A stretch of DNA of 64,000 bases from Sulfobacillus thermotolerans (GTDB lineage Bacteria > Bacillota > Sulfobacillia > Sulfobacillales > Sulfobacillaceae): positions 2,604,001 through 2,668,000 of the forward strand of contig CP019454.1 of NCBI GenBank assembly GCA_002951815.1, in the 5' to 3' direction. Below, piece by piece: positions 1 through 64,000 of this stretch (its first letter is position 1; each line of letters starts with the position of its first letter). The notes under the pieces are model-generated. The model ran no database searches. It worked only from the letters and a program-made list of their open reading frames with translations, and had not been told where the DNA came from. The translations under genes and the position numbers were made by a program.

Positions 1-44
1 ATAGCGGTAGATGTGCGGTAGGAACGGTACTTAGCGTCCGGTTG

Positions 45-374
45 TTAAGGTTTATTTGTTCCCGAATAGGTTGCTTTAAGAAATTTGCCCGGACCAATCT
101 CGACCGCGAACTCTTTAGACAGATTTTTCCCTCGAACCGTATATATTCTTGTGCCTGACGGTAAGCGGTTGGATGTCTCTGGAGCTGCGTGATTGGTTAT
201 GTTGAGCACGCGGTATTCTCGACCAATATCTTTGGCCGGAACCGTTACATTTTCCACAATGAAATACGTTGTAGGGTGTCCTGCACCACTCCAAATCCCG
301 ATCCACGTGGGCTTAGACCCACAGCCTGAGAGTATCGCGACGATCATTATTCCCACAATCCCGATCTTTTTCAT
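45..374 (-). CDS. small putative lipoprotein
   Basis: Unrecognised 109-residue protein. It begins MKK, followed by a hydrophobic stretch and the lipobox LSGC, so it is predicted to be a lipid-anchored, externally exposed protein. The mature part has no family I can name; it is polar, with a Tyr/Thr-rich middle. The ATG at 374 is preferred over an in-frame GTG six bases upstream, because AGGGAG sits about 8 bases before the ATG and only 2 before the GTG. It is divergent from the remnant at 428. No function is assigned. Confidence 0.65.
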   Translation of the reverse strand: MKKIGIVGIMIVAILSGCGSKPTWIGIWSGAGHPTTYFIVENVTVPAKDIGREYRVLNITNHAAPETSNRLPSGTRIYTVRGKNLSKEFAVEIGPGKFLKATYSGTNKP

Positions 375-427
375 ATGCACCGCTCCCTAACGATCCTTTA
401 ACTACGACGGTTCCCGTTTCAGATCCC

Positions 428-629
428 GTGAATCCTGTCACCAAAGAGGGTGTCCGAGGGCTCATAGGCAACGTGTGGGAGATGACACGGAGTCGGTTTC
501 CTGATGGCGAAGATGTCGTACCAATGTATCGTCATCTAGACTCTAACAGTATTATATGGGACTGGACGGCGCTTTCTGTTGCATCGCTCGCTAGACGTTG
601 GATTCCGCTGCGTCGTGGAGTCTGAATAA
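428..629 (+). pseudogene. remnant of a formylglycine-generating enzyme (SUMF1/FGE-sulfatase) domain
   Basis: The reading frame from 428 contains GLIGNVWEMT, which matches the hallmark GNVWEWT of the C-terminal half of FGE-sulfatase domains. That frame ends at 625 with no family C-terminus. One frame over, the DNA at about 585-629 encodes SLDVGFRCVVESE, the classic FGE terminal motif (GFRCV). The two halves of one domain end therefore lie in different frames, so a frameshift separates them. No N-terminal half is visible upstream. I read it as a decayed, truncated gene; the family call rests on two short motifs. Confidence 0.6.
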
Positions 630-671
630 GTTTCGAGCTTATTAACCAATCCTGGCTAAGGAGAAGACATC

Positions 672-1904
672 GTGAATGCCTATCGGCGGCTGATCGCCAA
701 TCGCGTCTTCGTTATCTATTGGGGTGGGTCGACCCTTGTGCAGTTGGCCTTACAGTTCGTCACCATTGCACTCGCCTGGTTTGTGCTCAAGACTACCGGG
801 TCCTCCATTCGCGTCGCTTTCGTATTGGCGGTCATTTCCGTTGCGCGCATGGCTACCAGCCCGTTTATCGGTTACCTCATCGATCGCCTCCCACGCCGGG
901 CATTAATGATCCTCGACAACACGGGCCAAATGATTCTCTATGCGTCCGTGCCCGTGATGACGTGGATGCATGTCCTAACCTTTCCGATGTTGCTCGCCGT
1001 GGTGGGGGCCGCCGCGGCGTTGTCACCGCTATCCATGATAGGACGTGGCGTCCTCTTACCGAACATTGTTCCCGATGAAGATTTAGAGCCTGCCAACGGA
1101 CTATCCCAATTACGCAGCAGCATGGTGTCCTTACGTGGGCCCGCACTGGGCGGGATATTGGTGGCGTTCCTCGGGGCACCAGGGACGTTGATGATCACTG
1201 CTGGTTGCTATGTAGCGTATGTCGGATCCTTGCTGGCGATTCCAGCGGGGAAATACCATGCGGTGCAGGATGACCGGTCTTCAGCTGATAGGTCTCCACG
1301 GATAAATCCCTGGCAGTTTCTTCGGAACAGCCAGGTGCTCTTGATCATTGGCGTGGTCACGCTGTTCTTTAACATCACCTACGGTCCCTTAGAGCCAGCA
1401 CTACCGGTGATGGTATTGCGGGTCTTTCATGCAGGAGCCTCTACGTTAGGTCTAATCTGGAGTAGCTTCGCGGTCGGGTCGTTGCTGGGGACGTTGGTGT
1501 GGGAGCGGCTTCGGCCACAGTGGAATCTGCGTTTTGTCATCACGGGGGTAATCGTCGGCTGGGGCCTTTTCAGCGGCATGGTGGGTCTGACAAATCATCC
1601 TTGGCAGGCGATGGCCATGATGTTTTGCGGGGGGATCACGTACGCGCCCTACAACATTGTGGCTGCGACGTGGCAACAGCGATTGATTCCCGATCATATG
1701 CGCGGTACGGTCTTTGGCACGATGCAGTCGGTGACCAGCGCGGGACTTCCGGTCGGACAACTCATTGGCGGACTGGTTGTCAGCGCGGCCGGTGCCGGAG
1801 CGACGATTGCAATGGGGAGAGCCGCCACGGTGCTCCTTGGACTGGTCGTGGTGTCGCTCCGTGCGCCATGGGCCCGTTTACCGACTGCAAACATGTCTCG
1901 GTAG
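672..1904 (+). CDS. MFS transporter, drug-exporter type
   Basis: 410-residue major facilitator with about 12 hydrophobic segments, expected in the cytoplasmic membrane. The motif A loop between TM2 and TM3 is visible as GYLIDRLPRR (about residues 67-76). The overall pattern resembles the MFS_3/EntS-like exporters of small molecules and drugs; the substrate cannot be read from the sequence. The GTG start has AAGGAG eight bases upstream. It is the first of two MFS exporters that flank a short unknown gene pair (2103-2712). It could be a multidrug pump or a dedicated exporter for a product of this cassette. Confidence 0.85.
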   Translation: MNAYRRLIANRVFVIYWGGSTLVQLALQFVTIALAWFVLKTTGSSIRVAFVLAVISVARMATSPFIGYLIDRLPRRALMILDNTGQMILYASVPVMTWMHVLTFPMLLAVVGAAAALSPLSMIGRGVLLPNIVPDEDLEPANGLSQLRSSMVSLRGPALGGILVAFLGAPGTLMITAGCYVAYVGSLLAIPAGKYHAVQDDRSSADRSPRINPWQFLRNSQVLLIIGVVTLFFNITYGPLEPALPVMVLRVFHAGASTLGLIWSSFAVGSLLGTLVWERLRPQWNLRFVITGVIVGWGLFSGMVGLTNHPWQAMAMMFCGGITYAPYNIVAATWQQRLIPDHMRGTVFGTMQSVTSAGLPVGQLIGGLVVSAAGAGATIAMGRAATVLLGLVVVSLRAPWARLPTANMSR

Positions 1905-2102
1905 TTACGGTGTCGATGGCCAGATCAACTGGCCGACGATTATCGTTTGCTCCCATATGCGACCAGCATCCAAGTTCCGGCAATGACTCGATCAACACAA
2001 AACGCTTCCATATTGCCGGACAGGGATGGGCCGCGGACCAATCAAGGAATCCGGATACCCAAAATAAATAAAAACAAATCTGTCACTCCGTGGAGGCATT
2101 CC

Positions 2103-2582
2103 ATGGGGTTAGAAACGGCCTTAGCGGATAATGGGGACCAGTATCCCGTTGTTGTGGATGCGGACATGCGCGTTATCCCGGAAATTTTCATATTCGCCAA
2201 CTTTCTCTGTGGCACCAAACAAGCCTCCCCCAATACCGTAGTGATACTAAAGTGGGTTGGAGCCACGGTATTAATCGACCGGGTCACCCCAACACTTCAA
2301 GTTCGGGGGTGTGTCACCGCTGCGCCTCCAATTTTTCTGAAGCAAATAATTGGGGAATGGCTACACGAGTTAGAACACTACGAACAGGAGACATCCACGT
2401 GGTTTACCCAGCACTGGGTTCCCTTTGACCTGTCAGCACACACCTCGGTGACTCAATTATTACGTGACACAGACCGCGCGGCATTTTACCATATCTCGCC
2501 CGACGACCGCGCCGTAGACCTTCAGCAAGCTCTTCGCATTGTTCGAGAAGGCCCCCTAATACCAATCGCTTTGGTCCCGTAA
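2103..2582 (+). CDS. hypothetical protein upstream of the short peptide gene
   Basis: 159-residue protein that I do not recognise. The frame is open further upstream (from 1947), but GGAGG six bases before the ATG at 2103 sets this start. The N-terminal part has the phrase VVVDADMRVIPE followed by a segment with SPNTV, faintly like the N-terminal core-binding region of tyrosine recombinases, but no catalytic domain follows. The C-terminal half is acidic and Trp/His-containing, with no hydrophobic segments. The stop is 13 bases before the 38-codon gene at 2596, which has its own ribosome binding site, so the two look co-transcribed with the exporter at 2728. It might be a recombinase-derived fragment or a peptide-associated protein; both are guesses. 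Confidence 0.55.
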   Translation: MGLETALADNGDQYPVVVDADMRVIPEIFIFANFLCGTKQASPNTVVILKWVGATVLIDRVTPTLQVRGCVTAAPPIFLKQIIGEWLHELEHYEQETSTWFTQHWVPFDLSAHTSVTQLLRDTDRAAFYHISPDDRAVDLQQALRIVREGPLIPIALVP

Positions 2583-2595
2583 AGGAGCTAACTAA

Positions 2596-2712
2596 ATGAT
2601 AAAATTGGAACGATATACGCTCAACGGCGGAGTCTTCTTACACCGTTGGGTTCCCCCACCCCCTTTTCGGCCTGGTACTCTAGCGTCAGATGTGGGATGG
2701 AGCGCATTCTAA
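2596..2712 (+). CDS. 38-residue peptide gene coupled to an MFS exporter
   Basis: Short open frame starting at an ATG with AGGAG about 8 bases upstream. Its TAA overlaps the AAGGAGG of the MFS gene at 2728, so translation of the two is probably coupled. The peptide begins MIKLERYTLNGG and continues with an aromatic and proline-rich half containing HRWVPPPPF and ending GWSAF. It has no transmembrane segment. A Gly-Gly after a short charged leader is compatible with a processed peptide, and the stop/ribosome-site overlap is equally compatible with a leader peptide that tunes exporter translation. I know no family for it. Confidence 0.55.
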   Translation: MIKLERYTLNGGVFLHRWVPPPPFRPGTLASDVGWSAF

Positions 2713-2727
2713 GGAGGCCCAAACCCG

Positions 2728-3951
2728 ATGACTAAGAATGTGGTCCTATATGTTTTCACGGACACTTTGGCCTATGGTTCAGACGTGGTCAGTTCCATGG
2801 CCACTGCGCTGCTTGCCGTCGATCTCGGCCGCAGTAGCGTCCAGTCGGGACTCATCCTCTTTTCGGCGTCGATTCCCTACCTGCTCTTTGGCCTCGTGGG
2901 GGGCGTGGTTGCAGATCGCGTTGATAAACGTCGCCTGATGATGGGGTGCGACCTGGCCCGGGCCACGGTGCTGGCCTTCATTCCCTTATTGGCGGCCTTC
3001 CATTGCTTGACGGTTCCCGTCCTCATAGGACTCTTGGTCGTATCGACGACCGCCCGCGCCTTTTATTTCCCCGCCCGTAAGGGGATCACGCCGGATTTGG
3101 TTGCGGACGATGTGTCATTGAGTCAGCTGAATCTTTCGCTCAATGGCCTCGAAAGCTTGGGGAGTATCATCCTGCCCGCCTTAGGGAGTGTCATGCTGCT
3201 GTGGACTCATGCTGTGCCCGACCTCTTCTGGATCCCCGTCACTACGTTATTGGGGTCGGCGCTGGCGGTCTATCTCCTCCGTGTGCCCGAGTCGCGGCCA
3301 ACCCTTGGCGCTACACCGTTAAACGATTTACAGCAGGGGCTTGGCGTGGTCTTCTCGCACGGGTCTGCCCTGCCGTACCTTGTCGCCGCCTTTGCCACGG
3401 CCATTATGGCAGAGGCTGGGGTGATAAAAATCGCGTTGCCGAAGATATTGAGCGCCATGCAGCTGAACCACAACGTCTCTTACGGGTTTGCGATAGGGTT
3501 GATGGCCGCCGCAGAAGTGGGGATGTCCTTTTTATGGGGCACGCGGCGGGGGAGTCGAGTACCCCCATGGATCTTCGGGGGCTATGCCGTCCGCGCGGGA
3601 GGCTTGGCCTTGTTGGCCCTCGCTTTAGACCTCGAGAGTCTGCCTTTGCTCATCGGCGCGGTGATCGTGCAGGGCATCGGGATGCCGATGAGCGGGCCTC
3701 CTCTGACCACGGCGCTGCAAATGGCGACGCCGGGACCTTTGATGGGCAAAGTGATGGCCATTCGCTCCACCATCGGCAACCTATCCGATGGGGTATCTTA
3801 TTTACTCATTGGGGGCTTTCTCGAAGTGTTGTCGCTTGACCGGGTATTGTGGTTGTGCGCGACGTTAGCCGGCCTGTCGGCCCTCACCTTTTGGATGTTA
3901 TGGTCTAGACATGCTGTAAACCCATCACCGAAAAGGGGGCAAGTAGAATGA
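2728..3951 (+). CDS. MFS transporter (MFS_3 type)
   Basis: 407-residue membrane exporter with about 12 hydrophobic segments. Motif A is well kept as GGVVADRVDKRRL (about residues 58-70). The sequence resembles the macrolide/EntS-like MFS_3 group; direction of transport and substrate are inferred only from that group. A strong AAGGAGG overlaps the stop codon of the 38-codon gene. Its last codons overlap the next gene by ATGA (3948-3951), so exporter and FMN reductase form one unit. Confidence 0.87.
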   Translation: MTKNVVLYVFTDTLAYGSDVVSSMATALLAVDLGRSSVQSGLILFSASIPYLLFGLVGGVVADRVDKRRLMMGCDLARATVLAFIPLLAAFHCLTVPVLIGLLVVSTTARAFYFPARKGITPDLVADDVSLSQLNLSLNGLESLGSIILPALGSVMLLWTHAVPDLFWIPVTTLLGSALAVYLLRVPESRPTLGATPLNDLQQGLGVVFSHGSALPYLVAAFATAIMAEAGVIKIALPKILSAMQLNHNVSYGFAIGLMAAAEVGMSFLWGTRRGSRVPPWIFGGYAVRAGGLALLALALDLESLPLLIGAVIVQGIGMPMSGPPLTTALQMATPGPLMGKVMAIRSTIGNLSDGVSYLLIGGFLEVLSLDRVLWLCATLAGLSALTFWMLWSRHAVNPSPKRGQVE

Positions 3952-4508
3952 AGGTGTTGCTGTTGTCGGGCAGTGCGCGGTTCCCGTCCCATACCCGCTC
4001 CCTTCTCGACGCGGTGGCTGCCGAATTGGGGCGGTTGGGAGTGAACACCGTGACGTGGGACTTGGCAAGCGACCCGTTACCGGAGGCTTTGGCGGATTTT
4101 CATCGGGCTCCGGATGCTATCGATCATCCGCAAACACAACGATTTGTGCGGGAAGCTATGCAAGCCCATGCGTTCGTTTGGGGATCGCCCAATTATCATA
4201 ATTCGTATTCCGCACGCCTGAAAAATGCTCTCGACACCTTGAATTATGACTATTTTGAGCAAAAGCCAATCGGCCTTGTGACACATAGCGGAGGTATTAT
4301 GAGCACGCAAGCCGCTGACCATCTTCGCATTGTCGCCCGAGGGCTATTGGGCATGGCGATCCCCACCCAAATTGTCTCTTGCGACTCCGATTTCACACCC
4401 CAACCCGATGGAACCTATATCGTAACCGCCTCGGCCCTTCAACGTCGTATCGGGAGATTCTCTGCGGAATTAACCACAATGGCCAAACTTTTATCCGGCG
4501 GGGATTGA
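3948..4508 (+). CDS. NAD(P)H-dependent FMN reductase family flavoprotein
   Basis: 186-residue flavodoxin-fold protein of the FMN_red family. The FMN-phosphate loop is GSARFPSHTR (residues 8-17), and the second flavin contact is GSPNYHNSYSARLKNALD (79-96), very close to the family motif. Such enzymes reduce flavin, quinones, azo compounds or metals with NAD(P)H in the cytoplasm. The start overlaps the MFS stop by four bases, so it is translationally coupled to an exporter. That pairing suggests redox modification or detoxification of an exported compound, but this is inference. Confidence 0.85.
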   Translation: MKVLLLSGSARFPSHTRSLLDAVAAELGRLGVNTVTWDLASDPLPEALADFHRAPDAIDHPQTQRFVREAMQAHAFVWGSPNYHNSYSARLKNALDTLNYDYFEQKPIGLVTHSGGIMSTQAADHLRIVARGLLGMAIPTQIVSCDSDFTPQPDGTYIVTASALQRRIGRFSAELTTMAKLLSGGD

Positions 4509-4618
4509 TGACACCGTACGTAACGCGCGGGCGGGAGGCCGACGACTGGATGTTAGTCTAAATTGTGGACACCTTGAACTCGGGGATGATACGCTAACTC
4601 CCATTGAGGTGAATTGCC

Positions 4619-4906
4619 ATGGCCAAAAAATATGATGCCGCGTTTAAAGCGCAAGCGGTGCAATTAGTGACGGAGCTGAAGAAGCCGATTGCTGAGGTCG
4701 CCCGCGATTTAGGCATTCCGGACACGACGCTCCCCCAATGGTTGAAAAATGTGCGGCAGCATCCAGACCGCCCGTTTGTGGGCAGTGGAAAACTCCGGCC
4801 GGCAGACCAGGAGGTCCACGATTTACCGCGGCGGATACGAGATTTGGAAGAAGAGAATGCCATTTTAAAAAAAGCGATGCGCCTCGTCGCCAACGATCGG
4901 AAGTAA
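4619..4906 (+). CDS. IS3-family transposase OrfA
   Basis: 95-residue DNA-binding subunit. It has an N-terminal helix-turn-helix (AKKYDAAFKAQAVQLVTE onward, with IAEVARDLGIPDTTLPQWLK) and a C-terminal leucine-zipper-like DLEEENAILKKAMR, as in IS3/IS911 OrfA. GAGGTGA lies before the ATG. A run of seven A followed by G near its end (about 4867-4874) is the kind of slippery site used by IS3 elements for a -1 shift into orfB. OrfB is destroyed here, so the protein cannot form a working OrfAB transposase. Confidence 0.88.
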   Translation: MAKKYDAAFKAQAVQLVTELKKPIAEVARDLGIPDTTLPQWLKNVRQHPDRPFVGSGKLRPADQEVHDLPRRIRDLEEENAILKKAMRLVANDRK

Positions 4907-4943
4907 AATACGCGTTTATTGATGAACACCGCTCCACTTTCGA
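4903..4943 (+). pseudogene. orfB start of the IS3 element, truncated
   Basis: In the -1 frame relative to orfA the DNA encodes VKYAFIDEHRSTFE, which matches the opening of IS3 OrfB integrase proteins (typically xYAFIxEHR...). Similarity stops where the IS256 inverted repeat begins, and the frame then runs to a stop at about 5004. The DDE domain is absent. Confidence 0.65.
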
Positions 4944-6353
4944 GAATGCCCCATTTTTCGTGGAAATTGAAACTAGCGATCCTGATGGCTCTCTGGTTGA
5001 ATAGAGAGTGCTGAACCCATCTTAAGGAGGAATCGCTAGTGACTACCCGTATAAAGAAAAATACGATGGCCGAACAGTCTCTCACCCTGCCATGGATCGA
5101 TATTTTACAGGATGCCGAAGACTTCTTATTGGCTCTATCCCTCCGGGTCGGATTGCCGGTGTTGCAACAGATGATGGCCGTGGAAGTGGAGCAGTGGGCC
5201 GGTCCCAAAGGCCGGCACGATCCTTAGCGTCAAGCCGTTCTACACGGAACCGAAGGCGGGAGCGTCTTTTTAGGCGATCGCAAAATCCCTATCTCGCACC
5301 CGCGGGTGCGAGCGGCCGATGGCTCGGAAGAAATTCCCTTAGACACCTACCATCAGTTTCAGAACACCATGCTAACCACCCAAGCGGTGTTGGAGCGGAT
5401 GCTGTATGGCCTCGCGAGCCGCCAACAAAGCCATGCCAACGCGGCCTTCGAGGCGGCGATGGAGCAACCGGGCCCCAGCAAAAGTACCGTCAGCCGCCGC
5501 TTTATCCAGGCTACGCAGCAAGCCTTGGACCGCTTCTTGCAGCGCCGGTTAGATGACCGGACGTGGGTTTTCGTGATGATCGATGGGTTACGCATAGCGG
5601 ACCATCTGGTGGTGGGCGCCTTAGGGATTGATGCGGACGGGCACAAACGCGTCTTGGGATTGGTCGAAGGGGCGACAGAAAATCATACCGTGGTCATGGC
5701 CTTATTGCAGGATCTCATCACCCGCGGCCTGACGGCCGCGCAGGGATTACTCGTAGTTATCGATGGCGCCAAGGCCTTAGCCAAAGCGGTACGCGAGGTC
5801 TGGGGGGATCAGGTCCTCATCCAACGTTGCCAGATTCATAAACAACGGAATGTACTCGATCACCTGCCGAAATCGGCCGAAAATCGGGTCCGCCAGCGCT
5901 TACGGAAGGCGTATCAAGAACCGGATGCGGACACAGCCGCACAGGCATTAGAAGTGCTCGCGAAAGAGTGGGAACGGGACCATCCCGGCGCTGCTGGGAG
6001 TCTCCGGGAAGGACTCGCCGAAACCTTCACTGTCCATCGATTGGGCCTTCCGGGCCTCTTGCGCCAAACGTTGGCGAACACCAATGCCATGGAGTCCATC
6101 AATAGTCAATGGCGGACCCATGCCCAGAATGTCAAACATTGGACCAATGGACAACAAGTCTTACGCTGGTTGGCATCCGCGAGCTTTTTTATCGAAGACA
6201 CGTTGACGTGGATCCCCGGCTATCGCGAGATTCCCTTGTTGCAAACGGCCTTAAAAGCCACGTGTTCCAAAACGCCGGAACAAAAAGCCGAGCAAATCGG
6301 TTAAATCACGCGAAAGGATACGCTAGCGAAATTCCACGACGCGTGGGACAACC
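4944..6353 (+). mobile_element. IS256-family insertion sequence (defective)
   Basis: Element with one transposase gene flanked by imperfect inverted repeats. The left repeat contains TCGTGGAAATTGAAACTAGC (from 4958) and the right one, read on the minus strand, contains TCGTGGAATTTCGCTAGCG (from 6339). Similarity extends outward to about 4944 and 6353. I see no convincing 8-9 base target duplication, so the exact ends are approximate. The left side joins a broken IS3 orfB and the right side a broken nitrilase gene, suggesting rearrangement after insertion. Confidence 0.7.
5039..6304 (+). pseudogene. IS256-family transposase interrupted by an in-frame amber codon
   Basis: A mutator-type transposase frame from a GTG preceded by AAGGAGG runs to 6304. 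It is broken by one TAG at 5225-5227, inside the segment GPKGRHDP-stop-RQAVLHGTEGG. The frame is the same on both sides, so this is a point nonsense change, possibly CAG to TAG, and not a frameshift. Downstream features of the family are present: VFVMIDGLRIADHLVVGALG, the RCQIHKQRNVLDHLP segment and NAMESINSQWRTH. Full length would be about 421 residues, normal for the family. Unless TAG is suppressed, the element is inactive. Confidence 0.8.
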
Positions 6354-6359
6354 TCACCC

Positions 6360-6771
6360 ATACAATCCCGATTCACTGCCGTGGACTTGAGGAATGTGCA
6401 CTTTGCGGAATTTTCCGAGATAACTGCCGTCTCCATCAATCACGGCAACCGTATTGTAATAAACCCCTGGCATCTCTTCCTCATAGAGCGGCACAATGAG
6501 CACCATATTATAGTGCGGCCAGTTTCTGCATCAAGCGAATCGTTGGTCCTTCCGGAACTTTCTCGGCAGCAGCATACCAACGACGATCCTGCTCGGCAGC
6601 AAAGTATGGGGCAAAAAACAATTCTTGGAGGCAAAGAATGTTCACGGCCTGATCCCCGGCTTGCTGAATCCATTTCACATGTTTCTCGATTGCAGCCGCT
6701 TTATGTCTTTCCACATCGTGCTCTCCCGACAGTTCATGTCGCAATTGTAGCAGTCCCGCACGCACTTTCAT
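6360..6771 (-). pseudogene. nitrilase-superfamily hydrolase, truncated and frameshifted
   Basis: From the ATG at 6771 the frame encodes ICLQELFFAPYFA-like and AEQDRRWYAAAEKVPEGPT segments (the catalytic Glu region and family context of N-carbamoylputrescine amidase/beta-ureidopropionase proteins). It stops after 87 residues. One frame over it resumes with YNMVLIVPLYEEEMPGVYYN and GKFRKVHIPQV (catalytic Lys region). The catalytic Cys region and everything after are missing because the gene meets the IS256 right end near 6353. It is a clear remnant of a C-N hydrolase that no longer makes an enzyme. Confidence 0.78.
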
Positions 6772-6808
6772 TTCCCATCCTCTTTTCTCGCTACATAGTG
6801 GGGATCAG

Positions 6809-7540
6809 TCAGGCCGCGGCCTCCTCGTAATTAGCTTGTGCTGTGATCAAAGCTTGTTCCGCCGCAATGTCGTTTTTTTGCAATTCTAATTGCCGATTCT
6901 CGAGTTGGGTGATGTCGTGGATCAGCTGTGATTCTTCGGCGGCCAGGCGCTGACGTTCCGTGATTTTTTGGTCCAAGTCGGATCGACGCTCTCGGGCACG
7001 CATTAGCTTTTCAAGCTCTTCACGGTACGTTGATTCTAGCGCCTGAACGGCGGCAACTTCGTCCTCCAGAATCTTCAACGCCCTCTCTGACTCTACGAGT
7101 TCGCTGTTAAGGTTTTGGATCTGACTCTGGAGGTATTCCAGCTTCTCCGCGTCCTTTTCGGCCTGGCCAACCTGTTGCATGTGGCGTTCCACCTCGTGTT
7201 GGCAATCAATGACACGTTGTCGGGACCGTCGAATACCTGACGACGTGCATTTCCCGTGGGGGTATAATATATCGTCCACTCCCTCTCGACCCGGCGATAG
7301 AGACTGTCATCTGACGCCCCACTGCCACCCGCTGCACAGTCGAGCGCTTCGCGTAAGGACACGGAACTGCCTAGCGATACCCGGGCAGTTTGATCTGGCG
7401 TGATGCCCTGCACGATTTTTAAAGCCTTCCAGAGTTCCCAGTCCAGTCGAATTCAGCAAGTGCTGCACGTAATCAGGGCTTCCCGTCCATTTAACGTCCG
7501 CTGCCCTGATTCACTGTCAATCGTCAGCCGTGTCATCTTA
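6809..7540 (-). pseudogene. decayed SMC/YhaN-like ATPase fragment
   Basis: Several adjacent frames on the minus strand read as pieces of one protein. ELWKALKIVQGITPDQTARV and SVSLREALDCAAGGSG lie around 7320-7430; SLYRRVEREWTIYYTPTGNA lies around 7255-7310; a long heptad-rich coiled coil (EVERHMQQ... to the stop at 6809) follows in another frame. An earlier piece (TRLTIDSESGQRTLNGRE) lies near 7480-7535. The pattern resembles an SbcC/YhaN-type ATPase arm joined to its coiled coil, split by at least two frameshifts and lacking the Walker motifs. The family name is tentative; the decay is clear. Confidence 0.55.
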
Positions 7541-7970
7541 TCCCGGTGATAACGCGGGGTACGCCGTGTTCCATGAAGCGACCCCCGAGACCCAAAAGTT
7601 TCGGGGGTCTCCATGCGCGACACCACCCCGGCGCCGTTCGCTGGACATCATATTCCCATGGTGTGAGCATCATCTGCACGACCCCGTTTCAGAACGTAAT
7701 CTCTTGCATGCTCTTTTTCACCGCCCGACTCCTAAATTTATTGTCTTATGGCCCCGAAATTCGAAAAATCATTGCCGCCTTCCCTGTTGAGTTCTGAAAA
7801 ATCCTCAGACGACAAGTTAGTCATCTTCATTGACAACGTGCGGTGTGCGCTGGGCGCATGGAAAAGTTCTGGATGCCCGAAAGCATACAATTTGTGGCGA
7901 CACTCCCCATGACTAGTGCCGACAAGATTAATAAAGCCCGACTTAGCACACGCCTATGCCGGGCGCACCA
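7541..7970 (+). other. intergenic region without a recognisable gene
   Basis: No frame here has a credible start, ribosome site or family motif. The only structure seen is an inverted repeat GACCCCCGA / TCGGGGGTC (7580-7588 and 7601-7609) with a 12-base loop and no T-run. It is probably degraded sequence continuing from the pseudogene block. Confidence 0.5.
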
Positions 7971-8005
7971 AACAAGGAGCCGTCAAGATCTGACGGCTCC
8001 TTGTT
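7971..8005 (-). terminator. bidirectional hairpin terminator
   Basis: Perfect 15-base stem AACAAGGAGCCGTCA with a 5-base loop. A T-run follows on the plus strand (TTGTTTTT) and a weaker TTGTTT on the minus strand. It lies just after the stop of the minus-strand membrane gene at 8016. Confidence 0.85.
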
Positions 8006-8015
8006 TTTAAAACCG

Positions 8016-8690
8016 CTATGCCCCCTTCGCCATGGGCCGAGACAACCGCCCCTGCGCAGACGACCGTGAATAAATATAACCGAGGAAAATCAATACTAGC
8101 CCCACAATATTCATCACCGGCAGAATGCTGAGACCCACACCCTGTGAAGCCATCGTACCGCCCGTACTCGCAATGAGGGCTCCTGCTGCGATTAACAGAT
8201 TGTAATAGCGCCGGGTTTTCCACCACGACCATAGGGCACCAAGGACGACAATGGTCCCACCAAGCGATGCCATCAACACATAGAACAGTTGCGTTAAGCC
8301 AATGATGCCACCTTTCCCGCCATTCAAAGCGAGCCACGAGCCATGAATAGCGGGAGGGGTGGCAATTGTTGCGATGATTAAGGCGATGCCCAACAACGAG
8401 ACAAACCACGCATAGGCCTTCGCCAACCCTTTCTTAAAGGCCAGAAACGCCGTGCCAACCGACATCGATCCCACAAGGCCCGCAGACGCAACGATGTAGA
8501 CATCATAAACAGGAAGATTCCAGTGACTATTCACCGTCAGCGCTTCGGCTAGATAGGCCAACGTGTATAGGCCAAAAGAAATCGTCCACCACAAGTAAAA
8601 TGGGGCGTGGTGCGTCTGGTAACGCTTTACTAAGGCGCCAGCAAATATCAATGCTAAAAGGGCCGCAAGAACAAATAATCCGGCTGTCAT
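8016..8690 (-). CDS. hypothetical multi-TM membrane protein
   Basis: 224-residue protein with about seven hydrophobic segments, beginning MTAGLFVLAALLALIFAGAL and ending in a short charged tail (SRSSAQGRLSRPMAKGA). No conserved catalytic motif is recognised. An AGAGGG six bases before the ATG at 8690 decides between two close ATGs. It is a single-gene unit closed by a strong terminator. Function is unknown; the layout is compatible with a small sensor or transporter domain. Confidence 0.7.
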   Translation of the reverse strand: MTAGLFVLAALLALIFAGALVKRYQTHHAPFYLWWTISFGLYTLAYLAEALTVNSHWNLPVYDVYIVASAGLVGSMSVGTAFLAFKKGLAKAYAWFVSLLGIALIIATIATPPAIHGSWLALNGGKGGIIGLTQLFYVLMASLGGTIVVLGALWSWWKTRRYYNLLIAAGALIASTGGTMASQGVGLSILPVMNIVGLVLIFLGYIYSRSSAQGRLSRPMAKGA

Positions 8691-8696
8691 CGTCAT

Positions 8697-9130
8697 CCCT
8701 CTTTCCGCTTACGCAATACATGCCTTTGGTCAACAACAATCTAATACTGTTGTATCACACGTTATGAAGATTTCACTATGGGCCAATGGTCCCTATTCCC
8801 ATGGCAAAGTGGACGGGGATCTCGTCCTTTATTACTATGCTCCGAACCATAAGCTGTCAGTCCACGCTGAACGGGACTAACGGCACTTTGATGCTATAGG
8901 TCATTGGCACGCGTCCCATAGCGCATAGGCCCCTTACATCTGAGCAATATCATGTAACCCTCAACCTCGGGACTAGGATGCGTTCATACATCCATGGTTT
9001 TGCCCCAACCCGCAATGCGAACCCAGGTCTCCCCGTCATTAGGGACCAAAGCGCGCAGGGCATCATGCCGATGAGAGCGGGTGAACGGTTCTCCTACGGC
9101 ATGGTTATGGGATCCCCAAAAATCTATTCG
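8697..9130 (+). other. intergenic region, nothing recognised
   Basis: About 430 bases between the membrane protein and the DMT exporter promoter. A minus-strand open frame (8984-9232) crosses it but has no ribosome site or recognisable motif. I see no RNA gene or repeat. Confidence 0.4.
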
Positions 9131-9134
9131 ATGC

Positions 9135-9155
9135 GTTATACTCACAAAATGTGAG
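9135..9155 (+). promoter_or_regulatory. -10 element with overlapping operator-like palindrome for the DMT gene
   Basis: TATACT at about 9137-9142 looks like a -10 box, with a poor -35. It runs directly into the palindrome CTCACA-AAA-TGTGAG (9141-9155), placed where a repressor would block transcription. The palindrome is seen directly; the regulator is unknown. Confidence 0.45.
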
Positions 9156-9170
9156 ATAACAAGGAAGGGA

Positions 9171-10064
9171 TTGGCTATTACCACAATGTCCCAAAGAACC
9201 CTAGCAAATTTGATACTCCTCTTAGTCACCATTGCGTGGGGAATAACATTTAGTCTGACGAAAGGCGCTCTAGCAATCGTCGCCGTCTTTCCTTATTTAG
9301 CGGTCCGGTTCCTACTCGCGGCAACCGTGATGGTTATGATGGCGTTGGCCCGGCCCGGTGGTCGGAACAAACTCGTCAGTTTCCACGTATTGAAGGTAGG
9401 TTTTGCACTCGGCGTACTTTTATTTTTGAGCTATGCCCTGCAAACTTTGGGCCTTCAAAGCATCGAGCCCGCCATATCGGCCTTTTTGACAGGCCTAAAC
9501 GTGGTGTTGGTTCCCTTGTTGGCCATTCCGCTCCTTGGCCTTTCCGCATCCAGACGGACATGGATCGCCGTATTCACGGCCCTGTTGGGTTTAGCCCTCT
9601 TAGATGGTGTAGCATTTCTCAGTCATTGGTCTCTGGGGTCCCTCTATACCGTAGGATGCGCAGTGTTCATCGCTTTACAAATTATCTATGTCGACAAATG
9701 GGATCCAGGTATTGATCCTCTTGCGCTCGCCACCGTGGAAATCATCACAGTGGCCCTTTTGAGCCTAATAACCACACTGTTTTTACACACGCAAGCTTGG
9801 AGCCCCATATCAAGTTGGCTGCATCCCATGGTCATATGCGCCGTGGTTCTAAATGGACTTTTCGGCACCGCTTTTGCTTATTGGGCTCAAGCGCACTATC
9901 AGCAAAAGACCTCCGCATCCTATGTGGCATTAATCTTTACTTTAGAACCTGTGTTCGCTGCTATTATAGCAGTCATTTTTTTTGGCGAACCCCTCACATG
10001 GTCATTAGTACTTGGAGGTTTCCTCATTATCAGCAGCATGCTATTAGCCGATGACAGCCTTTAA
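9171..10064 (+). CDS. EamA/DMT-family exporter
   Basis: 297-residue drug/metabolite transporter with about ten TM segments in two EamA repeats. The first repeat has VTIAWGITFSLTKGAL, the second ends with FTLEPVFAAIIAVIFFGE, the usual EamA C-terminal signature. Such proteins export metabolites or amino acids across the cytoplasmic membrane; the substrate is unknown. A TTG at 9171 is preferred, with AAGGA five bases before it; the ATG at 9186 is the alternative but lies far from the ribosome site. A palindromic operator-like site sits just upstream and a hairpin terminator follows. Confidence 0.85.
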   Translation: MAITTMSQRTLANLILLLVTIAWGITFSLTKGALAIVAVFPYLAVRFLLAATVMVMMALARPGGRNKLVSFHVLKVGFALGVLLFLSYALQTLGLQSIEPAISAFLTGLNVVLVPLLAIPLLGLSASRRTWIAVFTALLGLALLDGVAFLSHWSLGSLYTVGCAVFIALQIIYVDKWDPGIDPLALATVEIITVALLSLITTLFLHTQAWSPISSWLHPMVICAVVLNGLFGTAFAYWAQAHYQQKTSASYVALIFTLEPVFAAIIAVIFFGEPLTWSLVLGGFLIISSMLLADDSL

Positions 10065-10100
10065 CCCGGACACCTGAGCCTAGAAGCTACATAAATAAAC

Positions 10101-10140
10101 AAATCCCCCTCCTTCAAATGAGAGAAGGAAGGGGATTTTA
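10101..10140. terminator. terminator shared by the DMT gene and the rRNA operon
   Basis: Stem AAATCCCC(C)TCCTTC / GAAGGAAGGGGATTT with an 8-base loop, followed by TTTT on the plus strand and a T-rich stretch on the minus strand. It separates the DMT gene from the convergent 5S gene. Confidence 0.8.
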
Positions 10141-10147
10141 AAAAACT

Positions 10148-10264
10148 TGTCGGCACGACTGGGCCTCCCAGATCCCTGCGGATCCAGTACCACCAGCGAG
10201 GGAGTGGGGGACGACCGTGTGCGGCATGGGAACGGGTCAACACACTTCCTCTGAGGCACCGACA
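10148..10264 (-). rRNA. rrf: 5S ribosomal RNA
   Basis: 117-base gene whose ends pair (TGTCGG with CCGACA, helix I). On the minus strand it contains CGTTCCCATGCCGCACACGG and GGTGGTACTG, the conserved loop B/C and helix IV-V parts of 5S rRNA. It is the last gene of the rRNA operon, followed by the terminator at about 10101-10140. Confidence 0.92.
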
Positions 10265-10309
10265 AAGGCGTCGGACCATCTCGGGCCCTAACAACTTCAC
10301 AGGAGAAAG

Positions 10310-13195
<2,886 letters not shown>

Positions 13196-13226
13196 CTTTC
13201 TCCTGTAAAGTTGTCAAGGTCCAAAA

Positions 13227-13302
13227 TGGTGGGCCGAGGTGGACTTGAACCACCGACCTCCCGCTTATCAGGCGGGTGCGCTAACCACTGCGCTATCGGC
13301 CC
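13227..13302 (-). tRNA. tRNA-Ile (anticodon GAT)
   Basis: 76-base cloverleaf in the 16S-23S spacer. The acceptor stem is GGGCCGA/TCGGCCC, the anticodon loop is CTGATAA, the T-arm has GTTCAAG, and CCA is encoded. It is the only tRNA in the spacer; no tRNA-Ala accompanies it. Confidence 0.96.
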
Positions 13303-13382
13303 TTCATAGAACTGATGAACTCATCAACGAGTTCTCCCAGTCCCCAAAAACCATATCGTCATGCCGCGTCGGGAGCATTCCC

Positions 13383-14897
<1,515 letters not shown>

Positions 14898-14977
14898 TCA
14901 TTGTCTTGCTGACTGTTTCTGTTTCCCTTGACGCATTCATGACGATATAGTTTTCAAGGACCGGGTCACATCTAAAT

Positions 14978-15006
14978 ACTTTAACACGTTCATAAATCTT
15001 TGTCAA
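14978..15006 (-). promoter_or_regulatory. rRNA operon promoter
   Basis: On the minus strand TTGACA (15001-15006) and TAAAGT (14978-14983) are separated by exactly 17 bases, about 80 bases before the 16S 5' end. The leader contains a CCTTGAAAACTA stretch of the type seen in Bacillus rrn leaders. Confidence 0.85.
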
Positions 15007-15109
15007 TAACGTGTTCTTTACTGACCGTTCTTGTCGAACGACGAAATATATCTTAACACCGAAAAAGAAAGAATACAAGCCCATCAACAAAATATGCACA
15101 AAGAGACGC

Positions 15110-15174
15110 GACCTCAGAATTAAGCGCGTGTCATTTATTGGGCGAGGCTATTTGATCGCCTTGCGTCTGAGGTC
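15110..15174 (-). terminator. two-tier hairpin downstream of the fumarase/aspartase gene
   Basis: Outer 9-base arms GACCTCAGA / TCTGAGGTC (15110-15118 and 15166-15174) enclose an inner GGCGA/TCGCC hairpin. It starts 28 bases after the stop of the minus-strand gene. No clear T-run follows, so it may be a terminator or an mRNA 3'-end structure. Confidence 0.45.
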
Positions 15175-15201
15175 ACGTCATACAGCCTCACCGTAACCGC
15201 T

Positions 15202-16599
15202 TCAGGGTTCTTGAGGTTTGGTTATCCGTTCAAGGTCTAATGCCTCATCTAACGTCTTAGCATCTAACAAGTGCTGTTCTGAAACAACTTGACGAACAGT
15301 TTTCCCCTCTTGGAAGGCCGTTTTGGCAACAATTGCCGCCTTGTCATACCCAATGTAAGGATTCAGTGCTGTGGCCAATGCTGTATTCATCTCTACATAG
15401 CTGGTTATTTTTTCGACATTGGCCTCAAGCCCTTTAAGCGCCCGATCGTTGAAGGCATCAAGTCCATTGGCCATAATGTGAATAGCTTGCAGGAGATTAT
15501 AAGCAACAACGGGCATCATAACGTTCAACTCCAATTGCGCTCCAGCCACGGCCTGTTGGATAGTCAGATCGTTTCCGATGGCCTGATAACAAATCATATT
15601 CATCATTTCTGCCATCACCGGATTGACCTTCCCAGGCATAATTGACGACCCTGGCTGCACAGATGGCAATTTGAGTTCTCCAATACCCGTACGCGGCCCC
15701 GAGCTCAGCAACCGAAGGTCGTTAGCCAGTTTACCTACGGCTGTTGCTAAGCCGCGCACCAAGCCAGACACCTGTAAAATCGCGTCCATATTTTGAATAA
15801 ACGTAAACATATTGTCTGGTTGATGGAAGGGCAATCCGGTTTTCTCCGCAACATAAGCCGTTGCCCGGGTTTTGTATTCGGGATGCGCGTTAATGCCAGT
15901 GCCCACAGCGTTACCGCCCAGACCTATGGCATATAAGGCAGATACTCCGTCTTCTAACGCCTGACGCCAATATTTTAGTGCCCCGGCATATCCGCCAATT
16001 TCTTGCCCCAGACGCATTGGTACCGCGTCTTGCAAGTGTGTCCGTCCGGATTTCACGATATTCATCCAGAGCGCCTTTTTCGATTCTAACGTTTCTTCTG
16101 CCCGGAGAATGGCTGGAATCAAATCATGGACGATGGCTTCTGCCCCGGCGATATGTATTGCAACGTGAATAGTATCATTGGTAGACTGAGCCATGTTGAC
16201 ATGGTCATTGGGATGGACCAAGCTGACATCGCCTATTTCTCCTCCCATCATCTGTTGGGCACGGTGGGCAATAACTTCGTTCGCATTCATGTTTTGGGAG
16301 GTACCGGCCCCTGCTTGATATACATCCACAACAAATTGCGCATCCCAAAGTCCACTAGCCACTTCGTCTGCGGCTTTCATAATCGCAGCAGCCCGTTCCG
16401 GTGATAATTCTCCTAATTCGCTGTTAGCCCGCGCTGCCGCCCATTTAATAATGCCCTGCGCTCTAATAAAACGCCTTGGCAAGCGAAGGCCGCTAATCGG
16501 AAAGTTTTCAATCGCTCTTTGGGTTTGTGGTCCCCAATAAGCGTCTTTGGGAACACGAACGTCCCCGAGGGAATCATGGGATAGGCGGTACTCCTCCAT
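15202..16599 (-). CDS. class II fumarase / aspartase superfamily enzyme
   Basis: 465-residue enzyme of the fumarase-aspartase superfamily; these homotetramers reversibly add water or ammonia to fumarate. The signature GSSIMPGKVNP is at residues 317-327, the catalytic-His segment GRTHLQDA at 185-192, and GAGTSQNMNANE near 97-108. GKVNP followed by VMAEMMNM and the QLELNVMMP run looks closer to some aspartases (AnsB type), while the C-terminus NPYIGYDKAA is fumarase-like. I cannot decide between fumC and aspA. AAGGAGCC before the ATG at 16599 selects this start over a longer frame. Confidence 0.88.
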   Translation of the reverse strand: MEEYRLSHDSLGDVRVPKDAYWGPQTQRAIENFPISGLRLPRRFIRAQGIIKWAAARANSELGELSPERAAAIMKAADEVASGLWDAQFVVDVYQAGAGTSQNMNANEVIAHRAQQMMGGEIGDVSLVHPNDHVNMAQSTNDTIHVAIHIAGAEAIVHDLIPAILRAEETLESKKALWMNIVKSGRTHLQDAVPMRLGQEIGGYAGALKYWRQALEDGVSALYAIGLGGNAVGTGINAHPEYKTRATAYVAEKTGLPFHQPDNMFTFIQNMDAILQVSGLVRGLATAVGKLANDLRLLSSGPRTGIGELKLPSVQPGSSIMPGKVNPVMAEMMNMICYQAIGNDLTIQQAVAGAQLELNVMMPVVAYNLLQAIHIMANGLDAFNDRALKGLEANVEKITSYVEMNTALATALNPYIGYDKAAIVAKTAFQEGKTVRQVVSEQHLLDAKTLDEALDLERITKPQEP

Positions 16600-16676
16600 C
16601 GATATCGGCTCCTTTTTCAACAACTGTGTATACTTTGATATTTTACAACGCCAACCTCGCAACCGCTAATCACCTA

Positions 16677-16713
16677 TGACAAAAGGACCCCTTGAGGGTC
16701 CTTTTGTCACAAC
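16677..16713 (-). terminator. strong hairpin terminator after the 53-residue gene
   Basis: Perfect 14-base stem TGACAAAAGGACCC / GGGTCCTTTTGTCA with a CTTGA loop. The stem itself supplies the T-rich side. It sits downstream of the minus-strand gene at 16813-16974 and upstream of the fumarase/aspartase gene, isolating the two. Confidence 0.75.
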
Positions 16714-16812
16714 TTTCATCCATTTATAATTCCTGCTAGGCCATAGGGTTACTTCATCGTTAACCCCCCTGGCCCAAAGCGCCAGTAGCAGCCGCCATAT
16801 CATGAATTACGA

Positions 16813-16974
16813 TTATGATTCCTGCGAGGTGCGTTTGGTAAGAGCCTCACTTAAAAGCCATCGCATCACCTCGGACGGAGGACGGTTTAGTTCGCGGGAC
16901 AATTTCTGTACTTCTCGAATTTGCCACGTATACAGATAATAGTCTGCCCGCTTTTGGTCTGCTGCGCCTTTCAT
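16813..16974 (-). CDS. 53-residue protein, possible ribbon-helix-helix type
   Basis: Short gene with a strong AAGGAGG about 8 bases before its ATG. The product is very charged, with VQKLSRELNRPPSEVMRWLL, a helix-turn-helix-like pair resembling the two helices of small ribbon-helix-helix regulators (compare xxSEVIRxLL). The N-terminal strand is not obvious. No membrane segment. It follows the ribokinase gene on the same strand 78 bases away and ends before a strong terminator, so it might be a small regulator in the rbsK unit. Function is inferred only from this resemblance. Confidence 0.6.
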   Translation of the reverse strand: MKGAADQKRADYYLYTWQIREVQKLSRELNRPPSEVMRWLLSEALTKRTSQES

Positions 16975-17052
16975 TGTGGGGCCCTCCTTATGAGCGTCTT
17001 TGATTTAAAAACGCTCGACGGATAGATCAGGTTACACTTTATAACATCTTTT

Positions 17053-17979
17053 TTATAGAGAACTCGGTGACGACTTCATGAACTGCTCCACTGCCTCCAA
17101 TATCGGAAAAGAGGGCTGAGCGCCTTCCTTCGTGGTGGAGAGAGCCGCAGCCGCATTAGCATAGTGAATGGCATCCGATAAAACATCATGGACGTCTAAA
17201 CGTGCGGCAAGTGCCCCTAAGAAAACATCCCCTGCCCCCACCGCGTCAATGGCGTGCACAGGCAATCCCGCTTCGTAAAAGACACCCCGCGACGTCGCCC
17301 ATACGAGCCCTTGATCGCCTAATTTGACAATCCCTATTTGGGCACCAAATTCCCGCAACTTCCTGCTGGCTGCCTTAGCAGAGCGCACATCATCAACAGG
17401 GATCCCGGTCAACACCGAGGCCTCCGATTGATTAGGTGCAATGATATCGACTTTAAATAACGACGCTGGAAAATGGTCTGAGGCGGGTGCAGGATCCCAT
17501 AAGACCTGCGCGCCTGCCCGTTTGGCCAACAACACCGCACGCTCAATAACATCCAAAGGAATCTCTGCTTGCATGACTAAAATGTCTCGCGCCGTCAAGA
17601 GACGTTCCAGGCTAGCTAATGCTGCAGTCCCCACTTCGTAGTTTGCCCCAGGGACAACCGTAATGGCATTTTGCCCGGTGGGCTCAACCGTTATGAGAGC
17701 GAGACCCGTGCTTGCGGTTTTACTCACGCCAATACTGCTGAGGTCTACGCCATCTTGTCGTAGAATGCGCAAAGCTTGGACGGCAAAGGCATCATCGCCT
17801 ACCATACCAACAAGACGCGTTGCGGCCCCCATACGCCGTGCGGCAAGTGCCTGGTTCGCCCCCTTGCCCCCTGGAGCTGTTAACAAACTTTTAGCAATTC
17901 GGGTCTCACCTGCCACCGGAATCTTGTCGATGCGTGCAACTAAATCCAAATTAATGCTTCCTAACACCAAGACACTCAT
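17053..17979 (-). CDS. rbsK: PfkB-family sugar kinase, probable ribokinase
   Basis: 308-residue cytoplasmic kinase expected to phosphorylate ribose to ribose-5-phosphate with ATP. The N-terminal PfkB motif has PGGKGANQA (residues 36-44). The C-terminal ATP/catalytic motif is DAVGAGDVFLGALAA with the base Asp in GAGD; here AVGAGD replaces the common TTGAGD. GSINLDLV at the start is typical of ribokinase. No ribose transporter lies beside it, so another furanose or nucleoside is possible. A 6-base hairpin (16992-17016) follows the stop. Confidence 0.82.
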   Translation of the reverse strand: MSVLVLGSINLDLVARIDKIPVAGETRIAKSLLTAPGGKGANQALAARRMGAATRLVGMVGDDAFAVQALRILRQDGVDLSSIGVSKTASTGLALITVEPTGQNAITVVPGANYEVGTAALASLERLLTARDILVMQAEIPLDVIERAVLLAKRAGAQVLWDPAPASDHFPASLFKVDIIAPNQSEASVLTGIPVDDVRSAKAASRKLREFGAQIGIVKLGDQGLVWATSRGVFYEAGLPVHAIDAVGAGDVFLGALAARLDVHDVLSDAIHYANAAAALSTTKEGAQPSFPILEAVEQFMKSSPSSL

Positions 17980-18103
17980 AATGGTCTCTATCCTTTTCTA
18001 AAAATTATCCCAATCACTTTCACATCTGACCCCACTATTTGGGTCCATGGTATCATGGATTCTAATGAGAAGGGCGATCACTTCCATCAAGGGAGGACGG
18101 ATT

Positions 18104-18883
18104 TTGGATCTACGTGAATGGATTGGTACGCTGCCTGGCATATATGGCGTTTTTGCAAAAAATCTTGACACCGGTAAAGTGTTCACTTTCAATGATACCA
18201 AGGTTTTCCCTTCAGCGAGCACTATTAAGGTACCCATTTTAATTGAACTTTACCGACGTGTAGAGGAAGAGCATCTCAGCCTCGACCACCTTCTAGTGAT
18301 GCGTCGAGAAGACCAAGTTGGAGGTTCAGGAGTTCTCAAGGATTTATCACCAAACACTGAGTATTCATTGCGTGACTTAGCGACGCTTATGATTACCGTA
18401 TCGGATAATACAGCGACAAATCTTCTCATTGATTTTCTGACGATCGAAGCCGTCAATATCACATTACGGCGGCTTGGTGTAACCCATACCGAGTTAGTGC
18501 GCCGCTTGCAGCGCGTGCCGGCGGAACCCTTAGACACAGTAAACCACACGACCGCTCAAAACATGGGCCTGCTGATGGAAAAGCTTGCTAGAGGAACGGC
18601 TATTTCCTTAGCCGCCTCAGAACAAATGGTTTCATTGCTTAAACGCTGTCAAGGGCCCATCAGTATTACCAAGCTTACAGCCGAATCGTCTTGGGTTGGC
18701 GATTCTCCCATCGTCATCGCTCATAAAACCGGCTCTCTAGCCCAAGCAAGCCACGACGTCGGCATCGTCTATAGCCCACACTTACGTTACGTTGCCGCGC
18801 TGTTAAGCCAAGGTCGCCCATATCTCTCTCTATTGGCCAATATTCAACGCATTGGCGCCAAACTTAGTGTCGCACTGCGTTAA
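18104..18883 (+). CDS. class A beta-lactamase-like serine hydrolase without signal peptide
   Basis: 259-residue member of the serine beta-lactamase/DD-peptidase fold (beta-lactamase2 type). The three classic motifs are present: S39-T-I-K (SxxK), S100-D-N (SDN) and HKTGS (KTG). The omega-loop Glu (ExxLN) that deacylates in true class A enzymes is not evident; the region reads QRVPAEPLDTVNHTTAQNM. There is no signal peptide or TM segment at the N-terminus, so location is uncertain. Start: TTG at 18104 with AGGGAGG seven bases upstream. A real beta-lactamase, a peptidase or an esterase are all possible. Confidence 0.78.
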   Translation: MDLREWIGTLPGIYGVFAKNLDTGKVFTFNDTKVFPSASTIKVPILIELYRRVEEEHLSLDHLLVMRREDQVGGSGVLKDLSPNTEYSLRDLATLMITVSDNTATNLLIDFLTIEAVNITLRRLGVTHTELVRRLQRVPAEPLDTVNHTTAQNMGLLMEKLARGTAISLAASEQMVSLLKRCQGPISITKLTAESSWVGDSPIVIAHKTGSLAQASHDVGIVYSPHLRYVAALLSQGRPYLSLLANIQRIGAKLSVALR

Positions 18884-19338
18884 TTGGCCACATGGCGCAC
18901 AAGCCAACGCACAATGTCATTGCGCGTGATAATACCCGTGAGTTTGTCATCATGCAACACAAACACCCGCCGAACATTCTGCCGCAGCATCAAATCGGCA
19001 ATTTCCCCGACCGGTGTGTTGAGTTGCACTGTCACCGCCCCTTTGCTCATCATTTTCTCGACGGGAAGAACCAAAAGACGATGACTATCTTCGTGCCATA
19101 CCGTTTCATCAATCACCACTTGCGTAGGGCCAAACAAGGAATGGTAGATCTTCTGCGCACGTTGCTGAATGGCCCGCAAAACGTCGCCCCCCGTAATCAC
19201 GCCAATGAGATGCCCTTCTTTATCGACCACCGGCAGTCCACTGATAGTGTGTTCGCGTAACAGCTCGACAGCCTCTCCGATAGTGGCCGTGGCATCAATT
19301 TTTATGACGTCCGTCGTCATCAGTTCACGAGCAATCAT
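18880..19338 (-). CDS. tandem CBS-domain protein
   Basis: 152-residue cytoplasmic protein made of two CBS repeats. The first has MTTDVIKIDATATIGEAVEL and SGLPVVDKEGHLIGVITGGDVL, the second MMSKGAVTVQLNTPVGEIAD and RRVFVLHDDKLTGIITRNDI. Such pairs bind adenine nucleotides as sensors. No effector domain is attached. It is convergent with the hydrolase at 18104, and their 3' ends overlap by four bases. Confidence 0.88.
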   Translation of the reverse strand: MIARELMTTDVIKIDATATIGEAVELLREHTISGLPVVDKEGHLIGVITGGDVLRAIQQRAQKIYHSLFGPTQVVIDETVWHEDSHRLLVLPVEKMMSKGAVTVQLNTPVGEIADLMLRQNVRRVFVLHDDKLTGIITRNDIVRWLVRHVAN

Positions 19339-19550
19339 CGCACGTCCCTCCTCTATAACCTAGCGTTGGCTCCTTTATTCTAACCAATGTGAGAGAAGTT
19401 GTCGTGAGCCGTTGGGCGACTCAATTTCCCCCCACACTAATGACATATTTTGTGCTTTAGGATTTGTTCAGGGGCCATATTTGTGTTGTATCATGGAGAG
19501 ATGACCCTGGCGGTATGACATTTTGTGATGCAGAAAGTGGTGTAGGGTAA

Positions 19551-20735
19551 GTGTTTTCTCGAGATCCAGCAATACCTCGTGTGTATTATGTGCTATTAAC
19601 CGGAAGATTTTTCAATCTCGTTGGCAATTCGCTGGTTTTCCCTTTTCTGACGATTTATTTAGCCGAGCGGCTTCATGCCCCTCTAAGCACTGTCGGACTG
19701 GTGATGACATTTTATGGTGGAGCCCAAGTGCTCTCGGTGCTTGTAGGTGGCGTTTGGAGCGATCGATTTGGGCGGCGACGCGTTATGCTGACATCACTCA
19801 CGTTGGGCGCCGCTGTCACATTTTTTATCGGGACTCTCCATAGTACGTGGACCCTTATTACCCTACTCAGCCTGATGGGATTCTTTGTGCCTTTGTTTCA
19901 GCCTGCCTCTATGGCAATGGTTGGCGACATTGTTCCGCGAGAGCAACTCAATTATGCCTATAGCCTCATGCGAATGGCCTCAAATGCGGGCATTATTGTT
20001 GGCCCCATGCTGGGCGGGATATTGGCTGATCATTCCTTTTTTTGGATTTTCGCTCTGGACGCATTATCTATGGTCGTTTTTGCCGTTGTGGTGTTTATCG
20101 CCATACCCGAAACGCGCCCAAAGCGTGCGGATATGCACGTTCCACGTAGGGGCCTGTCTGATATCCGCCAAGATCCGGCCTTTTTACGATTCTCCAGCTT
20201 GTGGGCTTTCACCGCTCTGGTCTATTCTCAATTGTTTATGGTCGTTCCAGCCTATTTGCACTTGAATCTTGGATACCCACCCAGTGTGTTTGGCTATCTC
20301 GCCGCCGAAAACGCGGTGTTTGTGGTCCTCTTGCAGATCCCTATTACCCGGATCACGCGTCACATTCCCCACCTCTCGCTTATGGCCGCGGGCGTTCTCT
20401 TTTATGCGTTGGGATTTGGAATCATGCTTTCAGGGCGGACATTTTGGGTCTTCGCCACAGCCGTTTTCATCATTACCTTAGGCGAAAACACCATCAACCC
20501 TGCAGCCTCGGCATGGGTAGCTGAACGAGCTCCCGAACAAATCAGGGGACGGTATATGGGATTTTTCAGTCTCGCAAACCGCGCCGGCGCCGCACTCGGC
20601 CCATTAGCAGGCGGACTGCTCCTTAGCCAAGGCGCTGTCTGGTGGCTCGTCACCACAAGCCTCATTGCCCTCGTAACGGCACAAGGATATTGGCGCTTTG
20701 GCCATCACCACTTCGCAAGCAGCCCTGCCGATTAA
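19551..20735 (+). CDS. MFS transporter (DHA1-like)
   Basis: 394-residue membrane exporter with 12 predicted TM segments. Motif A is strong: GGVWSDRFGRRRVM (about residues 66-79), and an ETRP segment after TM6 is typical of drug:H+ antiporters. The GTG start has only a weak ribosome site (GGTGTAGGG), so the start could be a few codons off. It is a single gene, convergent with the yitT-like gene; the two reading frames overlap by four bases at the stops. Confidence 0.85.
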   Translation: MFSRDPAIPRVYYVLLTGRFFNLVGNSLVFPFLTIYLAERLHAPLSTVGLVMTFYGGAQVLSVLVGGVWSDRFGRRRVMLTSLTLGAAVTFFIGTLHSTWTLITLLSLMGFFVPLFQPASMAMVGDIVPREQLNYAYSLMRMASNAGIIVGPMLGGILADHSFFWIFALDALSMVVFAVVVFIAIPETRPKRADMHVPRRGLSDIRQDPAFLRFSSLWAFTALVYSQLFMVVPAYLHLNLGYPPSVFGYLAAENAVFVVLLQIPITRITRHIPHLSLMAAGVLFYALGFGIMLSGRTFWVFATAVFIITLGENTINPAASAWVAERAPEQIRGRYMGFFSLANRAGAALGPLAGGLLLSQGAVWWLVTTSLIALVTAQGYWRFGHHHFASSPAD

Positions 20736-21580
20736 GACTCCACGGGGGGTTTACGAAAGCCCTCTCCGACCACTTCATGCACCGTGGCGACCACGACAAA
20801 AGCCTGAGGATCGATACTGTAAACTAACTCTTTTAAGGTACTCACTTCCCCCCGCGTAACAACGACATACAAAATTTCTCGGGGTTCTTTAGTATATTCT
20901 CCGTAAGCACCAATGCGGGTGACGCCTCGGTCCATGGTCGCCAACACGCGAGCTGCGATGGTATCTGGGTCACGGCTAACAATGGTGAAAGCTCGTGCAT
21001 AGCTTACACCCTCTTGCACCACATCGATGGCCCGTGATGAAATGAATAACGCAATTAACGAATACATGGCCAGCGTCGGGTTAAAGATGACGCCAAAGCC
21101 CGCAATCACAAAAAAGTCGACCGCTAACATGCCTTGCCCCATCGTTAGGGGAAGAAACCGAATCAGGAGACGAGCAATCACATCACTGCCACCGGTGGTA
21201 CCGCGGCCGCGAAAAACCAGCCCCAGGCCAACCCCTGACAACAATCCCCCGTACACGGTAGCTAGCAAGATGTTATGGGTGACGGCACCGAAATGCATAA
21301 TCCCTACCATCAAAGACAACATAAAGGTGCCAAAGACTGTCCGTAGCCCTACCCGGTTACCCCAAAGCTTTTTACTGAGCCAAAGCAATGGCACATTCAG
21401 AACCGTCAAGGTTACCCACAAGGGAATATGCAAAACGTACAGTAAAATAATACCAATACCCGATACCCCACCATCAGATATTTTAGCGGGCACGTAAAAA
21501 CTGTTTATGCCGATTGCCGTGATGGCGGTGCCAACAACAATCATACCGTAATCGAAGACAACACTCTTCTTATTGTTCAT
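20732..21580 (-). CDS. YitT-family membrane protein
   Basis: 282-residue protein with an N-terminal block of five or six TM segments containing the typical GGVSGIGIIL and RGRGTTGGSDVIARLL phrases, and a soluble C-terminal DUF2179-type domain (AFTIVSRDPDTIAARVL... EILYVVVTRGEVSTLKELV). The family is widespread in Firmicutes with no settled biochemical role. The start overlaps the upstream DUF2993 gene by ATGA, making it the last gene of the secA-prfB-DUF2993-yitT run. Confidence 0.87.
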   Translation of the reverse strand: MNNKKSVVFDYGMIVVGTAITAIGINSFYVPAKISDGGVSGIGIILLYVLHIPLWVTLTVLNVPLLWLSKKLWGNRVGLRTVFGTFMLSLMVGIMHFGAVTHNILLATVYGGLLSGVGLGLVFRGRGTTGGSDVIARLLIRFLPLTMGQGMLAVDFFVIAGFGVIFNPTLAMYSLIALFISSRAIDVVQEGVSYARAFTIVSRDPDTIAARVLATMDRGVTRIGAYGEYTKEPREILYVVVTRGEVSTLKELVYSIDPQAFVVVATVHEVVGEGFRKPPVES

Positions 21581-22242
21581 GGTGTCCCTGCTTTAACGAT
21601 CAATTGATTATCCGATAACGTCACCGACTGTATGACTAATTGCACAGGTAAATGGAGTTGCGAGATTTGAAAGATCTGCAAATCAGTTAGCAAAGGCAAT
21701 GCAATGCCATCGATAGAAGTGGGATGAAAAAGAATCGCTGTTTTATCCGGTGACACCGTGAGCGTTCCTTGTGTATTTAACGGCAATACCACTCCGCCCA
21801 GGGACACTTTGCCTTGAATGGTCATCACCCCTGAAGCAATCGTGACAACAGGATCACGAATGGGTCCTTCTGTGGCCAAAAAAGCCCCCAGAGCCGGGCC
21901 ATCTAGCACCACCGTGACCGACATGCGCCCGGGCTTCTTGACAACCAAAGCATTGCGCTCTAAGGCGGGCACCGAAACTTGGCCATTTTGCCAGTTAACG
22001 ATAGCCTGATCGACTTTCAGACCGTCAAAGGTCACCCCTTTCGCATTGACATAAACATCTTGAAAACGTCCTTGCGCGATAATCCAAAAGGGCATCGCTG
22101 TTAGGGCGATGGATGGTGCCACTCCCCCGTCCGTGCGTGCAATGGCTGCTGCCGCTTTCCCAGACACCCAACGCGGCACACCCCATTGCAATCCCGCTAA
22201 GATAATTACCAAGGCGGCTAGGACCTGAATAAATCGACTCAT
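21577..22242 (-). CDS. DUF2993 (LmeA-like) membrane-anchored protein
   Basis: 221-residue protein with one N-terminal hydrophobic anchor (FIQVLAALVIILAGLQWGV) and an extracytoplasmic beta-rich domain. The run KGVTFDGLKVDQAIVN fits the DUF2993 family, which binds phospholipid in mycobacterial LmeA. Its ATG overlaps the prfB stop by one base (TGATG), and its own end overlaps yitT by four, so translation is coupled. Specific function in this organism is unknown. Confidence 0.72.
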   Translation of the reverse strand: MSRFIQVLAALVIILAGLQWGVPRWVSGKAAAAIARTDGGVAPSIALTAMPFWIIAQGRFQDVYVNAKGVTFDGLKVDQAIVNWQNGQVSVPALERNALVVKKPGRMSVTVVLDGPALGAFLATEGPIRDPVVTIASGVMTIQGKVSLGGVVLPLNTQGTLTVSPDKTAILFHPTSIDGIALPLLTDLQIFQISQLHLPVQLVIQSVTLSDNQLIVKAGTP

Positions 22243-23370
22243 CAGGCATTGTCCTCAGGCTGTAAAGCCCCTTTGGCTTCTTGTTGCAAAAAGGCCTCAA
22301 TAAAACCATCCAACTCCCCATTCATCACGGTTTGAGCGTTGGGCACTTCATAGCGCGTCCGGTGATCGCGCACGACGCTGTATGGCTGAAAGACGTATGT
22401 GCGAATCTGCGATCCCCACCCAATTTCGGCGTGGTTGCCTCGCAACTCCGCCATGTGTTCCTCCCACTGCCGTTCTTGCAACTCCGCCAATTTCCCTCGT
22501 AGCATTTTCATAGCGGTTTCGCGATTCGAGTGTTGGGATCGTTCTGATTGGCATCCGACCACGATACCCGTAGGCAAATGGGTAATGCGGACGGCCGAAT
22601 CCGTCTTATTAATATGCTGACCCCCAGCCCCCGAAGCCCGAAACGTATCCACCTTTAAGTCTTCCGGCCTAATCTCAATGGTTGCATCATTTTCAATGTC
22701 GGGCAAAACTTCCACCGAAGCAAAAGACGTATGGCGCCGACCGGAAGCATCAAAAGGAGAAATGCGAATAAGGCGGTGCACTCCACGCTCTGGCCGTAAA
22801 AAGCCAAAGGCATTTTCACCTTGAATCTCTAGACTGACACTTTTATATCCGGCTTCTTCGCCCTCTAGCGAGTCGATGATATCTGCTTTAAACCCATGTT
22901 TTTCCGCCCAGCGCACATACATGCGCAGCAGCATGGACACCCAGTCTTGCGCCTCTGTGCCGCCTGCGCCAGCATGCAAAGAAACAATCGCATTTTCTTG
23001 ATCGTAAGGTCCTCGAAGAATTAAGGTCAACTCAAATGCCCGCAAATCATCCAAGAGGGTTTGGCCTTCTTTGGCCTGACCCTTGAGCACTTCCTGATCA
23101 TTTTCTTCCAAGGCGAGATCAAGCATTTCATCCCACTCGCTCACCCGCCTCGACAGACTCTGGTACTGCTCCAAAGGGCCCTTCACGTGACGCAATTGTT
23201 TCGTCACCTGTTCTGCCCTTTGTGGGTCATTCCAGAAGTCCGGCGCCAGCATTACTTGTTCTAGTCGCTCACTTTCGACTTGCCGTTCTTCGAAGTCAAA
23301 GAGACCCCCTAATGCGATCAATAATTTGGTGGATCTCGTTGCGCATGAGTTCTAAATCATCCTGTAACAC
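22242..23370 (-). CDS. prfB: peptide chain release factor 2, programmed +1 frameshift
   Basis: RF2 releases nascent chains at UGA and UAA. The gene begins at GTG 23370 (GAGGGGG seven bases upstream), reads 24 codons to CTT TGA at 23296-23301, and continues after a +1 shift (from GAC at 23297) for about 351 codons to 22242. The main frame has the codon-recognition motif SPF (RISPFDASG) and the GGQ peptidyl-hydrolysis motif (SGAGGQHINKT). The shift site has CTTTGAC with AGGGGG just upstream, the classic autoregulatory arrangement. It follows secA by 16 bases, as in many Firmicutes. Confidence 0.94.
23295..23310 (-). promoter_or_regulatory. RF2 recoding site
   Basis: On the minus strand AGGGGG, TCT, then CTT TGA C: an internal Shine-Dalgarno-like sequence three bases before the slippery CTT and an in-frame UGA. 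Low RF2 slows termination at UGA and favours the shift, giving autoregulation. Seen directly; mechanism known from E. coli and Bacillus prfB. Confidence 0.93.
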
Positions 23371-23386
23371 CGTATGTCCCCCTCGG

Positions 23387-25939
23387 CTATTGCGTTTCTT
23401 GGTCGGCTCCATGACATTTCTTATATTTCTTGCCGCTACCACACCAGCAAGGATCGTTGCGCCCTAGTTGCCGACCCTGTCCCTCTTTGGGCGGCTTAGT
23501 GCCCTGTCCTCCCTGAATGACCTGAAATGGGCGATGAGGCTCTTGATCCGTAACGGTAGCCACAGGTTCCAAGGTCGGGATAGGCTGCTGCGGAGCCAGT
23601 TGCAAATGAAACATCATGCGAATGACCTCTTCACGAATGGCTCCCAGCATGTTCTGATACATGTCATATGCTTCTTTCTTATACTCCACCAATGGATCTT
23701 GCTGGCCATAAGCCCGAAGGCCTACTCCCTCACGCAAATTATCCATGGCGTCTAGATGTTCCATCCACTTGGAGTCTACAACACGCAACAGAATCATCCG
23801 TTCGAGTTCACGGACCGCTTCCTCACCAAATTCTTGTTCCTTTTGCTCATACGCCCGAGTACCCGCCTCGACCAGCACCTGCTGCATTTCTTCTCGCTCT
23901 TTGCCTTCTAAATCCTCAACACGCACCATGCCTTCAGGCAAAAAGATCTCATGCAAGCTGTCGAGCAACGGCTGCAGCTCCCATTCATCGGGGTGGAGAT
24001 TGGCAGGACAATGTACTGCCAATGCGTCATCCACGAGCTCAGACAACATATGCATGATATCCTCGCGCAGGTTCTCCTTAGACAAAATATCTTTGCGTTG
24101 TTTGTAAATGACTTCCCGCTGCAAATTCATGACGTCGTCATACTGCAAGACTTGTTTCCGCGCATCAAAGTTGCGGGCTTCCACCTTTTTCTGAGCGGAT
24201 TCGATCGCGCGCGATAACATCGGGCTCTCAATGGGTTCATCTTCTTCAACGCCCAACCGGTCCATCAAATTCGACAAAGTCTGGGCAGCAAATAAACGCA
24301 AGAAATCATCTTCCAAAGAGAGATAAAAGCGCGACGAGCCTGGGTCCCCTTGACGGCCCGCACGTCCCCGCAACTGGTTATCAATGCGCCGACTCTCATG
24401 CCGCTCGGTTCCGATGATATGCAAGCCACCCATCTCTGCGACGCCTTCGCCTAAAACAATATCCGTCCCACGGCCTGCCATATTGGTCGCAATCGTCACA
24501 GCCCCTGCTTGGCCCGCTTGAGCAATAATTTCTGCTTCTTGCTCATGATACTTGGCATTCAAGACTGTATGCGGCACGCCCTTAGCCTTAAGCATTTCGC
24601 TCAGACGCTCAGACTTTTCAATCGATACCGTGCCCACTAATATGGGACGCCGCTCTTTATATAACGCTTCAATTTCACGGACCACAGCCCGAAACTTTGC
24701 CGCCTCTGTTTTATAAACGACATCCGGAAAATCCTTTCGAATCAATGGCTTATTCGTGGGCACCACAATCACGTCCAGCCCGTAAATCTTCCGAAATTCT
24801 TCTTCTTCAGTAATCGCGGTTCCGGTCATACCGGACAGCTTGTGATACATCCGAAAATAATTTTGAAAGGTAATGGTGGCCAAAGTTTGGGTCTCATCCT
24901 GAATCGGTACCCCTTCTTTGGCCTCAATGGCTTGGTGAAGCCCATCAGAATAGCGCCGGCCAAACATCAATCGGCCGGTGAACTCGTCCACGATGATGAC
25001 TTCGCCGTCTTTGACCACATAGTCGCGGTCGCGCTTCATGAGCGCCTTGGCCCGCAAAGCTTGATTGAGGTAATGTGACAGGTCAATATTGACGTCGTCA
25101 TACAAGTTGGCAACACCCAACATACGCTCAACCTTAGCCACACCTTCTTCCGTGGGCGCAACCGCTTTAAGCTTTTCATCAATCGTGTAATCTTTCTCTT
25201 CCCGCAAGTTGGATGCAATGCGGGCAAACTGATAGTACAAGTCGGGGGATTTATCGGCCTGTCCCGAAATAATAAGCGGGGTCCGCGCCTCATCAATCAA
25301 GATCGAGTCCACCTCGTCGACGATGGCGTAATGTAACGGCCGTTGGACCATTTCATCTACCGTGCTCACCATGTTATCCCGCAAATAGTCAAAGCCAAAT
25401 TCATTATTCGTGCCGTAAGTAATATCCGCCGCATAGGCCTGACGCCTTTCATCTGGCTCCATGTCATGTTGGATAAGACCAACGGTCAATCCCAAGAACT
25501 GATACAACTGGCCCATCCACTGCGCATCACGTCGAGCTAGATAATCATTAACCGTCACCACATGCACGCCTTTTCCCGCAACGGCATTGAGGTAGGCTGC
25601 CAATGTTGCGACCAGCGTCTTGCCTTCACCGGTGCGCATCTCAGCAATACGACCATCATGCAACACCATGCCCCCAATAAGCTGGACATCGAAGTGCCGC
25701 ATTTTCAATACCCGTTTAGAGCCTTCTCGCACCACGGCAAAGGCTTCTGGCAGGAGTTTGTCCAAACTTTCTCCACTGCTGGCCCGTTCCTTAAATTCCG
25801 CGGTTTTGGCACGCAATTGCTCGTCAGTCAACGCTGCTATTTCAGGCTCTAGGGCATTGATCTTTGCGACCACTCCTCGGTACCGGCGCACTTCCCGTTC
25901 GCTAAACCGGTTAACGAGGTTGGACAACATTTTTAACAT
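23387..25939 (-). CDS. secA: preprotein translocase ATPase SecA
   Basis: 850-residue motor that drives preproteins through SecYEG. NBD1 has Walker [12 protein letters not shown] and the [16 protein letters not shown] box; the preprotein-crosslinking, NBD2 ([21 protein letters not shown]) and helical scaffold regions follow in the usual order. The C-terminus keeps the zinc-binding tail [14 protein letters not shown] used for SecB/lipid contact. The ATG at 25939 ([12 protein letters not shown]) is selected by GGAGG ten bases upstream. First gene of the secA-prfB-DUF2993-yitT unit. Confidence 0.97.
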
Positions 25940-25962
25940 CGGGTAATTTCCTCCATTCAACG

Positions 25963-25986
25963 TAAAAGGAACCGGTGACGGTTCCT
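25963..25986 (-). terminator. hairpin terminator between the HD-GYP gene and secA
   Basis: Stem AGGAACCG / CGGTTCCT with a four-base loop and TTTT on the minus-strand side, 46 bases after the HD-GYP stop codon and just before the secA start region. Confidence 0.75.
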
Positions 25987-26031
25987 ACGTCGATACCTAA
26001 TAATGAATTTTATCATGAAGGGATCTACCCT

Positions 26032-27348
26032 TCAACCCGACTGCCCATGCCCTTGACCCCCAGCATGTTCCGTCCCGGTGTGTTTCCACCGCTGCGCCAC
26101 AGCTTCTTCTTGAGCTAAGTTGCGCCCTTGACACATCTCGATAAACTTTTCGACAACAGCTGGATCGAATTGCTCGCCCGACGCTTTCTCAATTTCGGCC
26201 ATAGCCATCGCATGCGGCATGGCGCGGCGATATGGCCTATCCGTCGTCATCGCATCATATGCATCGACCACGGAGATAATCCGAGCTTCCACGGCGATTT
26301 CCGTACCTTCTAGATTATCAGGATAACCCCGTCCATCCCACCGTTCGTGATGTTGACGTACAAACTCTCGCGAACAGCCCGCAAGATGCACGGCTTCAAG
26401 AAGTTGGCTTCCAATCACCGGGTGCTCTTTCATCGTCAATTGTTCTTCCCGGTTCAACCGTCCCGCCTTACGCAGAATGCTGTCGGGCGTTCCGAGTTTC
26501 CCAATGTCGTGCAATAAACCGGCTTCATGGACCACATCCACGCGGTCTTCTGCCAGCCCCATATACGATGCTAGCATCCCCGCGTAGTGACCTACCCGGA
26601 CCGAATGACCATAGGTATAGGAATCGCGCATATTAAGCCCTTCCAGTATCATGTCAATACTGCGCTTATACATGTTGTTCACATGGCGGAGGAGGGCAAG
26701 AACGTAACGCAATGTCGCTAGCGGAACAATAAATATTAGTTCACCATAAGGACCTAAATCTTGATATACCGCTGCCATCCCATATGCGACAGGAATCATG
26801 AGCAAAAAGGTTGGAGTCGACCATTTAAAATGGGCGCGTAACACTTCCCAGATAGGCCGATGAACTCGAAGCGAAACAGCGACCATAACTAAAACCCAGT
26901 TTAACAAAAACGCAACAATTGCCGCCACCGTCAAGGGAATGCTAATTTCGAAAAAACTCAGACGAAGCAGGGAACCCCCGAATCCATAGAAGACCGCACC
27001 GGCAGCCCAACCAGATATAGCAAATTGTGCTCTATTAAATAAAATTGACGGCCATCTAACCTTACCGGTCAGTTCCCAACCATCCATCGTGAAGAAAAAT
27101 CCTAACCAAGCACCCGCAGCAGGTCCTAAGATAATGGCGGCAGCGACTAAGACTGGCAATTGAACTGAAATGCTCCCATTATCACGTAACATTTTTACCC
27201 CAAATATGGAAGCAACAAGGATCGATACTGCCAATACAAAATCTATAAAACTTAAAGCCGTAAAGAACCGATGTCCTGTAACAGCTAATAATATCAATCC
27301 AACGAGGCTCACGCACCCTATATAGACTTGCAATTTCCGTGGATACAT
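26032..27348 (-). CDS. membrane-bound HD-GYP domain protein
   Basis: 438-residue protein. The first half (about residues 1-220) is six to eight TM segments; the C-terminal half is an HD-GYP domain with HEAGLLHDIGKLG, KEHPVIGSQLL and HHERWDGRGYP, all metal-binding and GYP residues present. Such proteins hydrolyse cyclic di-GMP at the inner membrane, with the TM part as sensor. It stands alone between intergenic gaps and ends at a terminator before secA. The TM sensor type is not recognised. Confidence 0.88.
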   Translation of the reverse strand: MYPRKLQVYIGCVSLVGLILLAVTGHRFFTALSFIDFVLAVSILVASIFGVKMLRDNGSISVQLPVLVAAAIILGPAAGAWLGFFFTMDGWELTGKVRWPSILFNRAQFAISGWAAGAVFYGFGGSLLRLSFFEISIPLTVAAIVAFLLNWVLVMVAVSLRVHRPIWEVLRAHFKWSTPTFLLMIPVAYGMAAVYQDLGPYGELIFIVPLATLRYVLALLRHVNNMYKRSIDMILEGLNMRDSYTYGHSVRVGHYAGMLASYMGLAEDRVDVVHEAGLLHDIGKLGTPDSILRKAGRLNREEQLTMKEHPVIGSQLLEAVHLAGCSREFVRQHHERWDGRGYPDNLEGTEIAVEARIISVVDAYDAMTTDRPYRRAMPHAMAMAEIEKASGEQFDPAVVEKFIEMCQGRNLAQEEAVAQRWKHTGTEHAGGQGHGQSG

Positions 27349-27577
27349 TTCTCTTCACATCCCCACCTTAAGTGACGTCCATCAAAATTATTCGACCACC
27401 ATTTTAATGAAAACTGTAACCCGAACCGACTACAATAACATCCACTAAACTGGATACTAAGTTACGGACCAGACCCTTCATTATGGCATTTACTCCTATC
27501 GTAATTGCCTGCATGTACCGTCGCTCGAGGTAAACATGACATCTGTTCGCTTGGTCTGTAATGTTGGTCGAAAGCTA
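27349..27577 (-). other. intergenic gap, nothing recognised
   Basis: 229 AT-rich bases upstream of the HD-GYP gene and downstream of the 205-residue gene. No convincing hairpin with T-run, RNA or short gene was found. Confidence 0.4.
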
Positions 27578-28195
27578 TTAAATTTTTTGCCCTGAGTAGA
27601 GAAGAATCCTCCTATTAACAGCATCCAAAGTGGCGCGAATAACGGTATCTTCAACGGTGTCTCTTAGCACGCCACAACCTGCTAACATTTCTTCACCTGG
27701 GTCAGCGATAGTCACTACCATCACATCCACACCGCCCACGCGTGCTTGCTCAATCCCGTTGAAAGCCAGCTGCTCAAGCTGCGCCATTGCTTTATTGACG
27801 GCATCAACTGTGGCCATTGCGACAGCCATTGGGATAGTGGCCCCTTGCCCATTTCCTTCGTAAATTTGGCCACCACGCCCCAACCGACACTGAGCGACAA
27901 TGCCTAGGGAACTATGGCCCACAGAAAATCCCGCAATGGTTAATCGCGACCCCGCACGCTCTAGCTCGTCTTCCGCCTGAATCTGCACCACCGTTACGGC
28001 GTCTTCGTCAATGTCTTCGAAGCCGTAATTCCGGAGCAGGGACACCACTTCCCGGATCACATGCCGCGGCGATTTTGTGCCGTCGCTTAAAAGCTGAATC
28101 CGGATTGCACCGTTCGCGTCTTGGTAGACGCTGGCGCTAGTAATATAGGGAATCCGGAGTATGACTTGTTCATATGTCGACAATGGTTCGGCCAT
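27578..28195 (-). CDS. hypothetical protein with two strand-strand-helix repeats
   Basis: 205-residue protein; the start at 28195 has AAGGAGG about five bases upstream and removes a spurious extension. The N-terminal third is an acidic module (ILRIPYITSASV ... VVSLLRNYGFEDIDED). Two related units follow: IAGFSVGHSSLGIVAQCRLGR with a helix ending in VAMATVDAVNKAM, and VMVVTIADPGEEMLAGCGVL with a helix ending in VIRATLDAVNRR. This pattern recalls the regulatory/dimerisation repeat of LeuA-type proteins and a family of uncharacterised bacterial proteins. No catalytic residues can be named and the function is unknown. Confidence 0.7.
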   Translation of the reverse strand: MAEPLSTYEQVILRIPYITSASVYQDANGAIRIQLLSDGTKSPRHVIREVVSLLRNYGFEDIDEDAVTVVQIQAEDELERAGSRLTIAGFSVGHSSLGIVAQCRLGRGGQIYEGNGQGATIPMAVAMATVDAVNKAMAQLEQLAFNGIEQARVGGVDVMVVTIADPGEEMLAGCGVLRDTVEDTVIRATLDAVNRRILLYSGQKI

Positions 28196-28283
28196 AACTC
28201 CTCCTTGGGCTACGCTTAATAGAATACGACACATTACCGCATTTTTCCTCTTTTGTGCGAGAAACTTTTTCATTTTCCTGTAA

Positions 28284-28316
28284 AAAATTTTAGGGACCTT
28301 GCGAGGGCAAGGTCCC
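28284..28316 (-). terminator. hpf terminator
   Basis: Stem GGGACCTTGC / GCAAGGTCCC with a four-base loop; on the minus strand it is followed by TAAAATTTTTT. It lies 18 bases after the hpf stop codon. Confidence 0.88.
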
Positions 28317-28333
28317 CTTCTAGCCCAAAGTCA

Positions 28334-28846
28334 TTAAACGGGCTCTAAAAGTCCATAATCGCCGTCTCGGCGCCGATATAACACGTTAATGCTATCAGTT
28401 TCTGCATTGCTAAAAGCAAAAAAGTCGTGACCTAATAAATCCATCTGCAACAAGGCTTCATCCAACGTCATGGGTTTAACAGGAAATGTTTTACGCCGGA
28501 CCAAATCTGGCGATTCCTGAGGCTCCTGCGTCCGCACGGTGGCCGCATCGTGAACGATTTTTTTCTTTTCACGCGTTTTAAACTTGCGATATTGGCGCTC
28601 CAATTTGTCCGTAACCAAATCAATCGACGCATACATGTCGCTACCGGATTCTTCTGCCCGCAAGATCATCCCGTGAATGGGAATTGTGACTTCGACAATG
28701 TGCCGACCTTTTTCTACACCAAGCACGACATGAGCTGTAACATCTTGTGGGTGAAGAAGCTTGTCCATTTTGCCAAGCTTCTTGTCAACGTAATCCTTCA
28801 GCGCATCCGTAATCTCCACGTTTTTACCGCGAACGATAACTTCCAT
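28334..28846 (-). CDS. hpf: long-form ribosome hibernation promoting factor
   Basis: 170-residue long HPF. Residues 1-100 are the ribosome-binding domain (MEVIVRGKNVEITDALKDYVDKKL ... SIDLVTDKLERQYRKFK). After a linker, the C-terminal dimerisation domain has KPMTLDEALLQMDLLGHDFFAFSNAET, which lets two 70S ribosomes pair into 100S dimers in stationary phase. The ATG at 28846 has AAGGGGC upstream; a longer frame is rejected. Preceded by an extended -10 promoter and closed by a terminator. Confidence 0.95.
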   Translation of the reverse strand: MEVIVRGKNVEITDALKDYVDKKLGKMDKLLHPQDVTAHVVLGVEKGRHIVEVTIPIHGMILRAEESGSDMYASIDLVTDKLERQYRKFKTREKKKIVHDAATVRTQEPQESPDLVRRKTFPVKPMTLDEALLQMDLLGHDFFAFSNAETDSINVLYRRRDGDYGLLEPV

Positions 28847-28872
28847 CGCGCAACGCCCCTTTACGGCTTTAT

Positions 28873-28908
28873 GCCAGTCTTGGTCCCGACTGGTAGGAAT
28901 ATTATAGC
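28873..28908 (-). promoter_or_regulatory. hpf extended -10 promoter and leader hairpin
   Basis: On the minus strand TGCTATAAT (28901-28909 region) is a consensus extended -10; no good -35 is seen. The transcript leader then forms CCAGTC / GACTGG (28873-28892). Confidence 0.6.
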
Positions 28909-28931
28909 ACGATGAGACAAAAGCCCCTAAA

Positions 28932-28968
28932 CAAGAAAAAGCTGGGAACAATCCCAGCTACTTTCTTG
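28932..28968 (-). terminator. cold-shock gene terminator
   Basis: AGCTGGGA/TCCCAGCT hairpin extended by CAAGAAA/TTTCTTG, with a T-rich run on the minus strand. It is 12 bases after the stop of the cold-shock gene. Confidence 0.85.
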
Positions 28969-28980
28969 TCGAGTCGATTC

Positions 28981-29178
28981 TTAGAGGCGAACGACGTTCG
29001 CAGCCTGTGGGCCGCGGTCACCCTCTACCACATCAAATTCGACACGCTCGCCTTCGTTGAGCGTACGGAAACCTTCGCCATTAATGGCCGTGTAATGCAC
29101 AAACACGTCACCGCCGTCTTCACGCTCTAAGAAACCGTACCCTTTTTCTGCGCTAAACCATTTGACACGTCCGGTCAT
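28981..29178 (-). CDS. CspA-family cold-shock protein
   Basis: 65-residue single OB-fold protein that binds single-stranded RNA/DNA. RNP1 is KGYGFLER and RNP2 is VFVHYTAI, both intact; the start [16 protein letters not shown] is standard. The ATG at 29178 has AAAGGGG upstream and a strong promoter 56-84 bases away. Monocistronic with its own terminator. Which paralogue it is cannot be said. Confidence 0.94.
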
Positions 29179-29233
29179 ACTAAAATATGTCCCCTTTCTA
29201 AAAGCTACCCTAAAGTCCAGAGTAACCGAGACC

Positions 29234-29262
29234 AATATAGCATCCTCTGCCAAAAAAGTCAA
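29234..29262 (-). promoter_or_regulatory. cold-shock gene promoter
   Basis: TTGACT (29257-29262) and TATATT (29234-29239) on the minus strand, separated by 17 bases. The expected 5' leader is about 50 bases. Confidence 0.8.
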
Positions 29263-29285
29263 ACTATATCCGCAAGAGCCGGGAG

Positions 29286-29360
29286 AAAATTTTCCCCATC
29301 CTTGGGGAAAATTCCCTGTGGATTATGGGGATAAGTTTGTTGATAAAAGATTTATCAAGC
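29286..29360. repeat. palindrome cluster with DnaA-box-like motif in a gene-free stretch
   Basis: The roughly 420 bases from 29263 to 29681 hold no credible gene. Within them are AATTTTCCCC-ATCCTT-GGGGAAAATT (29288-29313), TGTGGATTA (one base off the DnaA-box complement TGTGGATAA) and TTGATAAA-AGA-TTTATCAA (29340-29358). All are seen directly. Their role is unknown; a regulatory or replication-related site is possible. Confidence 0.5.
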
Positions 29361-29681
29361 CTTTGGGCTGGGGATATATCCTCCAAATCCTGCATTACTG
29401 ATTTTTTCAGAATAGGATACGTCGCAGGGCCCAACGTCATGACCGACACACGTATAACGGCCATTGCACGAAAGCAGCTTCCTATACCCACATTATTTAA
29501 AATAAGTGTGGTTATGCGTGGAGAAAATATTCCGAAGACCTACGACTCATGAGCTGTACGGCGAGTAACGTCCATGGGGAACAAGGCTATCATTTACGAA
29601 AACAAAAAGAAGGGTATCAGACGTGCATCGTCTCCCTCCCTTGTTATCATACTGCCTAAAAGGCTAATGGACGTTGGTGCT

Positions 29682-30290
29682 TTAGGAATCTTTGTTGGTT
29701 TGAGTTGGATCATAGCCCCACTTTTGAATGAATAATGCGCGGTTCTTATTAAAGTACGTTCGGTGCTTCCGCTTAGCACTACGAATCTGATTCACGGTAG
29801 AACTCACCCAATGATGAAATACCGCGTCGCTATCAAACCACGTTCGCCAATGATCGCTAACGCGAATGCGATGGAGCATGTCGTCATCTTCAAAATAGGC
29901 CGGCCAAAATGCCTCATCAAATTCCCCAATTTCATCAAACAAACGCCGGTCACATAAAAAAGCGCTCATGGCCAGTCGACGGGTGGGTGGAGCTGGCTCC
30001 ACATGGGCAGGCCGCCCACTGACCAAGATAACGTTATCCCGTTGCAGATCCGCCACTAAGCGATCGATAAAGTCATGTCCTTGAAGTTGAATATCGTCAT
30101 TGAGAACTAACACATACTCCGCGCCATCCGCTAACGCTTGCCGAATGCCCCAGTTCCAACTTCTAGCAACCCCCCAGTTATCTTCACGGTTGTCGCGCAG
30201 ATACAATGGAAGGCCAGCGGGAAGACTCGCTAGAGTATCAACCAGATGCGTGGCCCCCATCGTTGGAATCGTCACTGCCACCGTCGCCAA
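29682..30290 (-). CDS. glycosyltransferase-like protein (GT2-type)
   Basis: 202-residue GT-A fold protein. VAVTIPTMGATHLVDTLASL opens the nucleotide-binding part, and LVLNDDIQL carries the metal-binding Asp pair. FDEAFWPAYFEDDDMLHRIR resembles the acceptor-side ED motif of rhamnosyl/galactosyl transferases. No TM segments. It lies 34 bases after a second glycosyltransferase on the same strand, so they probably act together on an envelope polysaccharide. Sugar and acceptor are unknown; it is shorter than usual GT2 enzymes. Confidence 0.75.
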   Translation of the reverse strand: MATVAVTIPTMGATHLVDTLASLPAGLPLYLRDNREDNWGVARSWNWGIRQALADGAEYVLVLNDDIQLQGHDFIDRLVADLQRDNVILVSGRPAHVEPAPPTRRLAMSAFLCDRRLFDEIGEFDEAFWPAYFEDDDMLHRIRVSDHWRTWFDSDAVFHHWVSSTVNQIRSAKRKHRTYFNKNRALFIQKWGYDPTQTNKDS

Positions 30291-30324
30291 ATTAAAACTC
30301 CTCCTGACCTCTTCGCGCGTCTCT

Positions 30325-31275
30325 TTACCGCCTCAAGTCTTTGTGTACCGCAGGCGGCTTGATAATACCAGTCCAATGATAGTAGGCTTCGACCGGCACT
30401 AATATGAGGGTCATCAACCATGCCCACAAATACTCACGAGAATTATATTCACGATCCCCCAACCAATCGGCCAAACGCTTCGGCATCCCCAACGCTAATA
30501 GTAACAGTCCCGCTGCCAAGGACCAACTGCCCCACACTACACTTAGAAGGGCTAGCAATTCTCCAGTAATAATCAGCAACTCGGTGGGCTGAAAACGTGG
30601 GATATATTGGGGAGCAGTCTCAGGATGGTTGCGAAACAATAGACCCTCAAACCGTTTCCGATTAGCTTTCGCAAAGTAAAATCGCCAATTTTCTTGTCTG
30701 GGAGGATGAATCACGATAGATGTTGGGACAAAGACAATCTCGTATCCCGCGTCAAGCACAGAAAAGGCTAGATCGGAGTCTTCACGGTATGGCGACTTAA
30801 ATCCCCCCACCTCGGCAATAACTGAGCGACGATAAAACATATTAGCCGTCATAAATTGCCGCCCAAAACGATTGCGAACCTGATGCGTAAAAATGGTCGG
30901 CTTGCCTCCGCCGCTTTCTACAGCCCCTTCAACAGCCCCCACATCAGGAGACGAAAAGGCTTGCACGCCATTTTCTAACCAGTGCCTGTCAGGCACTGCA
31001 TCCGCATCGGTAAAGGCCACAATCTCACCGATAGCCTCACGCCAGCCAGCATCCCGCGCGCGGCCTGGCCCTCCATGATTGACTTCCAATAACCGCAGGG
31101 GAAACGCCGTGAGACTTTCGTAGGCTAAAATGGTCGATCGAACATCATCCGAAGAGCCATCGTCTACAATAATCACTTCGATCGGCTGAAGACTATTCGC
31201 CCTAATCGCTTCAATCGTACGCCCCACCAAGTGGGCTTGATTATAGATTGGTATAACCACGCTCACCGCAATCAT
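30325..31275 (-). CDS. membrane-associated family 2 glycosyltransferase
   Basis: 316-residue GT2 enzyme. Residues 1-215 are the catalytic domain with VVIPIYNQAHLV, IIVDDGSSDD, and FTDADAVPD (DXD-type); YREDSDLAFSVLDAGY fits the EDxD/acceptor region. The C-terminal part has two or three hydrophobic segments (LLIITGELLALLSVVWGSWSL and LWAWLMTLILVPVEAYY) anchoring it to the membrane. It is first in a two-gene set with 29682-30290 and divergent from murJ. Likely role: cell-surface glycan synthesis; substrate unknown. Confidence 0.83.
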   Translation of the reverse strand: MIAVSVVIPIYNQAHLVGRTIEAIRANSLQPIEVIIVDDGSSDDVRSTILAYESLTAFPLRLLEVNHGGPGRARDAGWREAIGEIVAFTDADAVPDRHWLENGVQAFSSPDVGAVEGAVESGGGKPTIFTHQVRNRFGRQFMTANMFYRRSVIAEVGGFKSPYREDSDLAFSVLDAGYEIVFVPTSIVIHPPRQENWRFYFAKANRKRFEGLLFRNHPETAPQYIPRFQPTELLIITGELLALLSVVWGSWSLAAGLLLLALGMPKRLADWLGDREYNSREYLWAWLMTLILVPVEAYYHWTGIIKPPAVHKDLRR

Positions 31276-31358
31276 GCGTTAAAATTCCTCCATGTTCTTT
31301 TACGTTACGGGTTTGAACCATTGGCGTCAATAAGATAACGACCGTCGTCCCTGAAGTT

Positions 31359-31443
31359 GTCCTGAAATATTCAGGACCGTCTGTATCCTGATTAGTCCCC
31401 GTTATTTTGCCCCTCCTTCAATCGCTCTTCGGTACGTTATAAT
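31359..31443 (+). promoter_or_regulatory. murJ upstream region: operator-like palindrome and -10 box
   Basis: A palindrome GTCCTGAA-ATA-TTCAGGAC (31359-31377) lies about 60 bases before a perfect TATAAT (31438-31443). The -35 is weak. The palindrome is in the divergent interval between the glycosyltransferase and murJ and could serve either gene. Confidence 0.45.
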
Positions 31444-31505
31444 GAACGACGGGCATTAGTAGGACCATTCTTGATGAGCCTTTCTGTCAACTGAGGTGAC
31501 TTTTT

Positions 31506-33110
31506 GTGGGACCACGGCAAATTATTCGCCGTCTTCGCCAGCGATTCGGCCAACAACAGTCTTTACGCTTCTCAACATTGGTTTTAGCCGCGGGGGGGAT
31601 GGTCTCTAAGGTCCTTGGTCTCGCGCGCCAATGGCTCATGGCGTTGCTATTCGGCACCTCGGCAGCCACCGATAGTTGGCTTATGGCCAGCATCATTCCG
31701 GTGCTGCTCTTCGAGATTATCGGCGGTAGCTTTAATATCGTCATGATTCCCTTGCTATCAGGGGGCGTCACGGTGGAAGAAGGCAATGAATCTACCGACG
31801 TCTTCCTCAATGAGGCGTACTCGTGGATTCTCGTGATCAGTGCCCTCATGATTGTCCTGTTAGAGATTTTTTCTCCTCAGTTGGTCCATCTGATTGCTCC
31901 TGGTTTTCGACACCGCCGGTACCACCTCACCGTATTTCTTTTGCGGCTGATGTTGCCAGCTGGACCTTTTTTGGTGTTGGGCAATTTTATGAATGGCATT
32001 TTACAATCGAAAAAGTATTTTATAGCCCCGGCCCTGACTCCTGTGATTATTAACGTCGTCCGCGTCGCAACGATTATTGGACTGGGCATGATCATGGGAA
32101 TAACCGGAGTGGCGATAGGATTTACCCTCGCACAAATGACCCAATTAGCCTATTTAATTCCTGCCTTAAAGCGCCATCACATCGCATTAAAACTAAGCCT
32201 GACATGGCGTCATCCTTGGACTCGCCAATATCTAAAACTGGCGACCCCAACATTTCTGGCCCATTCGGTGCAAATCGCTGGAACCATTGTCGACCGCATT
32301 TTTGCCTCGACCTTAGCTGTGGGCCGTATCGCTGGACTAAACTTTGCCGAAGTGATTAGCCAATTACCGATTGGCTTGGCCATTACCCCAGTTATCGCCC
32401 CAATTTACACCCAGTTAGCAGAACTCTTCAATCGAGCGGGAAATTCGGCTGCGTATAGGGACCTTGTGCGGCAGAGTGTGCAAGTTACACTATTGGTCGT
32501 CTCTCCCTTCTTCTTAGCATTTGTCTTACTCCGGGTTCCCATTGTTGAAATTTTGTACCAACATGGTCGGTTTAATGAGGCCTCAACGGCGCTGACGTCT
32601 CGCCTTCTTTTGTATTGGACCCTAGGCATTCCTGGTACAGCTTTTGGAATGCTGTTTTCGCGTATTGTATTATCGCAAAGGGCCACGCGGACATCGAGCG
32701 TAGCCAGCATCATCTCCATTATCTTTAACGTGTTTGGGGACTTTCTCTTAGTGCGTCCATTTGGGTCCGATGGTCTCGCATTAGCCACCTCAATCGCCGC
32801 CTACGTTCGCGCTGTCGTGCTCAGCATATGGCTAATGCGCCATCACCTCAATCCCTTCGAAGGCCAGACGCGATTTCTATTCAGTTGGGTAGGAGCACTC
32901 ATGGGATTTGGTCTTTTCAACCAACTCGCCATTATAGGGATCCACTATAGCCATTTGGGGGAATGGTATTTGTTGCTCCCTGTCATCGCAGCCACTTTAT
33001 TCATAGCCACAGCGCTCTATATTTTTGTATTAGTCCGCTTAGGCGTTTGGCCCGTTACCCCTTCATTGTTATCGCGATTTGTTAAAAGGGCCCGGTCGGT
33101 AAAACCCTAA
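31506..33110 (+). CDS. murJ: MurJ/MviN-family lipid II flippase
   Basis: 534-residue polytopic protein with about 14 TM segments of the MOP superfamily (MviN). The N-terminal SKVLGLARQWLMALLFG segment, the DSWLMA stretch and the later GLNFAEVISQLPIGLAITP region match MurJ proteins, which flip lipid-linked peptidoglycan precursors across the membrane. The GTG start has GAGGTGAC upstream. Neighbouring glycosyltransferases could instead point to a lipid-linked exopolysaccharide substrate, so the exact cargo is inferred. Confidence 0.85.
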   Translation: MGPRQIIRRLRQRFGQQQSLRFSTLVLAAGGMVSKVLGLARQWLMALLFGTSAATDSWLMASIIPVLLFEIIGGSFNIVMIPLLSGGVTVEEGNESTDVFLNEAYSWILVISALMIVLLEIFSPQLVHLIAPGFRHRRYHLTVFLLRLMLPAGPFLVLGNFMNGILQSKKYFIAPALTPVIINVVRVATIIGLGMIMGITGVAIGFTLAQMTQLAYLIPALKRHHIALKLSLTWRHPWTRQYLKLATPTFLAHSVQIAGTIVDRIFASTLAVGRIAGLNFAEVISQLPIGLAITPVIAPIYTQLAELFNRAGNSAAYRDLVRQSVQVTLLVVSPFFLAFVLLRVPIVEILYQHGRFNEASTALTSRLLLYWTLGIPGTAFGMLFSRIVLSQRATRTSSVASIISIIFNVFGDFLLVRPFGSDGLALATSIAAYVRAVVLSIWLMRHHLNPFEGQTRFLFSWVGALMGFGLFNQLAIIGIHYSHLGEWYLLLPVIAATLFIATALYIFVLVRLGVWPVTPSLLSRFVKRARSVKP

Positions 33111-33323
33111 GAAGCAACAAAGCGGCACGCGTCCGCACAGAATAAAACGGCCGCTTGACCCCTATCTGATAAAGAAAGACAAGAGCCAAGCGGTGAGCTT
33201 AACACAAAACCGCGCCAACTGCCTTGGATTCTAGCGAAAGGAAAGACTGGACCTTGCGGTATTCGGCATACCATTGGCACCCTTGCCAGATCAGACGTGT
33301 ACAGTGTGGGCCTGTCCGGCTCT

Positions 33324-33815
33324 TTAGCCTATCACGCCTGATAAGTGCGCCGGCTGGTGAGCTAAAAGACTTCTCACCGTGACTAGCGGACTGGCAGGGG
33401 AGCGGCCTGTCATTTCCACCCAAATCACGACATCGTGGCGGCATAACTCAAGAACATGGCTTTTGTCACGTCCGGAATCCGCAATAAGCAACCATGGATA
33501 TTGACGCTGCAAACGGTCAAGAATGGCCACGGTTTGGTCCGTGGATCCGCCATCGGCAATAATCAGCTCCACGTTTTTCTGATCCCACATCTCAAGACGC
33601 CATAACCCCGTCAAATCGATGACGGCTTGTTCAATCAGATGTTCTTGATTCATCACGTGCAATACGATGCTGACAGACAGCGCTTCCACTCCTGCCGGCT
33701 GCAAAACACGCGCATAGACCCATTCAAGCACCACAACAGCTCCGTACAGAGACAGAGCCAACCCAAGCGCTCCCCACCAGGTCACCGCGATTCCCCTTTC
33801 CACATTCTGTCCCAT
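33324..33815 (-). CDS. short membrane-anchored GT2-like protein
   Basis: 163-residue protein with one N-terminal TM segment (WWGALGLALSLYGAVVVLEWVYARV) and a partial glycosyltransferase-like domain: VSIVLHVMNQEHLIEQAV, then ELIIADGGSTDQTVAILDRL, which is the GT2 nucleotide-binding core. The DXD and acceptor parts are absent, so it is probably not a complete transferase. It lies just downstream of metK on the same strand (35 bases). Either a truncated gene or a small protein reusing the fold; the first half is seen, the role is unknown. Confidence 0.6.
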   Translation of the reverse strand: MGQNVERGIAVTWWGALGLALSLYGAVVVLEWVYARVLQPAGVEALSVSIVLHVMNQEHLIEQAVIDLTGLWRLEMWDQKNVELIIADGGSTDQTVAILDRLQRQYPWLLIADSGRDKSHVLELCRHDVVIWVEMTGRSPASPLVTVRSLLAHQPAHLSGVIG

Positions 33816-33850
33816 TATACGAACAGACTGCGGAAAAGATGACCAAAAGA

Positions 33851-35050
33851 CTACTCTGCGGGCTTGACAGCCGCGCGGTCTAGAAGGGCATCAACACGGT
33901 TCAATTGTTCCCATGGCAAAGCCACATCAGTCCGGCCAAAATGACCATACGCTGCCGTCTGAAGGTAAATCGGCCTCCTCAGGTCAAGATCTTCGATAAT
34001 GCCGAGCGGTCGCAGGTCAAAAACCTCGCGGACAATTTTGGCTAGGGCCACGTCCTCTAAGCGTCCGGTTCCAAAGGTATCTACCATAACCGATATAGGT
34101 TCGGCGACACCAATCGCATAAGAAATTTGAATTTCGGCGCGCTCAGCCAATCCTGCCGCGACCAAGTTTTTAGCCACCCACCTTGCCGCATACGATGCCG
34201 ATCGGTCGACCTTCGTGGGATCCTTGCCAGAAAATGCCCCACCTCCATGCCTCGCATAACCGCCATAGGTATCGACAATAATCTTCCGGCCTGTTAAGCC
34301 TGAATCTCCATGGGGCCCCCCTACCACGAACCGACCGGTTGGGTTAACCAATATCCGCGTGTTAGAGAGATCCCAGTGCGGAGCAATCACCGGCCGAATC
34401 ACTTCCTCGATGACCGCTTCCTGAACCATTTCAAGCGTGGCAGACGCATGATGCTGGGTCGACACCAAAATCGTATCAATACCAATCGGCTTAGCGTTCT
34501 CATAGCGTACAGTCACTTGGGTTTTGCCATCAGGCCATAAAAATGGGACGGTTTCCGTCTTGCGGACCTGCGCCAGCCGATAGCTCAGCTGATGAGCCAA
34601 CGAAATAGGTGCTGGCATAAACTCCGGGGTTTCATTGCAAGCATACCCAAAGACCATGCCTTGGTCTCCTGCCCCGATTAAGGCGCGAGCATCGGCTGAG
34701 CCTTGCCGCACTTCCAATGCCTCGTTGACGCCCATGGCGATATCCGCCGATTGCTCGTCAATCGACGTCAGAATCGATACTGTATCCGCATCAAATCCCA
34801 TTTTGGCACGGGTATACCCAATATTGCGGATGGTGTCTCGCACCACCCGAGGAATATCGACGTACGTCACCGTAGAAATTTCCCCGACCACTAATGCCAG
34901 TCCGGTCGTAACAACCGTTTCCGCGGCAACGCGCGCAACGGGATCCTCCGCGAGAATCCGGTCTAATATGGCGTCTGAAATTTGATCGGCAATTTTGTCC
35001 GGATGCCCCTCCGTAACCGATTCAGACGTAAACAGAAAATTGTGCCCCAA
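33851..35050 (-). CDS. metK: S-adenosylmethionine synthetase
   Basis: 399-residue MAT enzyme making SAM from methionine and [23 protein letters not shown], the [12 protein letters not shown] nucleotide-binding hexapeptide region and [18 protein letters not shown]-loop-like motif are all present. The TTG start at 35050 has AAGGAGG seven bases upstream; longer frames read through the riboswitch and are rejected. It is controlled by the SAM-I riboswitch directly upstream. Confidence 0.96.
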
Positions 35051-35082
35051 CTCATGCCCTCCTTGCAAATTCCCACAATAAA

Positions 35083-35230
35083 CAAAAAGACCCCTTCCGA
35101 GAGAAGAGGCGCTACGCTGGTATTCTCTCATCCGTCCCCGTAAGTGAGGTCGGGATTGGCACCTTGGCATGGGTAGCCGGTTGCCGGGCTTCATCGGGCC
35201 TGTCCCTCCGCCGCTCTTGATAAGAGCTTC
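35083..35230 (-). promoter_or_regulatory. SAM-I (S-box) riboswitch of metK
   Basis: Read on the minus strand, the aptamer has CTTATCAAGAGCGGCGGAGG, then GATGAAGCCCGGCAACCGG, GGTGCCAATCCCGACC and finally GGATGAGAGAA, the conserved S-box parts in order. P1 is closed by CTCTTATCAAGAG at one end and GAGAGAA at the other. The expression platform ends with CCTCTT/AAGGGG and a T-run (35084-35109), a terminator that would form when SAM is bound. It represses metK when SAM is plentiful. Confidence 0.94.
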
Positions 35231-35310
35231 ATGGTCAATTGTCTTTCCGAGTATATAGCGTTTCCCCAAACGCTGTCAACATCCAAGACACGTGGTTTAA
35301 GCGGGTCTCC

Positions 35311-35339
35311 CCGGGGATGGTGCCAGCTCCCATCCCCGG
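35311..35339 (-). terminator. GC-rich hairpin after spoIIID
   Basis: Perfect 10-base arms CCGGGGATGG / CCATCCCCGG with a 9-base loop, 20 bases after the spoIIID stop. No T-run, so it may be a terminator of low efficiency or an mRNA-stabilising structure. Confidence 0.5.
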
Positions 35340-35358
35340 CATCCGGCCTATAAATAGG

Positions 35359-35616
35359 CTAAACCGGGCGGTTCGTTAGAAATTTCTGCCTGGTTGCCTC
35401 TCCACCCCGAAGATGACGCTCGGCCTTATTCACTTCTAGGACTTTTTTCACTTCTGTGGCTAATGCTTGATTGACTTTCGGTAGTCGTTCGGTGACATCC
35501 TTGTGGACCGTGCTTTTGGATACGCCAAAAACCTTTGCAGTATCACGAACGGTTGCGCCGTTATTCAGAATATAATTTCCGATGTCCACAACACGCTGCC
35601 AGATATGGTCCTTCAC
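35359..35616 (-). CDS. spoIIID: sporulation transcription factor SpoIIID
   Basis: 85-residue DNA-binding protein that adjusts mother-cell gene expression during sporulation. The helix-turn-helix VRDTAKVFGVSKSTVHKDVT (about residues 22-41) and KDHIWQRVVDIGNYILNNGATVR at the N-terminus match SpoIIID closely; a basic C-terminal helix follows (KVLEVNKAERHLRGGEATRQKF). GTG start at 35616 with AAAGGGGCC upstream. Sits beside the spoIIQ-like gene, as in Bacillus. Confidence 0.95.
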   Translation of the reverse strand: MKDHIWQRVVDIGNYILNNGATVRDTAKVFGVSKSTVHKDVTERLPKVNQALATEVKKVLEVNKAERHLRGGEATRQKFLTNRPV

Positions 35617-35664
35617 ATTTCCGGCCCCTTTCTCCCCCCGAACTTGGTAGAGTATATGGGCCGC

Positions 35665-35706
35665 AAAAAAATAAATGCCAGAGCAAATAATCCTGCTCTG
35701 GCATTT
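35665..35706 (-). terminator. terminator after spoIIQ
   Basis: Stem ATGCCAGAGCA / TGCTCTGGCAT with an 8-base loop; on the minus strand it runs into TTATTTTTTTG. It separates spoIIQ from spoIIID. Confidence 0.88.
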
Positions 35707-35713
35707 CATGGGT

Positions 35714-36298
35714 TCACGAGGAAGGGTGCATAAAACCTTCCGGGTTGGTTGCCATAGACCCGTGAAATACTTGGAAGTCTAAGTGAGACCCCGGTTGGCG
35801 GCTATAAATACTGCTGCCCCCTACACTCCCTACGACTTGTCCTTGCTTAATCATCTGACCCGCCTTGACACTGGCGCTGCCCAAATGTCCATAGACCGTT
35901 TCATAGTCATTGCCATCCTTCACAGTCACGGACAGTCCTTGATGATCGACATTGTCGACTTGCGTGACCACTCCACCCCAAGCCGCATGCACGGGTGTCC
36001 CCGCTTTTGCGGAAACCGTTATGCCCGGATTGTAGTACCACTCATTGAGGGCGCCCGAATACTGCCATCCAAAGGGATTGGACACGGTGCCGTTAACCGG
36101 CATCAGCAACGGGGCCGTAGTGTCGTTAAGGGCGGGAGCCTGAGCTGCTTGATGTCCACGCGCACTGGGCACGTGATGCGCGACCGGCACGGTCACTGTA
36201 TGCGATGACCGGTGTGTCAGTGCAAATGTTAGAATGCCTCCCCCCACTACTGCGACTCCCCCAATGATTCCGAACATGGTGAGACGACGATTCGCCAT
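35714..36298 (-). CDS. spoIIQ: M23 peptidase-family protein, probable SpoIIQ
   Basis: 194-residue protein with one N-terminal TM helix (LTMFGIIGGVAVVGGGILTFAL), a linker and a LytM/M23 domain. Motifs: NPFGWQYS..., HAAWGGVVTQVD, VYGHLGSASVKAGQMI and HLDFQVF. The first catalytic His of HxxxD is replaced (NPGITVSAK), as in SpoIIQ of Bacillus, which binds SpoIIIAH instead of cutting peptidoglycan. The adjacent spoIIID and ywmB genes match the Bacillus order. GGAGG lies nine bases before the ATG. Function assigned by synteny and domain. Confidence 0.82.
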   Translation of the reverse strand: MANRRLTMFGIIGGVAVVGGGILTFALTHRSSHTVTVPVAHHVPSARGHQAAQAPALNDTTAPLLMPVNGTVSNPFGWQYSGALNEWYYNPGITVSAKAGTPVHAAWGGVVTQVDNVDHQGLSVTVKDGNDYETVYGHLGSASVKAGQMIKQGQVVGSVGGSSIYSRQPGSHLDFQVFHGSMATNPEGFMHPSS

Positions 36299-36394
36299 AG
36301 TGTCTGTTCCTCCACTTTCGTATGCGCTGCTGCGCCGAGGATATTCATATCCTCTTAATTCCAGTGTGCCCAGGAACTGGTAGTTCAAACACAC

Positions 36395-37111
36395 TCAATA
36401 AGTCACGGTCACCAAAGGCGTACCTACATCAACCTGCTCTTCGTCCCAATAGGTGTTGTAGTTCGTCGCCACTTGCAAATTGACCGCGTGCCCCTGAAGA
36501 GAGTCGTGGGAATGAATGAACGCCGTGTATCCCGCGACCGACACGTACTGAGGGGTTTGAATGCCGTTGACACGCGATGCTCCGACCGCACGAAAGGCCT
36601 GATTAACCAAGGATTCTTCCTGGCTCACCGTCAAAGGGTGAGGTAAGGTCCCCTGCAAGGTTAAGGACAGATGAACCGCGCCATAAGGGGCCAGGATGCG
36701 CCGCACGAGAGCGGTGCTTTCACTTAACCCATGAAACCCTTGACTGCCTACCCGGTCGATAACGAGGTAGGTCGCGCCAGAGGCCAGACGTTCCGCGATC
36801 AGTTCGGTCTTGAAACCGGCAATGGTTGCATGGATATCGGCCTTTTGATAGTCTGTGCCCTGGGTTTGTTGCACCGTACCCGTGACGTGACTCTGCGTCG
36901 CCAGTTTGTTGACCCACTGTCTTAATGACATTCCCCGTGCTGTCCCCGCCATTTCCACCCAGCCATTGATACTAAATCCCTGTGGAGTAGCCTTTGTCGC
37001 CTGAAATGCGGTCATAAGCGGCGAAATTACGGCAGCCCTTACACTCGCCCCCATCCACACAAGAATGGCAACCGCGAGGACCCATAATCCGTTTTTCACA
37101 ATGGCTTTCAT
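36395..37111 (-). CDS. ywmB: YwmB-family protein
   Basis: 238-residue secreted or anchored protein: N-terminal hydrophobic helix (LWVLAVAILVWMGASVRA) then a beta-rich domain. The C-terminal VNLQVATNYNTYWDEEQVDVGTPLVTVTY-like pattern (Gly-Thr-Pro near the end) is the mark of the YwmB/DUF1779 family. In Bacillus ywmB lies between atp and murAA-spoIID-spoIIQ; here murA and spoIID are missing between ywmB and spoIIQ. AGGGGG seven bases before the ATG. Molecular role unknown. Confidence 0.75.
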   Translation of the reverse strand: MKAIVKNGLWVLAVAILVWMGASVRAAVISPLMTAFQATKATPQGFSINGWVEMAGTARGMSLRQWVNKLATQSHVTGTVQQTQGTDYQKADIHATIAGFKTELIAERLASGATYLVIDRVGSQGFHGLSESTALVRRILAPYGAVHLSLTLQGTLPHPLTVSQEESLVNQAFRAVGASRVNGIQTPQYVSVAGYTAFIHSHDSLQGHAVNLQVATNYNTYWDEEQVDVGTPLVTVTY

Positions 37112-37382
37112 GTCTTGTCCCCCTATGAAGTGTTGTCTACCAGATTGTTCCACCCCAGGGGTCAGTTCATACATGACAAAAGATGACGATGAGGACAGAT
37201 GCACAGAGAGAGAGTCGCCAGTACCGTCTTTCATTGATAATCTCGGTAAATAAATAAGCCCTTGGTCCCCCACCCCCATAGGTCACCGCACGACATAGCA
37301 CCTTGTTCAGCTGAAGACTGAAATGAGACGGGAAGTTCAGCCCGGTCGTGTTTAATCCCCTGCCTTCATCCCTAGTACATAA

Positions 37383-37419
37383 AAAAGGACTCCGCAGAGG
37401 ATGTCTGCAGAGTCCTTTT
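37383..37419 (-). terminator. atp operon terminator
   Basis: Hairpin AAAAGGACTC-GCAGA / TCTGC-GAGTCCTTTT with one mismatch on each side and a short loop, ending in T-rich sequence on the minus strand, 13 bases after atpC. Confidence 0.88.
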
Positions 37420-37431
37420 GGTCCACGTTGC

Positions 37432-37860
37432 TTAAGCCGATGTCATACCGCCCGCACTGTGCCCAGCCAGTTTTAGACGATTTTCTGCGCGCTGCAAAGC
37501 GCGCTTAGCCCGAATCAAGTCAATATCCGGTTTGGCTTGGGCAATCGTCTCGAGCGCTCGTTGACGAGCCAACTGGGCTCGTGCTACGTCAATTTCCGAA
37601 GCGCGTTCGGCCGAATCAGCCAACACAACCGTTGTGTCATTTCCCACTTCGAGAAAGCCCCCGCCGATTGTGAACTGTTCAACATTACCCGCTTCAGGGT
37701 AGACCGTGATGATGTGAGGCACCAACGGAGTGATAATTTGCATATGATGGGCTAAAATGCCAATTTCTCCCTCGGTCGACCGGACGATAATATACGTCAC
37801 AGGCCCGTCAAACACGGTGCGTTCAGGTGTCACGATTTTCAAATGATACGGTGTCGCCAT
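37432..37860 (-). CDS. atpC: ATP synthase epsilon subunit
   Basis: 142-residue subunit of the F1 central stalk. N-terminal beta-sandwich (HLKIVTPERTVFDGPVTYI, EGEIGILAHHMQIITPL) and C-terminal helical hairpin (RAQLARQRALETIAQA ... LQRAENRLKLAG) are both complete. It is last in the operon, 15 bases after atpD, before a terminator. The C-terminal hairpin can inhibit ATP hydrolysis. Confidence 0.95.
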   Translation of the reverse strand: MATPYHLKIVTPERTVFDGPVTYIIVRSTEGEIGILAHHMQIITPLVPHIITVYPEAGNVEQFTIGGGFLEVGNDTTVVLADSAERASEIDVARAQLARQRALETIAQAKPDIDLIRAKRALQRAENRLKLAGHSAGGMTSA

Positions 37861-37875
37861 AATGTCCCCCCTGCC

Positions 37876-40172
<2,297 letters not shown>

Positions 40173-41681
40173 TTACAACACCGCCGTTTTCTTGAATTCC
40201 TCAATGGCGTCCGTTAACCGTTGCGTCGTTTGGTCCGTAAAAGCACGATCTTTGTGCAAGGCCTCGTAAATTTCGGGATGCTTCTCATGAAGGAACCGGT
40301 GCAAACCGGCTTCGAAACTGCTCACCGATTCAACCGGTACATCATCGAGAAATCCCTTAGTCACGGCAAAAATCGACACGACCTGCTCCTCAACCGACAT
40401 GGGTGAGTATTGAGGTTGCTTCAAAATTTCAACGGTCCGATTGCCCCTGGCAATACGTGCTTGCGTGGCCTTATCCAGGTCAGAGCCAAACTGTGCAAAA
40501 GCAGCAAGCTCCCGGTACTGCGCCAAGTCCAGACGCATCGTCCCTGCCACTTGTTTCATCGCTTTAATCTGCGCCGCTGATCCTACACGCGATACAGACG
40601 ATCCCACGTTAACAGCTGGCCGCACCCCGGAGAAGAACAAGTCGCTCTCCAAGAAAATCTGCCCATCAGTAATCGAGATGACGTTCGTCGGAATATATGC
40701 GGAGATATCGCCCGCTAAGGTTTCAATAATGGGCAACGCCGTCAAGCTGCCGCCCCCGTTTTCCTTATTCAGGTTAGCTGCGCGTTCCAATAAACGCGAG
40801 TGGAGATAAAACACATCACCCGGATAGGCTTCGCGGCCCGGAGGGCGCCTGAGCAATAACGACATCGCCCGGTAAGCAACGGCGTGTTTCGACAAATCGT
40901 CATAAACGATTAGCACATCCTTGCCGTTGTCGCGGAACTCCTCCGCCATCGCACAACCTGCATAAGGAGCCAAGTATTGCAACGGCGCCGCTTCAGCGGC
41001 TGAGGCGTTCACCACAATGGTATACTCCATCGCGCCACGCTCTTCCAAATTGCGAACGAGACCGGCAATCGTCGATTCTTTTTGCCCAATGCCTACATAA
41101 ACACACAAAACGTCTTGGCCCTTCTGGTTCAGAATCGTGTCCACCGCAATGGCCGTTTTACCCGTCTGGCGGTCACCAATAATTAATTCGCGCTGGCCCC
41201 GACCAATGGGAATCATCGAGTCGATTGCCTTAATCCCCGTCTGCAAGGGCCGGTTGACCGGTTCGCGCATAATGATGCCCGGAGCGGGATATTCCACCGG
41301 TCGTTTACGATCCGTGTGAAGCGGACCTTTGCCATCGATAGGCATCCCTAGGGCATTGACGACGCGTCCAATAAGCGCCTCTCCCACGGGCACTTCCACC
41401 ATTGTACCGGTCCGTTTGACCCGGTTGCCTTCTTTAATGCCCGTGTCACTGCCTAATATCACGCAGCCAACATTGTCTTCGGCTAAGTTCAAAGCCATTC
41501 CAAAGACGCCATTTTCAAATTCCAGCATTTCTCCGGCCATACAATTGGAGAGGCCATAGATCCTGCAGATACCATCACCGACACTCAAGACGACGCCAGA
41601 TTCGGAAAGCTCGGTCGCCACATCGTATTTTTCTATTTCTTCTCTGAGAATGGCACTAATTTCTTCAGGTTTAATGCTCAA
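40173..41681 (-). CDS. atpA: ATP synthase alpha subunit
   Basis: 502-residue non-catalytic nucleotide-binding subunit of F1. P-loop [51 protein letters not shown] and [15 protein letters not shown] are present. The first codons overlap the end of atpH by 11 bases. Normal length and no missing motif. Confidence 0.98.
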
Positions 41682-42234
41682 CGACTAACCCTCCTCCGTT
41701 TCCACGCAGACGCGCACCCAGAAGCTCCATTCGCCGCCGAAGGCTTCCATCGAGCACACGATCCCCAATTCGAATGATCGCGCCCGCCATCAGAGCAGGA
41801 TTTTCATGGGCGACAATGACCACATTCCGTCCAGTGGCCCTTCCCAGCTTTTCTGCAAACATTTGCTTTTGCTCCGCACTTAAGGCGCTCGCGGTCTCCA
41901 CATGCGCTTCCAAGATACCGCGGCTATCCTCGACTAAGGCCGTAAACTCGTCATAGATCGCAGGTAGAAGCTCTTGACGGTCCTTATCTACAACCACGTT
42001 TAAAAAGTGGAGAATAACAGGGGACACACGGGAACCAAAGACTCTGTGCAATGTCTCCTTCTTGGCATGATGCGACACCTGCGGATGGTGAAGAAACCCT
42101 TGGAGGTCAGGATGATCGTTCAACGTGTCGACGACTTCCCGAAACTCTGTATGCACCCGCTCAACGCTCTTGGTATCGTCAGCCAAGCCGAATAAGGCTC
42201 GAGCATAAGGTCGTGCAGCGCGCGCATCTATCAT
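41671..42234 (-). CDS. atpH: ATP synthase delta subunit
   Basis: 187-residue peripheral stalk protein (OSCP type). N-terminal [13 protein letters not shown] and the C-terminal [23 protein letters not shown] motif are diagnostic. Overlaps atpF by four bases and atpA by eleven. Connects the b subunits to the top of F1. Confidence 0.95.
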
Positions 42235-42725
42235 TGCAACTGCCCCGCATCCTGAAGCACCTCATCAAGGTATCGCTCTTGGTCTTTGGCATCGAGATTC
42301 CGCTCCAAGAGTTTGCCCGTGGCATGCATTACTAGGCCCGCGACTTCCGACCGAATCGTTTGCAACGCATTGTCCCGCTCGCGCTGAATTTCTTCAAGGG
42401 CGGTACGTTGACGGTAACTTGCCTCGCGCTGAGCCGCTTCTACAATCTTTTTGGCTTCTTCTTCCCCTTCACGACGCGCCTGAGCAATCAAGGTCTTGGC
42501 ATCTTCCCGCGCCTGCTTTAACAGAGATTCCCGCTCGCTGGCAAATTTCTCGGCTTCCTCTCGCAAAGCATCCGCATCATGAATTTGCTTGCCAATGTTT
42601 TCCCGGCGCTTTTGCATGGCTGCTAGAAGGGGCTTGTATACATACAGGCGCATGAGAATGAGCAAAATGACCCATTGCAGCACGCCAGCAATCATATTGC
42701 CCAATGTTAACGATGTGCTGGACAC
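42231..42725 (-). CDS. atpF: ATP synthase b subunit
   Basis: 164-residue stator subunit: one N-terminal TM helix (MIAGVLQWVILLILMRLYVY) followed by a long charged coiled coil (REEAEKFASERESLLKQARED and onward) and a short C-terminal delta-binding part. A single b gene is present, so a b2 homodimer is expected. Confidence 0.94.
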   Translation of the reverse strand: MSSTSLTLGNMIAGVLQWVILLILMRLYVYKPLLAAMQKRRENIGKQIHDADALREEAEKFASERESLLKQAREDAKTLIAQARREGEEEAKKIVEAAQREASYRQRTALEEIQRERDNALQTIRSEVAGLVMHATGKLLERNLDAKDQERYLDEVLQDAGQLQ

Positions 42726-42774
42726 AGTTTAACTCCCCTTTTGTGGCAATCTCAGCGTTCCTACGGCTCCGGGA

Positions 42775-43005
<231 letters not shown>

Positions 43006-43061
43006 TTATTCCTCCTTGAGCTTTTTCCGCTGTAATCTTCTGTTTGTGTTCTTGCCTGGAC

Positions 43062-43760
43062 TTAATGCTCGTTGCTCGCTTGAATACTCATATAAGCCAC
43101 CATCAAAATCGTGAAAATCAACGCTTGAATCAAAGAAATCACCAGACTGAAAATGAGCCAGGCGGTTCCCACCACCACAACGACTATCCAGCCGGCCCAG
43201 TCGTGGGGCAAATTCGTCGTCATGCGGAGCACTAATTCTCCCGCCAAAATGTTTCCGAACAACCGAAAAGCCAAGCTCACCGGCATGACAAGCTGCTCAA
43301 GCGCATTGACGATAAAGCCAAATACCGGGATAGGCCGCCAAAACCAGCCGACCAAAAATCCTCCCAGGCCTTTGTATTTGATCCCAGACCATTGAATGAG
43401 AAGAAAGATCACAATCGCCAGCCCAGCAGGCATACTCAAAAAGGCCGTTGGCGAATGAATCCAGCGGGTCCCCCCGATTCCGGGCAAGGGCAATAACCCC
43501 ACAATGTTGGCAACCACTAAAAGAAGGAACAGGGTTAGGGCTAACAACGTTAAATTGGGCGCCAACTCTTTGGGCGCCATCTGCTCCACTAACTCCTGAA
43601 AAGTTTCCAATGCACTTTCCAAGAGATTTTGTGCCCCGCTCGGCACAGCAGAGGTCACATTGCGCACGGCCGCTAAACCAAACGCAAGGACAACTAGCAT
43701 GGCCAAAAGACCGGTGTAAAACGGCGGCCATTCAAATTGTGTCAATGAAAAAACCATCAA
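43062..43760 (-). CDS. atpB: ATP synthase a subunit
   Basis: 232-residue membrane subunit forming the proton half-channels. The essential Arg lies in SLAFRLFGNILAGE, and the C-terminal helix ends with ILMVAYMSIQASNEH. Five or six TM helices. It overlaps the subunit-I gene by four bases. Confidence 0.95.
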   Translation of the reverse strand: MMVFSLTQFEWPPFYTGLLAMLVVLAFGLAAVRNVTSAVPSGAQNLLESALETFQELVEQMAPKELAPNLTLLALTLFLLLVVANIVGLLPLPGIGGTRWIHSPTAFLSMPAGLAIVIFLLIQWSGIKYKGLGGFLVGWFWRPIPVFGFIVNALEQLVMPVSLAFRLFGNILAGELVLRMTTNLPHDWAGWIVVVVVGTAWLIFSLVISLIQALIFTILMVAYMSIQASNEH

Positions 43761-44134
43761 TTCACCCCCTTGTGCCGCGACCTGAATATCGCCCAGATCA
43801 GATATATCGCATAAGGCACAAAGATCCCGAGCAACGACCAGCCTACACTGAGAGTCGTGTAATGCTGAATGACGTAAAAAAACACCCCAAGCAGTATCAA
43901 CCGTGAAAAGAGCCGCAAATTAATGCTAGTCAACGCTGCACGCTGGTTTAACTTTGCCCAGAGCGGCAAGCGCAGGCCGAGCCCCACCAAGTCCACAATG
44001 CCGGGAAGTATCCCCGCTGCCATACTGAAGAAAATGATGCGATTTGGGACAAGCACTCCGATGAGCACGAGGCAACCCGCAAGGCTTAGAGACGCTGCAG
44101 CCGATCTCCGCCAGAGCATTGAAAATTCTTTCAC
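43757..44134 (-). CDS. atpI: ATP synthase subunit I (AtpI-like)
   Basis: 125-residue protein with four hydrophobic helices, starting at a GTG overlapping the AtpZ stop (gTGA). The position before atpB and the helix pattern (AAASLSLAGCLVLIGVLV ... LLGVFFYVIQHYTTL) fit the ATP-synthase I family, which helps assemble the c ring. A longer upstream frame has no start site and covers the AtpZ gene, so it is rejected. ATG at about 44119 is an alternative start. Confidence 0.72.
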   Translation of the reverse strand: MKEFSMLWRRSAAASLSLAGCLVLIGVLVPNRIIFFSMAAGILPGIVDLVGLGLRLPLWAKLNQRAALTSINLRLFSRLILLGVFFYVIQHYTTLSVGWSLLGIFVPYAIYLIWAIFRSRHKGVN

Positions 44135-44331
44135 TTTAGCAAGACCCGGGCCAAGCGATAAACTCCCCACATTCCAGATCCCATTCCGAGTAATACTCCT
44201 AGGATGGTAAACAGCGGACCTGTATGCAGCAGTCCATCCAGCCACCGACCAAGAAGCAGTCCGATGATTACGGCAGCGACCAGTTGAAGCGACAGAGTCA
44301 TTGCAATACCCAGTCCACGGGTTGCGGTCAA
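44131..44331 (-). CDS. atpZ: AtpZ-like membrane protein (ATPase gene 1 family)
   Basis: 66-residue protein with two TM helices: LQLVAAVIIGLLLGRWLDGLL and PLFTILGVLLGMGSGMWGVYRLA. The phrase GLLLGRWLD is the family hallmark. First gene of the atp operon, translationally coupled to atpI. The start is uncertain: a TTG at 44331 is taken because the frame has no ATG or GTG between an upstream stop and this point. Confidence 0.75.
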   Translation of the reverse strand: MTATRGLGIAMTLSLQLVAAVIIGLLLGRWLDGLLHTGPLFTILGVLLGMGSGMWGVYRLARVLLK

Positions 44332-44595
44332 TGGACGTTTGCCATTCTTCTCTGATCCCGTCGTTATTCACCCTCTTCTCGATCATTCCCGTTGAAAGTT
44401 TGCCCATAATCGGCATAATTATGAAAACCTACCAGGCAGACTCCCAACATGTGCCTTGGCTGAAGAGATTGTTCCGCGCAAATCACTGCAGGGTCTCTAC
44501 CGCCAATACGGACTGAATTTCGGGAAGTTCACGGCAGTCTGCACACTCGACAGATACCAACATGGGTATGAAGGTGAAAACCCTCACAATCGATA
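44332..44595 (-). other. long 5' leader of the atp operon
   Basis: About 260 bases between the atp promoter and the first gene. No riboswitch motif or short gene with a ribosome site was recognised. The glyA and ywlG genes that occupy this interval in Bacillus are missing. Confidence 0.45.
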
Positions 44596-44624
44596 AGTAT
44601 AGTCCAGGGCAAAAAACCCGTCAA
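44596..44624 (-). promoter_or_regulatory. atp operon promoter, overlapping the upp terminator
   Basis: TTGACG (44619-44624) and TATACT (44596-44601) on the minus strand, exactly 17 bases apart. The spacer holds a run of six T that also follows a weak CCCG/CGGG hairpin (44617-44637), so the same bases may end upp and start atp. Confidence 0.75.
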
Positions 44625-44669
44625 TAGACTCAGGCGGGCTATCTCCCCTTGAAACCCCATGGACCGACA

Positions 44670-45296
44670 TCAATCCGGCACAGTCCCAAATTGACGGTCG
44701 CCGGCATCTCCTAATCCCGGAATAATATATCCGAGTTCGTTTAGACGCTCATCCAATTGAGCCGTATAGACCCGAACATCCGGATGACACTCTTCAAGCT
44801 TTTTGACACCCTCTGGGGCGCTGATAATACTAACAACACGGATGTTGCGAGCGCCTTCTGCCTTAAGATAGTCAAGAGCATCGACGGCCGATCCCCCCGT
44901 CGCTAGCATGGGGTCCAATAAAATGACCGGATGGTCGTGATACGATGCGGGAAAGTTGCTGTAATACCGAATAGGCTTCAAGGTGCGGTGGTCACGGTAC
45001 ATGCCCAAATGGGACACCACCGTGTCTGGTACAACATCACGAAAGCCTTCCACCATTCCGAGTCCCGCCCTAAGCACCGGAACGAGCACCAACATTTTCT
45101 GTACCCTATATCCTGTCGTTTCCGCCAAAGGTGTCCTCACCGATATGGGAGTCAGTTGCAAGTCCTGCAATGCGGGAAATGCCAACAACCGCGTTAAGGC
45201 CGTCAAATGTTGCCGAAAAGCATCTGTTCCTGTCTCTTGGCGGCGCAAGATGGAAATATGGACTTTGACAAGTGGATGGTCCACAACAATCAGCAT
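44670..45296 (-). CDS. upp: uracil phosphoribosyltransferase
   Basis: 208-residue salvage enzyme making UMP from uracil and PRPP. PRPP loop VILLDPMLATGGSAVDAL and the uracil-binding C-terminal GYIIPGLGDAGDRQFGT are complete. AAGGAGCC before the ATG at 45296 selects this start; ten earlier codons in frame are rejected. Located upstream of atp as in Bacillus. Confidence 0.95.
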   Translation of the reverse strand: MLIVVDHPLVKVHISILRRQETGTDAFRQHLTALTRLLAFPALQDLQLTPISVRTPLAETTGYRVQKMLVLVPVLRAGLGMVEGFRDVVPDTVVSHLGMYRDHRTLKPIRYYSNFPASYHDHPVILLDPMLATGGSAVDALDYLKAEGARNIRVVSIISAPEGVKKLEECHPDVRVYTAQLDERLNELGYIIPGLGDAGDRQFGTVPD

Positions 45297-45382
45297 AAAT
45301 GGCTCCTTCATGTCAGCACATACCACGTCACGCTAGCCTATATCATCCCAACATATCCGGCGTACGGGTACTGACCATAATC

Positions 45383-45411
45383 GGCGGCCCAGGCTAAGAC
45401 CTGTGGCCGCC
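45383..45411 (-). terminator. strong hairpin after rpiB
   Basis: GGCGGCC-CAGG / CCTG-GGCCGCC with a six-base loop and one bulged base. No T-run follows, so it may act by pausing or protect the 3' end. Confidence 0.5.
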
Positions 45412-45433
45412 CCTATGAGGCGAGTCCTCGCGA

Positions 45434-45880
45434 TTACATGCCAGGGTGCTCGATTTGTTCAATTTTCTGCAGACGACGAATATGGCGGCCGCCGTCAAAG
45501 GCCGTGGTTAGCCAAACGTCAAGCACTTCTTGCGCCAACTCAGGAGCAATCAGGCGTCCTCCCATCGTCAAAACGTTCGCGTCATTGTGCTGGCGTGACA
45601 GCCGCGCGGAGACCACATCATTGGCTACAGCAGCCCGTACGCCGGCGGTTTTATTGGCAACAATCGCCATCCCTAAACCACTGCCACAGATTAACAATCC
45701 GCGCTCGACGTCACCCGCCGCGACAGCCACCGCCACCTTATTCGCATAATCCGGGTAATCCACCGAATCCGGTCCAAATGTCCCGAAATCTTCAACATCC
45801 CAGCCTTGATCAATGAGGTGATTGACCAAAATTTCCTTTAACGGCCATCCTGCATGATCCGCTCCGACCGCAATCCGCAT
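45434..45880 (-). CDS. rpiB: ribose-5-phosphate isomerase B
   Basis: 148-residue enzyme interconverting ribose-5-P and ribulose-5-P. N-terminal MRIAVGADHAGWPLK, active-site LLICGSGLGMAIVANK (Cys-Gly-Ser-Gly) and SRQHNDANVLTMGGR (His-Asn) are all present. It lies between ywlE and upp, as ywlF does in Bacillus. Confidence 0.95.
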   Translation of the reverse strand: MRIAVGADHAGWPLKEILVNHLIDQGWDVEDFGTFGPDSVDYPDYANKVAVAVAAGDVERGLLICGSGLGMAIVANKTAGVRAAVANDVVSARLSRQHNDANVLTMGGRLIAPELAQEVLDVWLTTAFDGGRHIRRLQKIEQIEHPGM

Positions 45881-45883
45881 GCT

Positions 45884-46360
45884 TTATTCCCCCGTTTCTG
45901 CCTTGGCGCAATAATCCTGCCCGAGTTTCTCTTTAAGACGGGCAAGGAGACGATAAAGACGCCATGCTAAAGAATCATAATACACTTGGTTGGTACCTAG
46001 CGGGTCAGTTATTTCTCCGCCCTCGCCTAAAAATTGTGGTAACACGAATGTCTTGTCGGCCCATTTTGGGCGCAGTCGGCGCACGGTTTGCGCTTGGGAC
46101 GTTGTCATGGTCAAAATTAAGTAATAGTCCTCGTCAAGACTAGACACATCGCGAGAACGGTGGCGGCTCAGATCACCCCCATAGGGCTTGACCGCCTCCT
46201 GAGCAAATTCTTCGGCCGCTTGACCTGGCCAGGCCGCTACACCTGCAGAGCTGGCGGGCCAACACTCTATATCCATCGCCCGCCATAGCGCTTCGGCCAT
46301 GGCACTGCGACACGTATTGCCCGTGCAGACAAAAAGAATGTTCCTTTGTGTCTTCGGCAT
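45884..46360 (-). CDS. ywlE: low-molecular-weight protein phosphatase (YwlE-like)
   Basis: 158-residue LMW-PTP fold enzyme. The P-loop FVCTGNTCRSAMAEAL (CxxxxCRS) is intact and the general-acid loop reads ITDPLG near residue 115. CTGNTCRS with Thr after Asn-Gly is the YwlE-type loop; in Bacillus this protein removes phosphate from arginine. Its start overlaps the tsaC stop by one base (TAATG). Confidence 0.87.
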   Translation of the reverse strand: MPKTQRNILFVCTGNTCRSAMAEALWRAMDIECWPASSAGVAAWPGQAAEEFAQEAVKPYGGDLSRHRSRDVSSLDEDYYLILTMTTSQAQTVRRLRPKWADKTFVLPQFLGEGGEITDPLGTNQVYYDSLAWRLYRLLARLKEKLGQDYCAKAETGE

Positions 46361-47358
46361 TACTCCTCCACCTGCCTCGATGCAGCCTTCCCTAAACGAT
46401 TCGCCACCGCCAAACCCACACCAGCCGTATCTTTAGGCCATATCACCACAATTGCACCGGGATGCATGTCATCCAATTCCCGGAAGCCGGTAAAAAGTCC
46501 ATGCGCTACCGTGTTAACATCCTGCCCAATTGGACGAAAAGCTTGCGCCGGATAAGCCTCCCACCGTAATGGGGCTAAAAGAGCAAGCGTCGAAAACTCC
46601 TGGCGCAAATGATCGAGTTCTTGGCCAATGCGCTGATCATCTCTCATATTAAGCCAAATGACCGGAGCTTGGGGAGCGTAATGTCGATATTTCATTCCCG
46701 GCGCACGGTGAGTCGTCTCCGGTCCCGCGAGCAATACCGGTTGGCCTAAAACCTTCTCCAAACGATCACGCCCTATAAATCCCGGGCGCAGAAGCACCGG
46801 CGGGTCCACAGCACAATCAACTATGGTTGATTCCAGCCCCACCATACTATCGCCGCCATCAATGATATAAGGAACACGGCCTTGGAGGTCCGTTAGCACA
46901 TCCGTAGCCCGCGTGGGGCTGGGGCGGCCCGACCGATTGGCGCTCGGCGCAGCAATCGGCGCCTTCAAGCCGTCAATCAGGGCGCGCGCAACCGGATGGC
47001 TAGGAGCCCTGACCGCCACGGTCGGCAAGCCTCCCCGCACCACCTCGGACACGCGCTTGTCCGCTTCGAGAACAAGGGTCAAGGGCCCCGGCCAAAAAGC
47101 ATGGACTAACCGCTTGGCACACTCCGGCAAAGGCCCAGGCACCAACTCACGCAGCTGGTTTTCATCAAGCACGTGGACGATTAAGGGATTGTCGACCGGC
47201 CGCCCCTTAGCTTCGAAAATTTTACGGCATGCCTGAGGGTCTTGTGCATTGGCTCCCAACCCATATACGGTCTCAGTAGGGAAAGCCACGACCTCTCCTG
47301 CTTTGAGCGCCTCTATCGCTGGTGCTAGCCGATCCTCAGGCAAGATCACAGTCTGCAA
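46360..47358 (-). CDS. tsaC: threonylcarbamoyl-AMP synthase (Sua5/TsaC)
   Basis: 332-residue two-domain Sua5-type enzyme for the first step of tRNA t6A37 synthesis. YrdC domain: FPTETVYGLGANAQDPQA, KGRPVDNPLIVH, APSANRSGRPSPT; then a linker and a Sua5 C-terminal domain (MKYRHYAPQAPVIWL). Matches YwlC of Bacillus by length and place. First gene of a coupled pair with ywlE. Confidence 0.93.
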   Translation of the reverse strand: MQTVILPEDRLAPAIEALKAGEVVAFPTETVYGLGANAQDPQACRKIFEAKGRPVDNPLIVHVLDENQLRELVPGPLPECAKRLVHAFWPGPLTLVLEADKRVSEVVRGGLPTVAVRAPSHPVARALIDGLKAPIAAPSANRSGRPSPTRATDVLTDLQGRVPYIIDGGDSMVGLESTIVDCAVDPPVLLRPGFIGRDRLEKVLGQPVLLAGPETTHRAPGMKYRHYAPQAPVIWLNMRDDQRIGQELDHLRQEFSTLALLAPLRWEAYPAQAFRPIGQDVNTVAHGLFTGFRELDDMHPGAIVVIWPKDTAGVGLAVANRLGKAASRQVEE

Positions 47359-47374
47359 TGGCCATTACCCCTTT

Positions 47375-48625
47375 TCACCCCAATAGCATGACATAAATTA
47401 TCCCTAAAACCAAGGTCACAGCAAATACGCTAAGACCAAACGGGAGATACCGCCTAAATTCCAAACGGTAACCCCGTTCCTCCGCCATACCTTGAGCCAC
47501 CACGTTGGCCGATGCCCCAATAATCGTGGCATTACCGCCAATCGCAGCCCCCAGAGCCAATGCGGCCCACAATTCCACCCCATATTCAGGATGCATCTGC
47601 CCTAGGCGCTGAACCAATGGTATCATTGCCGCGACTAGTGGGACGTTATCCAACAACGCCGAGAACAGCGCACTGCCCACTAAAATTGTGAGGGGCATCC
47701 ACTGTCCCAACGGATGCTGCGCCAAAAATTTGGCTAAATGGGCAATTACGCCGCCATGTTCAAGTGCCCCAACAAGAATGAAAATGCCAATAAAAAAACC
47801 TAAAGTTCCCCAATCGACTTGATTCCAAATCCGCACACTCTTTCCAATAGTAGCTAGCATGCCTAAGGCGGCTCCAGCCATCGAGATAGTGCCCGCCGCA
47901 AGATGCCACTCTCTTTGTAGCACAAATGCCACGAGCACCCCCGCCAATATCGTCAGCAAAAGTCCCCGACGTGATTCAAGCGGAAACTCCTGCAGCCTGC
48001 GAGGTCCGTCCATCTCGGCTGGCAAGGGATTTGATGAAAATGTCATGAAATAAGGTACGATCGCCGCCAATCCGACTAATAGCAAAATGGCCGGAGGGGT
48101 CAACAGCCGAGCAAATTGATTAAAAGACAGGTGAGCGGCCGTCCCAATCAAAATATTGGGTGGATCGCCAATGAGTGTGGCTAAGCCTCCCAAGTTGGAT
48201 GCGGCCACCATGATCATCAGAAAAGGCACGGGATCAAAATCCATCTCGTTGGCTGCTCCGAAGAGGGCTGGAGACAGTAGCAAAATCGTTGTCACGTTAT
48301 CAAGAAACGCAGAAATAAACGCCGTCAACACGAAAAAGATCCAAAGCAGTCGCACCGGGCGCCCACGCGCGAGCCGTCGGGCTACGCGACCGACTTGGTA
48401 AAACAAACCGGCTTCGCCTAACAAGCCGACCAACACCATCATGCCCGTAAGCAGCCCCACGGTGTTGAAATTAATGAACGAAACAGCTTCCGCCACCGTA
48501 ATAACCCGGGTAACGATTAACAATAACGCTACGCCTAAAGCGGCCCAAGCCCGGTGAAACCAATCGCCAATTAAAAAAATATATAAAAGCAGCAGCGCCA
48601 CCAAAGAGATTTGCGCTTCTGTCAC
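47375..48625 (-). CDS. ArsB/NhaD (ion transporter) superfamily permease
   Basis: 416-residue membrane protein with about 11 TM segments. It has DNVTTILLLSPALFG in the first repeat and DNVPLVAAMIPLVQ in the second; GDPPNILIGTAAHLSFNQF and GGNATIIGASANVVAQGMAEE are the signature loops of the CitMHS/ArsB/NhaD group. Candidate substrates are Na+/H+, arsenite or a dicarboxylate; no arsR or arsC lies near, so arsenite is not favoured. Gap of 16 bases to tsaC suggests co-transcription. Confidence 0.82.
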   Translation of the reverse strand: MTEAQISLVALLLLYIFLIGDWFHRAWAALGVALLLIVTRVITVAEAVSFINFNTVGLLTGMMVLVGLLGEAGLFYQVGRVARRLARGRPVRLLWIFFVLTAFISAFLDNVTTILLLSPALFGAANEMDFDPVPFLMIMVAASNLGGLATLIGDPPNILIGTAAHLSFNQFARLLTPPAILLLVGLAAIVPYFMTFSSNPLPAEMDGPRRLQEFPLESRRGLLLTILAGVLVAFVLQREWHLAAGTISMAGAALGMLATIGKSVRIWNQVDWGTLGFFIGIFILVGALEHGGVIAHLAKFLAQHPLGQWMPLTILVGSALFSALLDNVPLVAAMIPLVQRLGQMHPEYGVELWAALALGAAIGGNATIIGASANVVAQGMAEERGYRLEFRRYLPFGLSVFAVTLVLGIIYVMLLG

Positions 48626-48646
48626 GAAAGGCTCCCCCTTCCGGGG

Positions 48647-48985
48647 TTATTTCTCTTTAGGCGGTATGTCTTCTGGGTGCTCTTGCATCCATGCCTCCCA
48701 GGCATTGAACCCCCCACCGAGCTTATGTACTTTATGATAACCCTGCTCCTCTAAGACTTCCGCGGCGTAATCGCTGCCGCCTTTACCCAGTTGACAATAC
48801 ACCACCACATCCGCTTCCGGATCCCAGTGCCACTCCTTGTCTTCCAGATCGGTAACGGGAACATGATAAGCGCCAGGAATAGCCCCCACTTGACCCAACC
48901 GAACATCAATCACGACGACCGGATGTTGGGGCTTAGCATTTTTCAATAGTTGCGCTAAGTCAGAGGCACTAATGGTGTCAGCCAT
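48647..48985 (-). CDS. rhodanese-like single-domain protein
   Basis: 112-residue rhodanese. Active-site loop VVYCQLGKGGSDYAAEVL contains the catalytic Cys; VVVIDVRLGQVGAIPGAYHVP and KVHKLGGGFNAWEAW are typical. Transfers sulfane sulfur, partner unknown. It begins 7 bases after prmC ends, so it is in the same unit. Confidence 0.88.
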   Translation of the reverse strand: MADTISASDLAQLLKNAKPQHPVVVIDVRLGQVGAIPGAYHVPVTDLEDKEWHWDPEADVVVYCQLGKGGSDYAAEVLEEQGYHKVHKLGGGFNAWEAWMQEHPEDIPPKEK

Positions 48986-48992
48986 AGGTACT

Positions 48993-49844
48993 TCACGCCT
49001 TTCTTTCCGCACATATGATACGGTCAATGCCTGCTAAATCCTTCTCCCGCTCCAGCACGGTGAATTGTTGATCCCTCAAGAGTTCCTCTACCGCATCCGC
49101 CTGACCCGCACCGATTTCTAAGTACACACGGCCTTTCATTGCCAACTTAGTGGGAAGCTGGCGAATGAGCCTTTTAATCACCGCGAGTCCTTGCTCAGGG
49201 GCATATAGGGCGCAAGCCGGTTCGTACTGTAGCTCGGGCTCCAATTCGCCCGCTTGATCGATATCAACATATGGCAAATTCGCCACAACGACTGTTAGAG
49301 GCCCTGCAACCTCATTCAGTAAATCGCCGTAAATCCATTGAATCTCTGTCCGAGTCGCAATGCGGTGCGCGTTGTCTTGTGCCACTGCCAACGCACTAGA
49401 GCTAATGTCTACCCCCATAATATGCCACTTTGGGTCTCCATAATACGCCAAAGCTAACGCTACCGCCCCACTTCCCGTGCCCACATCAACAATCCTTTGG
49501 GTCGTTTTGGCCGTATCCCGGAGTACCCGCTCGACTAAATGCTCTGTTTCCGGCCGAGGAATTAAGACGCGGGAATCGACCATAAGGTCTAAACCCATAA
49601 ACTCTCTTCGACCCACAATGTAATGATATGGGACGCGTTGACAACGCTGGTCAATCGCTTCCTCAAAATGCGCACGCATCGAAGGGGTCACCCGTGCCTG
49701 GCCAGACAACCAGCGTACCAAGGGTACCCCGGAGGCCTGACACCAAAGACTTTGGGCTTCCCGGTAAGAGACTTCAACCCCTGCGCTGGCCAAACGCGCA
49801 GCGCCACGTGTCACCAACGTTCGCCACGAAGGCGTGTCCGTCAT
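48993..49844 (-). CDS. prmC: release factor glutamine methyltransferase
   Basis: 283-residue SAM-dependent enzyme methylating the Gln of the GGQ motif in RF1 and RF2. SAM loop [15 protein letters not shown] and the substrate motif VVANLPYVD (N-L-P-Y replacing NPPY) are seen; [13 protein letters not shown] is the family segment. The start overlaps the prfA stop by ATGA, pairing enzyme and substrate. Confidence 0.94.
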
Positions 49845-50914
49845 GATCCCTCCTGGAGCCTCTCTTCTTGTTCTTGGGCCTGCAGCGCCTCAATAATCTC
49901 CTCAATATCACCATCTAGCACGTCATCCAAACGGTGCAGAGTCACTCCCACACGGTGATCCGTCACACGCCCTTGAGGAAAGTTATAAGTTCTTATGCGT
50001 TCAGACCGGTCTCCTGTCCCCACTTGCTGTCGGCGCTCATCGGCAATCTCGCGGGCCTGCGTACTGTCATACAAATTCTTGAGCCGCGCGCGCAGCACCG
50101 TCATCGCTTTGTCGCGGTTCTTCAATTGGGACTTTTCATCCTGGCAGGTTACCACTATGCCCGTCGGCAAATGCGTAATTCGCACCGCTGATTCCGTTTT
50201 ATTGACGTGCTGCCCACCCGCTCCACTTGCGCGCATGGTATCAATCCGCAATTCCTCCGGATCAATATGCACCTCAACCTCTTCCACCTCAGGCAGAACA
50301 GCAACAGTCACCGTGGAGGTATGAATCCGTCCACCCGCCTCAGTCACTGGCACACGTTGCACGCGGTGCACACCCCGCTCAAATTTTAAATGACTGTAGG
50401 CACCATGACCTTGGATCATAAAAATGATTTCTTTAAACCCACCAATATCGGTTTCGTTGACGGAAAGCAATTCCGTCTTCCACCCATGGCGCTCGGCATA
50501 ACGCGAGTACACTCGAAACAGCTCTGCCGCAAATAGCGCCGCCTCTTCACCCCCGGCGCCCGCCCGAATTTCCATGATGACATTTTTGGCGTCATTGGGG
50601 TCTTTAGGAGTCAGCAGTGCCTGAATGTGATGTTCAAGGCGATCAAGCCGAGCCCGAACCTGAGCTAATTCGTCTTGAATCCAGGCCTGGTCCCCCGAAT
50701 CTTCTCGTGCCATTTCTTTAAGGGTCTCAATTTCCTCTGTTAACCCTAAATACTCATCATATCGATTCACAAGCTCTTGCCATTCCGACAGTTCTTGCGA
50801 ATATTTTCGGAGCAACACCGGATCCGAAGCGACCTGCGGATCCGACAAGACATCTTGCACCTCGTGATAATGCGCGCGGGCTGCGTCTAGCCGCCCCCGG
50901 GTCGTATCGTCCAT
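49841..50914 (-). CDS. prfA: peptide chain release factor 1
   Basis: 357-residue RF1 reading UAA and UAG. GGQ motif in [18 protein letters not shown] and the codon-recognition tripeptide in [13 protein letters not shown] (PVT, the PxT of RF1), distinguishing it from the SPF of prfB at 22-23 kb. ATG at 50914 with AAGGTGG nearby. Upstream of prmC, downstream of rpmE, as in Bacillus. Confidence 0.95.
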
Positions 50915-50956
50915 GACTCCACCTTCTCTTGACCATTTTATTAAACGTTGTCGCAT

Positions 50957-50984
50957 AAAAAAACAGAGCCACCGGCTCTGTTTT
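50957..50984 (-). terminator. rpmE terminator
   Basis: Stem AAAACAGAGCC / GGCTCTGTTTT with a three-base loop, followed by a T-run of seven on the minus strand, directly after the rpmE stop. Confidence 0.9.
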
Positions 50985-50987
50985 GAC

Positions 50988-51188
50988 TTACTTCATACCG
51001 TAACGCTTCTTGAAGCGTTCGACCCGTCCGCCAGTGTCGACGATCCGCTGCTTTCCAGTATAAAGAGGATGGCACTGCCCACAAATTTCGATCCGTAAAT
51101 TACTCTTGGTTGACCCGACGTGATAGACGGCACCGCAAGCACACGTTACGGTCGTCTTCTGATATGTCGGATGAATTCCTTCCTTCAT
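50988..51188 (-). CDS. rpmE: ribosomal protein L31, zinc-binding form
   Basis: 66-residue L31. [19 protein letters not shown] and [15 protein letters not shown] give the CxC...CxxC zinc ligands, marking the zinc-containing paralogue, not the zinc-free one. The ATG at 51188 has GAGGTGAGAG-like purines upstream. Between the two-component genes and prfA. Confidence 0.94.
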
Positions 51189-51269
51189 GCTCTCACCTTC
51201 TTCCCGGCCCTTCCAAAACGCATTGGGTATTTTAACAAATTCCGTCGATGAATACAAGACATCCGCAAG

Positions 51270-52718
51270 TTACGGCGCTTCGCGGTACGTCGGCAGGGTC
51301 ATGGTAATGACGGTGCCCCCTGCTGGGTTATTCGAGGCGGTGACCGTCCCCCGGTGCTGCTGCATCACATCATGCACTATGGACAGCCCTAATCCACTTG
51401 ATCCTTGCCGCGCTTTATCTCCGGTCACGAAACGCTCGAACACATGATCCAACATCTCAGGGGGAATGCCTGGCCCTTGGTCGGTAACAGAGACCGCGAT
51501 GGTCGCACCATCACTGCTTAACACGGAATCAATCAGTATGGGGGTGGCCCTTGGTGCCCACTTCGCCGCATTATCAATGATATTAATCAGTGCTTCCACT
51601 AAGTAATCCTCAATCGCCAGAATTTCTGCGTCATCGCGCTGGCGCCAGACTAAGGGATGTTGAGTCTCTTGGGCCAATGGCGCCACCCGATCCAGTGTCG
51701 TTTGGATCCAAACCGAGACGCGCACCAGACTTTTATCACCAACGCCACTTTGGATCCGGGTAGCCGCCAAGAGACGATCAACCAGGCGCTTAAGACGCAA
51801 TGTCTCATCCCACGCGATATCGACAGCCCGTTTCAAGCCTTCGCCCTCAACCATTCCGTCGCGAATGGCTTCAAGAAACCCGCGAATCGATGTCAATGGG
51901 GTCCGCAAGTCGTGGGCCACGTGGGCCAACAACGTATCCCTGACTTCTGCTTCTTTTCTTAATTGGTGCATCTGTGAGGTTATACGGTCCGCCATGCGGT
52001 TAAACTCCTGAGCCAGCTCCCGCACCTCTTGTGCGCCCTGCTCTTGAGCATGCACCTCATGCGCATTATCCCGCCCCATCTGTGACACGGTCTCCCGTAG
52101 AGCTAATAAAGGCTGGGCCAACCGTTTAGAAAACCCATAGGCTAAAATTGCGGCCATCACAATCGCGGCGATTTCACCTAATAGTAACAGCCCCGTAAGG
52201 GATCGCGCCGTATGGTTCGAGTTACTAAGCGGCGCTTCCAGAAACACCGCACCATAAATGTGGCCATGCGCAATCACCGGCACACCGGCGGTGGCCTCCG
52301 CTACATGATTCGGTCCTTCTAACACCCCTTGAAACTGCTGTCCATCTTCCAACACCCGAACCAGAATGGCTTCTGACCACGGGGCCGCCGGCAACCGCTT
52401 ATTTCCCGTTTCCAAGAGAATCTGACCGGTATCATCCAAGACAAACACGCGATCGTTCAATGTGCCTTGCAAGACACTCACCAAATAGGCCGCTTCTGGC
52501 CCATACAGAGTCCCCGTAAAGTATCCTTGCATGACCCCTGATATACTTTGCCCACGAGCCGCCAAATCTCTGACTTGGGCTCCGACCAAATAATTGCGAA
52601 ACGTAATGTTGGAAATCCCTAAGGCGATAGCCAGCACCATAATCGTCACGGCAACATGACTAAAAATCAGCCGAGACGACAAACTCCGCCCAAATTTTGA
52701 ATTCCACCGCCAGCGCAC
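51270..52718 (-). CDS. sensor histidine kinase
   Basis: 482-residue membrane kinase. TM1 (about 17-40), extracytoplasmic sensor with one Cache-like half (VFVLDDTGQILLETGN), TM2 (about 174-195), HAMP linker (KRLAQPLLALRETVSQ), HisKA with phospho-His269 in HVAHDLRTPLTS, and an ATPase domain with IDNAAKWAP (N-box), DQGPGIP (G1) and GLGLSIVHDV (G2). GTG start directly after the stop of the response regulator gene, no gap. Signal unknown. Confidence 0.9.
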   Translation of the reverse strand: MRWRWNSKFGRSLSSRLIFSHVAVTIMVLAIALGISNITFRNYLVGAQVRDLAARGQSISGVMQGYFTGTLYGPEAAYLVSVLQGTLNDRVFVLDDTGQILLETGNKRLPAAPWSEAILVRVLEDGQQFQGVLEGPNHVAEATAGVPVIAHGHIYGAVFLEAPLSNSNHTARSLTGLLLLGEIAAIVMAAILAYGFSKRLAQPLLALRETVSQMGRDNAHEVHAQEQGAQEVRELAQEFNRMADRITSQMHQLRKEAEVRDTLLAHVAHDLRTPLTSIRGFLEAIRDGMVEGEGLKRAVDIAWDETLRLKRLVDRLLAATRIQSGVGDKSLVRVSVWIQTTLDRVAPLAQETQHPLVWRQRDDAEILAIEDYLVEALINIIDNAAKWAPRATPILIDSVLSSDGATIAVSVTDQGPGIPPEMLDHVFERFVTGDKARQGSSGLGLSIVHDVMQQHRGTVTASNNPAGGTVITMTLPTYREAP

Positions 52719-53438
52719 TTAAGCTTCACGCTCGTGGGGTTTAAACCGATATCCCTGGCCCCACACCGTTTCGACATATTGATAGTCCGCTGCCGCCTTC
52801 AGCAATTTCTGGCGCAACCGGGTAATATGCACGTCTACCGTGCGCCCATCGCCTTCAAAGTCGAACCCCCAGACGCGGTCAAGCAGTTGGTCACGGCTAA
52901 AGACCTGTTGAGGATGTTGAGCCAAGAACCACAACAGATCAAATTCACGCGGCGTCAATGTCAACACTTCGCCTCCCGCTGTGGCCAACCGCTGCTGTGC
53001 ATCTAGCATTAATCCTGGAAAACGAAGAATTTCCGTCTCTCCGGGTCCTTGTGGTGTCTGGCTACGTCGTAAGACTGCCCGCACCCGTGCCACTAACTCT
53101 TTAGGACTAAAGGGTTTAATAAGGTAGTCGTCCGCCCCTTGTTCTAATCCTGCGATCCGGTCTTCTTCATCCCCTACGGCCGTTAACATGACGACCGGCA
53201 GCCACACTTGTCGCTCCCGAATCGCTTTGAGCACCCCAAAGCCATCCAATCCGGGCAGCATGATATCGAGGACCACCAAGTCCACCGGATGTTCTTCAAG
53301 TTTCTTTAAGGCTGTAAGCCCGTCCGCCGCTTCAATAATCTCGAAGTCCGCGCTTTGCAAATATAGTCGACACAGCTCGCGGATATGGTCCTCATCATCC
53401 ACTAACAAAATGACGGGCTTCTTGTCCGCAGCGTCCAT
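52719..53438 (-). CDS. OmpR-family response regulator
   Basis: 239 residues: receiver with D14/D15 acidic pair, phospho-acceptor D58 (VVLDIMLPGLDG) and K108 (LIKPFSPKEL), then a winged helix (LTPREFDLLWFLAQHPQQVFSRDQLLDRVWG ... RTVDVHITRLRQKL). AAGGAGG upstream overlaps the end of rho. Pairs with the kinase directly after it. Wedged between rho and rpmE, a place that has no two-component pair in Bacillus. Confidence 0.92.
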   Translation of the reverse strand: MDAADKKPVILLVDDEDHIRELCRLYLQSADFEIIEAADGLTALKKLEEHPVDLVVLDIMLPGLDGFGVLKAIRERQVWLPVVMLTAVGDEEDRIAGLEQGADDYLIKPFSPKELVARVRAVLRRSQTPQGPGETEILRFPGLMLDAQQRLATAGGEVLTLTPREFDLLWFLAQHPQQVFSRDQLLDRVWGFDFEGDGRTVDVHITRLRQKLLKAAADYQYVETVWGQGYRFKPHEREA

Positions 53439-53439
53439 G

Positions 53440-55602
53440 TTAATTGGAGCCTCCTTGCATCGCGGCAAACATGCGGAAGAATTCGGCATTAGACTTCGTT
53501 CGGCGCAAATTCTGCAGAAGCAATTCCGTCGCCTCGACATCTTTCAGATTATGAGTGGCCTTACGAACCATCCACACCACTTCTAACTCTTCTGGGGTCA
53601 AGAGCAAGTCTTCACGACGTGTACCCGAACGTTTGATATCGACAGCCGGGAACGTCCGACGTTCGGCCAATTTCCGATCGAGATGCAGTTCCATATTGCC
53701 CGTGCCTTTAAATTCTTCATAAATCACGTCATCCATCCGCGAGCCCGTATCCACCAACGCGGTGGCTAAAATCGTGAGACTCCCGCCTTCTTCCACTTTC
53801 CGTGCAGCCCCAAAGAATCGCTTCGGCTTGTGTAAAGCCGCTGGATCCATTCCACCAGACAATGTCCGACCCGATGCTGGAAGCGTGAGGTTGTAAGCTC
53901 TTGCCAAGCGGGTGATCGAGTCGAGGAAAATAACCACGTCGCGTCCCATTTCTACGATGCGTTTGGCACGTTCCAAGACCATTTCGGCAACCCGTATATG
54001 ATCTTCCGGGGGCTCATCAAAGGTTGAACTGGCCACCTCCGCACGCACGGAGCGTTGCATATCGGTGACTTCCTCAGGGCGTTCGTCAATCAGCAGGACC
54101 ATCAGATGCGTCTCCGGACTATTGACGGCAATGGCATTGGCAAGCTTCTTAAGCAGAACCGTTTTTCCCGCCTTGGGCGGTGCCACAATCAAGCCGCGCT
54201 GTCCTTTCCCAATCGGCGAAATGATATCGACCAGACGCGTGGCCAACTCTTCGCGGGTTGTTTCCAAATAAAATCGCGACTGGGGAAAGATTGGCGTAAG
54301 GCCATTGAAATCCGGACGTTCTGACGCTTTTTCCGGCGACATCCCGTTAACCGCTTCCACTCGGAGCAATGCGAAATATCGCTCGCCATCTTTCGGGGGA
54401 CGAGCTTGACCCGACACTTTGTCACCCGCACGCAAGTCAAAGCGCCGAATTTGAGAGGCCGATACATAAACATCTTCCCGGGAACGCTGAAAGTCCGTTG
54501 GCCGTAAAAATCCGTAGTCACCAATGACATCGAGCAGACCTTCTGCAAAAATAAAGCCATCTTTGTGTGTACGCGCCCGCAATATTTCCCAAATGAGTTC
54601 CCCTTTACGGTAAGACCGAAAGTTTTCCACATTTAAGGAACGGGCCAGCTTATACAAATCCAACAGCGTCATCGCATCTAGTTGCGCCATCGACAATTGA
54701 TTTTCGCGGGTCGGACGCGGTAAGTCACGACGCGGCGCGCCTTGTTGCGTTCCCGAAGGTCCAGGCCGTTTGGACATATCGCGTCCACCGGAGGGTGCAG
54801 GACGCGGAGCCCCGTTGTTTGTGTTCCCCGCATTAAACGCAGGATTTTTATCCCGTACGCCGGGACGATCCTGCCCACCTGGTTGAACAGGTGGCGGCGT
54901 GGGAGACGCGGCCGGACCCGTTTTTACAGACACCGATTGCGCCGGTGGCGCGATGACGGCCGGAACAGCCGGCAACGCAGGAGCCGAAGCGAGGGAAGGA
55001 TCAGGACGAGGGGTGTCAGAACTCGTGGTGGTCGGTGTGGTTGCTGCTGGTATCGTCACCTCTGGCGATGATGGCAAGGCGGCTGGAGCTGCCAACTCCG
55101 TTTCTGGCGGCTTCGCAGGTTCTACTGGCGTAGCAGGAGCCGCTACCGTTTGTTCAGGAGAAACATCGGTCGACTCGGCAACGCGTTCCATAGTCTTTTT
55201 CGAACGCCGCTTAGGCTTCTTAACCTCAGGGCTTTCACCGGTTTCGGCTCCCTCTGACGCGCCGGCCATTTGTGTTGCCGTCTGAACAGGAAGAGCCTCT
55301 TCCGTCTGGGCCTTTTGCGATTTACGCCGCGACCTGCGGGGCTTCTCGTCCGAGACCGGTTCGACACCTTGCTCAGCAGTGACTTGAGATTCGGTAGAGA
55401 GCTCGGTTTTTTTCTTACGCCCTCTCTTTTTAGGTGTTGCCACGGATGCAGTCTCTACCGCATCCTCCGCTGCCACCGACGACGATTGTTCTGCAGGCGT
55501 TGCAGACTGGGCAGCCTCTACATTCTTCGTCCGCGAAGTTCGCCGACGCTTGGGCTTCGTCTCTTCGACTGCCATGCCCTCTTGAGTTCCTTCACCAACC
55601 AT
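53440..55602 (-). CDS. rho: transcription termination factor Rho with a long N-terminal extension
   Basis: 720 residues; the Rho core (about residue 300 to the end) has the primary RNA site region [19 protein letters not shown], Walker [16 protein letters not shown], Walker B/Q-loop region [16 protein letters not shown], the R-loop and [11 protein letters not shown]. The first ~290 residues are disordered: Lys/Arg-rich islands ([28 protein letters not shown]) between Ala/Pro/Thr/Glu-rich spacers. Such basic extensions occur in high-GC actinobacterial Rho, where they help bind structured RNA. Core motifs are complete. Confidence 0.95.
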
Positions 55603-55636
55603 GAATCACTGTATCCTCCCTGCCATCTCTTTTGGC

Positions 55637-56587
55637 TTACGATTTCTCGGCAATGCGATGAACGGCCGTAATATAGCGAATAGTTCCAGAGCGTGAGCGC
55701 ATCACCACCGAATGGGTAGTGCAAATGCCTGGTGCATACGTCACCCCTTTAAGCAAATCCCCCGTGGTAATACCTGTGGCCACGTAGATGGCATCATCTC
55801 CTTTGACGAGATCATCCACAGTTAAGATGTGATGTGCATCGCGCACGCCCATACTGTGCAACCGGTCCAACTGGGTGTCGTCTTCGGGAATCAGCCGCGC
55901 TTCCATGACACCCCCTAAAGACTTGACCGCGGCGGCCGCAATGACACCCTCAGGGGCTCCACCACTTCCCACCAGCATATCGACGCCCGAACCAGGTAAG
56001 CACGCGGCAACGGCCGGAGACACATCTCCATCCGTAATAAGCTTGACCCGTGCTCCCGCAGCACGAATCCGCCGGATCGTTTCTTCATGCCGCTCCCGGT
56101 CCAACAAGACAACGGTTAAATCGCTGACGTCGCGATGGGTTTTAGCCGCCAACGCTTTTAAGTTGTCTTCAATAGGGGCATCGAGATGGATGACCCCCAC
56201 CCCTGCGGCGCCTGCCACAATTTTTTCCATATACATGTCGGGTGCATGCAAAAGGTGGCCTTCCGGGGCGACTGCCATGACTGCTATGGCTCCTGCCGTT
56301 CCTTTGGCCACCAAATTTGTTCCTTCTAGCGGATCCACCGCAATATCCACGGCATCTCCATCTCCAGCCCCAACCTTCTCGCCTATATACAACATCGGCG
56401 CTTCATCCATTTCGCCTTCGCCAATAACGACAGTTCCGCGAATATGCACGGTGTCCAGCATCGATCGCATGGCATCCACGGCCAACTGGTCTGCTCCATT
56501 TTTATCGCCACGTCCGATTAAGTGACCCGACGCTATTGCTGCTGCTTCGGTCACCCGCACAAACTCCAGCGCCAATTCGCGCTCCAT
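55637..56587 (-). CDS. glpX: class II fructose-1,6-bisphosphatase
   Basis: 316-residue GlpX-type enzyme for gluconeogenesis. GRGDKNGADQLAVDAMR and VVIGEGEMDEAPMLYIGEKVG carry the metal- and Li+-sensitive residues; VDPLEGTNLVAKG and DGDVSPAVAAC are diagnostic of GlpX. Located directly upstream of rho as in Bacillus (glpX/ywjI-rho). It ends 34 bases before the rho start. Confidence 0.95.
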   Translation of the reverse strand: MERELALEFVRVTEAAAIASGHLIGRGDKNGADQLAVDAMRSMLDTVHIRGTVVIGEGEMDEAPMLYIGEKVGAGDGDAVDIAVDPLEGTNLVAKGTAGAIAVMAVAPEGHLLHAPDMYMEKIVAGAAGVGVIHLDAPIEDNLKALAAKTHRDVSDLTVVLLDRERHEETIRRIRAAGARVKLITDGDVSPAVAACLPGSGVDMLVGSGGAPEGVIAAAAVKSLGGVMEARLIPEDDTQLDRLHSMGVRDAHHILTVDDLVKGDDAIYVATGITTGDLLKGVTYAPGICTTHSVVMRSRSGTIRYITAVHRIAEKS

Positions 56588-56845
56588 TGTATGCCTCCAT
56601 TGTCAAAAGATTTTCTCAAGCCATTGGGAAACGCCAAGAAGAAACGATTTTTTCGCCTCGCGAAGAGAGTTGTTTTACAAGTTCTGTGGTCCGGAATACA
56701 AAGGTAGCTGGGCTAAGGGCTTACATCCGGAAAAGGCCTTCCTAAAATCGGTCTTATTGTAACCATTATTTTAGAAATTAGCCATAAAAATTTTAAGATG
56801 CGGCTGTATGCTATCACAAACGAGGGGAATTTAGCAAGAACCAAC
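56588..56845 (-). other. intergenic gap between the receiver gene and glpX
   Basis: 258 AT-rich bases. No gene or RNA recognised. It probably holds the glpX-rho promoter, but no -35/-10 pair is good enough to call. Confidence 0.4.
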
Positions 56846-57220
56846 TTAATCGCTGGGGAACGCTTCAGTCACCGCGGCGGCGATTTCCATCACGATCTCC
56901 CGAAATGCCGCTAATCGAAACGGCTTTGCTAAAAACCGGGCTCCATAGGGCAACCGCGATTCAATACTAAAGTCTCCTGACATCACGACAAGACGAGCGG
57001 TGGGATACATCCGCACCAGATAGTCTAGCAAATGAGTGGCAGGTAAATCGGGCAAGGTCCAATCCATCACAATGATATCCGGGGCCATAGCCAAATTTTC
57101 TGACAAGTATATCACATCTTGAGCTGTCGCGAAGGCGCGAGGACAGACATTCACCTCATCAAGGCACGAAACAAGCAAATCCAGTAATGCCTGATTATCA
57201 TCAATGAGCCAAATATGCAT
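56846..57220 (-). CDS. stand-alone receiver domain
   Basis: 124-residue single-domain response regulator. D7/D8 acidic pair (LIDDNQ), phospho-acceptor D53 (VMDWTLPDLP), Ser81 and K99 (LAKPFR) are all present. There is no output domain and no adjacent kinase, so it is likely to act in a phosphorelay or by protein contact, like Spo0F or CheY. AAGGGACGGG before the ATG. Confidence 0.82.
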   Translation of the reverse strand: MHIWLIDDNQALLDLLVSCLDEVNVCPRAFATAQDVIYLSENLAMAPDIIVMDWTLPDLPATHLLDYLVRMYPTARLVVMSGDFSIESRLPYGARFLAKPFRLAAFREIVMEIAAAVTEAFPSD

Positions 57221-57370
57221 TAGTAAACCCGTCCCTTAGGTTCCTAGTTAATTACAACTATATTCCAAATGATTCGGTTTTCACAGTAATATTCCTATTT
57301 ATTCCAAATAAAATCGGCGGTTGACTGATGCCGTTATCCCCACCACAAAACGTCGTAGGGTTACGCAATT

Positions 57371-57405
57371 TTGGTAACGGTTTTGTAACAAGTCCCGGGT
57401 ACACT
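57371..57405 (+). promoter_or_regulatory. candidate regulated promoter of the htrA-like gene
   Basis: Two direct copies of TTNGTAAC (57371-57378 and 57382-57389) spaced 11 bases, one helical turn, then TACACT as a possible -10 (57400-57405). Direct repeats with this spacing are typical sites for OmpR-type response regulators. Seen directly; regulator inferred. Confidence 0.4.
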
Positions 57406-57473
57406 ACTTTCAAACAAAGCCCGAAGAAAATCGTGTCTTGGGTCTTGATTACATACAAAAGGAGATGATTCCT

Positions 57474-58673
57474 GTGCGTCCTATTACGCGGACCGTTACC
57501 GCAGCCGTAGTCGGCTTCGCCGTCGGCGCAGGCGCTGTCAGCGGAGGCCTTTTTGCTTATAACCAACTCAATCCATCGCACCCGCTAGCCAAAGCGGCGA
57601 ATCAGCCCCCATTTGCTACCGTGGCATCTTACACACCCCCGACATTGCCGCTCGGCCCTGACACCATATCCAATGTGGTGAAACGGGATGGAGATGCGGT
57701 CGTCAAAATCGTGGCCACAGTGCCTGAGTCGACGTCTATTTCGTCTTCACCCTATTTTAACCCATTTTTTGGATCTTTGTTTGGCAATAGTTTGCCATCC
57801 ACAACTCAAGTCCAAACGGACATTGGATCCGGCTTTTTCATCAACAGTCAAGGCGATTTGGTTACGAATGATCATGTCATTCACAACGCCAACAAAATAC
57901 AAGTGTACGTGCCAGGGTATACAAAACCCTTTACCGCAACACGCGTCGGCACCGATTATCAAGCAGACTTGGCGGTGTTGAAAATCTCGGCGCCTAAGCC
58001 TTTGCCATACTTAGTCCTTGGCAATTCGAACAAAACCCCGGTTGGAGCCTGGGCCATTGCCATCGGCAATCCCTATGATTTAAGCCATACGGTGACGGTA
58101 GGCGTCATCAGTGCCAAGGGCCGTCCGTTGACGATCGGCAATCGCAACTACCGTAATTTGTTGCAAACATCAGCCGCGATTAACCCGGGCAACAGCGGCG
58201 GGCCTTTATTGAACCTAGCAGGGCAAGTCGTGGGCATCAATACCGCGGTCTCCACGCAAGGTCAAGGCATTGGCTTTGCTATCCCCACCTCGACCGTAGA
58301 GCAGGTATTGCCCCAGTTGATGAAATATGGCCATGTGAGCCAACCCTGGGTAGGCGTGTTTATTGCGACCGACTCTTCAGCCATGGCTAAACAATACAGC
58401 TTACCAACCAGCAAAGGGGTTGTCATTGCCTACGTAGAACCCGGCTCTCCCGCCGATTCGGCCGGCCTCTCCGCAGGAGAAGTCATTACGCAGTTCAACG
58501 GGCAAACCGTGACGACCGCCACGCAGCTAAAGAACTTGGTAAGTAAAACCAAAGTGGGACAAAACGTCGCGATCACGGTCAATGACCAAGGAAAGACCAT
58601 CACCAAAACCGTCACCATCGGCCAAGAACCCAATCGCGCGATCACCCCACCTTCTACGGGATTTAATTTTTAA
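57474..58673 (+). CDS. htrA: HtrA/DegP-like serine protease with PDZ domain
   Basis: 399 residues: short cytoplasmic tail, one TM or signal anchor (about 8-30), a linker, a trypsin-like domain with His134 (VTNDHVI), Asp165 (DYQADLAVL) and Ser241 (GNSGGPLL), and a C-terminal PDZ domain (about 295-385; GVVIAYVEPGSPADSAGL). It degrades or refolds misfolded exported proteins at the outer face of the membrane. The GTG at 57474 has AAGGAG nine bases upstream. Confidence 0.94.
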   Translation: MRPITRTVTAAVVGFAVGAGAVSGGLFAYNQLNPSHPLAKAANQPPFATVASYTPPTLPLGPDTISNVVKRDGDAVVKIVATVPESTSISSSPYFNPFFGSLFGNSLPSTTQVQTDIGSGFFINSQGDLVTNDHVIHNANKIQVYVPGYTKPFTATRVGTDYQADLAVLKISAPKPLPYLVLGNSNKTPVGAWAIAIGNPYDLSHTVTVGVISAKGRPLTIGNRNYRNLLQTSAAINPGNSGGPLLNLAGQVVGINTAVSTQGQGIGFAIPTSTVEQVLPQLMKYGHVSQPWVGVFIATDSSAMAKQYSLPTSKGVVIAYVEPGSPADSAGLSAGEVITQFNGQTVTTATQLKNLVSKTKVGQNVAITVNDQGKTITKTVTIGQEPNRAITPPSTGFNF

Positions 58674-58682
58674 GGGTCCATC

Positions 58683-58712
58683 GCCCTTGGTCTTATTCGG
58701 CCAAGGGCTTCT
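58683..58712. terminator. shared terminator of htrA and the GNAT gene
   Basis: Stem GCCCTTGG / CCAAGGGC with a 10-base loop followed by T-rich sequence on the plus strand. It overlaps the end of the convergent GNAT gene. Confidence 0.7.
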
Positions 58713-59148
58713 CCATTTCTAAACGCGTTACCGTATATCCTTCTCGTTCATAAAGCTTGACCGCATCGTGGTTTTCCGCAGTAACATATAAACGCGCCAC
58801 CTTAATGCCTTGTTTTAAGACAAACGCCTGGGCGGTATCCATTAACAGCTTGCCCAAGCCGCGGCGCCGGTACGCCTCTTGGAGGTAGACTTGATCCACC
58901 GAACCATATGTTCCTTGTAAATCCATACGTATGGCCACCCAAACAAATCCTGCAAAATCCAACCCATCTTCAAGCACAAAAATCCCATTTTCAAATGGAC
59001 GTTTAGCAGCCGCCCGCAACCTTTGCGCCTGTTCTGCTAAAAAAGCCGGGGTACAGACAAATCGGGGAAAATTGATTTTATATAAGTCACACTGTGCGTT
59101 TAAAACAGCCCGGTAGTCCTGCTGGGGACGGTAGGGACGAATCTGCAA
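58693..59148 (-). CDS. GNAT-family N-acetyltransferase
   Basis: 151-residue acetyl-CoA-dependent transferase. Motif A YRRRGLGKLLMDTAQAFV (Q/RxxGxG/A) and motif B VTAENHDAVKLYEREGYTV are clear. A TTG start at 59148 is used. Substrate unknown; it stands alone and convergent with htrA. Confidence 0.85.
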   Translation of the reverse strand: MQIRPYRPQQDYRAVLNAQCDLYKINFPRFVCTPAFLAEQAQRLRAAAKRPFENGIFVLEDGLDFAGFVWVAIRMDLQGTYGSVDQVYLQEAYRRRGLGKLLMDTAQAFVLKQGIKVARLYVTAENHDAVKLYEREGYTVTRLEMEKPLAE

Positions 59149-59225
59149 TGCCCTCGCCTCACTTCGTTTTCGCCTTCATTTTATGAAATATTTCGCGCTC
59201 GGTGCACAAAATTCCTTCTCATAAC

Positions 59226-59258
59226 AAAAGCCAGCTCCATTTTCTCTGGAGCTGGCCA
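59226..59258 (-). terminator. permease terminator
   Basis: Stem GCCAGCTCCA / TGGAGCTGGC with a 7-base loop and TTTTG on the minus strand, 21 bases after the permease stop. Confidence 0.85.
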
Positions 59259-59278
59259 TGGGTCGAATTTAGTAGATG

Positions 59279-60661
59279 TTAATCCCGTGCGGTCCGTGTG
59301 CCAATAATCCAGTACAACACACCCGCCACGATGAAGCTGACGTAATAGGAGATATCGCCTAAATGGGGATAGCGGTTGGCAAAGGCCCCAACATACAACG
59401 CCTGATTGAAAAAGGGAATGGAAACCACGATAGCGATAAGCCATGCCCAAAATCCGGGGCGAATGACACGCCTGGGATCATAAAACATATCGGTATGATA
59501 ACGCCCGCGCCGTACCACGAAGAAATCCACAAGGACCACCGCTGTCCATGGCGCCAACCAATACGCCAAAAGGAATAAGAAGTTTTCAAAGTCCAAGTAG
59601 TAGGAATTACGCGCAATCCACGCCAAAATTCCACCCAGCAACCCCACGAGAATAGCCGCTACCCAACGTTTGAGTGGGATGTTAATCACCAAAGCCGATA
59701 AGGAGCCTGAATAGATGTTGAGCACATCCGCGGTCACCGTTCCGATAATGACCGCAAACAATGCGACCGGTACCATCCAATGCGGTTGAATACCTGATAA
59801 GAGCGAAATTGGATTAGCGCCTGCCGCCGCTTTGGGAAATATGGTTGCTAAGGCCACGCCAACCAATTCTAGCCATACGCCGGCGATAAAGTTTGCCGAA
59901 GCCGCGTTAAAAAACACATGGGAAGGGGGAGTCGTTGATGGTAAATAGCGCGTATAGTCGGAGCCAAATACCGTCCACCCTAGCAAATACGACAACGCTA
60001 ATCCGACGGCTTCGATAATCCCACCGCCTAGTCCGGTGTATTGCCCTAAAACTGACTTGGCATTAAACGGCAATGCATAGTTCGCATGGGCAAAAGCAAA
60101 AATCGAAACCCCTACGAAGACAAGGGTCAGCAGTATCGCCATAAACCGTTCTACGGCGTGAATCATGTTGTGACCGTAGACGGCAACAATGACCTGAATT
60201 AAGACCATCACCAACAAGGCGACAAAAAAATCCGTATGAAACAGCGCTTCAAAGGCAAAAGCACCAAGCACCGTATTGACGGCAAACCACATTACTCCCG
60301 CAATGGCGTTCAAAGCCCCCGGCAAAAAATTGCCAAAAAACCCAAATGGCGCCCGGGAATGAACCATTTGAGGCACGCCCAACCGCGGTCCAAAGGTGGA
60401 CACTAATCCTAACAAGGTAACGCCCAAAATATTGCCAATAATAAGTCCCAACGCAGCTTGACCAAAACTGAGTCCAAACAAGCTCACCGCAGCCGTTCCC
60501 GTAGTCAATGTCGCCAGCTCGACATTGGCACCAAACCACAGCGTAAACACCGAAGAGACATGCCCGTGCCGCTCGGTCTCCTCAACATGTTCAATCCCTT
60601 TCGGTTCAATACGAACCACTTCTGTCCCGTACTGAGTTCCTTGCGCACTGCGTTCCGCCAT
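59279..60661 (-). CDS. NCS1-family nucleobase permease
   Basis: 460-residue transporter with 12 TM segments, of the cytosine/purine/allantoin permease family. Signatures: WFGANVELATLTTGTAAVSL in the first helix, GASTL-like LGVPQMVHSRAPFG, and the later SDYTRYLPSTTPPS segment, which matches the NCS1 pattern. GGAGG six bases before the ATG. Upstream are two inverted PurR boxes, so control by purine supply and a purine-type substrate are likely; cytosine or allantoin remain possible. Confidence 0.9.
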   Translation of the reverse strand: MAERSAQGTQYGTEVVRIEPKGIEHVEETERHGHVSSVFTLWFGANVELATLTTGTAAVSLFGLSFGQAALGLIIGNILGVTLLGLVSTFGPRLGVPQMVHSRAPFGFFGNFLPGALNAIAGVMWFAVNTVLGAFAFEALFHTDFFVALLVMVLIQVIVAVYGHNMIHAVERFMAILLTLVFVGVSIFAFAHANYALPFNAKSVLGQYTGLGGGIIEAVGLALSYLLGWTVFGSDYTRYLPSTTPPSHVFFNAASANFIAGVWLELVGVALATIFPKAAAGANPISLLSGIQPHWMVPVALFAVIIGTVTADVLNIYSGSLSALVINIPLKRWVAAILVGLLGGILAWIARNSYYLDFENFLFLLAYWLAPWTAVVLVDFFVVRRGRYHTDMFYDPRRVIRPGFWAWLIAIVVSIPFFNQALYVGAFANRYPHLGDISYYVSFIVAGVLYWIIGTRTARD

Positions 60662-60693
60662 TGTCCACCTCCGCCTATATCTTGCGTCATATG

Positions 60694-60736
60694 ATTCCGA
60701 ACGATAACAGACGAATTTTATATAAACGTTCGGAAT
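60694..60736. promoter_or_regulatory. inverted PurBox pair (PurR operator)
   Basis: ATTCCGAACG (60694-60703) and its exact complement CGTTCGGAAT (60727-60736) face each other. The CCGAAC cores are 25 bases apart, which fits the B. subtilis PurBox arrangement (two convergent boxes with WWWCCGAACWWT and a 16-17 base gap). An AT-rich TATATAAA stretch, a possible -10, lies between them, so PurR would cover the promoter of the permease. Confidence 0.72.
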
Positions 60737-60868
60737 AAGTCAATGCATAGCTTTGTGCACAATTCCCATTTCATGAAGCGATTTGCCCCTACGGCTGTTG
60801 ACGATAGCCCTTGGAATTTGTTCTACTGCAACATGCATTCATCTTTCATGGAACAAAGAGGAGATGTC

Positions 60869-61450
60869 GTGAAAGCTTATACCCATGTTTTAGGAGGCGT
60901 CAGCGCCGCCTTGATTGTCATGCGTCTGCCAGTTCCCCACCCTGTCACGTGGATGGCCGCATCCGTTGTGGGAAGTCTATTACCCGATTGGGATCTGCCG
61001 CAATCTGTTGTAGGCCGCTTGATTCCCTGGCCTGCCGTATCCGCTTCCAGAGGACGCGGTCGCCCACCCCGCCTCGGCCGCGCTTTTTGGCCACATCCCA
61101 TCTGGCACCGACACCAAGCCCACTCGGTCCTTGGCGTCGCAGTCGTTAGCATCTTAGCATCATTGCTCCTCGCGATGGTTGCCACCATCCTCTTGCATGC
61201 CCGCATTGCATGGCCATGGGTGACGTGGGGATTGTTTTGCGGAGGATTAAGCCATTTAGCTCTAGATGGATTCAACGACGAACGGCAATGGTGGCTATGG
61301 CCGTTGACAAAACACGGTTTTCGTTGGCCACTGCATGCGGGTGTGCGCTACATCGATCATCTTACAGCGGGCCTTTTACTGTTCGCTATATTCATACTGG
61401 CAGCCCCCATGGCCCACCAATGGGAGATTCATGGCCCATGGTCACGTTAA
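60869..61450 (+). CDS. DUF457/YdjM-like membrane protein
   Basis: 193 residues with four or five TM segments. The N-terminal VKAYTHVLGGVSAAL, SLLPDWDLPQSVVGR and HPIWHRHQAHSVLGV segments carry His/Asp residues placed as in the YdjM/DUF457 metal-dependent membrane hydrolase family. The GTG at 60869 has GAGGAG five bases upstream; earlier ATGs lack a ribosome site. Divergent from the permease and close to the PurBox pair. Substrate unknown. Confidence 0.75.
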   Translation: MKAYTHVLGGVSAALIVMRLPVPHPVTWMAASVVGSLLPDWDLPQSVVGRLIPWPAVSASRGRGRPPRLGRAFWPHPIWHRHQAHSVLGVAVVSILASLLLAMVATILLHARIAWPWVTWGLFCGGLSHLALDGFNDERQWWLWPLTKHGFRWPLHAGVRYIDHLTAGLLLFAIFILAAPMAHQWEIHGPWSR

Positions 61451-61543
61451 ATCCGGTCGTCATCTGCCATAGACGCATATCGTCACAAGCGGTATGATTG
61501 ACCGCATGAAGTCCTGGTATTTTGACAAGAAAGGATCATGCTG

Positions 61544-62938
61544 ATGTCATCCACGATTAATCCAACAGTCTTTCGGGAATACGATATCCGAGGTTTGGTG
61601 GATATTGATTTTACCCCAGACGACGTCAAAGTCTTAGGGCAAGCCTTCGGCACGTACCTTCTACGCAACCACACCTCCCAGGCCCTACTAGGATGGGACT
61701 CACGAAGCTCATCTCCCGCGTTTCGGGACGCTATAACCGAAGGCCTCTTATCCACCGGTGTTGACGTCATCGATATCGGGGAAGTAACCACTCCGATCTT
61801 TTATTTTGCCCGCGTCCACTTTAATATTGACGGGGGGGTCATGATTACCGCGTCGCACAACCCCGCCGAATATAATGGTTTTAAATTGGCCCACGGTCCC
61901 GCCACCCTCTATGGAGATGAAATACAAGAAGTGCGCCGCATTTTGGAGGCTGGCGACTTCATCCAAGGCACCGGAAAGCGCACAACAGCCAATCCGGTTC
62001 CTGCCTATCTATCCATGCTTAAAGAAAAAATCCAATTAGGCCCCAAGCCTTTACGGGTCGTCGTCGACTGCGGAAATGGAACGCCGAGCTTGTTTGCAAA
62101 AGATGTAATGCAAGCCTTTGGTGTCAATGCTGAGTGCCTGTATTGCGAAACCGATCCCACGTTCCCGCATCATCATCCGGATCCCGTTGTCGCCAAAAAT
62201 TTGACGGACTTGATTGCCAAAGTTAAGGAAACCGAAGCCGATTTAGGCGTGGCATTTGATGGCGACGGCGACCGAATAGGTGTGGTGGATAATACAGGAC
62301 AAATTATTTGGGGCGATCGCCTGATGATCTTGTATTGGCGTGAAATCTTAGCACGCCATCCCCGTGCCCGTGCCATTGTCGAAGTCAAATGTTCGCAGAC
62401 GTTAGTCGATGAAATTACACGTTTAGGGGGGCAACCGGAATTTTTCAAGACCGGCCACTCCCTCATTAAAGCGCGCATGCGGGAAATCGGTGCTGTCTTT
62501 ACCGGCGAGATGTCTGGCCATATGTTTTTCGCTGATGAATATTACGGGTTTGACGATGCCTTCTATGCCGCCGGACGCCTGTTCCGCATTTTATCTCACA
62601 GTCCCCAGTCGCTATCCGAGCTCTTAGCGGACGTTCCCTTGAAGCCCGCAACCCCAGAAGTGCGGATTGATTGTCCCGATGATAAAAAATCGGAAGTGGT
62701 CTCGACACTGCGCGCCCTCTATCAAAACCGAACAGACGTCAGCGTGATTGATATTGATGGATTGCGTGTCAATTTCCCGCATGGTTGGGGCTTAATTCGC
62801 GCATCCAATACCCAACCCGCCCTCGTCGCTCGCGCGGAAGCCGATACAGACCAGCATCTGGAAGAAATTACGAAAGACTTAGAATCACAACTTCGCGCTT
62901 TCCCGTATCTTCATGAGATTAATTGGGCTAGCGAATAA
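61544..62938 (+). CDS. phosphomannomutase/phosphoglucomutase
   Basis: 464-residue alpha-D-phosphohexomutase interconverting hexose 1- and 6-phosphates. Catalytic Ser loop VMITASHNPAEYNGFK, metal loop FDGDGDRIG, sugar loop GEMSGHMFF and phosphate loop RASNTQPALVARAE are in order, the pattern of AlgC-type PMM/PGM. AAAGGATC eight bases upstream of the second ATG (61544) is the better start. It supplies GDP-mannose or UDP-glucose precursors for surface glycans. Confidence 0.93.
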   Translation: MSSTINPTVFREYDIRGLVDIDFTPDDVKVLGQAFGTYLLRNHTSQALLGWDSRSSSPAFRDAITEGLLSTGVDVIDIGEVTTPIFYFARVHFNIDGGVMITASHNPAEYNGFKLAHGPATLYGDEIQEVRRILEAGDFIQGTGKRTTANPVPAYLSMLKEKIQLGPKPLRVVVDCGNGTPSLFAKDVMQAFGVNAECLYCETDPTFPHHHPDPVVAKNLTDLIAKVKETEADLGVAFDGDGDRIGVVDNTGQIIWGDRLMILYWREILARHPRARAIVEVKCSQTLVDEITRLGGQPEFFKTGHSLIKARMREIGAVFTGEMSGHMFFADEYYGFDDAFYAAGRLFRILSHSPQSLSELLADVPLKPATPEVRIDCPDDKKSEVVSTLRALYQNRTDVSVIDIDGLRVNFPHGWGLIRASNTQPALVARAEADTDQHLEEITKDLESQLRAFPYLHEINWASE

Positions 62939-62956
62939 TCCCATCGTCTCTTCCAG

Positions 62957-62990
62957 TCCGTTCCCTTTGCCCTAAGGGAACGGATTTTTT
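62957..62990 (+). terminator. phosphohexomutase terminator
   Basis: Stem TCCGTTCCCTT / AAGGGAACGGA with a six-base loop and a run of six T, 18 bases after the stop. Confidence 0.92.
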
Positions 62991-63054
62991 GTGCCCTTTT
63001 AGAGGATTTCCGCTTCTTATGTCGAATTTTGTCGAATTGAAAAGGGGGATGACG

Positions 63055-64000
63055 ATGCGTCGCTGGATTGCTCCGCTTATTCAGGGAATATTTTGGATCG
63101 CTGTGCCATTTTGGACCATTACCGCGTTAGCAGACGGATTAGCTCATAGCCTTTTTCAACAGCCGCGCCTGCTCTCAGGGGGAGATGACCTTGGCCTTTT
63201 AGCGTTGGGTTTGGGGTTCGCAAGCTTTTCATTGACTCGGCGCAAGGCTATTGCCTTGCTAGTCTTGTCCGCTTCTCTGGCAATTGACCTGGTCCCGTGG
63301 GCCTTCTCCATTCTGATGGTGGTGGCACTCCTCTATGCACGGTATCATCAGCGGCACCCTTCAGGCCCATTGACGACATTAGGGCGCGTCGTCCCCTGGC
63401 ATGTCCCCATTCAACTTGATCTGTCTGACCGCTACATGCATTTACACGTCATAGGCCCGACGGGCTCCGGTAAGTCTTCAAGCATACTCATGCCCTTGAT
63501 TGAACAAGATTTGCGCGCCAGACGGGCTATCACCTTAATCGAGCCCAAAGGAGACTTAAGTTACACAGCCTATCAAGCCGCTTTGCGTCATCACGCCACG
63601 GTGATTTACTTTGATCCGCATCGTGCCGACTGCGCACATTATAACCCTTTAAGCGGACCCGCCGACGTGGCCGCTGAAGGATTGTCTTGGGCTCTAAATC
63701 AGATAACGGAAGCAGGGCATCCTTTTTACGCGGTGACATCCCGGGTGCTTTTGATGTACAGTGTGATGGCAGTTAAAGAGACATTGGGCGAGCAAGCAGA
63801 CCTCACCCATGTATTAGACTTCTTGCGCATGGAAGCCTTTCGCGAAGATATCCTAAGGCAATCCCACGACCTGCGTGTCTTAGCGTATTTTCGCGAGCAG
63901 TTAAAGCAAATAGGAGCCCGCACGGCCCAAGAACAGCGCCAAGGCCTGTTAAATCGCCTAGAATTGCTGCTGGTCAATCCTGATATCCGCCGCGTCCTCA
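63055..64000 (+). CDS. VirD4/TraG-type coupling ATPase, N-terminal part (runs off the window)
   Basis: Open from the ATG at 63055 (AAAAGGGGG six bases upstream) to the window end, 315 codons seen. The N-terminus has two or three hydrophobic segments (RRWIAPLIQGIFWIAVPFWT and around 45-90), then Walker A GPTGSGKSS at about residues 139-147, followed by IEPKGDLSY and YFDPHRADCAHYNPL, features of the TraG/VirD4 coupling-protein family that feeds DNA to type IV secretion. It may be the edge of a conjugative element. The Walker B and C-terminal all-alpha parts lie beyond the window. Confidence 0.82.
   Translation, partial: MRRWIAPLIQGIFWIAVPFWTITALADGLAHSLFQQPRLLSGGDDLGLLALGLGFASFSLTRRKAIALLVLSASLAIDLVPWAFSILMVVALLYARYHQRHPSGPLTTLGRVVPWHVPIQLDLSDRYMHLHVIGPTGSGKSSSILMPLIEQDLRARRAITLIEPKGDLSYTAYQAALRHHATVIYFDPHRADCAHYNPLSGPADVAAEGLSWALNQITEAGHPFYAVTSRVLLMYSVMAVKETLGEQADLTHVLDFLRMEAFREDILRQSHDLRVLAYFREQLKQIGARTAQEQRQGLLNRLELLLVNPDIRRVL

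Follow-up and report, generated by a model that had tools for sequence, protein, structure and literature searches.

A probable mobile exporter-reductase operon behind a decaying upstream gene in Sulfobacillus thermotolerans

Results

Organization of the locus

Sulfobacillus thermotolerans is an acid-loving bacterium from mines. The locus lies in a stretch of 64,000 nucleotides of its genome, which was analysed as a whole (hereafter the window) and whose positions are used throughout. The original prediction, made from the window sequence, had described five genes running in the same direction: two MFS exporters, a 159-residue protein, a 38-residue peptide and an FMN reductase. An open reading frame check recovered all five frames at their positions (Table 1). 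The spacing of the last four was also exact, with gaps of 13 and 15 bases followed by a 4-base overlap (ATGA), and Pfam agreed with the naming of both exporters and of the reductase.

Table 1. Features of the locus, in window positions.
Feature	Position	Strand	Remarks
MFS1 exporter	672-1904	+	410 aa; Pfam MFS match; outside the cassette
159-codon frame	2103-2582	+	159 aa from ATG; also open from TTG 1947
38-codon frame	2596-2712	+	38 aa, proposed peptide; judged not a conserved gene
MFS2 exporter, drug:H+ antiporter-like	2728-3951	+	407 aa; Pfam MFS_1, E 6.8e-28
NADPH-dependent FMN/azo/quinone reductase	3948-4508	+	186 aa; Pfam FMN_red, E 1.5e-30
Insertion-sequence end and transposase OrfA (HTH_Tnp_1)	4555-4906	+	Pfam PF01527, E 3.9e-12
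Short frame before the Mutator-type transposase	5039-5226	+	no Pfam match
Mutator/IS256-type transposase, without N-terminus	5306-6304	+	Pfam PF00872; covers only positions 107-366 of the 379-position profile
Carbon-nitrogen hydrolase in two frames (6508-6768 and 6357-6506)	6357-6774	-	consecutive parts of the profile

The two exporters and the reductase

Both exporters scored well above the gathering score of the MFS_1 profile (33.4 bits), with 90 bits for MFS1 and 98 bits for MFS2. They also aligned along the full TIGR00900 (2A0121) profile of Mef/Tap drug:H+ antiporters, with E values of 1.6e-49 and 5.5e-39, respectively. However, the scores were far under the curated cut-offs of this type (134 vs 320 bits), so that its substrate cannot be transferred to the exporters of the window. 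MFS2 had no close characterised match.

Among 34 genomes of the family, MFS1 was matched at E 1e-60 or better in 15, on contigs other than those carrying MFS2 (contig 101 vs 147 in genome G026, 91 vs 30 in genome G029). The DNA homology of MFS1 with a further relative, G003 (77.8%), extended from 658 to 1959 and thus ended about 55 bases past the MFS1 stop codon, before the cassette. MFS1 belongs to the wider genome background and is unlinked to the MFS2 cassette, which starts after it; a single unit of all five genes was not confirmed.

MFS2 was found at more than 75% identity in 3 of the 34 family genomes, its only close orthologues being two intact genes, one in G005, which belongs to the same genus (81% protein identity), the other in G026, from another genus (77%). 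Their divergence was biased towards synonymous changes, third codon positions dominating. More remote relatives were present in G017 (40%) and, with a broken frame, in G029 (49%); a reductase frame was not seen beside either of them.

The reductase scored 106 bits against the FMN_red profile (gathering score 24). Its best sequence matches in the PDB were the azo/quinone reductases AzoR and YhdA, with which it has this domain in common, as it has with SsuE, MsuE and ArsH. Unlike true members of the last three families, it stayed under their curated NCBIfam equivalog cut-offs (48 vs 164 bits for SsuE, 53 vs 212 for MsuE and 38 vs 292 for ArsH), and the sulfonate or arsenic genes of these systems were not seen alongside it. 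An intact reductase was present in G005 only, with 81% protein identity, and it again overlapped the exporter by ATGA. In G026 the reductase is truncated, the homology stopping within the gene at window position 4078. On the strength of these two intact copies, MFS2 and the FMN reductase appear to form a real two-gene unit. In the main text of a proteomics study (PMC7409299), no FMN reductase and no MFS protein is mentioned by name.

The G026 copy (L026, 6352-8271) is a cassette fragment cut at both ends, in the upstream frame and in the reductase, with the MFS gene intact. The gene neighbourhood is otherwise unrelated, with an IclR-like regulator frame, recognised by eye, on one side.

Mobile-element setting

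On the 3' side of the reductase, an insertion-sequence end is followed by an HTH_Tnp_1 transposase frame and a truncated Mutator-type transposase. The insertion-sequence end is 83% like positions 721-762 of G005 contig 9. The Mutator-type element (5039-6304) is probably incomplete, since its transposase frame starts at profile position 107 and the preceding frame is unmatched. In G005 the cassette is carried by a 6.2-kb contig together with rve and IS66 transposase remnants, so that insertion-sequence debris lies near MFS2 in two of the three carrier genomes (the window and G005). This debris, together with the distribution over 3 of 34 genomes, leads us to infer that the MFS2 cassette was acquired horizontally.

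Beside the Mutator-type transposase, on the opposite strand, a carbon-nitrogen hydrolase gene is apparently disrupted.

The 159-codon frame

The length of the two upstream frames was compared with chance expectation by dinucleotide shuffling of positions 1905-2727 (823 bases). A plus-strand frame of at least 38 codons occurred in 99% of the shuffles and one of at least 159 codons in 1.6%; the 38-codon frame is therefore unsurprising and the 159-codon frame mildly surprising. An ATG or GTG frame of at least 30 codons with a Shine-Dalgarno site was obtained in 7%.

Pfam and NCBIfam gave no match for the 159-residue protein, and its one hit in PHROGs, to a family of unknown function, was at chance level (E 0.027). 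Upstream of MFS2, DNA homology with the window starts at 2475 in G005 and at 2359 in G026, and both frames could thus be compared directly. The homologous DNA was present upstream of the exporter in both relatives; the intact 159- and 38-codon frames were not. Over the aligned C-terminal part, the 159-codon frame was interrupted in each relative by a stop codon and a 1-base deletion, the deletions lying in different places. The residual protein similarity with G026 was 62% over 59 residues, and the ending PLxPIALVP was common to all three genomes. On the window's own branch, the C-terminal part showed six synonymous and four non-synonymous changes (0/3/7 over the codon positions; p 0.02 against the expectation of one in four), a pattern that looks like that of a gene under constraint.

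Codon usage was gene-like over the first 86 codons (0.159), while the last 73 scored below 95% of real segments. No counterpart of the first 86 codons was detected in genomes of the phylum, viral contigs, phages or plasmids, and no further relative of the whole frame in about 400 phylum genomes or in the same three other sets. A profile of the three C-termini gave only chance matches in the PDB (E > 0.2); in 154 genomes of the class it recovered the three known sequences and one at E 0.009, taken as chance. AlphaFold on the lone sequence was uninformative (pLDDT 39). A reading of the N-terminus as a tyrosine-recombinase/integrase fragment was dropped, the best E value being 2 against the four Phage_integrase loci of the genome and 0.54 in a search of the genome itself. 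The 159-codon frame, lost in the relatives, may here be either a lineage-restricted orphan gene that is still working or a freshly dying pseudogene.

The 38-codon frame and the spacer

Searches of Pfam, NCBIfam and PHROGs all left the 38-residue frame unmatched. Matches at E up to 1 were obtained in 50 of 61 genomes, all attributable to chance except that of G005 beside MFS2. Conservation of this frame between relatives had been set beforehand as the test of the predicted peptide gene, and the frame failed it. In the gap-free first 20 codons, eight codons past the start differed between the window and G005, none of them synonymously. In G026 a TAG stands at codon 18, and beyond about codon 20 indels separate the window from both relatives. 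Pooled over the three branches, 3 changes in the frame were synonymous and 15 were not, compared with 170 and 126 in MFS2 (Fisher p 0.001); the counts for the frame are small, as the upstream DNA is present in only three genomes. Its codon-usage score (-0.076) was lower than that of 95% of real segments of 38 codons (5th percentile -0.040). One point favours translation: the start codon is at the same position in all three genomes (ATG, TTG and GTG), and the Shine-Dalgarno site AAAGGAG is kept in two of the three, being lost in G005. Nothing in these comparisons indicates a conserved peptide.

The DNA of this region was nevertheless better conserved than the four-fold sites of MFS2 (82% vs 59% with G005 and 72% vs 48% with G026, p about 0.001 in each case). 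At 2596-2655 and in the matching stretches of the two relatives (L025 and L026), it is thus the DNA and not the protein frame that is kept. The similarity of the 159-codon C-terminus above four-fold sites is accounted for by past coding constraint, which does not account for that of the 38-codon region. This suggests some constraint on the upstream DNA that neutral decay does not explain. The region is a possible control element (promoter or operator), and shifts of codon preference between genomes could lie behind part of the excess. Folding of the upstream RNA was like that of shuffled sequences in the three genomes (z-scores from -1.0 to 1.6), no Rfam family was detected over 1850-4700, and the single promoter-like match on the plus strand (2464-2492) was weak.

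Discussion

We consider it probable (about 0.7) that the locus is a horizontally acquired operon of an exporter and an azo/quinone-type reductase standing behind a decaying upstream gene. The unit would consist of two genes transcribed together, in which the proton-antiport-type exporter MFS2 is probably coupled in translation, via ATGA, to a flavin-dependent NADPH azo/quinone-type reductase. In the simplest reading of their function, the two proteins would act as a reduce-and-export pair that detoxifies and expels a redox-active or aromatic compound. The upstream DNA would hold the 3' portion of an older gene, open over 159 codons in the window and broken in both relatives, and the 38-codon frame a by-product of the spacer, without a conserved peptide. 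The suggestion of a drug-resistance cassette with a leader peptide stands in part, with the adjacent exporter-redox pair, the overlap kept in G005 and the mobile setting, and is not supported as regards a conserved leader. The locus is thus an ordinary find, an exporter-reductase pair of a known kind. A candidate peptide system is struck off, with a plain mobile gene pair in its place, and the case illustrates that the remains of degraded genes, where they precede an acquired operon, can mimic a tight cassette when a single genome is read.

The order and spacing of the frames are all that speaks for a small modified-peptide or signalling system, which would be made up of a 38-residue precursor, the 159-residue protein for its maturation, the exporter and the flavin enzyme. 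Such a system is highly improbable, as the exporter is conserved and neither the precursor nor the 159-codon frame is. The nonsense codon, the indels and the missing synonymous excess are not those of a RiPP or secreted-peptide precursor; Pfam and NCBIfam gave no maturation domain for the 159-residue protein, and the exporters are general MFS proteins, not dedicated ones. Less unlikely, though still doubtful, is the reading of the 159-codon frame as a working orphan gene that belongs to the cassette, for instance as a regulator or an accessory protein, and was secondarily lost in the relatives; such a gene would be compatible with the exporter-reductase core. Its length, its gene-like first 86 codons and the changes on the window's branch argue for it. 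Against it are the poor score of its last 73 codons and its isolation among the genomes and mobile elements searched, and the single-sequence AlphaFold model says nothing.

Alternatively, the upstream stretch might be a cis-acting control region, where translation of the 38-codon frame, and not its product, sets the expression of the exporter. The partly kept start and ribosome site and the excess DNA conservation are consistent with this, as is the overlap, in the window, of the stop codon TAA of the frame with the Shine-Dalgarno site AAGGAGG of the exporter. However, this overlap is missing in both relatives, one of which has lost the site of the frame itself while the other carries a nonsense codon in it, and neither the folding energies nor Rfam point to a structured leader; we regard this reading as rather unlikely. 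That the frame encodes a lineage-specific leader or small protein which evolves fast, has a conserved start, is coupled to the exporter and regulates it by being translated seems more unlikely again. Leader-peptide control of resistance genes by attenuation, as of the erm/cat type, relies on a short frame that is translated and on alternative hairpins that sequester the ribosome site downstream. Compared with such leaders and with peTrpL (PMC7298713), the window has neither a conserved peptide nor folding beyond that of shuffles, and the frame is broken in the relatives; what it shares with them is a short frame, with a ribosome site of its own, directly upstream of the exporter.
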